Below, one piece after another: positions 1 through 39,041 of a stretch of DNA of 39,041 nucleotides. Location of the stretch: positions 1 to 39,041 of IMG/VR virus record IMGVR_UViG_3300029319_000151. The stretch is one strand, 5' to 3'. A program made the translations under genes and the position numbers. The notes beneath the pieces are model-generated. The model did not search any database, had not been told where the DNA came from, and worked only from the letters and a program-made list of their open reading frames with translations. This stretch comes from a virus. Position 1 is the stretch's first letter. Every line of letters starts with the position of its first letter.

Positions 1-1467
1 ACGGGTAAAACTACTTACCTATTAAATACCGTCGATAAGCTATTTACAGACGGTGTGAGTCCTTCTGAGTTAGGTTACTTAGCGTTTACTAAAAAAGCTG
101 CAAACGAGGCTTTAGTAAGGGCTATGGATAAATTTGATTATGATAAAGATGAGCTACCGTATTTTAGAACTATACATTCCCTTTGTTATTATTGGCAAGG
201 TTTAACAACAGCGGACATACTTGACCGTAAAGAACTACGGGTGTTTAGTGAACAAGTTGGTGAAAGAATCAGTAGTGCTTGGGACGGTGAAAATTATATG
301 GCGTTAAGCAGTAAAGGTGATCAAATGTTATTTTTAGAAAACATGGCACGTAATATGTGCGTTGATTATAAAGAGTCTTGGTCACGTTCTGGTTATAATA
401 TAAGCTGGATACATTTTGACTGGTTTTGTAAAAGTTATTTAGATTATAAAGAAAAACATTTTTTAAAAGACTACACAGATATGTTATCTGGTTTTTTAAA
501 TTTTAAAAATAAACCTAACCTTACTGCTATCATAGTTGATGAAGCTCAAGATTTATCACAACTACAATGGCAGTGTATTTATAAATTAGCTCAAGATGTT
601 GAACATGTTTATTTTGCTGGTGATGATGACCAAGCTATATACACTTGGGCAGGAGCTGATACAGATGAGTTTATAAATTTAAAAGGCAACACTATCTATT
701 TAGAGCAATCATATAGAGTGCCTAAAAAAGTACATGATGTAGCTTTTAAGATAGTAAATAGAATACAAAACAGAAAGCCTAAAACTTGGCTACCACGTGA
801 GGAAGAAGGTGAGGTAAGTTACCACAAAAGTTTTGAGCATATAGATATGTCAGAAGGTGAGTGGTTAGTGTTAGCTAGGAATAATTATTTATTAAACGAC
901 GTAGAGAATTATTTAAAAGCTGTTGGTTATTTTTATTATAAAAACAATAAAGCCTCAGTAAGCGAAACGTTAATACAAGCTATTAAAGATTGGGAACGTT
1001 TACGTAAAGGGGAAAAAATAAAAGCAGATGAAGTTAGAAAAATATATAACTACATGAGGTCTGGTGTAGGTGTAAAGAAAGGTTTTAAAACTCTAAAACA
1101 AGCTGACCCTAAAGTAGAGCTAAGTATTAATGATTTAAAAAAAGATTATGGTTTAATGGTAGATAAAATATGGCATCAGTGTTTTGATTTACTAGGTGAC
1201 GCACAAAAAGAGTACATCATATCTTGTTTACGTAAAGGTGAAAAAACTATGAAGATACGTATAAGATTGAGTAGTATACATGCTATAAAGGGTGGTGAGT
1301 GTGATAACGTAATTTTATTAACAGACTTAGCTAACCGTACTTATGAAGAACTGTATAAAAACCCAGACGATGAGTGCCGTGCTTTTTACGTAGGCGTAAC
1401 TAGAACTAAGAAACATCTGCACATTATATCTAGTAAAACTAGGAGGGAGTTTAATCTATGGATTTAA
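1..1467 (+). CDS. UvrD/Rep-type superfamily 1 DNA helicase, 5' partial
   Basis: The reading frame is already open at base 1, which encodes the end of a Walker A motif (TGKTTYLL), so the true start lies upstream. Further SF1A motifs follow in order: FRTIHS (Ia region), IIVDEAQDLSQ (motif II), YFAGDDDQAIYTWAG (motif III), LEQSYRVP (motif IV), SIHAIKGGECDNVILL (motif V) and FYVGVTRTKKHLHII (motif VI). The protein is shorter than cellular UvrD, as is usual for phage versions, and should unwind DNA 3' to 5' with ATP during replication or recombination. Its end overlaps the next small gene by 10 bases, which marks the beginning of a translationally coupled operon leading to the polymerase. Family identification is firm; the exact role is inferred. 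Confidence 0.93.
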   Translation, partial: TGKTTYLLNTVDKLFTDGVSPSELGYLAFTKKAANEALVRAMDKFDYDKDELPYFRTIHSLCYYWQGLTTADILDRKELRVFSEQVGERISSAWDGENYMALSSKGDQMLFLENMARNMCVDYKESWSRSGYNISWIHFDWFCKSYLDYKEKHFLKDYTDMLSGFLNFKNKPNLTAIIVDEAQDLSQLQWQCIYKLAQDVEHVYFAGDDDQAIYTWAGADTDEFINLKGNTIYLEQSYRVPKKVHDVAFKIVNRIQNRKPKTWLPREEEGEVSYHKSFEHIDMSEGEWLVLARNNYLLNDVENYLKAVGYFYYKNNKASVSETLIQAIKDWERLRKGEKIKADEVRKIYNYMRSGVGVKKGFKTLKQADPKVELSINDLKKDYGLMVDKIWHQCFDLLGDAQKEYIISCLRKGEKTMKIRIRLSSIHAIKGGECDNVILLTDLANRTYEELYKNPDDECRAFYVGVTRTKKHLHIISSKTRREFNLWI

Positions 1468-1595
1468 CTTTACATTTAACTAGACGTTTACTAAAATTTT
1501 ATATATGCGTTTACGTACCTAGTTTTAAAGTGACTTGGCTAAGTAACGTAGCTTGCAAGAAAAAGCGTGAACGCTACAGAGACTATAGACTATGA
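1458..1595 (+). CDS. Small basic protein of 45 residues, unknown function
   Basis: An ATG at 1458 lies 10 bases after a strong ribosome binding site (AGGAGGG at 1441-1447) located inside the helicase gene. The 45-residue product starts with a hydrophobic/basic stretch (LTRRLLKFYICVYV) and ends with a very basic tail (KKKRERYRDYR). The stop overlaps the next ATG in an ATGA junction, so it fits the coupled operon. The N-terminal half could associate with a membrane, but no family is recognised. The ribosome binding site and the junctions are the evidence that it is real. Confidence 0.6.
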   Translation: MDLTLHLTRRLLKFYICVYVPSFKVTWLSNVACKKKRERYRDYRL

Positions 1596-2080
1596 ATATA
1601 TTTTACGTACATGAAGACCCAGCATATGCTGCTAGTTACTTACCAGATAAGTTAGTGGTTAAGATGCCTTTAGAGTCAGCTCAAATGCTTAGTACCGCAC
1701 ACCGTATACACTCAGGTGATGAATATTGTGATGCCCGTGGTATTTATAAAACTGCCTATAAAAATCATCCCTGCACTATATGGACTAGGGAAACTAGTGA
1801 TAACTATACTTGGTTATATAATCATTTTATTTTCTTATGTTACGAGTATGAAAGTAGGTATAACCGTGAACACTTAACGTTTACTAAGTTAGCTGACGAG
1901 TTAGGTAAGCTACCTAAAGGTATAAAGATAGCTGATATGACTGAGTTACCACAAGCTATGCCCGATCAATATAAAAATGATGACCCAGTGCAAGCTTACC
2001 GTGATTACGTAGTTAATGAAAAAACTTACGCACAGTGGAATAAAATACCAGACAGACAACCAAGTTGGTGGACTATATGA
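1592..2080 (+). CDS. Conserved phage protein of unknown function
   Basis: This 162-residue protein starts at an ATGA junction with the preceding small gene. It contains a well-defined stretch near residues 20-40 (VVKMPLESAQMLSTAHR), a Trp/Tyr-rich middle (SDNYTWLYNHF), and a C-terminal segment with AYRDYV and RQPSWW. Proteins with this pattern are familiar from marine phages, but I know no experimentally assigned function. The Trp-rich C-terminal end loosely recalls T4 endonuclease V-type glycosylases, which is only a guess. It sits directly before the DNA modification genes and overlaps the next gene by 4 bases, so it may be part of that pathway. Confidence 0.8.
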   Translation: MNIFYVHEDPAYAASYLPDKLVVKMPLESAQMLSTAHRIHSGDEYCDARGIYKTAYKNHPCTIWTRETSDNYTWLYNHFIFLCYEYESRYNREHLTFTKLADELGKLPKGIKIADMTELPQAMPDQYKNDDPVQAYRDYVVNEKTYAQWNKIPDRQPSWWTI

Positions 2081-2910
2081 GTAATTACCCTAAAACTGAT
2101 TTTAATAACTATATGATAGAGCGTCATAGCATATACGAACGTAGAGCTGAAGGTCAAGCTTATCCTTGGACTGATGACCTTATATTAAAAGAATATAGTT
2201 TTTGTAACGTGTACCGTGAACTAGATAGAGTCACTATATGGATAAGGGAAAACTGGCGTGAGCCTTACGCTGACCACCCTAACTTACCGTTCGCTATGGC
2301 TATGGCTAGGCAAATCAATTGGCCAGAGACATTAGAGGATATAGGATTCCCTGAACATTGGAACCCTAGTAGAGTTAAAGCTATAATGCAAGGTAGAATG
2401 GATAGAAAAGAAAAAGTTTATACAGGTGCCTATATGTTAACGGGAACCTTAGGAGGGACTAAAGTAGAGCAAACAGTGGATAAAATTCTCACCCCACTCT
2501 ACGAGTCCCCTCCTAGAATTATACCTAACTCATTAGAAGAAACATGGAAACGTTATCTACCGTATCCTGGATTTAGTGGTTTTATGGCGTATGAAGTAGT
2601 AACTGATTTACGACACACTAAACACTTAGAAAACGCTGAAGATATAATGACGTGGGCTAATCCTGGTCCAGGAGCTAAACGTGGACTAAATAGAATACAC
2701 CGTAGACCATTAGAAAAAAGCATACCTAAATCACAATTAATCAGTGAGATGAGAGAGTTACTAGAGTTATGTAACATGGCTCCTTTACCGTTAGAGATGA
2801 GGGATATAGAACATTGTTTATGTGAGTTTGATAAGTATGAAAGAGTACGGTTAGGTCAAGGTAAACCACGTGCTAAATATAAACCTAAACTACAGGAGGA
2901 GTTATTGTGA
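2077..2910 (+). CDS. 5-hmdU DNA kinase helical-domain / alpha-glutamyl-putrescinyl thymine pyrophosphorylase clade 2-like protein
   Basis: The ATG at 2077 forms an ATGA overlap with the previous stop; a TTG 12 bases upstream is less likely. The 277-residue product has the marks of the glycosylase-like helical family described in thymidine-hypermodifying phages: YSFCNVYRELDRVTIWI near residues 40-56, GFSGFMAYEVVTDLR near 165-179, a glycine-rich turn PGPGAKRGLNR near 196-206, and a late RDIEHCLCEFDKY segment. Family members are implicated in kinase, pyrophosphorylase or amino-acid transfer steps on 5-hydroxymethyluracil in DNA. No separate P-loop kinase domain is visible. The next genes encode a glycosyltransferase and a TS homologue, which fits a base-modification role. 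The exact chemistry cannot be read from sequence. Confidence 0.78.
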   Translation: MSNYPKTDFNNYMIERHSIYERRAEGQAYPWTDDLILKEYSFCNVYRELDRVTIWIRENWREPYADHPNLPFAMAMARQINWPETLEDIGFPEHWNPSRVKAIMQGRMDRKEKVYTGAYMLTGTLGGTKVEQTVDKILTPLYESPPRIIPNSLEETWKRYLPYPGFSGFMAYEVVTDLRHTKHLENAEDIMTWANPGPGAKRGLNRIHRRPLEKSIPKSQLISEMRELLELCNMAPLPLEMRDIEHCLCEFDKYERVRLGQGKPRAKYKPKLQEELL

Positions 2911-3704
2911 AAATTTATATACCTACAAGAGGCAGGGCTGACAACCAAGTAACGTTGTCTTTTTTCCCTGAGAGTATGCGTGAAAACGTTGTATTAGTAA
3001 TAGACGCTGATGAGGAGGAGCAGTACGTAAATAGTGACGGTCATTATAAATATATCTGTGAGTATATGGTAGTACCTGAAGACATAAAGGGTATATCTAA
3101 AAAGCGTCAATACATACACGAAAACACTACGGACAATAAAATAGTTATGTTAGATGATGACTTACGTTTTTATATACGTAAGTCTACTAATGATTGGCAT
3201 TTACGTTACTTAGAGCCTGATGAGTACCCTGCCTTATTCGGTTTATTAGATACTTGGTTAGATACTTACGCTCACGTAGGAGTGAGTGCTAGGGAAGGCA
3301 ATAACAGGGTAGAACACTTAGCCGTAGAAAACACAAGATACATGAGAGTATTAGGGTATAACCTAGATATGTTTGATGACGTTGAGTTAGGTAGAGTAGA
3401 AGTTATGGAAGACTTTGATATTAACTTACAATTATTACGTCAAGGTAAACCAAGTAAGATAAGCTACTATTACGCACAAGGTCAAAAAAGTTCTAATGCT
3501 GCTGGTGGTTGTAGTGAGTGGCGTACTATAGATGTACATAATGAGGGTGCTGAGCGTTTACACAACCTACACCCTGAGTTTGTTAAAATAGTAGAAAAAG
3601 AAACTAAAACAGCTTGGAACGGTATGCCTCGTAAAGACGTACAAGTACAATGGAAAAGGGCATTCAATAGTAGCCCAGATTTTAAACAAGGAGGATTATT
3701 CTAA
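2907..3704 (+). CDS. TET-associated-type (GT-A fold) DNA glycosyltransferase, probable
   Basis: GTG at 2907 is chosen because AGGAGG lies at 2894-2899 and the start overlaps the previous stop (GTGA). The 265-residue protein begins with a beta strand and PTRGR motif (residues 6-10), followed by a GISKKRQYI helix and then IVMLDDDLRF (residues 79-88), a DxD-type metal and nucleotide-sugar site typical of GT-A transferases. A later EDFDIN element (168-173) resembles the second acidic motif. This layout matches phage TAGT enzymes that add sugars to hydroxymethylated bases in DNA. Its place between a hydroxymethyluracil-linked protein and a TS homologue supports that substrate. Sugar donor and acceptor base are unknown. 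Confidence 0.72.
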   Translation: MKIYIPTRGRADNQVTLSFFPESMRENVVLVIDADEEEQYVNSDGHYKYICEYMVVPEDIKGISKKRQYIHENTTDNKIVMLDDDLRFYIRKSTNDWHLRYLEPDEYPALFGLLDTWLDTYAHVGVSAREGNNRVEHLAVENTRYMRVLGYNLDMFDDVELGRVEVMEDFDINLQLLRQGKPSKISYYYAQGQKSSNAAGGCSEWRTIDVHNEGAERLHNLHPEFVKIVEKETKTAWNGMPRKDVQVQWKRAFNSSPDFKQGGLF

Positions 3705-4705
3705 TGCAAGTAATAAATTGTCAAAACGTTAATGATGGGTTTATCAAAGCTCTTGACTTAATTAAAAATAACCATGTGGTTATAGGTAGTAGGGTAGGGG
3801 AAACACTAGAGTGTCCTACTCCTGTAACCACTGTTTATAACAACCCTACAGAAAGAGTTTTATTTGAAGAGATACGAGACGCTAACCCTTTCTTTCATTT
3901 TATGGAAAGTTTATGGATGTTAGAGGGTCGTAATGATTTAGCATACGTAAAAAGATACAATAAGCGTATGGAGGAATACAGTGATGATGGTGAAACTTTA
4001 TGGGGTGCTTACGGTTACAGGTGGATAAAACACTTTGGTAAAAATCAATTAGATTTAATAGTAAGTGAATTAAGATCTAACCCTAATAGCCGTAGGTGTG
4101 TGCTACAAATGTGGGACGCTAGTCAGGACTTAGGTAGGGACTGTAAGGACGTACCTTGTAATACCGCTATATACTTTAAGGTTAGGGAAGGTAAGCTTAA
4201 TATGACCGTTAGTAATAGGTCTAACGACGTTATATGGGGTACTTTTGGAGCTAACGTAGTACATATGTCCATATTACAGGAATATGTAGCCAGTGCTATT
4301 GGTGTTGAAGTAGGTAAGTATTATCAAATTAGTGATAGCTTTCATGTGTATACTAACATATTTAATGACATGTATCAAGATCTACAACGTGAAGATGCGT
4401 TTGATTTTTACTCTATGAAACATTATAATAACCCATATAACAATCAAGCACTTAAACCATACAAGATGATCAACACTGATATACCTACATGGACTGCAGA
4501 TTTACATAAGTTTTTAAACAGAGTGGCTTTTGGTGATAAGTTTTTTGATGACCCTTTTTTCACTAAGGTCGCTTGTCCCCTACAAGACGCTTGGTACTTA
4601 TATAAACAAAAAGAGTATGACTTTAGTTTACATGAAGTACAGTGTTGTGAAGCAGGTGATTGGGCGTTAGCAGGTTTTGATTGGATTAATAGAAGGTTAA
4701 AATGA
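3704..4705 (+). CDS. Thymidylate synthase family protein, probable dUMP/dCMP hydroxymethylase
   Basis: A 333-residue ThyA-superfamily protein whose ATG overlaps the previous stop (TAATG). Catalytic Cys152 lies in DVPCNTAIYF, and the nucleotide-binding NRSNDVIWG (171-179) continues into TFGANVVHMS. In cellular thymidylate synthase the corresponding segments read PCH and RSxDxxLGxPFN. The altered PCN and GTFGAN signatures resemble phage enzymes that transfer a hydroxymethyl rather than a methyl group, giving 5-hydroxymethyl-dUMP or -dCMP. The late ISDSFHVYTN segment is the equivalent of the conserved HxYxNH region. Co-occurrence with hypermodification genes favours the hydroxymethylase reading, but an ordinary thymidylate synthase cannot be excluded. 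The base (U or C) is undetermined. Confidence 0.85.
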   Translation: MQVINCQNVNDGFIKALDLIKNNHVVIGSRVGETLECPTPVTTVYNNPTERVLFEEIRDANPFFHFMESLWMLEGRNDLAYVKRYNKRMEEYSDDGETLWGAYGYRWIKHFGKNQLDLIVSELRSNPNSRRCVLQMWDASQDLGRDCKDVPCNTAIYFKVREGKLNMTVSNRSNDVIWGTFGANVVHMSILQEYVASAIGVEVGKYYQISDSFHVYTNIFNDMYQDLQREDAFDFYSMKHYNNPYNNQALKPYKMINTDIPTWTADLHKFLNRVAFGDKFFDDPFFTKVACPLQDAWYLYKQKEYDFSLHEVQCCEAGDWALAGFDWINRRLK

Positions 4706-5394
4706 GTGGTAAAATACCTCAGTGGTCTTACAGTAGACTAACTACGTATGAGGGTTGCCCTAAAAAAGCCTACTACAGCTCAGTTAAAAAGATAAGAGAG
4801 CCAGGAAATAAATACATGGAACGTGGTAAAGAAGTTCATAAAAACTGTGAGAATTATATAAGAGGTCACATAGAAGAACTACCAACTACACAGCTTAAAG
4901 ATTTTCAAATGGGTTTTGATGAGTTACGTAGAATGTATTTAGAAGGCTCAGTAATATGTGAAGGTGATTGGGCTTTTGATAAAGAGTGGTCAACTACAGG
5001 TTGGTTTGACCCAGACACATGGGGCAGAGCTAAGGTTGATGCTTTTGTACACGACGCTAGTCAGCCTACACAAGCCAGAGTTATAGATTTTAAAACAGGT
5101 AAATACGAAGGTAACCAAGAAAGCCATAGAGAACAGTGTGAATTATATGGTGCGGTTGTGTTAGCTAGATACCCAGAAGTAGAAACCATAGTAACGGAGA
5201 TGTGGTATTTAGATCATAATAAAATAGAACGTTACATGTATAACCGAGACAGCATAAAGGCACGTAAAGAAAAGATAAATGACCGTGCTATTATCATGAC
5301 CACTGCTGAAGAGTTTCCAGCTAACCCCAGTAGTTTTAAATGTAAGTGGTGTTATTACGGTAAAGAAAAAATATGTGCAGACAGATATGATTAA
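4702..5394 (+). CDS. Cas4/RecB-like PD-(D/E)XK exonuclease with Fe-S cysteines
   Basis: A 230-residue protein coupled to the previous gene by ATGA. It carries the RecB-nuclease signature: His45 in KEVH, Asp113 in GRAKVDAF, VIDFKTGK with Asp129 and Lys131, and QxxxY (Gln145 to Tyr149). Four cysteines are placed as in Cas4 and AddB nucleases, one N-terminal (Cys19 in YEGCPKK) and three C-terminal (Cys214, Cys217, Cys225), suggesting a 4Fe-4S cluster holding the nuclease fold together. It probably resects DNA in replication or recombination alongside the upstream helicase. There are no CRISPR genes nearby, so an adaptation role is not implied. Confidence 0.87.
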   Translation: MSGKIPQWSYSRLTTYEGCPKKAYYSSVKKIREPGNKYMERGKEVHKNCENYIRGHIEELPTTQLKDFQMGFDELRRMYLEGSVICEGDWAFDKEWSTTGWFDPDTWGRAKVDAFVHDASQPTQARVIDFKTGKYEGNQESHREQCELYGAVVLARYPEVETIVTEMWYLDHNKIERYMYNRDSIKARKEKINDRAIIMTTAEEFPANPSSFKCKWCYYGKEKICADRYD

Positions 5395-5953
5395 GTTTAT
5401 TAAAGGACATTTTAAAAACAGTGACCCCAATATAAAAGACTGGGACGAGCCTACTATACGTGAGTTTAACGGTAAAAAAGTGGTGGGTAGACCTACTAAG
5501 GGATACGGTAGTAGCACGTTTACGTATGCGGGTAAAACCTATGAGCCCACACCGTGGACTACGTCTATGTATAAAATAAGGTTAGGCGTAGAAGCGTTAA
5601 TAAATAAAGAGTGTACGTTTTGTCTTTGTGGGTATTACGGTGAAGACGGTAAAGGTTTACCGCATCACAGTGATACAGTACCCACGTTAGATGATTTAGT
5701 AGTATCAATATCTTTTGGTGGTCCTAGAGTTTTTCAGTGGCGTGAATATCATTACGATATAAAAGAAAAGACAGACACTAGTGAAGTTAAGTTTGATTGT
5801 TACTACAACACACCGCCAGCAACTAATTATATACTGGAACATGGTGACGTCATAATCTTTGACGGTCATAGTCAGATGCGCTCTACTCATGCGGTACTGC
5901 CTATGGAACATGCTACAGAACGTATAAACTTAACTTTTAGGACAGGTATTTAA
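5387..5953 (+). CDS. AlkB-like 2-oxoglutarate/Fe(II) dioxygenase
   Basis: The ATG at 5387 overlaps the previous stop by 8 bases; an in-frame GTG at 5375 is an alternative start. Counting from the ATG, the iron ligands are His94 and Asp96 (HHSD) and His168 (STHAV), and the C-terminal RINLTFR (179-185) is the AlkB-type arginine motif binding 2-oxoglutarate. SISFGGPRVFQW and LEHGDVIIFDG match the family's core strands. AlkB proteins remove alkyl lesions from DNA or RNA bases by oxidation. Here the gene sits in a base-modification operon, so oxidation of a modified base is an alternative to repair. The fold is clear; the substrate is not. Confidence 0.88.
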   Translation: MIKFIKGHFKNSDPNIKDWDEPTIREFNGKKVVGRPTKGYGSSTFTYAGKTYEPTPWTTSMYKIRLGVEALINKECTFCLCGYYGEDGKGLPHHSDTVPTLDDLVVSISFGGPRVFQWREYHYDIKEKTDTSEVKFDCYYNTPPATNYILEHGDVIIFDGHSQMRSTHAVLPMEHATERINLTFRTGI

Positions 5954-5967
5954 TAATAGGAGAAAAT

Positions 5968-6279
5968 ATGAAAGAAGGTAGTGATTTTAATTTAATAGCA
6001 CAATTAGGTGTAAAAGATACTAACCATTTAGAGTTAGCCCAAAAAACGTATGGTGACAGTTGGCGTAGTAGAGGTGGCGTAGGTGCTTTTATGATGCTGG
6101 CTCGTAAGTGGGACAGGTTAGAAAACCAGTGTAAGGAAGAAGGTTATGACGTGTTTTCAGCCATAGCTAAAAACCCCAGTATCACAGGTGTACTAGATGA
6201 TATACGTGACTTACGTAGATATCTATTATTAGTTGAAGCCCATATGATAGAGGAATTAACCGCTGATAAAAATGATTAA
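5968..6279 (+). CDS. Small conserved phage protein, possibly nucleotide-modification-associated (Nmad1-like)
   Basis: A 103-residue protein preceded by a good ribosome binding site (AGGAGA at 5958-5963). The central block contains YGDSWRSRGGVGAFMML, followed by ARKWDRLENQ and a C-terminal helix DDIRDLRRYLLLVEAHMI. This order (YGxSW, then a helix with KxxRL, then DxxDLxxY) resembles the small all-helical Nmad1/DUF1599 type proteins found beside DNA modification genes, but I assign this only by eye. Its location between the AlkB-like gene and the nucleotidyltransferase agrees with that idea. It overlaps the next gene by 8 bases. A plain hypothetical protein is the fallback. Confidence 0.55.
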   Translation: MKEGSDFNLIAQLGVKDTNHLELAQKTYGDSWRSRGGVGAFMMLARKWDRLENQCKEEGYDVFSAIAKNPSITGVLDDIRDLRRYLLLVEAHMIEELTADKND

Positions 6280-6679
6280 GGGTATAACTTTTAGTGCGTT
6301 TGATTTATTCCACGCTGGGCATGTAAGTATGCTACGGGAAGCTAATGAACAATGTGATTTTTTAACAGCCTGTATACACGTTGACCCCAGTAAAGAGAAT
6401 AAAGAAAAAAATAAACCAGTGCAGAGTTTACTAGAAAGACAACTACAAGTAAAAGCCTGTAGGTATGTTGATGATGTGTTAGTTTATTCAACGGAAGAAG
6501 ATTTATTAAACATACTTAGAACTGTTCCGTGGGACGTAAGGATTATAGGTGAAGAATACTATAACAAAGACTTTACTGGTAAGGAAGAGTTTGACGGCTT
6601 ACACAGTAAAAGAATTTATTATAACGAAAGAAAACACACGTTTAGTAGTACAGAATTAAGAAAAAGATGCAAGACCTAA
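6272..6679 (+). CDS. TagD-like cytidylyltransferase family protein
   Basis: A 135-residue HxGH-class nucleotidyltransferase. FDLFHAGH (residues 10-17) is the nucleotide-binding signature, and FSSTELRKR near the C terminus is the second conserved motif, the ISSTxLR equivalent. The length matches glycerol-3-phosphate cytidylyltransferases, which make CDP-glycerol. ERQLQVKACRYVDDV also fits the family. In this operon it could activate a small phosphate compound for transfer to DNA or to the virion, but the substrate is not shown by sequence. The gene overlaps its upstream neighbour by 8 bases and the polymerase by 13, so it is co-translated with both. Confidence 0.85.
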   Translation: MIKGITFSAFDLFHAGHVSMLREANEQCDFLTACIHVDPSKENKEKNKPVQSLLERQLQVKACRYVDDVLVYSTEEDLLNILRTVPWDVRIIGEEYYNKDFTGKEEFDGLHSKRIYYNERKHTFSSTELRKRCKT

Positions 6680-8559
6680 CACAAGTTCCTATGTCTTTGT
6701 TCACGCCCGAGGTGGATTGGTCTCCTCCTAGCGACTTACCTGAGTTAAGTAATTATCAGGAAGTCGCCATAGACCTTGAGACACATGACCCTTTGCTCCT
6801 GTCTCATGGTCCATCTTGGGCATTCGCTGATACTGGTCACGTAACTGGTATAGCTGTAGCTACTAAAGACTTTAGTTATTATTTTCCTATAGGTCATAAG
6901 GGTGGTGGTAACCTAGATGAAGGCTTAATAAAAAGGTGGTTGACTAAACAACTGTCTTACAATAACGATAAAATATTTCATAACTCTCTATATGATTTAG
7001 GTTGGCTAAAACGTATGGGTATAGAAGTAAACGGTAAGGTACACGATACTATGTTTGCGGCACCTCTTATAGATGAGAATCAATATGGTTATTCATTAAA
7101 TAAACTAGGGGAAAGATATGTAGGCGAGGTAAAGGATGAGAGTTTACTAAAAGAGGCAGCATCCGCTTACGGGCTTGACCCTAAAAAAGATATGTGGAAA
7201 TTACCAGCTAAGTATGTTGGTGTATACGCTGAACAAGATGCAGCACTCACTTTAAAATTATGGGAAATATTTAAGGAACTACTAAGGTTAGAAAACGTTG
7301 AAGCCATATATGAATTAGAAACTAGCCTCATACCTATACTACTAGAGATGAGATATAAGGGTGTACCAGTAGATTTAGATAAAGCTGAAAAGGTGGGTAA
7401 ACAATTAAAGAAAGAGGAAGTAGGTATATTAACCAATATTAAAAAAGAACATGGAGTTTACCCCGACCTGTGGGCTGCAGCCTCTGTTGCTACAGTGTTT
7501 GACAGAGCTGGGTTAAGTTATCCACGTAGCCCTAAACTCAACGCACCTAGTTTTACTTCAGCTTGGTTAGAAAGTCATGACAGTAAATTAGCTAAAGACA
7601 TAGGTAGAGCACGTAAACTCAATAAAGCTAGAACTACTTTTATAGATAAGATGATATTAGAACATAGCGTAAACGGTAGAATACATGGTGAACTACACCC
7701 GTTACGTAGTGATACTGGCGGTACAGTCACGGGTAGATTTAGTAGCTCTAACCCTAACCTACAACAAGTACCAGCTAGACATGATATGATTGGACCTTTA
7801 GTTCGTAGTGTGTTTGTGCCTGAAAAAGATCATTACTGGGGATGTTTTGATTACTCACAACAAGAGCCCAGACTTACTGTACACTATTCAGCTGCAACAC
7901 AACAAAAAGGTGCTGACGATGCTGTAGATGCGTATAGAAATAAAAACGCAGACTTTCACCAAATAGTAGCAGATATGGCTAATATAAGCCGTAAGGAAGC
8001 TAAGGTTATTAATTTAGGACTAAGCTACGGTATGGGTAAAGACAAGCTTATAAGTCAGCTAGGTATATCACCGTTAGAAGCTGAAGAGTTATTTGAAACT
8101 TACCACAGTAGAGTTCCTTTCATCCGTGGACTACGTGACCAGTGTGCTAGGTTAGGTAGTAATAGAGGTTATATTGTTACGTTACTAGGTCGTAAGTGCA
8201 GGTTTAACTTATTTGAGCCCACCTTTGAACGTAAAACTCCGTACCCGTATGAAGAGGCAGTAGAACGTTACGGTGAAAAAGTTAAACGTGCTTTTACATA
8301 TAAAGCTATGAATAGATTAATACAAGGGTCAGCAGCAGACATGACTAAAAAAGCCATGGTTGATTTATATAAAGAGGGCTACCTACCTCATACACAAGTA
8401 CATGATGAATTAGATATATCTGTAGCTGATAAAAAACAATGTGAAGAGATAATACAAATTATGTCTGATTGTGTAAAAATAAAAGTGCCTAACTTAGTTG
8501 ATGCAGAAATAGGTAACAGCTGGGGAGAGGCTACGGTTAATTATGAGGAGTTTTTTTAA
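6667..8559 (+). CDS. polA: Family A DNA polymerase with 3'-5' proofreading domain
   Basis: A 630-residue replicative polymerase. The exonuclease domain has AIDLETHD (Asp36, Glu38), IFHNSLYDLGW (Asn106, Asp110) and YAEQDAALTL (Tyr187, Asp191). Polymerase motifs are TGRFSSSNPNLQQVP, motif A FDYSQQEPRL (Asp395), motif B RKEAKVINLGLSYG (Arg442, Lys446, Tyr454) and motif C QVHDELDI (His579, Asp580, Glu581). There is no 5'-3' exonuclease domain, as in other phage enzymes of this size. Leu450 occupies the place of E. coli Phe762, a change linked with slower, more accurate synthesis and temperate-like phages. The start overlaps the cytidylyltransferase gene by 13 bases. Confidence 0.97.
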   Translation: MQDLTQVPMSLFTPEVDWSPPSDLPELSNYQEVAIDLETHDPLLLSHGPSWAFADTGHVTGIAVATKDFSYYFPIGHKGGGNLDEGLIKRWLTKQLSYNNDKIFHNSLYDLGWLKRMGIEVNGKVHDTMFAAPLIDENQYGYSLNKLGERYVGEVKDESLLKEAASAYGLDPKKDMWKLPAKYVGVYAEQDAALTLKLWEIFKELLRLENVEAIYELETSLIPILLEMRYKGVPVDLDKAEKVGKQLKKEEVGILTNIKKEHGVYPDLWAAASVATVFDRAGLSYPRSPKLNAPSFTSAWLESHDSKLAKDIGRARKLNKARTTFIDKMILEHSVNGRIHGELHPLRSDTGGTVTGRFSSSNPNLQQVPARHDMIGPLVRSVFVPEKDHYWGCFDYSQQEPRLTVHYSAATQQKGADDAVDAYRNKNADFHQIVADMANISRKEAKVINLGLSYGMGKDKLISQLGISPLEAEELFETYHSRVPFIRGLRDQCARLGSNRGYIVTLLGRKCRFNLFEPTFERKTPYPYEEAVERYGEKVKRAFTYKAMNRLIQGSAADMTKKAMVDLYKEGYLPHTQVHDELDISVADKKQCEEIIQIMSDCVKIKVPNLVDAEIGNSWGEATVNYEEFF

Positions 8560-8658
8560 ATGTTGTTAGATGTACTTTTAGCTAGTGTTGTTACTTTTGG
8601 TGTAGTGTTAACACTGAGCTTATTAGGGTTATTGATATACGATTCATGGCGGAAATAA
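8560..8658 (+). CDS. Small single-pass membrane protein of 32 residues
   Basis: The ATG begins on the last base of the polymerase stop codon and is preceded by GAGGAG at 8545-8550. The 32-residue product is almost entirely one hydrophobic segment (LLASVVTFGVVLTLSLLGLL) followed by a short polar tail ending WRK. That is a plausible one-helix inner membrane protein with a cytoplasmic positive end. It overlaps the next gene by 13 bases. No family can be assigned at this length; a small lysis regulator or a membrane anchor are both possible. Ribosome binding site and junctions make it more likely than chance. Confidence 0.5.
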   Translation: MLLDVLLASVVTFGVVLTLSLLGLLIYDSWRK

Positions 8659-9215
8659 ATTTTATATACTTCACTGACGAAACCTACAAAAGAGTTATAA
8701 AACACACCATGTCCGAGATGCACAAGCTCAAAGGCGGTGGTATATTTGTGGGCGATCCTAACGTTATGGCTCCTGGAGATACGCTAAAACAGTATTTAAA
8801 GATATATAACACCCTTGTAAAAAGAAAAGTAAAAAGTTTTGATAGTCATAAAGAAGCACAAATAAAACTATATAATTTAGGTTATAAAAAAGCGGTATGT
8901 ATGGAGGACACCGATATGAAAAATATATTTCAAACTAAAAAGGTAGATATACCTAAACCCAACAACCACTGTAAAACTGTCCGTGGTCGTGACCCTTGGG
9001 ACACTGACTGGTTAATAGAACGTACTGATAAAAACCCACTGAGTCAAAACATAAAGAATAGACTTACTAACTATGTTGATGTTAATAAAGGTGAGCCCAC
9101 TATAGCCAATATATTAAAGTTCACTGAATTAGATATCAATGACATTAAATATGATATAAAGTTAGGTTATATCAAGGCGTATAAAACAGTAGATGGTAAA
9201 AAGAAATACAAGTAA
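8646..9215 (+). CDS. Protein of unknown function, 189 residues
   Basis: A 189-residue soluble protein rich in Lys and Tyr with no recognised motif. A notable segment is GRDPWDTDWLIE near residue 115, with a C-terminal part (TIANILKFTELDINDIKYD) followed by a Lys-rich end. It is the first sizeable gene after the polymerase and overlaps genes on both sides (13 and 23 bases). The KFTELDINDIKYD part could be a winged-helix or helix-turn-helix-like tail, but this is speculative. Direction and overlap agree with its neighbours, which supports its reality. Confidence 0.75.
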   Translation: MAEINFIYFTDETYKRVIKHTMSEMHKLKGGGIFVGDPNVMAPGDTLKQYLKIYNTLVKRKVKSFDSHKEAQIKLYNLGYKKAVCMEDTDMKNIFQTKKVDIPKPNNHCKTVRGRDPWDTDWLIERTDKNPLSQNIKNRLTNYVDVNKGEPTIANILKFTELDINDIKYDIKLGYIKAYKTVDGKKKYK

Positions 9216-9462
9216 ATACGAAACTATATGGGAAATAAAATACTTTGACCCAGAGTTTACGGGCAAGTTCCATCCATACAGGCTTGAACTACAAGTCAAT
9301 AAAGAACACATGTTATACATAGCCACCGATAACATACATGAATGGTTAGCAGAACACTCAACAGAGTTATTATCAACCATGCTACAAGCCATAACCAACA
9401 CCACCATGAAAAGCACCTTTCACTTTGTAAGAATTAAGGTAGTACCAGAAAGACTTCATTAA
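9193..9462 (+). CDS. Protein of unknown function, 89 residues
   Basis: This 89-residue frame overlaps the previous gene by 23 bases and ends just before a promoter-like site. There is no clear ribosome binding site, so translational coupling to the upstream gene would be needed. The product has mixed composition with aromatic-rich start (YETIWEIKYFDPEF) and a helical segment around HEWLAEHSTELLSTMLQA. No family is recognised. It is the last gene of the long replication operon if the promoter at 9469 starts a new unit. Confidence 0.65.
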   Translation: MVKRNTSKYETIWEIKYFDPEFTGKFHPYRLELQVNKEHMLYIATDNIHEWLAEHSTELLSTMLQAITNTTMKSTFHFVRIKVVPERLH

Positions 9463-9468
9463 AAAGAT

Positions 9469-9497
9469 TTTACATCAATACCGAATATAGGTATAGT
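9469..9497 (+). promoter_or_regulatory. Sigma70-like promoter with TTTACATC -35 region
   Basis: TTTACA at 9469-9474 and TATAGT at 9492-9497 are separated by exactly 17 bases. The site lies in the only gap between the 9462 stop and the 9505 start. Transcription would begin about 9504, almost on the next ATG. The 8-mer TTTACATC recurs at 11033 and 12629 in other gaps, which supports a real, shared regulatory element. Confidence 0.6.
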
Positions 9498-9504
9498 AAA
9501 GTAT

Positions 9505-9687
9505 ATGTTAAGTAATAAAAGCGTAGAACCTAAGTGGAAAGAAAAACGCATAAAAGAAATAAACTCTAAAGGTTTAAGGTGTGATGATTCTCACCCAGAC
9601 TTTGAAGAAGTACAAGCCATATATTCTAGTAAAGCTAGAAACTATAGAGAGTTTATTAAACAGTTTTTAGATAGGAGAGACAAATGA
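9505..9687 (+). CDS. Small highly charged protein of 60 residues
   Basis: A 60-residue, strongly charged protein (KWKEKRIKEINSKG at the start, REFIKQFLDRRDK at the end), probably helical. There is no Shine-Dalgarno sequence before the ATG, and the predicted transcription start from the promoter at 9469-9497 falls on or next to the start codon, so the message may be leaderless. The stop overlaps the ATG of the ribbon-helix-helix gene (ATGA), so both are likely made together. The function is unknown; small charged partners of DNA-binding proteins are common in such positions. Confidence 0.65.
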   Translation: MLSNKSVEPKWKEKRIKEINSKGLRCDDSHPDFEEVQAIYSSKARNYREFIKQFLDRRDK

Positions 9688-9860
9688 AACTTGAATTTGA
9701 CGTTAAGAAAAAGAATACTACTGGTGTGCAGTTTAGGATTGACCCAGATACTAAGAAACAACTCACTGCTTTAAAAAAATACTACGGAGTAGGGACTGGC
9801 GAACTTATTAAACAAATGATTAAAACTTGTCATAAATCATTAGCTGAGGTAAATAAATAA
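9684..9860 (+). CDS. Ribbon-helix-helix (Arc/MetJ-type) DNA-binding protein, probable
   Basis: The ATG at 9684 has GGAGAG eight to twelve bases upstream and overlaps the previous stop. The 58-residue product has the expected ribbon-helix-helix order: a short beta strand VQFRIDP (residues 15-21), helix one KKQLTALKKYYG, a turn GVGTG, and helix two ELIKQMIKTCHKSL. The length fits Arc-like regulators, which act as dimers on palindromic operators. It is positioned just behind a promoter, suggesting autoregulation or early/late control. The assignment rests on pattern and length alone. Confidence 0.65.
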   Translation: MKLEFDVKKKNTTGVQFRIDPDTKKQLTALKKYYGVGTGELIKQMIKTCHKSLAEVNK

Positions 9861-10096
9861 TGTATAAATTAGAAACAGATATACCGTTACCAGAAACACG
9901 TATATATAACAATAAATACGATTTTCATTTATTAAAAGAGAGCGGTCATAGTATTGGTTACCCAGTAAAAGATGGTACAGACATACAAAGAATACGTATA
10001 GCTTTGAGCAGATACGCTAGTAGACACAACTTTGAGTATACTACTAGAATAGAAGACAGTGACGATGAACGTAAGTTAAGAGTATGGAGACTATAG
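9860..10096 (+). CDS. Small conserved phage protein of unknown function
   Basis: A 78-residue protein starting on the final base of the previous stop codon. It opens with a KLETDIPLPETR segment, has YDFHLLKESGHSIGYPV in the middle and a basic helical stretch QRIRIALSRYASRH, ending in strand-like LRVWRL. This resembles short phage proteins built as a single alpha/beta domain that follow regulators, but I recognise no named family with confidence. It overlaps the next gene by 13 bases. Confidence 0.7.
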   Translation: MYKLETDIPLPETRIYNNKYDFHLLKESGHSIGYPVKDGTDIQRIRIALSRYASRHNFEYTTRIEDSDDERKLRVWRL

Positions 10097-10575
10097 AAAA
10101 TACAGATAATACTAGATGTGTACGCTGTAGGGGTAAGATAGGCTACAGGTACAGAAAAGAAGGTATAGTTGTTTGTGAAAAATGTAACCCAGCTAAAAGT
10201 CCGTATCAAGTAGGTAGAGCTAGAATATCAGAAAAAGACGGTAGAGTGTATGAAGGATTACGTAAACAATTTTTAGGAGCACACCTAGATGATATTAATA
10301 TTATTGACCGTAGTAACGATTACCGTGTGGATCATGGTATACTTGGTTTAGCAGAGCAGTTTGAAGAACGTGATAAAGAAGCTAGACGTGAACATGAGAA
10401 TAGAAGGGTTTACGACGCTTTAGTAACTATGCATGAAGCTATAAAAGAAAATACAGGTGAGTACAGTAGTACACAAAGATACCGTAGACGTAAATTAATA
10501 CCTAAGGACTTAAGAGATACCGCAGGTAAATTTATGTTAAGTATGAAGGGTTGGGGATGGCAAAAAAGAAATTAA
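10084..10575 (+). CDS. Zinc-ribbon protein, 163 residues
   Basis: The N terminus carries a four-cysteine zinc ribbon, CVRCRGKIG (Cys-x2-Cys) and CEKCNP (Cys-x2-Cys), about 19 residues apart. The remainder is charged and Arg-rich (ERDKEARREHENRRVYD; RYRRRKLIPKDLRD), which suggests nucleic-acid contact. The end overlaps the start of the probable small terminase gene. Zinc ribbon plus basic region could be a transcription or packaging accessory factor; the sequence does not decide which. Confidence 0.75.
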   Translation: METIENTDNTRCVRCRGKIGYRYRKEGIVVCEKCNPAKSPYQVGRARISEKDGRVYEGLRKQFLGAHLDDINIIDRSNDYRVDHGILGLAEQFEERDKEARREHENRRVYDALVTMHEAIKENTGEYSSTQRYRRRKLIPKDLRDTAGKFMLSMKGWGWQKRN

Positions 10576-11024
10576 CTCCACGTCAAGAAAAATACGCACA
10601 AAACGTAGCTAAAGGTATGAGCAAGAAAGACGCAGCACAAAAAGCAGGTTATAGCGAAAAGAATGCAGCAAGAGCGGGTAGTGTACTTGACAGTAAAGCC
10701 AACCCTTTAGTAAGCCAACGTATACAAGCCTTACAAGAAAAAGCAGCCAAAAAAGTAGAACTTGATTTATCTACTCACCTTACAGATTTAAAAGACATAC
10801 GTGAGGGAGCTATGCGTAATGGTGCGTGGTCTGCTGCGGTTACTGCAGAAGTAGCTAGAGGTAAAGCAGCAGGATTATACATTAACCGTAGTGAGCTAGT
10901 AGTGAATAAAGTAGAGACTATGGATAAAGAACAAATACTAGACCGTTTAAAAGAACTTTACTATGAGACTGGAGGTATATTACCAATGGGCACTATCATA
11001 GAAGGTGATTCAGAAACCTCGTAA
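10557..11024 (+). CDS. terS: Terminase small subunit, probable
   Basis: ATG 10557 follows GAAGGG (10545-10550) at good spacing; a TTG six bases upstream is less likely. The 155-residue protein has a helix-turn-helix-like start typical of Terminase_2 small subunits: LTPRQEKYAQNVAKG, then KKDAAQKAGYSEKNAA, followed by long helices (VSQRIQALQEKAAKK) and a C-terminal tail. Small terminases bind the packaging site and regulate TerL. The large subunit lies more than 7 kb downstream at 18439, an unusual separation. The family match is by pattern; an HTH regulator of another kind is the alternative. Confidence 0.78.
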   Translation: MAKKKLTPRQEKYAQNVAKGMSKKDAAQKAGYSEKNAARAGSVLDSKANPLVSQRIQALQEKAAKKVELDLSTHLTDLKDIREGAMRNGAWSAAVTAEVARGKAAGLYINRSELVVNKVETMDKEQILDRLKELYYETGGILPMGTIIEGDSETS

Positions 11025-11032
11025 AATAATAC

Positions 11033-11040
11033 TTTACATC
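11033..11040 (+). promoter_or_regulatory. TTTACATC element upstream of the structured noncoding block
   Basis: This is the same 8-mer found in the promoters at 9469 and 12629, here nine bases after the small terminase stop. The matching -10 is poor: 17 bases on reads TAACCT, with TATAAC a little further away at 11061. If active it would drive the noncoding block that follows. Confidence 0.3.
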
Positions 11041-11055
11041 CTTATACAATTTAAC

Positions 11056-11352
11056 TAACCTATAACTAGGTTATAAACTACCTACAAAGCAGGGGGATAA
11101 GCTCCCCAAATAAGGGTAGGCTAAGATACAAGTTAAAATACGATGCGTGGCGAGACTTGATGGTTTATAGTTTAGGTAGTTTACTGTAGGAGATAACAAA
11201 CCAATTGATACTAGTTAATGGTAGCAACTAAACAGTAGACCACCGATTTTTAAATTAGGGTTGAACTAATTGAAGACACCAACGGAGTGCTCTGTCTTTA
11301 CCTATATTTTAGCAGAGTACTACAAGACGTCGTAGTAGATTAGTTTGACCCG
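11056..11352 (+). ncRNA. Candidate structured noncoding RNA
   Basis: No gene fits this gap, but it is full of long complementary stretches. A 7-bp hairpin joins 11056-11062 with 11067-11073. An 11-bp helix joins 11074-11084 with 11173-11183 and encloses a GGGG/CCCC hairpin (11092-11095 with 11104-11107). A 14-bp helix including GU pairs joins 11258-11271 with 11338-11351 and encloses a 10-bp hairpin (11286-11295 with 11312-11321). A second possible hairpin (11273-11278 with 11293-11298) competes with the last. The 3' side ends in ACCCGCTCTTTTATTTATT, which may help termination. It matches no tRNA, tmRNA, RNase P or hammerhead signature I know. Structure is seen directly; expression is inferred. 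Confidence 0.5.
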
Positions 11353-11390
11353 CTCTTTTATTTATTAGCAATAGAAGGTAATATATTCAT

Positions 11391-11702
11391 ATGGCTTTAA
11401 CCTTATTATTCAGCAACGGTAAAAAACTCAAAGAACCTATAACCAAAGAAAAGACAAAGACATGGTATGTCCCGTATACAACTATAGAAGTTGAGATGCA
11501 CAAGATAGAAGCTGATACGTATCAAGAAGCTATTAATAAAGCAACTCTACGTAACCGTAAAGGCAAGGTAAAGACGTACACACTACAAGAAACACACTCA
11601 ACCGACGCTTTTTTAACTCCGCACGTTAAAGAGCCTAATGAATTATTCAGTAGGTTTATTCATATGTTTAACGTCACGGTTGAAGATTTTGATAATACCT
11701 AG
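11391..11702 (+). CDS. Protein of unknown function, 103 residues
   Basis: A 103-residue protein after the structured block, with a modest ribosome binding site (GAAGG at 11374-11378). It has an alternating strand pattern (KTWYVPYTTIEVEMHKI), a helix around TYQEAINKATLRNRKGK, and a C-terminal helix LFSRFIHMFN. The EVEMHKIEADTYQEAI portion resembles the small alpha/beta fold with EADxxEEA seen again in the 66-residue protein at 14370. No named family is recognised. It is followed by a new promoter, so it may form a single-gene unit with the upstream RNA. Confidence 0.7.
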   Translation: MALTLLFSNGKKLKEPITKEKTKTWYVPYTTIEVEMHKIEADTYQEAINKATLRNRKGKVKTYTLQETHSTDAFLTPHVKEPNELFSRFIHMFNVTVEDFDNT

Positions 11703-11711
11703 TGATTATAT

Positions 11712-11739
11712 TTGACGTTTAATATACTTTACTTATACT
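11712..11739 (+). promoter_or_regulatory. Sigma70-like promoter
   Basis: TTGACG at 11712-11717 and TATACT at 11734-11739 are spaced by 16 bases. The predicted start near 11746 lies just before a strong ribosome binding site (GGAGGA, 11751-11756) and the ATG at 11763. The site lies in the gap after the preceding stop at 11702. Confidence 0.55.
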
Positions 11740-11762
11740 TAATTTATTACGGAGGACTAAGT

Positions 11763-11939
11763 ATGAATGAAGATATTAATAAGTCTATAGCTACTTTAGA
11801 AAAAGCTGTACAATATTATATTAATAATAACAACGACCCTTTAGAGTGTAACTCACTTTACGGTAGTTTTGTTATGGTTAAACTAGCTTTAGAGCAGTTT
11901 ACTTTACTAGATACACTGAGTAAAACTACTAATGAGTAA
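11763..11939 (+). CDS. Small helical protein of 58 residues
   Basis: ATG 11763 is chosen over an upstream in-frame TTG (11712) because GGAGGA lies seven bases before it and the promoter overlaps the upstream extension. The product is acidic and probably helical (INKSIATLEKAVQYYINNNN; VKLALEQFTLLDTL). There is no recognisable domain. The stop overlaps the next gene by 8 bases, giving a small coupled cluster of accessory genes that runs to about 12622. Confidence 0.65.
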   Translation: MNEDINKSIATLEKAVQYYINNNNDPLECNSLYGSFVMVKLALEQFTLLDTLSKTTNE

Positions 11940-12126
11940 GTGTAAGTTATGTAAAGAGGATATGCCTAAGGGTAGAGCGGAGCTAGGTTATATAACCTGC
12001 TTAGAATGTGGTGAGATGGCTGCACAAATACTCGCTAGTAAGCGTAGAAAACAAGTAGCCCCAGCCTATAATAAAGGTGCTTACCAATTTATAACTATCA
12101 ATGATTTAGAAACTATTGGGAGGTAG
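11932..12126 (+). CDS. Small C4 zinc-finger protein
   Basis: A 64-residue protein with two Cys pairs, CKLCKEDMP (Cys-x2-Cys) and CLECGEMAA (Cys-x2-Cys), separated by about 15 residues. This is the arrangement of DksA/TraR-like C4 zinc fingers and of other short phage zinc ribbons. The C-terminal half is basic (SKRRKQVAPAYNKG) and ends in a strand-like QFITINDLE. DksA-type proteins act on RNA polymerase, but the long coiled coil of DksA is absent. The start overlaps the preceding stop. Confidence 0.7.
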   Translation: MSKCKLCKEDMPKGRAELGYITCLECGEMAAQILASKRRKQVAPAYNKGAYQFITINDLETIGR

Positions 12127-12127
12127 T

Positions 12128-12409
12128 ATGAAAAAAGTTCAAGTGATAAAAGTATTGAGGTTACTGAACCTACATTTAAAACACATGGCTACTACTCAAC
12201 CATTAATGGAAAAAGAGTTTACTGATATGTTGGAGTTAAATAAAGACATGCTTAGAGCAGTGAGGAAAACTAATAGTAATGACATATCAGAAATTATTGA
12301 TGAGGAAATACTTTTAAGTATCATTGAAAGTATATTGCTACCGTATGGTGCGGATTTTAATATCTGCTATATTAATAAAACTAGGAGAAATCAAGTTACA
12401 TATATGTAA
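12128..12409 (+). CDS. Helical protein of unknown function, 93 residues
   Basis: The ATG at 12128 directly follows GGGAGGT (12118-12124) and is preferred to an in-frame TTG at 12116. The protein is mostly helical: KKVQVIKVLRLLNLHLKHM, then KEFTDMLELNKDMLRAV, then ISEIIDEEILLSIIESILL. There is no signal peptide and no continuous membrane segment. No family is recognised. It lies between two small zinc-binding proteins in a cluster that could adjust host metabolism or transcription. Confidence 0.65.
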   Translation: MKKVQVIKVLRLLNLHLKHMATTQPLMEKEFTDMLELNKDMLRAVRKTNSNDISEIIDEEILLSIIESILLPYGADFNICYINKTRRNQVTYM

Positions 12410-12421
12410 TTAGGAGGACAT

Positions 12422-12622
12422 ATGAGCACTGATTGTAAACACGAAAACTTAGCTAACAGCTATAAAATAAACAAAGACGGAGTATTAGAAAGCGTATTAG
12501 AGTGTGAAGATTGCGGTAAACGTGAAACAGAAATAGTAGCGTTAACTGAAGGAGTTAACATACCTAAACACCTACGAGTCTACTCAAAAGAGACCATCGA
12601 AATATTGCGTAAAATATTTTGA
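12422..12622 (+). CDS. Small putative zinc-binding protein of 66 residues
   Basis: A strong ribosome binding site (TAGGAGGA, 12411-12418) precedes the ATG. The protein has Cys-Lys-His near the N terminus (DCKHENLA) and a later CEDCGKRE pair, giving a possible Cys/His/Cys/Cys metal site split by about 21 residues. The middle is strand-like (YKINKDGVLESVLEC). This resembles many short phage zinc ribbons with unknown jobs. It is the last gene before the promoter at 12629. Confidence 0.65.
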   Translation: MSTDCKHENLANSYKINKDGVLESVLECEDCGKRETEIVALTEGVNIPKHLRVYSKETIEILRKIF

Positions 12623-12628
12623 CCATGG

Positions 12629-12657
12629 TTTACATCAAACCCCACCTTACCTATTAT
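12629..12657 (+). promoter_or_regulatory. Sigma70-like promoter with TTTACATC -35 region
   Basis: TTTACA at 12629-12634 and TATTAT at 12652-12657 are separated by 17 bases. The first ten bases (TTTACATCAA) match the promoter at 9469 exactly. The predicted start near 12664 gives a leader of about 42 bases with a ribosome binding site (AGGAGG, about 12691) before the ATG at 12706. Confidence 0.62.
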
Positions 12658-12705
12658 TTAATAGTTAGTTAATTTATATAGGGTCATACCCAGGAGGAAA
12701 AAATT

Positions 12706-13077
12706 ATGTCTAACGATAACGGATATGTTAATAAACAAAACCCCAACAGGGGTAAAGTACTAGATGCGCTTGACGATATGTTTGACTACTTACAAGTAAG
12801 GCTCAACGACCTTGAAGGGCGTATTAATAGTATATCAACGGCTACCCACGTTGACTTTAATATTAATGACTACGTGCACAAGGAAGAGTTAGTTGAGACC
12901 TTAGAGCATTTTAGGGATAACCTATATGTTGACTCTTACGACGTTACTATTGAAGCTAATATAGACGGTGATATGCCCGTAAGGAGTGACGGTATTGACC
13001 GTGTTGACCTTGACACTATGACCGAGAAGCGTCAAAACCCACCCGTAGAATTACCAGAAGGTGATGACGATGAGTGA
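12706..13077 (+). CDS. Acidic protein of unknown function, 123 residues
   Basis: The gene has a very strong ribosome binding site (CAGGAGGAAAAA) and lies right behind a promoter, so it is likely well expressed. The 123-residue product is acidic and has a probable coiled-coil or helical region (ALDDMFDYLQVRLNDLEGR), a HVDFNINDYVHKEEL segment and an acidic C-terminal tail (LPEGDDDE). No domain is recognised. Its end overlaps the start of the next gene by 8 bases. A small structural or inhibitor protein are both possible. Confidence 0.7.
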   Translation: MSNDNGYVNKQNPNRGKVLDALDDMFDYLQVRLNDLEGRINSISTATHVDFNINDYVHKEELVETLEHFRDNLYVDSYDVTIEANIDGDMPVRSDGIDRVDLDTMTEKRQNPPVELPEGDDDE

Positions 13078-13477
13078 TAAAAAGTGTATTAAAGTTGCGC
13101 TGGTTGACCCGTTTGAGCAGAAGGTAGTTTATCAAACTATCCCCACTGACTCTCACGGGTCGATATTAGGCGGAGTTAAACTAGAAATTGATTGTAGTTT
13201 AATTGATATAGTTACGTTGAGTGACAAGCATATGGCTATAGTAGATGACGAAGGTTTATACCGAGAGGACACTAGGTATAGTTTATTGCCCATGTACCCT
13301 CAACCGTTGGCTGGTAAGGTTGTAGTTTGTAACTATGACGAAGAAGGTAATACTACGGATATTGACTCAGACATGTATGACGAGCTAGACAGCTACACTA
13401 AGTTTATGCATGAAGGGTTTAGCGTAGAGCCTAGATTTGAGTTTATGCCGTTGCCTACGGGTAAGGAGTTAAACTAA
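13070..13477 (+). CDS. Conserved hypothetical protein, DUF3846-like pattern
   Basis: ATG 13070 (preceded by GAAGGTGA) is preferred to GTG 13061. The 135-residue protein has a beta-rich start (CIKVALVDPFEQKVVYQ), a glycine element SILGGVKLEI, and a later MYPQPLAGKVVVC segment. The order strand, GG-containing turn, 'DDEG', then NxxP/GxVV resembles small phage proteins with DUF3846-type domains, whose function is not known to me. The assignment is by eye and weak. Coupled to its neighbours on both sides. Confidence 0.65.
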   Translation: MSDKKCIKVALVDPFEQKVVYQTIPTDSHGSILGGVKLEIDCSLIDIVTLSDKHMAIVDDEGLYREDTRYSLLPMYPQPLAGKVVVCNYDEEGNTTDIDSDMYDELDSYTKFMHEGFSVEPRFEFMPLPTGKELN

Positions 13478-13992
13478 TGTCTACACGAGCCGTTTATACG
13501 TTTCATTCTGTAGCTTCCCCTGAGGGAGCTACGGATAGAAACCCTATAAGCATTTATAAGCACCATGACGGTTATCCGTCGGGTGCTTTAGGTTTTTTAT
13601 CCAACGCGTCATTATATTGTACTGACCACGTTAAGTTTACCACCTGCTCTTACGTTGATACTAATTTTGGTGAAGTAGAACCTATCACCGTAGCCAGTGT
13701 GCGTGACCAGTTTGTATTAGGGTTTATGATGGACCGAGCTAACGGAGGGCATAAATACTTTACTCCGTCGCCCGAGGCACACGGTGATATAGAATACGCC
13801 TACAATATTTACGTAGAGGATTTTAATAAAGCCGAAGAGCCTAACTACAACCCAGTAATAGAAATTATGTCCGTATATACTGGGCTGAGTGATAATTATT
13901 CACAAAACCATAAGTACGAGTTAGTGGCTAAAGACACTCTTGATAAACTGTACGCAGATTTAATAAACGGTAAGGACTATGAAACAGGATAG
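13477..13992 (+). CDS. Conserved phage protein of unknown function, 171 residues
   Basis: The ATG overlaps the previous stop (TAATG) and follows AAGGAG at 13465-13470. The N-terminal sequence STRAVYTFHS followed by ISIYKHHDGYPSGALGFL is a pattern I know from many phage and some bacterial hypothetical proteins. HHDGYP contains possible metal or catalytic residues, and the C-terminal third is acidic. No enzyme activity is established for the family as far as I know. It is followed by MazG with a 14-base overlap. Confidence 0.8.
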   Translation: MSTRAVYTFHSVASPEGATDRNPISIYKHHDGYPSGALGFLSNASLYCTDHVKFTTCSYVDTNFGEVEPITVASVRDQFVLGFMMDRANGGHKYFTPSPEAHGDIEYAYNIYVEDFNKAEEPNYNPVIEIMSVYTGLSDNYSQNHKYELVAKDTLDKLYADLINGKDYETG

Positions 13993-14305
13993 TTTATACT
14001 ACGGTGACTCTACCATAACGGACATAGTAAAGTGGGCAGAAGACCGAGGTCTTTTGTCCGCCAAAGACAATGAAGCTAAGAGTGCACAGTTAATAAAACT
14101 CACGGAAGAAGTAGGTGAGTTAGCTAGAGCGTTTAGTAAGAAAGACAGGTGGGACTTAGTAGATTCAATAGGGGATTGTATGGTTGTGTTGATAGTTATT
14201 GCCTATCAGCACGACCTTACTGTTGAAGAGTGTTTAAGTAAAGCCTACGAAGAAATAAAAGACCGTAAAGGCGTTCTAAAAGATGGTTATTTTATTAAGG
14301 AGTAA
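13979..14305 (+). CDS. mazG: MazG-like nucleotide pyrophosphohydrolase
   Basis: A 108-residue all-alpha NTP-PPase domain. Metal ligands are expected in LTEEVGELARA (Glu43, Glu44, Glu47) and VDSIGDCMVVL (Asp62, Asp66), followed by the usual C-terminal helix AYEEIKDRKG. Proteins of this family hydrolyse non-canonical or regulatory nucleotides to monophosphates and are frequent in marine phages, where they were proposed to alter the host starvation response or nucleotide pools. In a phage with modified bases, pool cleaning is an alternative. Asp at position 62 replaces the more common Glu. Confidence 0.9.
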   Translation: MKQDSLYYGDSTITDIVKWAEDRGLLSAKDNEAKSAQLIKLTEEVGELARAFSKKDRWDLVDSIGDCMVVLIVIAYQHDLTVEECLSKAYEEIKDRKGVLKDGYFIKE

Positions 14306-14314
14306 CTAACCCAT

Positions 14315-14330
14315 GCCCTACGACTAGGGC
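14315..14330 (+). other. Small GC-rich hairpin between mazG and the next gene
   Basis: GCCCTA and TAGGGC form a perfect 6-bp stem with a CGAC loop. It is followed by TATTATAATA, not a T-run, so it is a poor terminator. It may be a processing or pausing site. A ribosome binding site for the next gene follows at 14359-14364. Confidence 0.4.
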
Positions 14331-14369
14331 TATTATAATACTAGGTTATTTAATAAAAGGAGGAACCTA

Positions 14370-14570
14370 ATGAGTAAATTATACGAAGTTGAAGTAGTGG
14401 TTAAAGAAACTCACTACCTAGAAATAGAAGCAGATAGTGTTGAAGAAGCTAAACTCTTAGCAGAGGGTGCCGCACCCGATGAGGATAAGCCATTCAACAC
14501 TGACGTTGAAGTTAAACAAGTTACGGATATAAGTATTGTCCGTCACCCGTTGTTTGAGGGATTAGTGTAA
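14370..14570 (+). CDS. Small acidic protein of 66 residues
   Basis: AAAGGAGGA is present just before the ATG. The 66-residue product starts with alternating strands (YEVEVVVKETHYLEIEADS), then a helix VEEAKLLAEGAA, then another strand DVEVKQVTDISIV. This is a beta-alpha-beta pattern shared by many small phage proteins with an EADSxEEA turn. The gene may be paralogous in fold to the one at 11391. The stop overlaps the next start (TAATG). Function unknown. Confidence 0.7.
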   Translation: MSKLYEVEVVVKETHYLEIEADSVEEAKLLAEGAAPDEDKPFNTDVEVKQVTDISIVRHPLFEGLV

Positions 14571-14821
14571 TGAAAGATTATAAAGATTACCCTGACCAAG
14601 TTGACCCTGCTGATGAGGACCACATTTACTTTAATGCTGACCCAGGAGAAAAACCTGTAAGTCCTGTATATAAAATCAGATTCAATGACACCATGACTAG
14701 TTACTTTTTGAGTGGGTCTTTTAAAACAAGAGAAGAGGCACAAAAATATATTGACCTAGAATTAGGTGAAAGTAGTCTCTACGAAATTGAGAAAGTCTAT
14801 TTGTTTGAGCTTTCGGAGTAA
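14570..14821 (+). CDS. Small acidic protein of 83 residues
   Basis: An 83-residue acidic protein starting within the previous stop codon. It has an Asp-rich N terminus (DYKDYPDQVDPADEDH), a strand region VYKIRFNDTMTSYFLSG, and a helix KTREEAQKYIDLELG followed by strand YEIEKVYLFEL. It looks like a compact alpha/beta domain but has no recognised family. It is the last gene before the long repeat-rich gap. Confidence 0.65.
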   Translation: MKDYKDYPDQVDPADEDHIYFNADPGEKPVSPVYKIRFNDTMTSYFLSGSFKTREEAQKYIDLELGESSLYEIEKVYLFELSE

Positions 14822-14892
14822 AGCTGTTTCTTATATATTGGCTGTGGAAAAAAAGTTTTCTAAAACTGTAAAAGTTTTCTATTTAGCCAATA

Positions 14893-14951
14893 AGCCAATA
14901 GTCACGGAGCTGTAAAGCTCTACTCTAGTCCTTTTATCGTGGCTATTGGCT
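14893..14951. repeat. Imperfect inverted repeat with nested GTAA-loop hairpin
   Basis: AGCCAATAGTCACG (14893-14906) pairs with CGTGGCTATTGGCT (14938-14951) over 14 bases with one GU pair. Nested directly inside is GAGCT-GTAA-AGCTC (14907-14920), a 5-bp stem closed by a GNRA tetraloop. Further AGCCAATA copies lie at 14836-14843 (reverse), 14885-14892 and 15189-15196. The nested helix and GNRA loop point to folded RNA; the spaced 8-mers could instead be protein-binding sites. Confidence 0.55.
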
Positions 14952-15126
14952 ACCCTATTACCGACCTATTGCCTATTTGAAGACAATAACTTATTGATGG
15001 GTAATTATTGGTAACACTAACCATAAAACATGCAGCAGGTTTGGTAATAGAATAAACCGAATAACAGTTCTCTATATAGGCAGAACTGAGAAAACCTAAG
15101 GACACGCACCACGAACAAAAATATAT

Positions 15127-15240
15127 GGACCACGGACCAAGGACACGGACCAAAGACAAAGACATCATGATCATGATCCAAAGACATTAGCCAATAGCCC
15201 ATGGACCAAAGACAAAGACACAAAGACAAAGACACAAGGA
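15127..15240. repeat. GGACC / CAAAGACA degenerate direct repeats
   Basis: An exact 18-base repeat (GGACCAAAGACAAAGACA) occurs at 15147-15164 and 15203-15220. Shorter related units surround it: GGACCACGGACCAAGGACAC just upstream and CAAAGACAAAGACAC just downstream. A related GGACAAAGACAC occurs again beyond the next gene, near 15803. The strand bias (almost no T) is unlike the rest of the window. There are no spacers of uniform size, so it is not a CRISPR array. Confidence 0.65.
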
Positions 15241-15261
15241 ACTATGATCATGATCATGATC
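15164..15261. repeat. GATCATGATC palindromic repeats
   Basis: ATCATGATCATGAT (15164-15177) and GATCATGATCATGATC (15246-15261) are perfect palindromes made of overlapping GATC and CATG units. They flank a copy of the 18-base direct repeat. Clustered GATC could be methylation-sensitive sites; a dimeric regulator operator is another reading. Confidence 0.5.
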
Positions 15262-15331
15262 TTGTTGTCCTTCGCTCCTGGTCACCCTAAACCCGCTCAA
15301 AAAATAAAGGGACTTTTTTAGTATATAGGGC

Positions 15332-15360
15332 TTTACTTTTACTATACTTTGGACTAATAT
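15332..15360 (+). promoter_or_regulatory. Probable promoter of the 15406 gene
   Basis: TTTACT at 15332-15337 and TAATAT at 15355-15360 are spaced by 17 bases; an overlapping TATAAT at 15358-15363 is an alternative -10. The predicted start is near 15367, giving a leader of about 40 bases with AGGAGGT before the ATG. Confidence 0.5.
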
Positions 15361-15405
15361 AATAGGGTATTATATATTTATTAGGGCTAAGCCCAGGAGG
15401 TAAAA

Positions 15406-15651
15406 ATGTCTAATACTAAAACTAAATCGGTGTCCGTTAACGCTAACCCTAACCCAGCCGTGATTACGGTTGACGTTAGTAAAGCTAGAGTTGAGGGAGC
15501 TAACTTTAACCAGACCCGCCTTAAAAAAGCGAGTAAGGCAAAAACCCGTAATGACTTAGTAGAAATTTATACTACGTTATTCGGTAGTAATAATTACCGT
15601 AGCCATTTGAACTACGATATTAAAAAGGGAGCTATAGTACTAGAGAGCTAG
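15406..15651 (+). CDS. 81-residue protein of unknown function with its own transcription unit
   Basis: The gene has a strong ribosome binding site (AGGAGGT), an upstream promoter and a strong terminator just downstream, so it is probably a separate and well expressed unit. The product is basic (about residues 38-48, RLKKASKAKTRND) with a beta-like N terminus (PNPAVITVDVSKARVEGA) and a C-terminal FGSNNYRSHLNYDIKKGA. The composition and size fit a small DNA- or RNA-binding protein, but no family is recognised. It stands alone between two repeat-rich noncoding regions. Confidence 0.75.
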   Translation: MSNTKTKSVSVNANPNPAVITVDVSKARVEGANFNQTRLKKASKAKTRNDLVEIYTTLFGSNNYRSHLNYDIKKGAIVLES

Positions 15652-15668
15652 TACTACCCCGCCGAGCT

Positions 15669-15693
15669 AGGGGAGTTTATACTCCCCTTTTTT
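15669..15693 (+). terminator. Rho-independent terminator
   Basis: AGGGGAG (15669-15675) pairs with CTCCCCT (15682-15688) around a TTTATA loop and runs into a T-tract ending at 15693. Just before it, a 9-bp perfect hairpin TAGTACTAG-AGAG-CTAGTACTA (15635-15656) spans the stop codon of the 15406 gene and could act as a processing or protection element. Confidence 0.9.
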
Positions 15694-15727
15694 ATACCCG
15701 AAAAAGTTAGTAAGTACTTACTATCGC

Positions 15728-15769
15728 GTCGCCCTACGGGCGACACATCGGCGTCGCCTACGGCGACGC
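15728..15769. repeat. Pair of GC-rich palindromic hairpins with shared core
   Basis: GTCGCCC-TAC-GGGCGAC (15728-15744) and GCGTCGCC-TAC-GGCGACGC (15751-15769) are two perfect stems of 7 and 8 bp with the same TAC loop and nearly the same arms. They are strikingly GC-rich against an AT-rich genome. The repeated core GTCGCC-TAC-GGCGAC recalls REP-like bacterial palindromes, so it may be a host-derived or mobile short repeat, or a protein-binding site. Confidence 0.65.
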
Positions 15770-16030
15770 ACAGAGACCCAGGTTTACTTTAACTTTACTT
15801 TAGGACAAAGACACAGCGACCGTGCACCGAGGACAACTGGACGACCTGCAGAGTCCTCGCTTCGCTCGGACACAGAGAGACACACAGATTGACCCCCACC
15901 CCCCTTAATGAGGTTAACGTATATAAGTAGCCGTAGCTAAGATTTTCACGCTCATTTACTATATAAATTATGTTTTGAACTAGAACGCTATACCCTAAAA
16001 TTTTTTGCAAAATTTTTTTATAATATTGAG

Positions 16031-16405
16031 ATGTCTAAACGTCTCACTGAATATTTTGAATCTATAAAAGAAGACTGCCCTTATTCAGCTCCTTCTTATA
16101 AAAACGGTAAACTATTAGTATTTGACTACGATCCACAGTTAATAGACGAATATTATCAGGTAATAGACCAATATGACGCTATTATGTTTGAATGTCCCTC
16201 CTCGACGTCTCGCGACTCACTACTAACCATACTTGAAGACTTAGATGACGAGCGACCTAACGCTATGTGGTTTTGGTCACACCCTGATGAAAAACACAAC
16301 AGTACTCCTAAACCTAGTATAATTATGCAGAATAAAGTAAACTTGAAGAGAGCACGTAAGGAGTTTTTTAGTAAAATCAAAGATGATAGAGAATCTACTA
16401 AATAG
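16031..16405 (+). CDS. Protein of unknown function, 124 residues
   Basis: A 124-residue protein that opens a new gene block leading into the packaging genes. There is a TATAAT seven bases before the ATG and no clear ribosome binding site, so the start may be leaderless. The sequence has an acidic helical centre (LLTILEDLDDERPNAMWFW) and a basic C-terminal helix (NLKRARKEFFSKIKDD). No family is recognised. It overlaps the next gene by 23 bases. Confidence 0.65.
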   Translation: MSKRLTEYFESIKEDCPYSAPSYKNGKLLVFDYDPQLIDEYYQVIDQYDAIMFECPSSTSRDSLLTILEDLDDERPNAMWFWSHPDEKHNSTPKPSIIMQNKVNLKRARKEFFSKIKDDRESTK

Positions 16406-18449
16406 TTTAGCTAAATATCAAAGCGAAGAAGATTATAGGAAGATGCTTGAAGATATGAGTAGAGCACCAGCTGGATTTTTTCCGCCTGACTCTTACGTTG
16501 AGCCCTATGAACCTGGACCCACAGAAAAAACACAAGCCTATTTAACTAACTTACTAGGTAATAAATATTCAGCTAAAGGGTTAACGGACGTTTTAAGTTT
16601 TGCCCCAGTTAGTGGTAATATACTAGGTTACTTAGAAGGTAAAGAATTAGAGAAAAAAGGTAGTCCAGGACTAGGTAGTTTAATACAGGCGTTATCCGTC
16701 GCTATCCCTGGTGGTAAATCTAGGGTGATAGAAGGCGTAAAACCTAAAGTAGAACCTTTACCTAAAGTAACCGCTACTAAAGTACAAACTACTGATACTA
16801 ACCCAGACTTTGGTGATTTACAACGAGACGGGTTTGAACTAGTCGGTGGGTTGCCCACGTTTAGTAGAACTAACTTTAACAGTAACGCAGAATTTAGGTT
16901 AGCTACTAACCTTACTTTCCCTAAAGCTAATAAAAAATATAACGTTGAAGATTTAATAAAAAACACCATTAGTACCGCTCCACCTAGTTTACGTAACAGT
17001 ATCACTGAACAGTTTGATGACTTTGTTTCATCTAGTTTACGTGGTAAAAAAGCCACGAAACAAGAACTATTAGACGATATGGGTAAAAATACGCCTGTGT
17101 TTAAAGAAAACTATATGAACGACCCCGACGCTTATGTCAGAGACGCTACAAACATGCACCATGGAAGGTATCTGCCTAATATTCCTGGAACTAATACAAC
17201 GCCTGACTCTTTATTTTCAGCCTCACTTTTAAATAAACCTACTTCAGTAGTAGAAAGATCTTTTTCTTATACCCACCCTAAGTACGCTACTCTTGATAAC
17301 CCTATACACCCTGAAGTAGGTCTGGGGTCAGTAAACATAACCGCTAACAGAAGCGATATAATTACTAACACTCCAGGGCTGACTAATTCTAAAAACCGTG
17401 TTTTCCATTCAAGGGGAGCTATTTATGATGATGTAGGAGAAGAAGGAGAAAGAGTTTATATAGCGGGTGAAGGACAATCAGGCGTTTACGGTAGAAACAA
17501 TACGGTAAAAACTGCTGAGGATTACGCTAGTAAAAGAAGTCGTTTTAGTACAAGTGACGACGGTCCGTTGGCTGGTATACTTAGGGATGCAGACTCAGCT
17601 CAACCTAATTATATAGGTGACTATGACCTAGATCCGTTTTTAGCTAGAACTGAATTTAAAGATACTATTGAAGATTTAACTAAAACTAGAGCTGATGAAA
17701 TTAAAAATATACAAGAAGCTGAAGCTTTAGCTGCAGGGTTTAGAGGCGGTATGAAAGAAGTTGACGGTATAAAAAGTAAATACAGTAGACTCTTTACAGA
17801 ATTTACTGAAGGAGTTGACCCGCCTCCTAGTTTTACTCAAGTTCAAAATAAAATAAACGCAGTTGACAATGAAATATTAGATCAATTCAACCGTGTCCAG
17901 GATTTAGAAAACCAAATACAGTTTAGAACTATTGAAATAAACCGTAACTATAACGACTTAATAAAACCTTTATTAAAAGGTGGGACACAAGTAGCTGACG
18001 GTAAAATACCTTTAGTTAAAGAATGGTTTCCCTTACATATGAAAACCAGCATGAACGAAGCGATAGAACAAGGAGCTGATTCTATATACTTCCCCGTTAA
18101 CGATTACGCAGTGGCTAAACAAACTGGTCAACGTTTACAACCCGAAAGAGTACGTCAATATAAATACAGAACGGATAGTTTTGAAGAAGGTGAATCTGAA
18201 GAGCTTCTTTACACACCAGGAGAAACAGCTCAAGGTTTAGCACCTTTTTACCGTCAAGAAACTAAAAGAGGCGTAAAACGTATAGAAGACGAATACGGTA
18301 TAAAATTAAACGCTGAAACTATAATGGACGACAATAATAATGAATTTGTAAAAATAGCCCTAACCCCAGAAATAAAAGAGGCACTCAAAAGAATACTCTA
18401 TAACCGTGGGGGATTAGTGACTATGATGCCGTTAAAATATGGAATATGA
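16383..18449 (+). CDS. Large protein of unknown function preceding TerL, 688 residues
   Basis: This is one of the largest genes in the window. The N-terminal 110 residues include SYVEPYEPGPTEKTQAYL and a small glycine/hydrophobic stretch (LSFAPVSGNILGYLEG; ALSVAIPGGKSR). The middle has FHSRGAIYDDVGEEGERVY and YIAGEGQSGVYG, a long coiled-coil-prone region follows (TQVQNKINAVDNEILDQ), and the C terminus ends ILYNRGGLVTMMPLKYGI. Similar NRGG/KGG-type ends occur on large proteins in marine phages. HSRG, YFPVNDYAV and EGQS could belong to a large polyvalent or virion-ejected protein. It is directly coupled to TerL. I cannot assign an activity. Confidence 0.75.
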   Translation: MIENLLNSLAKYQSEEDYRKMLEDMSRAPAGFFPPDSYVEPYEPGPTEKTQAYLTNLLGNKYSAKGLTDVLSFAPVSGNILGYLEGKELEKKGSPGLGSLIQALSVAIPGGKSRVIEGVKPKVEPLPKVTATKVQTTDTNPDFGDLQRDGFELVGGLPTFSRTNFNSNAEFRLATNLTFPKANKKYNVEDLIKNTISTAPPSLRNSITEQFDDFVSSSLRGKKATKQELLDDMGKNTPVFKENYMNDPDAYVRDATNMHHGRYLPNIPGTNTTPDSLFSASLLNKPTSVVERSFSYTHPKYATLDNPIHPEVGLGSVNITANRSDIITNTPGLTNSKNRVFHSRGAIYDDVGEEGERVYIAGEGQSGVYGRNNTVKTAEDYASKRSRFSTSDDGPLAGILRDADSAQPNYIGDYDLDPFLARTEFKDTIEDLTKTRADEIKNIQEAEALAAGFRGGMKEVDGIKSKYSRLFTEFTEGVDPPPSFTQVQNKINAVDNEILDQFNRVQDLENQIQFRTIEINRNYNDLIKPLLKGGTQVADGKIPLVKEWFPLHMKTSMNEAIEQGADSIYFPVNDYAVAKQTGQRLQPERVRQYKYRTDSFEEGESEELLYTPGETAQGLAPFYRQETKRGVKRIEDEYGIKLNAETIMDDNNNEFVKIALTPEIKEALKRILYNRGGLVTMMPLKYGI

Positions 18450-19953
18450 TTTAAGCGATCTCCCCGAAGACGTATTAAAAGAACACCTAGAACTAACTGA
18501 ACGTTTAAAAGAAATACAAGACGTTGAAGCTAGTAAAGATAATTTTTTAAACTTTGTTAAAAGCCAGTGGCCACAGTTTATTAGCGGTGCACACCATAAA
18601 AAGATGGCGGAAGCGTTTGACCGTATAGCTAAAGGTAAAATAAAACGGTTAATAATTAACATGCCTCCGCGTCATACTAAAAGTGAGTTCGCTAGTCATT
18701 ACTTCCCCGCTTACTTAGTAGGACGTAACCCTAGTTTAAAAATACTACAAGCCACCCACACCGCAGACTTAGCAGTAAAGTTTGGTCGTAAAATTAGGGA
18801 CTTGATGTTAACGGAAGATTTTCAAAAAGTGTTTCCTGACGTACTAATAAACCCAGACTCAAAAGCAGCAGGTAAATGGGAGACGCAAGATAAAAGTAAC
18901 CCTAAGTTAAAAGGCGAGTATTATGCTGCGGGTGTTGGAGGTGCGTTAGCTGGTAGAGGAGCGGACTTATTTATTATTGACGACCCACACTCCGAACAAG
19001 ATGCTATGAACCCTAAGAGTATGGAAGATACTTACGATTGGTATACTAGTGGACCCCGCCAACGTTTACAGCCAGGAGGAGCCATAGTAATAGTTATGAC
19101 TCGTTGGAACGTTAATGATCTTACGGGTAGGTTACTTAAAGATGCTGCCCGTGACCCTAAAGCTGACCAGTGGGAAGTTATAGAATTGCCTGCTATATTA
19201 CCTAGTGGTAAAGCTCTGTGGCCAGAATACTGGGAGTTAAAAGAACTAGAAAGTGTAAAAGCTAGTTTACGTGGTGGACCTAAATGGCACGCTCAGTATA
19301 TGCAGAATCCAACGTCCGAGGAAGGTGCACTTATAAAAAGAGAATGGTGGAGAACTTGGGAAAGAGAAAGACCGCCACCCTGTGAATATTTAATACAAAG
19401 TTACGATACAGCGTTTTTAAAAAGCTCAATGGCTGACTACTCAGCTATAACTACGTGGGGAGTTTTTTACCCTGAGGGTCAATTAGGTGAGGAGTTTTAC
19501 GACGGCACCGTACCACACATCATACTACTAGATTGTGTTAAAGGCAGGTATAGTTTTCCTGAACTCAAAGCCGTAGCCTATGACCAATATAATGATTGGC
19601 AACCTGACGTAGTTATAATAGAAAGTAAAGCTACGGGTATACCCCTAACTCAAGAACTACGTAACTTAGGCATACCCGTACAAAACTTTACACCTAGTAA
19701 AGGTAACGATAAAGTAGCTAGAGTCAACGCTAGTACTCCGCTATTTGAATCAGGTATGGTTTGGGCTCCTGATACTAAATACGCTCACGAACTTATAGAA
19801 GAGTGTGCTGCTTTTCCTGCGGGGGATCACGATGATTTAGTAGACTCAACTACTCAAGCGTTATTACGTTTTAGACAAGGTGGTTTTGTAAAACTACCTA
19901 GCGACTACCAAGAAGACAATATATACTATAAACGAAAAATAAGTTATTATTAA
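18439..19953 (+). CDS. terL: Terminase large subunit
   Basis: A 504-residue packaging motor. The ATPase domain has the variant Walker A PPRHTKSE (residues 76-83), Walker B LFIIDDPHSE (177-186) and the coupling segment VMTRWNVND (219-227). The C-terminal RNase H-like nuclease has acidic residues in SYDTAFLKSS (Asp323), VVIIESKATG (Glu395) and GDHDDLVDS (Asp463, Asp465, Asp466). The enzyme drives DNA into the prohead and cuts the concatemer. Its start overlaps the 688-residue gene by 11 bases and portal follows at once. The small subunit is not adjacent but at 10557. Confidence 0.97.
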   Translation: MEYDLSDLPEDVLKEHLELTERLKEIQDVEASKDNFLNFVKSQWPQFISGAHHKKMAEAFDRIAKGKIKRLIINMPPRHTKSEFASHYFPAYLVGRNPSLKILQATHTADLAVKFGRKIRDLMLTEDFQKVFPDVLINPDSKAAGKWETQDKSNPKLKGEYYAAGVGGALAGRGADLFIIDDPHSEQDAMNPKSMEDTYDWYTSGPRQRLQPGGAIVIVMTRWNVNDLTGRLLKDAARDPKADQWEVIELPAILPSGKALWPEYWELKELESVKASLRGGPKWHAQYMQNPTSEEGALIKREWWRTWERERPPPCEYLIQSYDTAFLKSSMADYSAITTWGVFYPEGQLGEEFYDGTVPHIILLDCVKGRYSFPELKAVAYDQYNDWQPDVVIIESKATGIPLTQELRNLGIPVQNFTPSKGNDKVARVNASTPLFESGMVWAPDTKYAHELIEECAAFPAGDHDDLVDSTTQALLRFRQGGFVKLPSDYQEDNIYYKRKISYY

Positions 19954-19956
19954 TCC

Positions 19957-22374
19957 ATGGCTATAGAGAACGTCCCCAACAATCAAGATGTTGATGTTGA
20001 AATAACTGAAGATATTCAACCAGAAGAAGTATTAGAAAACTTAGGTATAGAAGTAGAACTACCTGAGGAGATGAATATACAAGGTGATATGACCTCCTCT
20101 TTTGAAATAACTCCAGAGGGCATGGTTAACCCAATAGGCGAAGAAATGAATATGGTTATGACTGACCATCAAATGAACTTAGCTGAAATTTTAGATGAGC
20201 CAACTTTAAATACTTTAAGCAGTGAACTTTTAGAAGCGTACGATAATGATAAATCTTCACGTCAAGATTGGTTAGACACTTTTACTAAAGGTTTAGATCT
20301 ACTAGGTATTAAAACAGAAGAAAGAGAGGAACCGTTCCCAGGAGCAACAGGTGTACACCACCCGTTATTAAGTGAAGCCGTAACACAATTTCAAGCTCAA
20401 GCGTACAAAGAACTATTACCTGCTGGTGGACCAGTTAAAACTAGAATCATGGGTAATGAAACACCAGACGTACAAGCACAAAATCAAAGAGTAAAAGAGT
20501 TTATGAACTATCAGATAACTGAGGTTATGAAAGAATATGACCCTGAGATGGATAGTTTATTGTTTTATCTGCCTTTAGCAGGTAGTGCTTTTAAAAAAGT
20601 TTATTACGATAACTTACTAGGTCGTCCAACTAGCCGTTTAGTTAAAGCCGAAGACTTAGTAGTTTCATACGAAACGACAGACCTTGAATCTTCCCCTAGA
20701 TTTGTGCATGTAATTAGTATGACAGGCAATGATTTAAAAAAATCTCAGCTAAACGGCACCTATATTAACTTTGAAGTCAACGAACCTAGTGGTGATATAG
20801 AGAGTAATGAAGTAAAAGAGAAGATGGACGAGCTACAAGGCATGTCCCCTTCTATAAATGACTACGATGAGTACAATATTTTAGAGTTTCACGTTGATTT
20901 AGAGCTAGAAGGTATTGATGATTACGGTTTTGGCGTGCCTTATGTGGTGACTATCCTTGAAGATGAGTCTAAAATACTGTCAATTAGGCGTAATTGGGAC
21001 GAAAATGACGAATTATTCCGTAAAAAAGAGTATTTTGTACACTATAAGTTCCTTCCAGGACTAGGTTTTTACGGTTTTGGGCTAATTCACATGATTGGAG
21101 GGCTAACTAAGTCAGCTACTTCAATATTACGTCAGTTAGTAGACGCTGGAACCCTTAGTAATCTACCCGCAGGCTTTAAAGCTAGAGGTATGAGAGTGCA
21201 AGGCGAGGATGAACCGTTACGTCCAGGAGAATTTAGAGATGTAGATGTGCCAGGAGGCGTAATACGTGACGCTTTAATGCCCTTACCTTATAAAGAACCG
21301 AGTAATGTACTAAGTCAGCTACTAGGTATACTAATAGACTCAGGTAGAAGGTTTGCTTCTATCGCAGATATGCAAGTTGGTGATATAGGTAGTCAACAAC
21401 TACCCGTAGGTACTACAGTAGCCATGTTAGAGCGTGGTACTAAGGTGATGTCAGCTATACACAAACGTTTACATTACGCACAAAAGAAAGAATTTAGGTT
21501 ATTAGCGGGTATATTCAGTAAAAGTTTACCGCCAGTGTACCCTTACGATGTTCCAGGAGCTAGTAGAGAAATAAAAGCTATGGATTTTAACGATAAAATA
21601 GATATTATTCCCGTAAGTGACCCTAATATCTTTAGTATGGCTCAAAGAGTGATGTTAGCCCAACAAGAACTACAAATGGCACAAGCAGCACCCGATATAC
21701 ACGATTTACGTGAGGCTTATAAGCGTATGTACGAAGCTTTAGAGGTAAAAAACATAGAACTTATATTACCGCCACCAGCTGAAGTACCGCCACGTGACCC
21801 TATAAGTGAACAACAAGCAGCAATGACTAACCAACCTATAAAAGCTTTTGAGTTTCAAAACCACGAGGCATATGTTCAAGCACATACCGCATTTTTACAA
21901 AATCCTATGATGGCACAGAATCAAGGTGCTATGATGATGATACAAGCTAACATACAAGAACACCAAGCTATGTTATATAAACAACAAATAGAACAAGCGA
22001 TGGGTCAACCGTTACCTTCAATGGAAGAAGGACCTATGCCACCTGAAGTTATGAATCAAATAGCTAACTCTGCAGCTCAAGCTACTCAAATAGTTACTGG
22101 ACAAGCACAAGCCTTAGCTAACGCACAGCAGATGGATCAAACTGACCCTATAGTAAGATTAAAAGAACAAGAAATACAACAACGAGCTCAAAGCGATGCA
22201 TTAAGAGCCGAAGTAGATGTTGAAAGAATAAAATCAAACGAAGCCATAGCTGAAATGAAAATAGCACAACAACGTGAAGCAGCAGAAATGAAAGAAGAAG
22301 GTAACGTTCGTAAAGAGTTTTATGATAGACTAAAAGAGGTCAGAGAATCTGACACATTAACTAAAGGAGAATAA
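19957..22374 (+). CDS. Portal protein
   Basis: An 805-residue protein directly after TerL, at the position and size of large P22-type podoviral portals. The N-terminal 70 residues are very acidic; the core begins at KSSRQDWLDTFTKGLDLLG and contains the conserved EEPFPGATGVHHPLLSEA. Later segments KFLPGLGFYGFGLIHMIGG and SQQLPVGTTVAMLERGTK match the stem/crown region. The C-terminal 200 residues are a long Gln/Met-rich helix (the barrel or tail). Portals form the dodecameric gate for DNA. Family recognition is by context and pattern. Confidence 0.92.
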   Translation: MAIENVPNNQDVDVEITEDIQPEEVLENLGIEVELPEEMNIQGDMTSSFEITPEGMVNPIGEEMNMVMTDHQMNLAEILDEPTLNTLSSELLEAYDNDKSSRQDWLDTFTKGLDLLGIKTEEREEPFPGATGVHHPLLSEAVTQFQAQAYKELLPAGGPVKTRIMGNETPDVQAQNQRVKEFMNYQITEVMKEYDPEMDSLLFYLPLAGSAFKKVYYDNLLGRPTSRLVKAEDLVVSYETTDLESSPRFVHVISMTGNDLKKSQLNGTYINFEVNEPSGDIESNEVKEKMDELQGMSPSINDYDEYNILEFHVDLELEGIDDYGFGVPYVVTILEDESKILSIRRNWDENDELFRKKEYFVHYKFLPGLGFYGFGLIHMIGGLTKSATSILRQLVDAGTLSNLPAGFKARGMRVQGEDEPLRPGEFRDVDVPGGVIRDALMPLPYKEPSNVLSQLLGILIDSGRRFASIADMQVGDIGSQQLPVGTTVAMLERGTKVMSAIHKRLHYAQKKEFRLLAGIFSKSLPPVYPYDVPGASREIKAMDFNDKIDIIPVSDPNIFSMAQRVMLAQQELQMAQAAPDIHDLREAYKRMYEALEVKNIELILPPPAEVPPRDPISEQQAAMTNQPIKAFEFQNHEAYVQAHTAFLQNPMMAQNQGAMMMIQANIQEHQAMLYKQQIEQAMGQPLPSMEEGPMPPEVMNQIANSAAQATQIVTGQAQALANAQQMDQTDPIVRLKEQEIQQRAQSDALRAEVDVERIKSNEAIAEMKIAQQREAAEMKEEGNVRKEFYDRLKEVRESDTLTKGE

Positions 22375-22375
22375 A

Positions 22376-22486
22376 ATGCCAGGAAGAAATATTAAGAGAA
22401 ACCGTGGAAAAATGGTTAAACTAAAAAGAGGCGGTTCTAAAATGAAAAGTAAGAAGATGAACCGTGGTAAGAAAAAAAGGAGATAA
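22376..22486 (+). CDS. Tiny lysine/arginine-rich protein, 36 residues
   Basis: AAGGAG precedes the ATG by seven bases. Half of the 36 residues are Lys or Arg (18), with RGG, GKKKRR and KSKKMNRGK elements and no acidic residue. This looks like a protamine-like or RNA-binding peptide. It follows the portal gene within a run of six small basic genes. DNA condensation in the head or an assembly factor are possible; no homologue is recalled with a known job. Confidence 0.6.
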   Translation: MPGRNIKRNRGKMVKLKRGGSKMKSKKMNRGKKKRR

Positions 22487-22488
22487 AC

Positions 22489-22632
22489 ATGCCAGGAAAT
22501 AGAGCAAGTATGATGGAACAACTGATGTCTCGTGGCGGTTTAGTAGCAGGTAACGCTAACCGTAGGAGAGCTTCTTTTGTAGATGGTGGTGAAGCATCCC
22601 CTGTTTTAAAAAAGAAAAAGGTGAAAAAATGA
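22489..22632 (+). CDS. Small basic protein with RGGLV motif, 47 residues
   Basis: AAGGAGA lies before the ATG, which repeats the MPG start of the previous peptide. The product contains LMSRGGLVAGN, then RRRASF, VDGGEA and a KKKKVKK tail. The RGGLV element is the same as at the C terminus of the 688-residue protein (ILYNRGGLVT). The stop overlaps the next ATG. The function is unknown, probably a virion or assembly peptide. Confidence 0.6.
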   Translation: MPGNRASMMEQLMSRGGLVAGNANRRRASFVDGGEASPVLKKKKVKK

Positions 22633-22799
22633 AGGAAGTAAAATTAGATAAAGCTAATAAAATTGATCTTTCTCAACCTGTTACCACAGGCGAAATACTA
22701 AATAAAAAAGTTTTCGGTATGGGTAAAGGTACAGCTAAAGGCGGAGGAGCAGCCACTAAAGGTTTAAGCTATAATCTTTGCCCTAGCGGTAAAGAGTAA
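22629..22799 (+). CDS. Small glycine-rich protein, 56 residues
   Basis: An ATGA junction joins it to the previous gene, with AAGGTG as ribosome binding site. It has a charged start (KEVKLDKANKIDL), a GMGKGTAKGGGAATKG glycine-rich stretch and a YNLCPSGKE end. The mixed glycine/lysine composition continues the theme of its neighbours. It is directly followed by a GTG start on the next base after its stop. No function is known. Confidence 0.6.
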   Translation: MKEVKLDKANKIDLSQPVTTGEILNKKVFGMGKGTAKGGGAATKGLSYNLCPSGKE

Positions 22800-22994
22800 G
22801 TGGGTAGCCGTAAGTTTCCTAAGGTAGCTAAAAGTAAAAAAGGTGTACCTCAGGCTTATTTACAAGGTGCTAAAAACCCTAGTGCTAGAGAAAGAGAAAT
22901 ATTACGTACCCGTAAAAAGTATTTATCGGGTAAAATGACTAGTAAAGACTTTGAAGCAGTAGAACGCTCAAGGGCTAAAGATAGGAGAAAATAA
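22800..22994 (+). CDS. Small basic protein, 64 residues
   Basis: A GTG start is used, beginning on the first base after the preceding stop; no ATG is available upstream. The product has KKGVPQAYLQGAKNPSARER and ILRTRKKYLSGKMTSKDFE, a pattern I know from small proteins in marine phages (and some large DNA viruses). It is strongly basic and probably helical. The role is unknown; proximity to head genes suggests a virion component. Confidence 0.65.
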   Translation: MGSRKFPKVAKSKKGVPQAYLQGAKNPSAREREILRTRKKYLSGKMTSKDFEAVERSRAKDRRK

Positions 22995-23453
22995 ATGGCA
23001 ACGCCAGCATGTGTAAAAAAATATGCTAAGAGTAGCGGTAAGTCTACCTCTACTTTAAATAAAGTTTATAAAAGAGGTCAAGGAGCCTACTTTAGTTCTG
23101 GTTCAAGACCAGGACAAAGTTCACACTCTTGGGGTTGCGGTAGAGTTAGAAGTTTTGCTACGGGTAAAGGCGGAGCACGTAAAGCAGACGCTGACCTTTT
23201 AGGTAAAAAGAAAAAGAAAGTTAAAAAATCTAGAGGAGGAGCAAGCGTGAGTCAACAAAGGAAAAAAGTAGCTCAAAAACAAAGTTTAAGGCAAGTACCT
23301 AAAGGTAAAAAAGGTAAGGGTTTAAGAAAACTAAGTACAGCTGTAAGAAATAAAATAGGCTTTATGAAAACTGGCGGAGCGGTAAAGAGCGCCATAGCCA
23401 GAGGTTGTGGTCAAGTACGAGAAAGCAGACGTAAAAAAACTAAATATTTCTAA
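22995..23453 (+). CDS. Basic virion-associated-type protein, 152 residues
   Basis: AGGAGA precedes the ATG. The N-terminal 75 residues form a conserved-looking domain: CVKKYAKSSGKS, YKRGQGAYFSSGSRPGQSS, SWGCGRVRSFATGKGGARK. The rest is a lysine-rich, low-complexity tail (KKKKKVKKSRGG) with SAIARGCGQVRESRRKK at the end. The AYFSSGSRPGQ and GKGGARKAD elements recur in proteins of marine phages and nucleocytoplasmic large DNA viruses, where no function is established to my knowledge. The gene overlaps the next by one base. Confidence 0.7.
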   Translation: MATPACVKKYAKSSGKSTSTLNKVYKRGQGAYFSSGSRPGQSSHSWGCGRVRSFATGKGGARKADADLLGKKKKKVKKSRGGASVSQQRKKVAQKQSLRQVPKGKKGKGLRKLSTAVRNKIGFMKTGGAVKSAIARGCGQVRESRRKKTKYF

Positions 23454-23725
23454 TGGCTAAATATCAAGGTAAAACAGTAACATTAAATAAACCTAGAGCC
23501 TTACGTAAAGGTGAGCCAGGATACGGTAAAAAACGTAAAGTAGTTTTTGTGGCTAAGTGTAGCAGTGACGGTAACCGAATTAAACGTATAACGTTTGGTG
23601 ACGCTAAACTAGGCATGCACAAAAATAATAAAGCTAGAAAAAAATCATACTGTGCACGTAGTGGCGGTATAAAAAGCGATAGATGTAGTGCTAACTATTG
23701 GGCACGTAGAGACTGGAACTGTTAA
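23453..23725 (+). CDS. Basic Cys-containing protein with ARSGG motif, 90 residues
   Basis: It starts on the last base of the previous stop. The segment GYGKKRKVVFVAKCSS is followed by RITFGDAKLGMHKNNKAR, then KKSYCARSGGIKSDRC, and ends NYWARRDWNC. The RKKSxxARSGG and YWARRxWNC elements are a recognisable signature of short basic proteins shared by marine phages and large DNA viruses. Four cysteines could bind metal. The function is unknown. It completes the run of small basic genes after portal. Confidence 0.7.
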   Translation: MAKYQGKTVTLNKPRALRKGEPGYGKKRKVVFVAKCSSDGNRIKRITFGDAKLGMHKNNKARKKSYCARSGGIKSDRCSANYWARRDWNC

Positions 23726-24091
23726 TTGAATACAACTTATTACTACAACTGCACATTAGTTAGAGTTATAGACGGAGATACTATAGACGTAGATATTGAT
23801 CTAGGGTTTAGTACTACGTTAACTAAACAACGTGTAAGGTTAGCTGGTATTGATACTCCAGAAAGTAGAACACGTAACTTAGCAGAAAAAGCTTTAGGGT
23901 TAAAAGCTAAAGAACGTTTAATAGAACTGTGTGGTGCTAAACTACAACTTAAATCTTTAGGTAAAGGTAAGTACGGTAGAATACTAGGTATACCTCATAC
24001 CGTTGATGGTGATGATATTTGTCAGATACTAATAAAAGAAGGGCACGCAGTAGAATATCATGGCGGAAGTAAAACTAAGGTTTGGGCATAA
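23726..24091 (+). CDS. Thermonuclease (staphylococcal nuclease-like)
   Basis: A 121-residue SNc domain whose TTG start begins on the base after the previous stop; no earlier ATG fits. The active-site series is complete: VIDGDTID (Asp16, Asp18), VRLAGIDTPES (Arg38, Asp43, Thr44, Glu46) and KYGRILG (Arg85), equivalent to SNase Asp19, Asp21, Arg35, Asp40, Glu43 and Arg87. There is no signal peptide, so it would act in the cell or from the virion. It hydrolyses DNA or RNA with calcium. Host DNA breakdown is one role; a place among head genes suggests packaging or virion delivery as others. Confidence 0.9.
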   Translation: MNTTYYYNCTLVRVIDGDTIDVDIDLGFSTTLTKQRVRLAGIDTPESRTRNLAEKALGLKAKERLIELCGAKLQLKSLGKGKYGRILGIPHTVDGDDICQILIKEGHAVEYHGGSKTKVWA

Positions 24092-24264
24092 TGGATAAAT
24101 TATTAAAGTTACTAGAAGAGCGTCAAGAACAATTAAAAGATTCTTTAGCTAGTGGTGGTATACAAAATTTTGAAAGTTATCAAAAAGTCGTAGGCGAATT
24201 AACAGGTCTGTCGTTTGCGATACATACTATAAGAGACCTGCACAAGGAAAACGATTATGACTAA
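24091..24264 (+). CDS. Small helical protein, 57 residues
   Basis: The ATG at 24091 overlaps the previous stop (TAATG) and is preferred to an in-frame TTG at 24082. The product is one or two helices (DKLLKLLEERQEQLKDSLA; YQKVVGELTGLSFAIHTIRD). It has the look of short phage head-assembly or chaperone-like coiled coils found before scaffold genes, but no family is assigned. It overlaps the GroES-like gene by 8 bases. Confidence 0.65.
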   Translation: MDKLLKLLEERQEQLKDSLASGGIQNFESYQKVVGELTGLSFAIHTIRDLHKENDYD

Positions 24265-24727
24265 AGAAGTCGCAAGTTTTGGTACAGGCGGTGAGCCTAT
24301 ACCTAGTAGAGTAGAGAGGTTTACTGAACCTTTAGAAGCTAAAATAGAAGAAGAAACCTTCACCCCTGAAGATATTCACGATAATGAGGAGATGCATAAA
24401 AAACTCCCTAAACCAACAGGTTATAGAATGCTAATCTTACCTTTTAGCCGTAAAGCTAAAACTAAGGGTGGTATTTATTTAGCAAACGAAACATTAGAGA
24501 AAGAACGTATTTCTACTAATGTTGGGTTTGTGGTGTCACTTGGTCCTGACGCTTATAAAGATACTAATAAGTTCCCTGAGGGAGCTTGGTGTAAAGAAAG
24601 GGACTGGGTGATATTTGGCAGGTACGCAGGAGCTAGACTCAAAATTGAGGGTGGTGAACTGCGTTTATTAAACGATGATGAAATATTAGCTGTTATTGAT
24701 AATCCTGAGGATATTCAATCAGCTTAA
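24257..24727 (+). CDS. GroES-like co-chaperonin
   Basis: A 156-residue protein whose C-terminal 100 residues follow the Cpn10 fold: LPKPTGYRMLILPF, a mobile-loop-like KTKGGIYLANETL, VGFVVSLGPDAY, DWVIFGRYAGARLKI and LLNDDEILAVI. The first 50 residues are an acidic extension not found in GroES. Phage co-chaperonins such as T4 gp31 adapt host GroEL for capsid folding. The gene lies just upstream of scaffold and capsid genes and no GroEL gene is seen, so it should work with the host chaperonin. Confidence 0.85.
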   Translation: MTKEVASFGTGGEPIPSRVERFTEPLEAKIEEETFTPEDIHDNEEMHKKLPKPTGYRMLILPFSRKAKTKGGIYLANETLEKERISTNVGFVVSLGPDAYKDTNKFPEGAWCKERDWVIFGRYAGARLKIEGGELRLLNDDEILAVIDNPEDIQSA

Positions 24728-24756
24728 TATAAATCACGCACTTTAAGGAGATAATC

Positions 24757-25674
24757 ATGGCAGAAGAAGCTATGCAACAAGAGAATGAAGCTGTAGAAGT
24801 TGATTTAGAACCGCAAGAGACTGAAGAAACTGAAGAGCAGTTAGAAGTAGAACAAGTAGAAGAAGAAACAAATAATCAAGAAACAGACGAAAAAGAACAC
24901 AGAGAAGAGGTTGATGACTATAGTGAGGGCGTTAAAAAACGTATAAATAAGCTTACTTATAAAGTTAAAGAAGCTGAAAGAAGGGAAAGTGCAGCACTAC
25001 AGTACGCTAAAAGCATACAAGAAGAACTGAACAAAACTAAAAATACGCTTTCAAAAACAGATAAAAACCTTTATGATGAATACAAGGCTAGAGTAGATAC
25101 TCAGTTGCAAGCTGCAAGGTCTGACTATAAAAAGGCATACGAGCAGGGCGATACAGAAGCAATGCTTGAAGCACAAGAAGCAGTCGCTAAATATGCAGTT
25201 GAAGCAGAGTCTCTTACTAGAGTCAACGCTCAAAGAGGTGCCGAAACAGAGCAGTCGGAAGTTGAGCAACCTGTGCAGGAACAAGCACAAACTTGGGAGA
25301 ACACAGATTACAACATACAACCCGACCCTAAAGCACAAGAGTGGGCAAGTCGTAACGAATGGTTTGGTAACGACTTAGCTATGACCACTTCTGCTTTTGC
25401 TTTTCACAGGCAACTAGTTGAGAATGAAGGCTACGATCCTACTTCTGATGAATATTACTCAGAAGTGGATAAAAGATTAAAAGAGGCTTTCCCTCATAAA
25501 TTTAATGAGAATAAGCCTCAGGGTAACGTGAACGAAGTTGTAGCAGGTTCAAGCAGAGGTGCTAATACTACTAGAGCTAAGACACGTAAAAAAGTTAAAC
25601 TCACACCGAGTCAAGTAGCAATAGCTAAAAGATTAGGTGTGCCACTAGAAGAATATGCTAAGCATGTTAAATAA
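24757..25674 (+). CDS. Capsid scaffolding protein, probable
   Basis: A 305-residue protein with AAGGAGA before the ATG. The N-terminal 60 residues are extremely acidic (EVEQVEEETNNQETDEKEHR), followed by coiled-coil-prone helices (INKLTYKVKEAERRESAAL) and a basic C-terminal end (RAKTRKKVKLTPSQVAIAKR) that would bind the capsid protein. Composition and position, shortly before the capsid gene, fit scaffold. It carries no protease motif. Identification is by context and composition. Confidence 0.85.
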   Translation: MAEEAMQQENEAVEVDLEPQETEETEEQLEVEQVEEETNNQETDEKEHREEVDDYSEGVKKRINKLTYKVKEAERRESAALQYAKSIQEELNKTKNTLSKTDKNLYDEYKARVDTQLQAARSDYKKAYEQGDTEAMLEAQEAVAKYAVEAESLTRVNAQRGAETEQSEVEQPVQEQAQTWENTDYNIQPDPKAQEWASRNEWFGNDLAMTTSAFAFHRQLVENEGYDPTSDEYYSEVDKRLKEAFPHKFNENKPQGNVNEVVAGSSRGANTTRAKTRKKVKLTPSQVAIAKRLGVPLEEYAKHVK

Positions 25675-25685
25675 GGGAGAATAAA

Positions 25686-26174
25686 ATGGTAGAAGAAAAT
25701 AAAACTACTCAAACAGATCGAACTCCTAGATCTGCATCTACTCGAGAAAATAAAGCTCGTAGAAAACCATGGAGTCCACCGTCATTATTAGACGCACCTA
25801 ATCCACCAGAGGGATATGTATACAGATGGATACGAGAATCTATGGTAGGACAGCAAGACCCAGCGAATATGTCAAAACGTATTCGTGAAGGATGGGAACC
25901 AGTGAGAGCTGAGGAACACCCAGAGTTTGAAGCACCTACTATTGATGATGGTAAACACGCTGGAGTCATAGGAGTTGGTGGCTTGTTACTCGCTAAGATG
26001 CCCATGGAAACTGTACAGGAAAGGAGAGAATATTATGCTAATTTGGCTAATTCTCAAATGGAAGCAGTAGACAACAACTTAATGCGAGAAAGTAACTCAA
26101 GTATGCCTATTAGTAAACCTAATAGACAAACTCAGGTTACATTTGGAAAAGGTAGTGGGTTTAGTGAAGGCTAA
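25686..26174 (+). CDS. Head-region protein of unknown function, 162 residues
   Basis: GGGAGA precedes the ATG. The N-terminal 30 residues are polar and basic, then a conserved-looking core begins: PEGYVYRWIRESMVGQQDP, MSKRIREGWEPV and AGVIGVGGLLLAKMPMETV, then a helix QERREYYANLANSQM. This pattern recurs between scaffold and capsid genes in marine phages. It may be a minor head protein. No enzymatic motif is seen. Confidence 0.75.
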   Translation: MVEENKTTQTDRTPRSASTRENKARRKPWSPPSLLDAPNPPEGYVYRWIRESMVGQQDPANMSKRIREGWEPVRAEEHPEFEAPTIDDGKHAGVIGVGGLLLAKMPMETVQERREYYANLANSQMEAVDNNLMRESNSSMPISKPNRQTQVTFGKGSGFSEG

Positions 26175-26213
26175 CCTACTGTATATAAACTTATAAATAA
26201 ATGGTGATTTATT

Positions 26214-26753
26214 ATGGCTAATGTCAATGATCCAAATGGTTTTACACCAGCGTATCATATGTCAGGCGGTACTATTCGCCCTAGTGAGTTTGCTATCCAA
26301 AGTGGAGCTACAGGTGATATTTTTGCAGGAGATGTAGTGAAACTAGCTAGTGGATATGTATTACAAGCTGGAGCAACAGACGCACCGCTAGGCGTATTTT
26401 ATGGTGTAGAATACACAGCTACTGATGGCGAAATCGTTTTCTCAAGAAAATGGCCATCAACAACAGCTACTCTAGGTTCTGCAGATGCTAAAGCATACGT
26501 ATATGCTGATCCTGATATCGTTTATGAGGCACAGTACACAGGTACTCCAACTCAAGCCGATGTCGGTAAAGTACATACTATCTCTACAACTGCAGGTGAT
26601 ACTAACAATAACCGTTCAAAAGAAGGTGTGACTACAACTACTAATAGTGGTATTGCTAAACAAGTTGCTTTCGTCGACAGACCAGACAACTCAATAGGAC
26701 AATACGCTAGAGGTTTATTTGTATTCCCAGCTTCTGTATTCGGTAACGACTAA
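26214..26753 (+). CDS. Head decoration-type protein, probable
   Basis: A 179-residue, Thr/Gly/Ala-rich, beta-rich protein just before the capsid gene. It starts ANVNDPNGFTPAYHMSGG and contains ATGDIFAGDVVKLASGYV and PLGVFYGVEYT, a sequence style typical of phage proteins annotated as structural or decoration. The C-terminal YARGLFVFPASVFG looks like a trimer interface. There is a weak ribosome binding site (GGTGA) but a strong position. A capsid-stabilising role is an inference. Confidence 0.7.
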   Translation: MANVNDPNGFTPAYHMSGGTIRPSEFAIQSGATGDIFAGDVVKLASGYVLQAGATDAPLGVFYGVEYTATDGEIVFSRKWPSTTATLGSADAKAYVYADPDIVYEAQYTGTPTQADVGKVHTISTTAGDTNNNRSKEGVTTTTNSGIAKQVAFVDRPDNSIGQYARGLFVFPASVFGND

Positions 26754-26765
26754 AAGGTGATATAG

Positions 26766-27674
26766 ATGGCAATTAATAGAGCTCAATTAGTAAAAGAACT
26801 CGAACCAGGACTTAATGCACTTTTTGGTCTTGAGTACGACAGATACGAAAACGAACATGCTGAAATTTTTGATACAGAAAATTCAGATAGAGCGTTTGAA
26901 GAAGAAGTTATGTTATCAGGATTCGCACAAGCACCAGTAAAAGGTGAGGGTGCAGCAGTATCTTATGACACAGCTCAAGAAACTTTTACTGCAAGATACA
27001 GTCACGAAACTGTCGCTTTAGCGTTTGCGTTAACTGAAGAAGCTATTGAAGATAATCTTTATGATAGTCTTTCTTCAAGATACACAAGAGCTTTAGCACG
27101 TTCAATGGCTAGTACTAAGCAAGTAAAAGCAGCAAACGTACTTAACAATGGTTTCTCAACCTCTTTTCCAGGAGGAGACGGTAAACCTCTCATGACTACT
27201 GACCACCCTACTTTATCAGCAGGCGATCAGTCAAATGAGCCAAGTACAGCAGCAGACTTGAATGAAACTTCATTAGAAAATGCTTTAATTGATATCTCAG
27301 CGTTTAAAGACGAAAGAGGTATTAAAATAAATGTGCAAGCAAGAAAGTTAATTATTCCACCAGCTCTACAGTTTGTAGCTGAGAGAATTTTACAATCTCC
27401 AGGAAGAGTTAACACTTCTGATAATGACATCAACGCAATGAAAAACATGGGTATGTTCCCAGAAGGTTACGTTGTAAACCATTATCTCACAGACAGTGAT
27501 GCATTCTTCATCAAAACAGATGCACCTAACGGACTTAAACATTTCGTTAGATCTCCTATGTCAACAGGCATGGAAGGAGACTTTGAAACTGGAAATGTAC
27601 GATACAAAGCTAGAGAAAGATATTCTTTCGGATTTAGTGATTGGAGAGGCATTTACGGTTCACCAGGAGCGTAA
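26766..27674 (+). CDS. Major capsid protein
   Basis: A 302-residue protein after scaffold and decoration genes and immediately before a strong terminator, which is the expected place for the most abundant virion protein. Segments resemble Mu gpT-type HK97-fold capsids: GLNALFGLEYDRYENEHAEI, RYSHETVALAFALTEEAIED, TDHPTLSAGDQSNEPS, IPPALQFVAERIL and the C-terminal FSDWRGIYGS. The ribosome binding site is AAGGTGA. The fold assignment is by pattern; the role is well supported by context. Confidence 0.9.
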   Translation: MAINRAQLVKELEPGLNALFGLEYDRYENEHAEIFDTENSDRAFEEEVMLSGFAQAPVKGEGAAVSYDTAQETFTARYSHETVALAFALTEEAIEDNLYDSLSSRYTRALARSMASTKQVKAANVLNNGFSTSFPGGDGKPLMTTDHPTLSAGDQSNEPSTAADLNETSLENALIDISAFKDERGIKINVQARKLIIPPALQFVAERILQSPGRVNTSDNDINAMKNMGMFPEGYVVNHYLTDSDAFFIKTDAPNGLKHFVRSPMSTGMEGDFETGNVRYKARERYSFGFSDWRGIYGSPGA

Positions 27675-27712
27675 AGGTTTTGGGGTGAGCGTTTTTAATT
27701 AAACGTTAAGTT

Positions 27713-27738
27713 AGGGAGCTTCGGCTCCCTTTCTTTTT
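27713..27738 (+). terminator. Rho-independent terminator after the capsid gene
   Basis: AGGGAGC (27713-27719), a UUCG tetraloop, and GCTCCCT (27724-27730) form a perfect 7-bp stem followed by TTCTTTTT. A weaker 5-bp hairpin CGTTT/AAACG lies just upstream at 27690-27705. Confidence 0.93.
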
Positions 27739-27779
27739 GAAAGTAATTAAGTTAGAATTAAATTCTAGGAATAATAATA

Positions 27780-27819
27780 ATCTATCGACTGACCTAGCAG
27801 ACAAGCCAAGACGATAGAT
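27780..27819. promoter_or_regulatory. 8-bp inverted repeat in the leader of the 27838 gene
   Basis: ATCTATCG (27780-27787) and CGATAGAT (27812-27819) are perfect complements 24 bases apart. The repeat lies between the capsid terminator and the ribosome binding site AAGGAG (27824-27829). It could be an operator, or an RNA hairpin restarting expression after the terminator. No convincing promoter was seen. Confidence 0.4.
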
Positions 27820-27837
27820 AAATTAAGGAGACTTAAT

Positions 27838-28344
27838 ATGGCAAGATCGACATTTTCAGGACCAGTTAAATCTTTAGCTGGTTTTATTTCAGCAGGTAAT
27901 GCTAACGTAGTTAGTTTAACTGCAGACACATCTTTAACAGTAGACGCACACGCAGGTAAGGTTCTTACTTGTAATGACGCTGACGGTAAGTTTACTCTAC
28001 CTAGTATAGTAGCTACTGCTCCTGGCAGAGATGATGATCCTAATCAGTTAAATAATTTAGGTGCTACTTTTACTTTTGTTATAGAAACTGCAGCTACAGA
28101 CTTAGATATTAAAACTGACGGAACCGATAAGTTCGTAGGCGGTTTATATTTAGGTAAAAGTGACGCAGCAGGTAAAACTTTTATTTCAGGTGCTAGTAAT
28201 GACGTTATTACGTTAAACGGTACTACTAAAGGTGGTATAGCTGGAACTATTATTAAAGTAACCGCTATCGGCTCAGCAAAATATGCAGTAGAAGGTATAG
28301 TACTAGCTTCTGGTACTGTGGTTACTCCATTCGCAGACGCGTAA
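27838..28344 (+). CDS. Virion structural protein, probable, 168 residues
   Basis: A beta-rich, Ala/Gly/Thr-rich protein with a strong ribosome binding site. It starts ARSTFSGPVKSLAGFI and includes VVSLTADTSLTVDAHAGK and FVIETAATDLDIKTDG, then GTIIKVTAIGSAKYAVEG. This is the style of head-decoration or tail-tip proteins. The first gene of the unit after the capsid terminator. A specific role cannot be assigned. Confidence 0.7.
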   Translation: MARSTFSGPVKSLAGFISAGNANVVSLTADTSLTVDAHAGKVLTCNDADGKFTLPSIVATAPGRDDDPNQLNNLGATFTFVIETAATDLDIKTDGTDKFVGGLYLGKSDAAGKTFISGASNDVITLNGTTKGGIAGTIIKVTAIGSAKYAVEGIVLASGTVVTPFADA

Positions 28345-28356
28345 GAGAGGTAAACT

Positions 28357-28764
28357 ATGGCTGATGCAGTAACATCAACAACCATCATAGATGATGACAG
28401 AAAAGCTGTTATACAGTTAACTAACACATCAGACGGTACGGGAGAGTCAGCTGTAACTAAAGTAGACGTAAGTGCTCTAGCTGTAAGAAGTACAGACGGA
28501 GCTACTTGCACAGGATGTAAACTAAGTAAAATATGTTATTCTACTTTTGGTATGAGCGTTAAACTTTTATGGAACGCTTCTACTAATACTATATGTTGGG
28601 ACTTAAATTCAGATTATAGTGATGATCTAGATTTTAGTGCTTTCGGTGGTTTACAAAACACAGCTGCAGCTAGTGGTAAAACAGGTGATATAAAACTCAC
28701 AACCACAGGTCATTCTAGTGGAGACTCTTACGTTATAGTATTAACGGTTGTAAAAGAGTATTAA
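28357..28764 (+). CDS. Virion structural protein, probable, 135 residues
   Basis: GAGAGGT precedes the ATG. The protein has an Asp-rich start (DAVTSTTIIDDDRKAVIQ), a beta-strand pattern, a CTGCKLSKICY segment with three cysteines, and an acidic middle (DLNSDYSDDLDFSAFGG). It ends with strand YVIVLTVVKEY. It resembles small phage structural proteins with unknown roles. The cysteine cluster could bind metal. It lies between a structural gene and the first adaptor. Confidence 0.65.
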   Translation: MADAVTSTTIIDDDRKAVIQLTNTSDGTGESAVTKVDVSALAVRSTDGATCTGCKLSKICYSTFGMSVKLLWNASTNTICWDLNSDYSDDLDFSAFGGLQNTAAASGKTGDIKLTTTGHSSGDSYVIVLTVVKEY

Positions 28765-28770
28765 TACTAA

Positions 28771-29448
28771 ATGGCTACATCTGGAACTAAAACATTTGCC
28801 TTAACGGTAGCAGACGCTATAGAAGAGGCTTTTGAATTAGCGGGTATTGAATTAAGAACTGGATACGACGCAGAAACAGCTAGAAGATCATTGAACATAA
28901 TGTTCGCTGATTGGTCTAACAGAGGCGTCAATATCTGGACTATAGCTGAGGTAACTACTGATCTAACAGCAGGAACCTCAAGCTATACCCTTAATTCTTA
29001 TGATTTAGATATATTGAGTGCTGTTATAAGACAGGTTGATTCATCTAACAATAATACTGATTTACAACTAGAGCGTATAGGCAGGAGCGAGTATTTAAAC
29101 ATACCTAACAAAAGCTCTACTGGTAGACCCACTCAAATATTTGTAGACAGACAAAAAACACCAGTAGTAAAGCTGTGGCCAACACCAGATTCAGCGTACA
29201 CATATAAGTTAGTTTCTAACAGACTACAACGTATAGACGATATTAGTGCTTCTGCTGAAGATCCAGACATACCCTCAAGGTTTATACCTTGTTTAACTAG
29301 TGGACTAGCTTATTACATAGCTATGAAAAAGAATCCAGAAAGGGTAAATTTATTAAAACAACAATATGAACAAGATTTTAGACTAGCAGCAGAAGAAGAC
29401 CAACCTAGAGTTTCAATGCGGTTAGTTCCTAGTAGGAGTAGTTATTAA
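28771..29448 (+). CDS. Head-tail adaptor, P22 gp4-like, probable
   Basis: A 225-residue protein with the pattern of podoviral adaptors that extend the portal. LTVADAIEEAFELAGIELR and AETARRSLNIMFADWSNRG form the helical bundle, followed by LWPTPDSAYTYKLV and a C-terminal helix LAYYIAMKKNPERVNLLKQ. P22 gp4-type proteins have the same order (helix pair, beta insert, P-rich KLWPTP). It follows head genes directly. It should assemble as a ring under the portal. Confidence 0.78.
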   Translation: MATSGTKTFALTVADAIEEAFELAGIELRTGYDAETARRSLNIMFADWSNRGVNIWTIAEVTTDLTAGTSSYTLNSYDLDILSAVIRQVDSSNNNTDLQLERIGRSEYLNIPNKSSTGRPTQIFVDRQKTPVVKLWPTPDSAYTYKLVSNRLQRIDDISASAEDPDIPSRFIPCLTSGLAYYIAMKKNPERVNLLKQQYEQDFRLAAEEDQPRVSMRLVPSRSSY

Positions 29449-29627
29449 TGCCAAGAAAAGGTTTATGGGCTAACATACATGCTAAACGTAAAAGAATAAA
29501 AGCAGGTTCAGGTGAAAAAATGCGTAAAAAAGGTGCTAAAGGTGCACCAACTTCTGCTCAAATGAGAGCTGCCAAAAAAGGCTCTAAAAAAGTAACGAGA
29601 AGAAGGCGTGTCAAAAAGAAAAGGTAA
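29448..29627 (+). CDS. Tiny basic protein, 59 residues
   Basis: The ATG shares its first base with the last base of the previous stop (TAATG). The product is 42 percent Lys/Arg (25 of 59), starting MPRKGLWANIHAKRKRIKAG and ending RRRRVKKKR, with no membrane segment. The GLWANIHAKRKRI start is a pattern shared by short proteins of marine phages and large DNA viruses. It overlaps the next gene by 20 bases. A DNA-binding virion peptide is a reasonable guess. Confidence 0.7.
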   Translation: MPRKGLWANIHAKRKRIKAGSGEKMRKKGAKGAPTSAQMRAAKKGSKKVTRRRRVKKKR

Positions 29628-29910
29628 AAAGAAAGATCCTAAGGTAGGGACAGGTAAAAAACCTAAAGGATCAGGTAGGAGGTTATACACAGATGAAAAT
29701 CCTAAAGATACTGTCAGAATTAAATATGCGACTCCAGAAGACGCTAAAAAAACTGTGGCTAAAGTTAAAAAAAGCGGTAAGTCATTTGCTAGAAAAATTC
29801 AAATCTTAACAGTTTTAGAACAACGTGCTAGGTTTGCTGGTAAGCCTAGACAAGCAGGGATCGCTAGAAAAGGTAAAGAAGCTATACGTAAAGCTAGAGG
29901 TAAAAAATAA
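29608..29910 (+). CDS. Basic protein of unknown function, 100 residues
   Basis: It uses a GTG start inside the previous gene. It has KKDPKVGTGKKPKGSGRRLY followed by TDENPKDTVRIKYATPED, then FARKIQILTVLEQRARFAG. The GTGKKPKGSGRRLYTDENP signature recurs in small proteins of marine phages and large eukaryotic DNA viruses. The C-terminal half is helical and basic. Together with its neighbour it forms a second pair of basic genes in the structural region. The role is unknown. Confidence 0.7.
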   Translation: MSKRKGKKKDPKVGTGKKPKGSGRRLYTDENPKDTVRIKYATPEDAKKTVAKVKKSGKSFARKIQILTVLEQRARFAGKPRQAGIARKGKEAIRKARGKK

Positions 29911-30269
29911 TGGCATATGCTGCTGGTAAAAAATCAAAAGCTAGGTGTGATAGATGTGGTTTTGTTTATAGATACTTAGAATTAAAAACAGAGTGGAATG
30001 GTTTAAAAACTTGCCCAGAATGTTTTGAACCTAAACACCCACAATTAGAACCAGAAATACAACCAGTAGATCCAGAGGCATTGAGACAACCTAGACCTAC
30101 AGAGCAACCACCTACTACAGGTTACGGTATAGTAAAAACAGAAAACACTAAAGATGTAAACGGTGTTACTGGTTTATCTATGAATATAAACCATAACGAC
30201 CCTATAGGCTCTAGTTTTGATCTTCAAACTTTAGAGACTAGTCTAGGTGACGTAACTATAGTAACATAA
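29910..30269 (+). CDS. Zinc-ribbon protein, 119 residues
   Basis: It starts on the final base of the previous stop. The N terminus has CDRCGFVYRYLELKTEWNG followed by CPECFEP, a four-Cys ribbon of Cys-x2-Cys type with 20 residues between pairs. A Pro/Glu-rich linker follows (QPRPTEQPPTTGYG) and a short C-terminal beta segment. The same ribbon-plus-linker form is common next to adaptor genes in marine phages. It may be a virion or assembly component. Confidence 0.75.
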   Translation: MAYAAGKKSKARCDRCGFVYRYLELKTEWNGLKTCPECFEPKHPQLEPEIQPVDPEALRQPRPTEQPPTTGYGIVKTENTKDVNGVTGLSMNINHNDPIGSSFDLQTLETSLGDVTIVT

Positions 30270-30273
30270 TAAC

Positions 30274-30921
30274 ATGAGTTGGACTTTAACATCATTAAAA
30301 ACAGCTATACAAGATTACGCTGAAAGTAGTGAAAGTAGTTTTGTTACACATTTACCTGACTTCATAAAAAGTACTGAAGAGCGTATTTTAAAAAACGTTC
30401 AGCTAGACGTATTTAGAAAAAATGTAACAGGTTCAGGTACGGCTAGTAATACCTACTTATCAATGCCTACTGATTTTTTAGCACCTTTTAGTTTAGCTGT
30501 TATTGATAGTAGTAATAAATATCACTACTTAAAATTAAAACATGTTTCTTTTATAAGAGACTTTACGCCCACGGCTAGTACAACTGATCAGCCTAAATAT
30601 TACGCTGAGTTTGATGAAAGTACTTTTATACTAGCACCTACGCCTAATAGTAATTTTAACTTTGAACTACACTATTACTATAGACCAACTTCTTTAACCG
30701 CTACCGCTACAGGTACAACATGGTTATCCACTAACGCAACTAACGCATTACTATACGGTAGTTTAGTAGAGGCTAATAATTATTTAAAAGCTTTTGAAAC
30801 TACACAAGTATACGAAGCTAGGTTTCAAGAAGCGTTAACATCATTAAAAAATCTGGGTGAAGCTAAATCAACCAGAGATCAACAACGTTATGACGAAATA
30901 AGGAGATCACCCCAATCATGA
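30274..30921 (+). CDS. Head-tail adaptor-like protein (SU10 adaptor type), probable
   Basis: A 215-residue protein beginning SWTLTSLKTAIQDYAESSE, followed by THLPDFIKSTEERILKNVQ, a beta-rich centre with STFILAPTPNSNFNFELH, and YYYRPTSLTATATGTTW. The closing helix ALLYGSLVEANNYLKAFE and RFQEALTSLK are characteristic of phage adaptor proteins of the SU10/tail tubular A kind. It should form a second ring next to the 28771 protein. Its stop overlaps the next start. Confidence 0.78.
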   Translation: MSWTLTSLKTAIQDYAESSESSFVTHLPDFIKSTEERILKNVQLDVFRKNVTGSGTASNTYLSMPTDFLAPFSLAVIDSSNKYHYLKLKHVSFIRDFTPTASTTDQPKYYAEFDESTFILAPTPNSNFNFELHYYYRPTSLTATATGTTWLSTNATNALLYGSLVEANNYLKAFETTQVYEARFQEALTSLKNLGEAKSTRDQQRYDEIRRSPQS

Positions 30922-31652
30922 TCATAAAAGAATTAGAGGGCAAGAATATTGCCATAGTAGCTATGGGAGAAAGTCAGCTAGACTTTCACCTTAGTTTAGT
31001 ACACTCAAACACCTACGATGAAGTGTGGGCTATAAACTGTATGGGAGCAGTAGTAAACTGTGATAGAGTTTTTATGTTAGACCCTGCTAGTAGGTTTTTT
31101 GATACAGAGGACGCAGGTACGCAAACAGGTATTATGCGTAGATGGTTACCTAATACTAAAGTTCCTATCTATACATGTGAGTTAGACGATAGAGCACCTT
31201 CTTTAGTTTTATACCCTTTAGAAGAAGTAGCACAGTATGGTGATTGTGCTTATTTGAATAATACTGTAGCTTTTGCCATAGCATACGCTATGTATCAAAA
31301 AGTAGGAGCTATTAATTTATTCGGTATAGATTTTAGTTATAAAGGTAATGTACACTTTGCTGAAGCAGGTAAGGCATGTTGTGAGTTCTGGTTAGCTAAG
31401 TGTATTGAAAAAGGTATAGATTTAAAAATAGCTCCTCGATCTGGTTTACTAGACACTAACACACCTGTAAATGAAAAACTATATGGGTACCATAGATTAA
31501 ACGACCCTGACATATTAGTTTTAGATGACGAGGGTAGATATAGAAAAGTTAAACTTTCTTGGTATGAAAAGAAAATGATGGATGAGCAATTAAAAAATAT
31601 CACAGAAGTTAGAACTGTTCTAGATGGACCACCTGAGGCTACGAGGTACTAA
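30918..31652 (+). CDS. Rossmann-like protein of unknown role, 244 residues
   Basis: It starts with IIKELEGKNIAIVAMGESQ, a Rossmann-type strand and GxS loop, then YDEVWAINCMGAVVNCDRV, and later INLFGIDFSYKGNVHFAEA. This matches the MAF/DUF115-like 6-hydroxymethylpterin kinase or glycosyltransferase-like fold found in phages, in which the strand after AIN and the FGxDFS loop are conserved. A role in modifying a virion protein or surface sugar is possible. It sits in the tail gene block. Assignment is fold-level only. Confidence 0.6.
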   Translation: MIIKELEGKNIAIVAMGESQLDFHLSLVHSNTYDEVWAINCMGAVVNCDRVFMLDPASRFFDTEDAGTQTGIMRRWLPNTKVPIYTCELDDRAPSLVLYPLEEVAQYGDCAYLNNTVAFAIAYAMYQKVGAINLFGIDFSYKGNVHFAEAGKACCEFWLAKCIEKGIDLKIAPRSGLLDTNTPVNEKLYGYHRLNDPDILVLDDEGRYRKVKLSWYEKKMMDEQLKNITEVRTVLDGPPEATRY

Positions 31653-31942
31653 TGTTAGATAATTCAGAAAGCGGTCTAGGTTTAATAACAGTAGCTACAG
31701 AAAACAATAAAGGTCACTCACCTGAGTATTGGGCAGAAAGAGCTACAGAAAGAATATGCGGTATATCAGAAAACGCAGCACCGCACATAAGACAACAGGC
31801 GGAGGCTTATAAACTTTCTATTTATGAAACAATACTATATCATATTAAACAGGCGATTAACAGTGAACGTTGTACTATGAAGAATCTGTTAGTCAAACAA
31901 GGAGATAAAGATTTAGCTAATATTTTACAGGAGCTTAAATAA
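31652..31942 (+). CDS. Conserved phage protein of unknown function, 96 residues
   Basis: TAATG-type start on the previous stop. The centre has KGHSPEYWAERATERICG and PHIRQQAEAYKLSIYETIL, then a C-terminal LLVKQGDKDLANILQEL helix. I know this order, PEYWAERA then RQQAE, from short proteins near tail genes in marine phages. It is mostly helical. No function is established to my knowledge. Confidence 0.75.
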   Translation: MLDNSESGLGLITVATENNKGHSPEYWAERATERICGISENAAPHIRQQAEAYKLSIYETILYHIKQAINSERCTMKNLLVKQGDKDLANILQELK

Positions 31943-32371
31943 ATGGCGATATCATCAACATTAGTAACCAGTTTTAAAAAAGAACTATTAACAGCTACTC
32001 ATAATTTTACTGCTAGTTCAGGTCATACTTTTAAATTAGCGTTATACACCAGCTCGGCTACACTAGGAGCTACCACAACAGCTTTTACTACTACAGGTCA
32101 AGCAAGTGGAACGAACTACACTTCAGGCGGTGCTAATTTAACAGCAGTTACACCTACTTCAAGCGGTACTACAGGTTTTACAGACTTTGCTGATTTAACT
32201 TTCGGTACAGCTACGGTAACTGCTAGAGGTTGTTTAATATATAACAGCTCTCAGAGTAATAAAGCAGTAGCTTCAATCGACTTTGGTGGAGATAAAACTT
32301 CAACAGCTGGTGATTTTACTATACAGTTTCCCGCAGCAGCAGCAAGCACAGCTATTATACGTATAGCGTAA
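31943..32371 (+). CDS. Virion structural protein, probable, 142 residues
   Basis: CAGGAG precedes the ATG. The sequence starts AISSTLVTSFKKELLTATHN and includes TFKLALYTSSATLGATTTA and ARGCLIYNSSQSNKAVASI, then FTIQFPAAAASTAIIRI. Small beta-sandwich proteins with 'FK.ALYT' and 'GCLIYNSS' are common among phage tail genes. It is Ser/Thr-rich without repeats. It is likely a tail or fibre component. Confidence 0.75.
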   Translation: MAISSTLVTSFKKELLTATHNFTASSGHTFKLALYTSSATLGATTTAFTTTGQASGTNYTSGGANLTAVTPTSSGTTGFTDFADLTFGTATVTARGCLIYNSSQSNKAVASIDFGGDKTSTAGDFTIQFPAAAASTAIIRIA

Positions 32372-32374
32372 GTT

Positions 32375-33079
32375 ATGGCTAACATAACTGGCTGGGGTAG
32401 AGGTACTTGGGGACAAGGTGCTTGGGATGAACCCATACCAGTTGTACTTACTGGATTAGCAGGTACTTCAGCCTTAGGTTCTATAACTGTATCAGCCAAC
32501 GCTGACGTAACAGTTTCAGGTTTAAATTCAACTTCAGCTTTAGGTAGTGTTACTACCGATTGTGAAGCTAACGTAATACCTAGCGGACAAGTAGGAACTA
32601 GTGCTTTAGGAACTATAATAGCTAAAGGTACAGCTAATGTAGGGTGCCCAGCAGTTTCCGCCACTTTAGGTAACGTTTCAGTTACTATTTCAGGTGATTG
32701 TAGTGTAATACTTACTACAGGTTTATCTAGCACATCATCACTAGGCACTATAACAACTAAAGCTAACGCAGATATATCAGTAACCTTAGGTGCTATAACC
32801 TCAGGGTTGGGTTCGCTTACTATAATTTGCGATAACAATATAACACTCACAGGTTTAGCAGGAGTTTCTTCTCTTGGAGAAATAGGTATAATTGGTAAGA
32901 GTGTTGTTATTCCTAACGGATTAGAAATAACAGCAGGGTCACCAAACGTAACGGTTTGGGGTAAAATTGACGATAGTCAAACTCCTAATTGGAGTTCTGT
33001 TAACGACAGTCAAACTTCTACTTGGAGTTCTGTTGATGACAGTCAAACTCCTAATTGGGAGAAAATAGAAGCAGCATAG
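32375..33079 (+). CDS. Repeat-rich virion protein with C-terminal DSQTxxW repeats
   Basis: The 234-residue protein starts with NITGWGRGTWGQGAWDEP, a signature seen on several phage fibre-associated proteins. The middle contains degenerate units of the type GLxGTSALGSIT. The C terminus has three 11-residue repeats (DSQTPNWSSVN, DSQTSTWSSVD, DSQTPNWEKI), which correspond to 33-base repeats at 32972-33004, 33005-33037 and from 33038. Regularly spaced Trp suggests a small repeated fold or a sugar-binding tail. It is upstream of the long fibre. A tail fibre accessory role is inferred. Confidence 0.7.
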   Translation: MANITGWGRGTWGQGAWDEPIPVVLTGLAGTSALGSITVSANADVTVSGLNSTSALGSVTTDCEANVIPSGQVGTSALGTIIAKGTANVGCPAVSATLGNVSVTISGDCSVILTTGLSSTSSLGTITTKANADISVTLGAITSGLGSLTIICDNNITLTGLAGVSSLGEIGIIGKSVVIPNGLEITAGSPNVTVWGKIDDSQTPNWSSVNDSQTSTWSSVDDSQTPNWEKIEAA

Positions 33080-33086
33080 GTGATTT

Positions 33087-36000
33087 ATGGCAACATATGT
33101 AAATGATTTAAGGTTAAAAGAAATAACCACGGGAGATGAGTCAGGTACTTGGGGAGACTCTACTAATACTAATTTAGAGTTAATAGCAGAGGCGTTTAGT
33201 TTTGGCACTGAAGCTATAACAACTAACGCAGATACACATACTACCACTATTGCAGACGGCTCTACCGATCCAGGTAGATCTATTTATTTAAAATACACAG
33301 GTACACTTGATTCAGCTTGTACCATAACTATAGGACCTAACACCGTATCTAAACTATGGTTGATTGAAAACGGTACATCAGGTTCACAAAACATTATTAT
33401 TTCTCAAGGATCTGGCGCAAACGTCACGATTCCAGCAGGTCATGTAAAAGCTGTATATTCAGACGGAGCAGGATCTGGTGCAGCTATAGTAGATGCTTTT
33501 ACTAACTTAAATCTAGGTGGTACTACTACGGTTGATGATTTAACAATCTCAGACGATCTAACAGTTACAGATGACATGACTGTTGGTGGCACATTAGGAG
33601 TTACAGGTGTTGTAACTGCAAACGCAGGTGTAGTCGTAGATAACATTACTATAGATGGCACAACAATGACTTTAAGTTCTAGTGATCTAACGTTAGATGT
33701 TGCAGGAGATATTGTTCTTGATGCAGATGGTGGTGATGTAATATTCAAAGATGCTGGAAGTTCTATAGGTCGTTTAAGAAATGTCTCAGGTAATTTTGTT
33801 ATTAAATGTGAAGGCTCAGACGACGATTTAAAGTTTTTAGGTAATGATGGTGGTAGTGAAATAACTGCCCTTACCTTAGATATGTCAGCGGCAGGTGCAG
33901 CTACCTTTAATGACAAGATTATAGCTACAGAATTAGACATTTCAGGCGATATAGACGTAGACGGAACAACTAACCTAGACGTAGTAGATATAGATGGTGC
34001 TTCTAACTTTGGAGCAAACGCTACTTTTGTAGATGGCATAAGAGCTAATTTTGGTACGGGTGAAGATTTACAAATATCACATACAGGTAGTAATAGTTTA
34101 ATAGCTGATACAGGAACTGGTGATTTAAAAATAAGAGCTAATGATTTAAAACTAGAAGCATACGCATCAGAGGATAGTTACATAACTATGGTTGATGGTG
34201 GTGCTGTAACTTTATTTCACGATAACAGTTCTAAACTAGCCACAACAAGTTCAGGTGTAGATGTTACAGGTACAATCAATGGCGTAGGTATATCTTCTAA
34301 TATTACTAACTTTTCTAGTAGTATATTAATAAGTCAAGATGGAAGTACAGGTACATTATCTTCTGCTAGTGATAATACAGGTTTAGGCACAAGTGTTTTT
34401 GATGATTTAACATCAGGTACAAGAAATACTGCTGTAGGGTCAGGTGCATTTGATGTACTAACTACAGGAGCACAAAATGTTGCGATAGGTAGAGCTGCAG
34501 GTGGTTCTCTTACAACGGGTGATGACAGTGTATTTTTAGGAGAAAGAGCAGGTTCATCTACAACTACAGCTAGTGATAATACGGGTGTTGGACAAGCAGC
34601 ATTACTTTCTAATACAACGGGTGCTAATAACACAGCTTTAGGTAGTGGAACTTTACAAGAAAACACAACAGCTTCTAATAATACTGCTTTAGGATTTGAA
34701 GCCTTAAATGACAACACTACAGGTACACAAAATACTGCTCTAGGTTCTCTAGCTTTAGATGCCAATACAACAGCTGACGGAAATACAGCTTTAGGTTATA
34801 GTTCTTTATCAGCTAATACAACTGGTGCTCAAAATACTGGAGTTGGTAGAAATTCTCTTGATGCTAATACTACTGCAAGTAATAATGTAGCACTTGGTTA
34901 TAATGCATTATTATTAAACACTACAGGAACTCAAAATACAGCAGCAGGTTCTTTATCTTTAGATGCTAACACAACTGGCGATGCAAATGTAGCATTAGGT
35001 TATCAAGCGTTAAGTGCTAATACTACAGCAGACAACAACGTAGCAATTGGTACTAATGCTTTATTAGTTAATACTACTGGAGCTGGAAATATTGCAATAG
35101 GTAAAGGAGCTCTAGATGCAAATACTACTGCTGATAATAATGTAGCAGTAGGTACTTCTGCCTTAACAGCAAACACTACAGGTACTAACAATGTAGCAGT
35201 AGGTGCTCTTTCATTAGATGCGAATACTACTGGACAAAATAATTCAGCTTTTGGTAAATCTGCTTTAAGTGCAAACACCGAAGGTAACGCTAATGTTGCA
35301 TTAGGTATATCGGCATTATTATCTAACACAACAGGTAGTGATAATACAGCAGTAGGTGCTGTAGCTTTAAATGATAACACCACAGGAGTTGATAATACTG
35401 CTGTAGGACATGATGCACTTAAATCAAATACTGAAGGTGATAGTAATGTTGCTGTAGGTTCTCATGCTTTAGATGCAGCTACAACAGCATCAAATAATGT
35501 AGCTATAGGTACAAACGCAGCAGGTGCTATTACTACAGGTAATGTTAATGTTGCTATTGGTAATTCAGCGATGGTTACAAACACCGTTGGCGATAGAAAT
35601 GTAGCTGTAGGTCATCAAGCTTTGAGAACATATAATCCTGCTAGTAATGAAGATTCATACAATATAGCAATAGGTTATAACGCTTTATTTGCTGATACCA
35701 CAGGAGCTTTTAATACTGCTGTAGGTGGATTAGCCCTAGATGCTAATACTACTGCTGATAATAATACAGCTATAGGTTATACAGCTTTATCAAGCAATAC
35801 AACAGGAGCTAGTAATACAGCAGTTGGAGCTGGTGCTTTAGTAGCAAACACAACATCAAACAGTAATACTGCTGTAGGTTTTGATGCTTTAAATGACAAC
35901 ACAACAGGTGAAAATAATACTGCTATAGGTGCAGGAACTTTAGATAAAAACACCACAGGAAGTTTTAATGTTGCATTAGGTTCAGCAGCTTTAGATGCTA

Positions 36001-37274
36001 ATACTACTGCTGGAAATAATTTAGCTATTGGTTACAATGCTTTGAGTGCAAACACCACAGGTGATTTAAATATTGCAATTGGAAACAATGCGTTAGATGC
36101 TAATACTGAAGGTGATAGGTCTTTGGCTATAGGTTATAACGCATTAACTAATCAAAATCCTTCTAGTAATGCAGATATGTATAATATAGCTATTGGACAT
36201 AATGCAGGTGCTGGAATTACCACAGGTGTTGTAAATACTATTATAGGTGGTCTTGCAGGAGATTCTTTATCAGATGCAGACCATAATGTAGCAATAGGTT
36301 ATCTTTCTCTTACTGCTGATACCTTAGGAAGTAGAAGTGTAGCTATTGGTAGAGGAACTTTAGCTTCACAAAATTTTACAACTGCTACCGATACTTATAA
36401 TACTGCAGTGGGTTATGCAGCAGGTAATGACATAACCACAGGTACACAAAATACTTTTATTGGTGGATTAGCAGGTGATGCTAATACTACTGCTGATAAT
36501 AATACAGCTATAGGTTATAATTCTTTAGGTGCTAATACTACAGGAGCTGACAATACTGCTGTTGGTACTCAAGCTTTAAGTTCATGTACAACTGGTGGTA
36601 GTAATACAGCAGTTGGCACACTTGCAGGAACGTCTGTGACAACAGGTGTTCTCAACACTTTAATTGGAGATGATGCAGGTGATTCTGTAACCACAGGAGA
36701 TAGTAATACACACATAGGTGCTTCTGCAGGTGCTGAAATATCTAGTGGAAGTGGTAATATTTGTATTGGTAAAGATTCAGGTACTACAGGCTCTCCTACT
36801 GGAGGATTAACTGGTGAAAATAATATTATATGTTTAGGTGATGAAAATATTACAGCTGCACATATGCAAGTAAGTTTCACAGTAGCATCAGACAAAAGAG
36901 ATAAAACAGATGTAGAACCTATAAAAATGGGATTAGACTTTGTAAACAAATTAGAACCTGTAACATATAAATGGGATAAAAGAAGTTTATATGTTGAAAA
37001 AGGTGAAGATTTTGTAGATATTGAACCAGATGGAACACATAAAGAAGATTGGTTAGATGTAGGATTTCTTGCTCAAGATGTTGAAAAACTTGAATCAGAG
37101 TATGGTTATAATATAGCTGATAAAACAAACCTTACAACTACATTAACAGGAGATGGTAATCAATATGGATTAACCTATGAAAAGTTTGTACCTATGTTAG
37201 TAAAATCAATTCAAGAACTTTCTACACAAGTAGATGAATTAAAAACTGAAATTAAAATTCTAAAGGAGGAATAA
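33087..37274 (+). CDS. Long tail fibre with 17-residue repeats and S74 chaperone domain
   Basis: A 1395-residue fibre, the largest gene here. Residues 1-110 form a conserved fibre start (LRLKEITTGDESGTWGDSTN) likely to attach to the tail. A beta-rich region follows with DITIDGT and DGGDVIFKDAG-type elements. Residues 430 to about 1232 hold 46 full 17-residue repeats and one partial, in the style NTAVGYxALxxNTTGxx, related to YadA head repeats. The C terminus is a Peptidase_S74 intramolecular chaperone starting at Ser1268-Asp1269 (SDKRDKTDVEP), which trims itself off after trimer assembly. The C-terminal coiled coil is STQVDELKTEIKILK. Host binding is the expected role. Confidence 0.93.
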   Translation: MATYVNDLRLKEITTGDESGTWGDSTNTNLELIAEAFSFGTEAITTNADTHTTTIADGSTDPGRSIYLKYTGTLDSACTITIGPNTVSKLWLIENGTSGSQNIIISQGSGANVTIPAGHVKAVYSDGAGSGAAIVDAFTNLNLGGTTTVDDLTISDDLTVTDDMTVGGTLGVTGVVTANAGVVVDNITIDGTTMTLSSSDLTLDVAGDIVLDADGGDVIFKDAGSSIGRLRNVSGNFVIKCEGSDDDLKFLGNDGGSEITALTLDMSAAGAATFNDKIIATELDISGDIDVDGTTNLDVVDIDGASNFGANATFVDGIRANFGTGEDLQISHTGSNSLIADTGTGDLKIRANDLKLEAYASEDSYITMVDGGAVTLFHDNSSKLATTSSGVDVTGTINGVGISSNITNFSSSILISQDGSTGTLSSASDNTGLGTSVFDDLTSGTRNTAVGSGAFDVLTTGAQNVAIGRAAGGSLTTGDDSVFLGERAGSSTTTASDNTGVGQAALLSNTTGANNTALGSGTLQENTTASNNTALGFEALNDNTTGTQNTALGSLALDANTTADGNTALGYSSLSANTTGAQNTGVGRNSLDANTTASNNVALGYNALLLNTTGTQNTAAGSLSLDANTTGDANVALGYQALSANTTADNNVAIGTNALLVNTTGAGNIAIGKGALDANTTADNNVAVGTSALTANTTGTNNVAVGALSLDANTTGQNNSAFGKSALSANTEGNANVALGISALLSNTTGSDNTAVGAVALNDNTTGVDNTAVGHDALKSNTEGDSNVAVGSHALDAATTASNNVAIGTNAAGAITTGNVNVAIGNSAMVTNTVGDRNVAVGHQALRTYNPASNEDSYNIAIGYNALFADTTGAFNTAVGGLALDANTTADNNTAIGYTALSSNTTGASNTAVGAGALVANTTSNSNTAVGFDALNDNTTGENNTAIGAGTLDKNTTGSFNVALGSAALDANTTAGNNLAIGYNALSANTTGDLNIAIGNNALDANTEGDRSLAIGYNALTNQNPSSNADMYNIAIGHNAGAGITTGVVNTIIGGLAGDSLSDADHNVAIGYLSLTADTLGSRSVAIGRGTLASQNFTTATDTYNTAVGYAAGNDITTGTQNTFIGGLAGDANTTADNNTAIGYNSLGANTTGADNTAVGTQALSSCTTGGSNTAVGTLAGTSVTTGVLNTLIGDDAGDSVTTGDSNTHIGASAGAEISSGSGNICIGKDSGTTGSPTGGLTGENNIICLGDENITAAHMQVSFTVASDKRDKTDVEPIKMGLDFVNKLEPVTYKWDKRSLYVEKGEDFVDIEPDGTHKEDWLDVGFLAQDVEKLESEYGYNIADKTNLTTTLTGDGNQYGLTYEKFVPMLVKSIQELSTQVDELKTEIKILKEE
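34374..36782 (+). repeat. Tandem 51-base coding repeats of the tail fibre
   Basis: The 17-residue units correspond to 51-base repeats: 46 complete units plus the start of a 47th, spaced exactly except for three 4-residue insertions (after NP or NF: PASNEDSY, PSSNADMY, FTTATDTY). Nucleotide similarity varies along the array, with GATGCTAATACTACTGC-type stretches almost identical in several units. Such repeats invite recombination and length change. Confidence 0.85.
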
Positions 37275-37275
37275 A

Positions 37276-37608
37276 ATGGCAGTAAGTAAAGACTTAACTA
37301 AAGCAGTCCCATATGAAAATAGCTCTAGTAAAGTAGAAAAATGGGACTTAGAGTATACTTATGAAAATGATAGCGAAGGCGATGCTACATATTATAAAAG
37401 TGTATTTAGTGTATCTGTAGACCAAAAAGATAGTGATGGCAATGATGTATTTACATTACAAGCTAAAGGTAGCTTTAGTAAAGCTGACTTAGTAGCATTA
37501 TGTCCAGTATCACATTGGGATACAGTATTTGCTAGTCAAGTAGATAGTGTTATTACTAATCCAGTAGTAAACCCTACACCTGACGAAGCATTTAGCATAC
37601 CTAGCTAA
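37276..37608 (+). CDS. Small protein after the fibre, 110 residues
   Basis: AAGGAGG precedes the ATG, two bases after the fibre stop. The product is acidic and beta-rich (KWDLEYTYENDSEGDATYY; VFSVSVDQKDSDGNDVF) with a C-terminal VVNPTPDEAFSIPS. It may bind or chaperone the fibre, a common arrangement directly after fibre genes. No family is recognised. Codon choice resembles the fibre more than the early genes. Confidence 0.7.
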   Translation: MAVSKDLTKAVPYENSSSKVEKWDLEYTYENDSEGDATYYKSVFSVSVDQKDSDGNDVFTLQAKGSFSKADLVALCPVSHWDTVFASQVDSVITNPVVNPTPDEAFSIPS

Positions 37609-37609
37609 T

Positions 37610-37852
37610 ATGGAACTAACACCTTATTTATTTTGGAACATCTTTATAACTTTGGTGTTAGCCCCCATACTTTACGGTATTCGTAGAAACGAATCCGAAG
37701 CAAAAAGAATAGACATACTTTTAAATAAAACTCGAGAAGAGATTGCAAAAGACTATGTCACCAAACAAGAAGTAAAAGAAGGAATGAATATCTTAATGGA
37801 TAGATTAGAAAAACTACATGAAAAGGTTGACAGACTCTTTGAGGTAAAATAA
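37610..37852 (+). CDS. Small protein with one membrane helix and coiled coil, 80 residues
   Basis: The N-terminal 23 residues form one hydrophobic segment (LFWNIFITLVLAPILYGI) followed by positively charged RRN. The rest is a coiled-coil-prone helix (KRIDILLNKTREEIAKD; LMDRLEKLHEKVDRLF). This layout fits a small class of phage membrane proteins such as holins or anchored lysis regulators, though the single helix leaves that open. It starts one base after the previous gene's stop and its stop overlaps the next ATG. Confidence 0.7.
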   Translation: MELTPYLFWNIFITLVLAPILYGIRRNESEAKRIDILLNKTREEIAKDYVTKQEVKEGMNILMDRLEKLHEKVDRLFEVK

Positions 37853-39041
37853 TGGGAAAGAAAAAGAATAGAAAACAATATAAACAAAAAGTTACTACTG
37901 ATAAGAGAGTAGATATGCGTACTGGTGGGCGAGTAAAAGCTCAAAGTGGTGGATTAAAAGATATTACTAATTATAAAGTAATACCTAAAAACCCAAAACA
38001 AGAAACACTTTCAAGAGGTAGAAGTAGACCAGTAACATCTCCAAAACAACCACCATTACAAACAGTAATTACACCTCCACTTAATGATGTGGTAGGTAGA
38101 CCAACACCTCCATCTCCAATAAGTAGTAAACTAGGTGATGGTAGATTTAGTGGTGCACCAGAAGGTAGATTACAAACTACTGAGGCAAGAGGTCCAACAC
38201 TACAAATGACAACTGCTCGTACAACTAATGTACAGCCAACTACAACAACGCCTACACCAACAGACCCTGTAATGAGAGGAGGTCCAGTAGGACCGGGTGT
38301 ACCTTTTAATCCGGGAACTGGAAGAGTACCACCACCAAGTAGAGGTAGACCAGTACCACCACCGTCTGTGCCTCCTAAACAACCACCTCCGTTTGTACCA
38401 CCACCTCCACCAGACGTACCTCCACCGGATGATACACCTCCACCACCTCCTCCGGGTGATACACCTGCAGAAACTCCTATGACATCTAGAGAGATAGCAG
38501 AGGCTGCAGCAAGAGGTGAAGTTCCTGAAGCTGCACAATTACCTGATGCAGTTCAAATAGAGGAAGGAACTCCACAACAAACTACAACAATGGCAGAGCC
38601 TACAACTGTAGGACAAAGACAAGCTGAACCAGTTGGACCAGAAGCAGTTAGAGAAGCTGTTGTAGATACATCTGCAATGCCAGATGAAAGAGCTGCTGCT
38701 GAGTATAATTCTTTTGTAAGTGAACAAACTGCTGATGTACAAGAAGCTATTGGTTCTTTATCTGCAGAATCTCAAGCAAAAGTTAATGAAGTTAGAGAAC
38801 TATCAGGACCTGCAAAAGCTGCTGAAATTACAGATAAAATTGCAAATGCTGCAAAAGCTGAAGATGTTGACGGTGTTTTATCTGCTGGTGCTTTTGCTCC
38901 TGAAGTAATAGGAGTAGGTGCTCAAGTATCAGAAACTCCTGATGCTGAAAGACAAACTCGTGAAGCTATTACTGGTGAAGCTGCTAGTGGTGAAGCTGCA
39001 CAAATAATAGGACAAGTAGGTTATGAAGCTGCTAAACAAAG
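37852..39041 (+). CDS. Proline- and alanine-rich protein, 3' partial
   Basis: This gene starts at an ATG overlapping the previous stop and remains open to the last base (at least 396 residues). The first 30 residues are basic (GKKKNRKQYKQK) with TGGRVKAQSGG. Residues about 45-155 are Pro/Thr-rich, and 160-205 are almost polyproline (PPPPPDVPPPDD; PPPPPPGDTP). After residue 210 the protein becomes Ala/Glu-rich and helical (REIAEAAARGEVPEAAQ; SAESQAKVNEVREL). Arg is coded almost only by AGA, unlike the early genes. A virion or secreted structural protein is likely, but the missing C terminus prevents a decision. Confidence 0.8.
   Translation, partial: MGKKKNRKQYKQKVTTDKRVDMRTGGRVKAQSGGLKDITNYKVIPKNPKQETLSRGRSRPVTSPKQPPLQTVITPPLNDVVGRPTPPSPISSKLGDGRFSGAPEGRLQTTEARGPTLQMTTARTTNVQPTTTTPTPTDPVMRGGPVGPGVPFNPGTGRVPPPSRGRPVPPPSVPPKQPPPFVPPPPPDVPPPDDTPPPPPPGDTPAETPMTSREIAEAAARGEVPEAAQLPDAVQIEEGTPQQTTTMAEPTTVGQRQAEPVGPEAVREAVVDTSAMPDERAAAEYNSFVSEQTADVQEAIGSLSAESQAKVNEVRELSGPAKAAEITDKIANAAKAEDVDGVLSAGAFAPEVIGVGAQVSETPDAERQTREAITGEAASGEAAQIIGQVGYEAAKQ

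Follow-up and report, generated by a model that had tools for sequence, protein, structure and literature searches.

In M6-like phages the helical protein HMUDK_hel is proposed to expose the base for the 5-hmdU DNA kinase. In kinetoplastids, JBP oxygenases and a glucosyltransferase of a different kind from the one considered here convert thymine already in DNA to base J (beta-D-glucosyl-hydroxymethyluracil). Hydroxymethylation of pyrimidine nucleotides is marked by an Asp three residues ahead of the catalytic Cys, where thymidylate synthase (TS) has Leu, and specificity for dCMP is determined by Asp179 in T4 numbering (PMC6400193). The characterised TET-associated glycosyltransferases (TAGTs) of phages T2 and T6 add a second sugar onto glucosyl-hmC, not onto the bare hydroxymethyl base, and solitary TAGTs with no known substrate occur in 288 of 753 phage genomes (PMC13216743). 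With 5hmU as substrate, the beta-glucosyltransferase of T4 works only when the base is in single-stranded DNA or lies opposite a G (PMC4111573), therefore enzymes that target 5hmU:A pairs may require assistance in handling the base. A 2022 study of HTVC023P-type pelagiphages described a TS, an 'aG/PT-PPlase1', a 5'-deoxynucleotidase and a beta-glucosyl-HMC-alpha-glucosyltransferase near PolA, and treated these genes as an M6-like system with possible extras (PMC9599517, mSystems). DNA modification was also suggested in the announcement of Brevibacterium phage LuckyBarnes, on account of a dCMP-hydroxymethylase and two glycosyltransferases.

The window analysed here (IMGVR_UViG_3300029319_000151, all 39,041 nt) is that of a marine phage of the group infecting SAR11 bacteria. 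Its terminase is 61% identical to that of Pelagibacter phage HTVC027P, which places it in the HTVC023P group, and a 62-kb sister contig, 98.7% identical to the window across the cluster, carries replication, structural and curli genes on its upstream side, the curli operon being present as in HTVC023P-type phages. The initial annotation had proposed a thymidine hypermodification operon of six adjacent, mostly overlapping genes at 2077-6679. The overlapping run on the plus strand was confirmed and holds seven genes, the one missed being a PD-(D/E)XK / Cas4-like exonuclease (4702..5394; PF12705, 6.8e-17), which belongs to the replication module outside the modification core and has no match in three distant relatives (L078, L079 and L081) that retain the core. 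The operon is real and its core assignments hold, namely HMUDK_hel, TAGT and a TS homologue; the profile searches for HMUDK_hel, TAGT, Thymidylat_synt, 2OG-FeII_Oxy_2 and CTP_transf_like all gave scores above the curated cut-offs. Of 80 viral relatives, nearly all have the core genes together, well above chance, and where the HMUDK_hel, TAGT and ThyA genes are adjacent in these relatives they often share 1-4 overlapping bases. The dN/dS values, 0.06-0.28, show purifying selection on every gene of the run. A nucleotide search of named phages with 2077-6679 returned no match, and a promoter and terminator scan gave sites not in excess of those in shuffled sequences. The run is flanked on the same strand by a pyrimidine dimer glycosylase-like protein (1592..2080; PF03013, 3.1e-10), a repair neighbour outside the core, and by DNA polymerase A (6667..8559; PF00476, 1.6e-56), the presumed incorporator of 5-hmdUTP.

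The supply of the modified nucleotide is predicted to depend on the TS homologue (3704..4705, 333 aa; Thymidylat_synt 7e-26, PHROG 5131 1e-122), a predicted dUMP hydroxymethylase with 47% identity to M6 gp58 over 99%. The altered PCN and GTFGAN motifs noted initially are indeed present, at residues 151-153 and 179-184; the signature reads D149-VP-C152-N153, with N184. D149, C152 and N184 are invariant across 31 homologues, and the same pattern is common to M6, PaMx11 and the SPO1-like Goe26. D149 provides the Asp (or Glu) at position -3 that is looked for in a pyrimidine hydroxymethylase, and N184 is the Asn that replaces Asp at the T4 Asp179 position in dUMP-specific enzymes; the T-even dCMP hydroxymethylase taken as a control has Asp where the window has N184. 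Because the Asp at -3 is combined with a dUMP-specifying Asn, as in phage M6, these residues indicate that the product is most likely 5-hmdUMP. It could be argued from the Pfam label, and from the frequency of thymidylate synthases in marine phages, that this is an ordinary thymidylate synthase which raises the dTMP supply, and that the cassette serves nucleotide metabolism with no DNA modification. We hold this to be very improbable, as E. coli TS has Leu at -3 and no Asn after the catalytic Cys, whereas the Asp and the Asn found here are common to M6, PaMx11 and Goe26; furthermore, the closest solved structures are CMP hydroxymethylases, and the gene is linked specifically to HMUDK_hel and TAGT.

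The HMUDK_hel protein (2077..2910, 277 aa) is all-helical and M6 gp55-like (42% identity to gp55 and 42-44% to M6-like phages), and its PF18723 match (4.9e-47; 161 bits, cut-off 25) agrees with its first description as a 5-hmdU-kinase/pyrophosphorylase-clade-2-like helical protein. The 'aG/PT-PPlase1' of the HTVC023P-type phages matches HMUDK_hel by profile; the label is also carried by the HMUDK_hel genes of deposited M6-like phages. The AF2 model (pLDDT 90) shares its fold with the HMUDK_hel models of phiRSL1, PhiW-14 and SP10 (TM 0.73-0.84). A sequence search of solved structures found none, and a fold search of the PDB gave 5-PmdU glycinyltransferase (8z2n), AlkA, 8-oxoguanine glycosylase and RuvA; as these matches are weak, a DNA-glycosylase-like fold is a hint only. 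About 26 residues, D177, D189, W193 and K253 among them, are kept in at least 90% of both TAGT-type and kinase-type loci, therefore the job of the protein seems unchanged between the two. We propose that HMUDK_hel binds 5-hmdU-DNA and would act as a base-presenting partner.

The model of HMUDK_hel also matches viral models of amino-acid:DNA transferases (ADDTs; TM ~0.55, E 6.5e-5), and with this common fold a transferase role is conceivable. HMUDK_hel would then add a nucleophile to 5-hmdU and TAGT would glycosylate the adduct or another site, which would yield an amino-sugar-like hypermodified base. Such a role would fit the earlier gene name aGPT-Pplase, the weak match to the glycinyltransferase and the Hyphomicrobium chromosomes, where HMUDK_hel lies alongside a hydroxymethylase and the small protein described below and a search of the whole genome found neither kinase nor TAGT, so that HMUDK_hel may be active in its own right. 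However, ADDT-type transfer as it is known requires a phosphorylated base and no kinase was found in the TAGT-type genomes, kinase-type phages mostly have a separate ADDT beside HMUDK_hel, and the single ORF of phage Goe26 that fuses kinase and HMUDK_hel implies a helper of the kinase. Thus we consider the transferase role unlikely and retain the base-presenting partner as the proposed function.

The TAGT (2907..3704, 265 aa) is a GT-A glycosyltransferase of the TET-associated type, as annotated at first (PF20691, 1e-22; 82 bits against a cut-off of 27.5), and its acidic DDD motif, D83-D85, is invariant in the relatives and in a T-even TAGT. The beta-glucosyl-HMC-alpha-glucosyltransferase of T2/T6 belongs to the same family and has the same motif; in contrast to what the window encodes, it works after alpha-GT on glucosyl-hmC derived from a dCMP hydroxymethylase. 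The hydroxymethylase of the window is of the dUMP type, with Asn at the specificity position, and no beta-glucosyltransferase (PF09198) was found in the window or its relatives, whereas the T-even control matched. The alpha-glucosyltransferase profile (PF11440) matched nothing, the positive controls included. We propose that TAGT may glycosylate 5-hmdU in DNA, against which stands the T2/T6 precedent of a second sugar placed on glucosyl-hmC.

At the match thresholds used, 61 fully flanked HMUDK_hel loci contain only a TAGT, 23 contain only a P-loop 5-hmdU DNA kinase and none contains both, and on the tree the partner changed at least 4 times. The initial annotation saw no P-loop kinase, and indeed neither the kinase (PF18748) nor the ADDT (PF18724) matched in 31 related records, the sister contig included, although the M6 and Sonora controls match; IMG/VR records may be incomplete, and absence from them is not proof. 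The initial annotation advised a look upstream of base 1 for a DNA kinase or acyltransferase; the sister contig gave no kinase profile match there. Since TAGT occupies the place of the kinase, the absence of the kinase is not a gap. The exclusion is not absolute, as one record (L112) has kinase, ADDT and a weak partial TAGT; in phage ctUhy936, which has TAGT and hydroxymethylase, no HMUDK_hel match was found near them. The repeated exchange also bears on the notion that the phage DNA contains 5-hmdU only, as suffices in phage SP8 (PMC7653180), and that TAGT, a member of the broad GT-A superfamily, acts elsewhere (on a tail glycan, another protein or the surface of the host), its linkage being accidental or historical. 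Together with the joint occurrence of HMUDK_hel, TAGT and ThyA in nearly all relatives, with their frequent overlap when adjacent, and with the action of T-even TAGT relatives on DNA, it makes such an outcome decidedly unlikely.

Compared with the M6/PaMx11 type, the hydroxymethylase and HMUDK_hel are alike and both lie near PolA; the window cluster differs in having neither the PF18748 kinase and PF18724 transferase on which hypermodification in M6 depends, nor radical SAM and PLP tailoring enzymes, and in having TAGT instead. That neither kinase nor ADDT was found, and that TAGT occupies the kinase position, also separates it from the M6-like reading of the pelagiphage genes (PMC9599517). 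LuckyBarnes (NC_047851, gp41-gp38) has the same three families in the adjacent order ThyA-TAGT-TAGT-HMUDK_hel, again with no kinase or ADDT match, and differs in an HMUDK_hel of only 28% identity, two TAGTs and a longer ThyA, whose signature residues are here of the dUMP type, not dCMP. Therefore, the cassette is not categorically new, and the earlier view that the combination was unrecognised and the base could be new stands as to the missing kinase and largely falls as to the novelty of the combination: TS, 'aG/PT-PPlase1' and TAGT were reported in 2022 (PMC9599517) and LuckyBarnes has them as well. The new point is the swap of kinase for glycosyltransferase. It is a variant on a known phage pathway in which the DNA-handling helper is retained and the usual kinase is replaced by a predicted sugar-transferring enzyme. 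Because it recurs while HMUDK_hel and the dUMP hydroxymethylase stay the same, it offers a direct test of the substrate of solitary TAGTs and of the action of HMUDK_hel.

We therefore consider it probable, with somewhat better than even confidence, that this is a thymine-replacement and DNA-glycosylation cassette, in which 5-hmdU would be glycosylated after replication with HMUDK_hel presenting the base. The TS homologue would hydroxymethylate dUMP to 5-hmdUMP, cellular kinases would convert it to 5-hmdUTP, and the phage PolA would incorporate it. After replication HMUDK_hel would bind the DNA and expose 5-hmdU, and the neighbouring TAGT would transfer a sugar from a nucleotide-sugar to the 5-hydroxymethyl group. 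The resulting O-glycosyl-5-hmdU, of the same predicted class as base J, would shield the phage DNA from nucleases; in contrast to base J, its 5-hmdU would originate in the nucleotide pool. Gene content, family assignments, signature residues, linkage and the exchange of partners are established here; all the activities, the sugar and its linkage, and the biological role of the cassette are inferred. More tentatively, HMUDK_hel could be a general 5-hmdU base-presenting subunit with interchangeable transferases, whose pairing with TAGT in a large marine phage group would make 5-hmdU O-glycosylated and thereby give phages a counterpart of base J; some lineages would decorate it further, by O-methylation, with a second sugar or through a donor derived from a nucleotidyltransferase. 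If true, glycosylated thymine-derived DNA would be present in phages whose hosts are the most abundant bacteria of the ocean, which would affect how marine viral DNA is sequenced and restricted.

As for the remaining genes, the 5-hmdU route of the proposed operon is well supported, and two of its supposed members are dispensable. The AlkB-like 2OG-Fe(II) oxygenase (5387..5953, alternative GTG start 5375; PF13532, 6e-18; iron-binding residues present by eye) and the TagD/RfaE-like nucleotidyltransferase (6272..6679, 135 aa, HAGH motif; PF01467, 7.9e-15) were correctly identified, the latter as a cytidylyltransferase; their distribution, in only 30 and 21 loci, rules them out as core members, and we regard them as accessory. 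The small all-helical protein of 103 aa between them (5968..6279) is a core partner, found in 79 loci overall and in 59 of the 61 TAGT-type loci. Its possible Nmad-like identity was dropped, as neither Nmad nor any other Pfam family matched in any of 39 homologues. Several top Foldseek matches of its model are MazG-type pyrophosphatases, weak and with E above 2, so that it is possibly a MazG-like dNTP pyrophosphatase, and the dNTP pool would probably be trimmed by it; related cassettes contain a dUTPase or a YfbR-like 5'-nucleotidase. Lineage-specific genes may change which donor is used or add decorations to the sugar, here the nucleotidyltransferase and AlkB, elsewhere GT61, radical SAM and an FkbM methyltransferase, the last present in 5 TAGT-type loci and in 0 of the kinase type.

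The cassette at 2077-6679 is real and conserved, and it is a variant form of phage 5-hmdU hypermodification, with glycosylation as the most likely, predicted chemistry. It consists of seven plus-strand genes, most of them overlapping by a few bases, with a pyrimidine-dimer-glycosylase-like gene on one side and DNA polymerase A on the other. The Pfam matches, in gene order, are HMUDK_hel, TAGT, Thymidylat_synt, PDDEXK_1, 2OG-FeII_Oxy_2, none for a 103-aa protein (5968-6279), and CTP_transf_like, and every match exceeds the curated cut-off. The gene list of the initial annotation lacked the PD-(D/E)XK exonuclease, and its Nmad label for the family-less 103-aa protein is unsupported. Relatives of the HMUDK_hel protein are encoded in 80 IMG/VR loci, nearly all of which also carry TAGT and ThyA; 79 loci have the 103-aa protein, 30 have AlkB and 21 the nucleotidyltransferase (these counts take in the window's own fragment and two control phages where matching). 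HMUDK_hel, TAGT, ThyA and the small protein persist even in relatives that share 55-57% identity and have another replication module, and the cluster genes are under purifying selection. Elsewhere in the window, a MazG-family pyrophosphohydrolase gene (13979-14305; PF03819, 3.5e-7) lies downstream of the replication genes, and 33087-37274 encodes a probable tail fibre of 1395 aa with many short NTTGxxNTAxG-like repeats.

The thymidylate synthase homologue (3704-4705) is almost certainly a dUMP hydroxymethylase, as predicted from its signature residues. According to a structural study of T4 dCMP hydroxymethylase (PMC6400193), the hallmark of hydroxymethylation is an Asp at position -3 from the catalytic Cys, where thymidylate synthases have Leu, and the dCMP determinant is Asp179. 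The corresponding residues of the window protein are D149, C152 and N184, which are invariant across 31 homologues and identical in M6, PaMx11, Bordetella MW2, LuckyBarnes and Goe26; the controls showed D at the specificity position in a T-even dCMP hydroxymethylase and L at -3 in E. coli thymidylate synthase. Its nearest named relatives are M6-like phages (47% identity) and its top solved-structure relatives are CMP hydroxymethylases. Microbacterium phage Guetzie (1950-5883 of its locus), which combines HMUDK_hel and a P-loop gene with a hydroxymethylase bearing dCMP-type residues (D..CT, YRAD), is an exception to the link of HMUDK_hel with dUMP.

In named isolates HMUDK_hel mostly adjoins a P-loop 5-hmdU DNA kinase (PF18748), with an amino-acid:DNA transferase (PF18724) nearby, and in Bacillus phage Goe26 a single ORF encodes kinase and HMUDK_hel. 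Neither kinase nor transferase was found in the 31 related virus records, while the controls M6 and Sonora matched. Among HMUDK_hel loci flanked by 3.5 kb or more on each side, at a stricter-than-Pfam threshold, 61 carry TAGT (PF20691) but no kinase and 23 a kinase but no TAGT, while no locus carries both and three carry neither; L112, a locus with kinase and amino-acid:DNA transferase, has a partial TAGT match above the Pfam cut-off and below the stricter threshold. The TAGT label needs at least four changes on the tree of 54 HMUDK_hel proteins (a quick search with some long branches), four being forced by starred branches, which indicates that the TAGT type was gained or lost several times: in LuckyBarnes/L104, in L117, in L120, and in the marine group including the window. 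About 26 positions of HMUDK_hel reach at least 90% conservation in each of the two types, and type-specific residues are very few, which suggests that the role of HMUDK_hel is the same and unchanged in the two.

We infer that this role is that of a DNA-binding protein presenting 5-hmdU to a partner transferase. In its confident AlphaFold model (pLDDT 90), the protein resembles its HMUDK_hel counterparts in phiRSL1, PhiW-14 and SP10 and, less closely, viral amino-acid:DNA transferases. Among solved structures the matches are weak, with the PUGT 5-PmdU glycinyltransferase on top, followed by AlkA, an 8-oxoguanine glycosylase and RuvA. T4 beta-GT can glucosylate 5hmU only if the DNA is single-stranded or the base lies opposite G (PMC4111573), and it is therefore plausible that an enzyme acting on the 5hmU:A pair would need help with the base. 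Hyphomicrobium chromosomes speak against the base-presenting role: they encode HMUDK_hel together with the small protein and a dUMP-type hydroxymethylase, but neither kinase nor TAGT was found genome-wide. This cassette (6103-9727 of the Hyphomicrobium sp. CS1BSMeth3 locus L157; likewise L156, L158 and L163) may serve cellular DNA modification or defence; its homologue of the 103-aa protein is long, and in L157 a uracil-DNA-glycosylase-family gene immediately precedes the cassette.

Described TAGT members add a second glucose onto glucosylated hmC, and TAGTs that occur alone are frequent but lack an explanation (PMC13216743). TAGT is the sole DNA-modifying glycosyltransferase family detected here: beta-GT was not found although its positive control matches, and alpha-GT gave no match, but neither did any positive control. 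The simplest reading is direct sugar transfer by TAGT to 5-hmdU. Five loci of the TAGT type, from two or more lineages, contain FkbM methyltransferases, whereas no locus of the kinase type does, and GT61 and radical SAM-SPASM genes are located in the TAGT-type locus L078 or its relatives; this distribution fits sugar decoration, with the qualification that radical SAM-SPASM is also present in the kinase-type L112. At 9109-12148 of L078, genes for an FkbM methyltransferase, an acyl-carrier-like protein, a radical SAM-SPASM protein and GT61 are inserted between HMUDK_hel and TAGT. At least FkbM and radical SAM genes were seen in a Patescibacteria bin (L155).

The gene cluster itself has been sighted before. 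HTVC023P-type pelagiphages were reported to carry a thymidylate synthase, 'aG/PT-PPlase1' and a TAGT-family gene (PMC9599517), and 'aG/PT-PPlase1' is presumably HMUDK_hel because the HMUDK_hel genes of deposited M6-like phages bear the same name. Brevibacterium phage LuckyBarnes has the same set of families; the cluster is therefore already known. What is new here is the absence of kinase and transferase, the repeated kinase/TAGT exchange and the dUMP assignment. The terminase (61% to HTVC027P) and the curli genes on the sister contig, which is 98.7% identical over the cluster, place the window near the HTVC023P-type pelagiphages. The sister contig encodes, at 1933-6737, the curli type VIII secretion proteins CsgF and CsgG, FecR and a CHASE2-adenylate cyclase, in common with some HTVC023P-type pelagiphages, for which curli genes have been reported.

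Follow-up and report, generated by a model that had tools for sequence, protein, structure and literature searches.

The intergenic region downstream of the terminase small-subunit gene terS in the window (the whole stretch analyzed, 39,041 nucleotides of IMG/VR record IMGVR_UViG_3300029319_000151) almost certainly encodes a structured RNA, which is a new family of HTVC023P-type pelagiphages without a match in Rfam. The initial annotation had described this gap as free of genes, and it does comprise 366 bases (11025-11390) between the end of terS at 11024 (10551-11024; Terminase_2 in a Pfam search) and the start at 11391 of a 103-aa open reading frame (ORF; 11391-11702), which has no Pfam or PHROG match. 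The sole ORF inside the gap encodes 42 aa on the reverse strand. The whole gap folds at -90.2 kcal/mol, versus -74.2 ± 5.4 kcal/mol for shuffled sequences (z = -2.98), and none of 100 shuffles folded as well, in line with the earlier view that pairing of this extent is unlikely to arise by chance. The 14-bp closing helix reported there is present in the minimum free energy (MFE) structure as P1 of the core (11067-11080/11161-11174), and the other helices and interior hairpins were recovered when the gap was folded piece by piece. Another 14-bp helix closes a 3' module (11258-11271/11338-11351). Thus, the helices are real, but their arrangement as a single domain under one closing helix gave way to three successive modules on the plus strand: a core (11067-11174; z = -1.9), a pseudoknot-like hairpin (11175-11244; z = -2.75), and a second hairpin that leads into U-rich sequence (11258-11365; z = -3.7 for the 3' module). 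That the structure belongs to no recognizable RNA family was confirmed for the window with Rfam at both gathering and permissive thresholds, and a 901-base scan at permissive thresholds gave no match either.

The core is a three-way junction supported by the MFE, RNAalifold, pair counts, and our model R1, which scores 133 bits at this site. Beyond P1 (14 bp), its helices are P2 (11081-11085/11116-11120), P3 (11093-11097/11103-11107), P4 (11129-11134/11154-11159), and P5 (11139-11142/11146-11149). In the window, the unconstrained MFE is the consensus structure, and RNAalifold without prompting gives essentially the same result. An alignment of 20 distinct cores (A1; mean column identity, 89%) has standard pairs in 98% of pair cells and changes on both sides in seven pairs. 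P1 exchanges U-A for C-G, A-U for U-A, and G-C for A-U; P3 has one position with four pair types and another that alternates between G-C and C-G; and P4 exchanges A-U for U-A and C-G for A-U. Overall, 35 double-change cells were counted in the core, compared with 12.6 ± 2.4 in shuffles, and the covariation score was 0.249 versus 0.02 to 0.06 when the structure was slid along the alignment. In three sequences, P4 has gained a U in one strand and an A in the opposite strand, which amounts to an inserted base pair. P2 and P5 are invariant, so for these two helices the evidence is the fold and not covariation. Thermodynamic support differs among the modules, and it is the comparative evidence that makes us consider the core certain; covariation among relatives, on which the structured-RNA interpretation hinged, is present and strong there. 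Approximately 70 of the 108 core positions are invariant, including bases in the junction and loops. The 27 G-U cells on the plus strand would read A-C on the other strand, which points to an RNA of the plus strand.

The modules 3' of the core are more variable. In the window, the core is followed by an exchangeable hairpin that we call type V4 (11175-11244; stem 11175-11187/11232-11244), whose interior could form a pseudoknot-type pairing and contains the palindrome ACUAGU. In L001, L082, and L002 (L numbers denote individual related loci), the flanks are the same but other hairpin types take the place of V4, and the exchange between the window, L001, and L082 occurs between identical flanks of near-identical phages. 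Most relatives have type V1 at the position of V4, and types V1 and V2 occur also away from the core. V1 shows covariation of its own, including in a pseudoknot, where AGGU/ACCU alternates with AGGA/UCCU and GAGUA/UACUC with GGGGA/UCCC; this covariation is weaker, being drawn from 11 sequences, and 23 of 500 shuffles reached its count of pairs changed on both sides. An 8-mer of V1 changes between copies yet remains palindromic (GACUAGUC versus GACAUGUC); such 8-mers might pair within one molecule as tiny hairpins rather than between molecules. The third module (M3; 11258-11351) folded better than all 200 of its shuffles; its closing helix surrounds a long interior helix and is kept in L001, L002, L003, and L082, among which the interior differs. 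In L002, the core interior is gone and a mini-hairpin of P1 is kept, and the same mini-hairpin sits inside the third module in L082. The U-rich tract after the last helix (11352-11365; GCTCTTTTATTTATT region) is a possible intrinsic terminator.

To place the RNA among related phages, we compared the window with cultured and environmental genomes. Its large terminase subunit is 55 to 61% identical to those of the Pelagibacter phages HTVC027P and HTVC023P and two further relatives, indicating that the window is a fragment of an HTVC023P-type phage. A search with terS led to 80 IMG/VR loci that were fetched; blastn of the gap located a core of ∼124 nt in about 20 of them, in various places, and exact patterns raised the count to about 32 IMG/VR contigs of related phages, a few of the pattern hits being chance matches. 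Among 26 IMG/VR records searched whole with R1, 15 contained exactly one core and none contained two. The exact patterns were taken from the most conserved parts of the RNA and may miss diverged members. With the same limit on diverged copies, they matched 0 of 84,980 species in a genome collection; 50,697 phage records contained no match for the core, and blastn against cultured phages returned just short chance matches. Weak R1 matches in HTVC027P (20 bits; E values, 0.05 to 0.6) overlap annotated genes and were discounted. In papers on HTVC023P-type phages, we found nothing on noncoding or intergenic features. The Put-type antitermination RNA of HK022 was considered as well, and a limited literature search for it yielded no paper.

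The core and its 3' hairpin very probably constitute a discrete cassette that occupies intergenic spots once per genome. Sites in L022 and L031 are filled, whereas those in L019 and L033 are empty; the empty sites read ...TTTT/ATATATT..., and the L022 cassette, AGGTTATAAGC...GACCACCGCC, lies exactly between the two halves. Likewise, L043 is filled and L039 is empty. The L043 cassette is flanked by two copies of CTACTAGGTTA, an 11-bp direct repeat, and sits at the hairpin loop of another folded spacer. The core always lies on the strand of the flanking genes. Four kinds of genes precede it (terS, a gene of 232 to 244 aa, a 102-aa gene, and MazG), and several unrelated families follow it. The initial annotation had attached meaning to the position beside terS, but in relatives the core follows the 244-aa, 102-aa, or MazG gene, and either the core or the entire RNA is missing from near-identical relatives; the proximity of the RNA to terS is incidental. 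The RNA is also not essential, because L005 has lost it entirely and retains a short hairpin with the same U tract. In some contigs of the MazG subfamily, a further folded module of 96 to 297 nt separates the core from the MazG gene. In L090, L113, L093, and L096, the 211 to 297 nt directly upstream of the core form one large folded module, and the stretch from the MazG stop codon to the core reaches 297 nt and -86 kcal/mol.

The surroundings of the cassette suggest where its transcript would begin and end. In the window, a promoter-like pair precedes the core on the plus strand (11033-11061), with TTTACA at 11033-11038, a 17-nt spacer, and a weak -10 element, TAACCT, at 11056-11061. In all subfamily-1 copies, the distance from TTTAC to the first P1 base downstream is exactly 35 nt, and the hexamers found after the 17-nt spacer include TTTAAT (L007), TATATT (L010), and CTTAAT (L043). 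This geometry comes from two independent sites, one before the 103-aa gene and one before a 66-aa gene; copies within one promoter site are related, and the number of contigs is not a number of independent events. The TTTAC box is retained in empty sites. From this sequence pattern, transcription in this subfamily probably starts at the first base of P1. A generic sigma-70 scan made no call at the promoter-like pair in the window, and a terminator scan returned nothing on the plus strand of the gap, the hairpin loops being too large for its limits. The U tract is missing between the RNA and the downstream gene in L010-type copies, where the RNA would therefore form a 5' leader; copies of the MazG subfamily lack the promoter box and lie in a 3' UTR-like setting. 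Another intergenic gap of the window (12627-12657) contains a TTTACA-17-TATTAT promoter-like pair with the same box.

Our favored reading, to which we give an even chance, is that the cassette specifies a modular noncoding RNA of the plus strand, made as its own transcript and acting as an accessory RNA. This RNA of ∼290 to 300 nt would open with the three-way-junction core, continue with an exchangeable hairpin that contains a pseudoknot, and end in a hairpin and the U tract. The cassette would be seated at a transcription start, such that the first base of the RNA is the first base transcribed from a TTTACA-type promoter, and termination at the U tract would release a separate transcript. 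The RNA may then act in its own right, as an accessory, trans-acting, or self-assembling structural RNA, and would not regulate one particular neighboring gene; the palindromic loops would be the likeliest place for RNA-RNA contact. Action in trans, considered separately, falls slightly short of an even chance, and the argument for it is indirect, namely, that the neighbors are inconsistent.

The main rival of the accessory-RNA reading is that the RNA caps the ends of phage mRNAs in cis: a stable structure at the very 5' terminus or within the 3' UTR would shield transcripts from RNases in infected cells, and the adjacent small gene would be incidental. We regard it as a real, if minority, possibility. 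P1 would start at the predicted +1, the L010-type RNA, which lacks a U tract, abuts the ribosome-binding site of the downstream gene, and the MazG-subfamily RNA is placed after a stop codon, all as such a cap would have it. The rRNA signal is lost in cells infected by the relative HTVC027P (PMC11066056), so extensive RNA degradation may threaten phage transcripts in those cells, and we count this in favor of the cap. However, a simple hairpin would suffice for protection, whereas the invariant junction and loop bases (∼70/108) imply a more specific task, and a single copy per genome is odd for a general protector.

A riboswitch-like leader, with the three-way junction as the aptamer and the variable 3' hairpin as the expression platform, is unlikely. 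It would explain why junction and loops are conserved while stems covary and why the next element is a variable hairpin that in some copies has a U tract; moreover, the centroid of the window ensemble pairs CUACCU in the core with AGGUAG at the foot of the hairpin that follows. Yet L043 and L099 disrupt this alternative pairing, the function of the downstream gene is inconsistent across several unrelated families, and several copies are in 3' UTR-like places. Less likely still is a selfish DNA hairpin element of the MITE or REP kind, whose structure would serve transposition and have no RNA function. The filled and empty sites, the L043 direct repeat, and the nesting of hairpins in hairpins fit such an element, but there is never more than one core per record, the many G-U pairs favor RNA over DNA folding, and both the constant orientation with the flanking genes and the conservation of junction and loop bases speak against it.

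A packaging RNA or pac site working with TerS, like the phi29 pRNA, is highly improbable. The RNA adjoins terS in the window and its palindromic loops could oligomerize, but in most relatives the distance to terS is 0.7 to 1.5 kb or more, L005 does without the RNA despite a 97% identical TerS, and the core is absent from the 62-kb record behind L002; the RNA shows neither a constant association with packaging genes nor indispensability. We give practically no credence to a decayed or unusual small gene, since the 46-aa frame that runs through the core in L043 contains stops in the other copies read, and P4 has one-base insertions on both sides and substitutions that preserve base pairs. A group I or II intron was rejected: there was no Rfam match in the window or in 16 related loci, and, by eye, group I-like R and S motifs are in the wrong order.

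Other spacers of these phages are also well folded. A 158-nt spacer upstream of terS (L018 2596-2753, L019 2363-2520, and L022 2833-2991) has z scores of -5 to -6.5 and is another candidate structured RNA; its L018 copy has no Rfam match. Well-folded spacers also share a motif of approximately GCYTRGTGRCGG...CACNCYARGCACTYAA, which appears to represent another RNA family of these phages; it recurs at L010 6945-7158, L040 3361-3727, L044 5879-6239, L064 6178-6645, L037 5981-6539, L027 5801-6298, and L060 5082-5552. Large spacers near terS without an Rfam match are found in cultured HTVC023P (L133 11320-11865; z = -4.5) and in 023Pt_psg01 (L134 16153-16477; z = -6.3).

The RNA described here is a covariation-supported family without a match in Rfam or the searched genomes, and it is carried by the most abundant known group of SAR11 phages; the HTVC023P-type group is reported to make up ∼7.6% of all virome reads (PMC12753301). 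Since cultured HTVC027P carries a similarly arranged RNA, the question can be put to a direct test in "Ca. Pelagibacter" HTCC1062, the host in which the infection transcriptome of this phage has been published (PMC12753301). Filled and empty sites in close relatives provide natural knockouts.

Several known systems share features with the window RNA. The phi29 pRNA is a phage RNA encoded near packaging genes, with possible loop-loop contacts; unlike it, the window RNA is not tied to terS and is absent from close relatives. BOX elements, Rickettsia palindromic elements, and GC clusters resemble it in the insertion of discrete hairpin cassettes, nesting, and module exchange, but they are multicopy, whereas the window core is present in a single copy and is highly conserved as RNA. 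GOLLD and ROOL are elaborate phage-encoded RNAs with pseudoknots and a conserved core with variable parts, and their function is unknown (PMC12286853). The window RNA has these structural features in common with them and is much smaller. GOLLD and ROOL are often near tRNA islands (PMC12286853), a setting unlike that of the window and 20 related loci, in which ARAGORN found no tRNAs; at gathering scores, the window and 16 related loci matched no Rfam family, GOLLD and ROOL included.

The closest architectural counterpart comes from the same phage group. In cultured HTVC027P, the terS and terL regions are separated by a folded spacer of 548 nt (17671-18218; z = -5.0) with one Rfam match, Flavobacterium-1 (RF02976; 90 bits; L132 17753-17873, minus strand). 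A pattern derived from this RNA found at least 120 stretches in viral contigs, and among the matches listed, 101 of 104 genuine-looking ones lie beside relatives of HTVC023P/027P-type proteins on the same piece. This suggests that, among viral sequences, Flavobacterium-1 is mainly an RNA of pelagiphages and that its name may mislead. Homology of the window RNA to Flavobacterium-1 was not detected in either direction, so we did not file it as a member: a single-family search with the RF02976 model (threshold, 58.9 bits) gave no match in the window or the carriers up to an E value of 10, and R1 with filters off, run against the RF02976 sites, gave only chance-level matches away from those sites. 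The sequences of P2, the junction, and P4 also differ. By eye, however, both RNAs have a multibranched domain closed by P1 and a separate 3' hairpin. The Flavobacterium-1 domain comprises P2 with an internal loop and P3, as well as P4, and its 3' hairpin comes in interchangeable types with the palindromic loops GUGCAC, GUCGAC, and UGAUCA. In phage contigs, it occurs in the same pelagiphage group as the window RNA, near terS, polA, and terL. Speculatively, the region around terS and terL in HTVC023P-type pelagiphages may be a fast-evolving island of modular self-assembling RNAs, in which the window RNA and Flavobacterium-1 would form one architectural class of cassettes that were moved to transcription start sites and act in trans on the host, for example, in RNA turnover or in the loss of ribosomes in infected cells.
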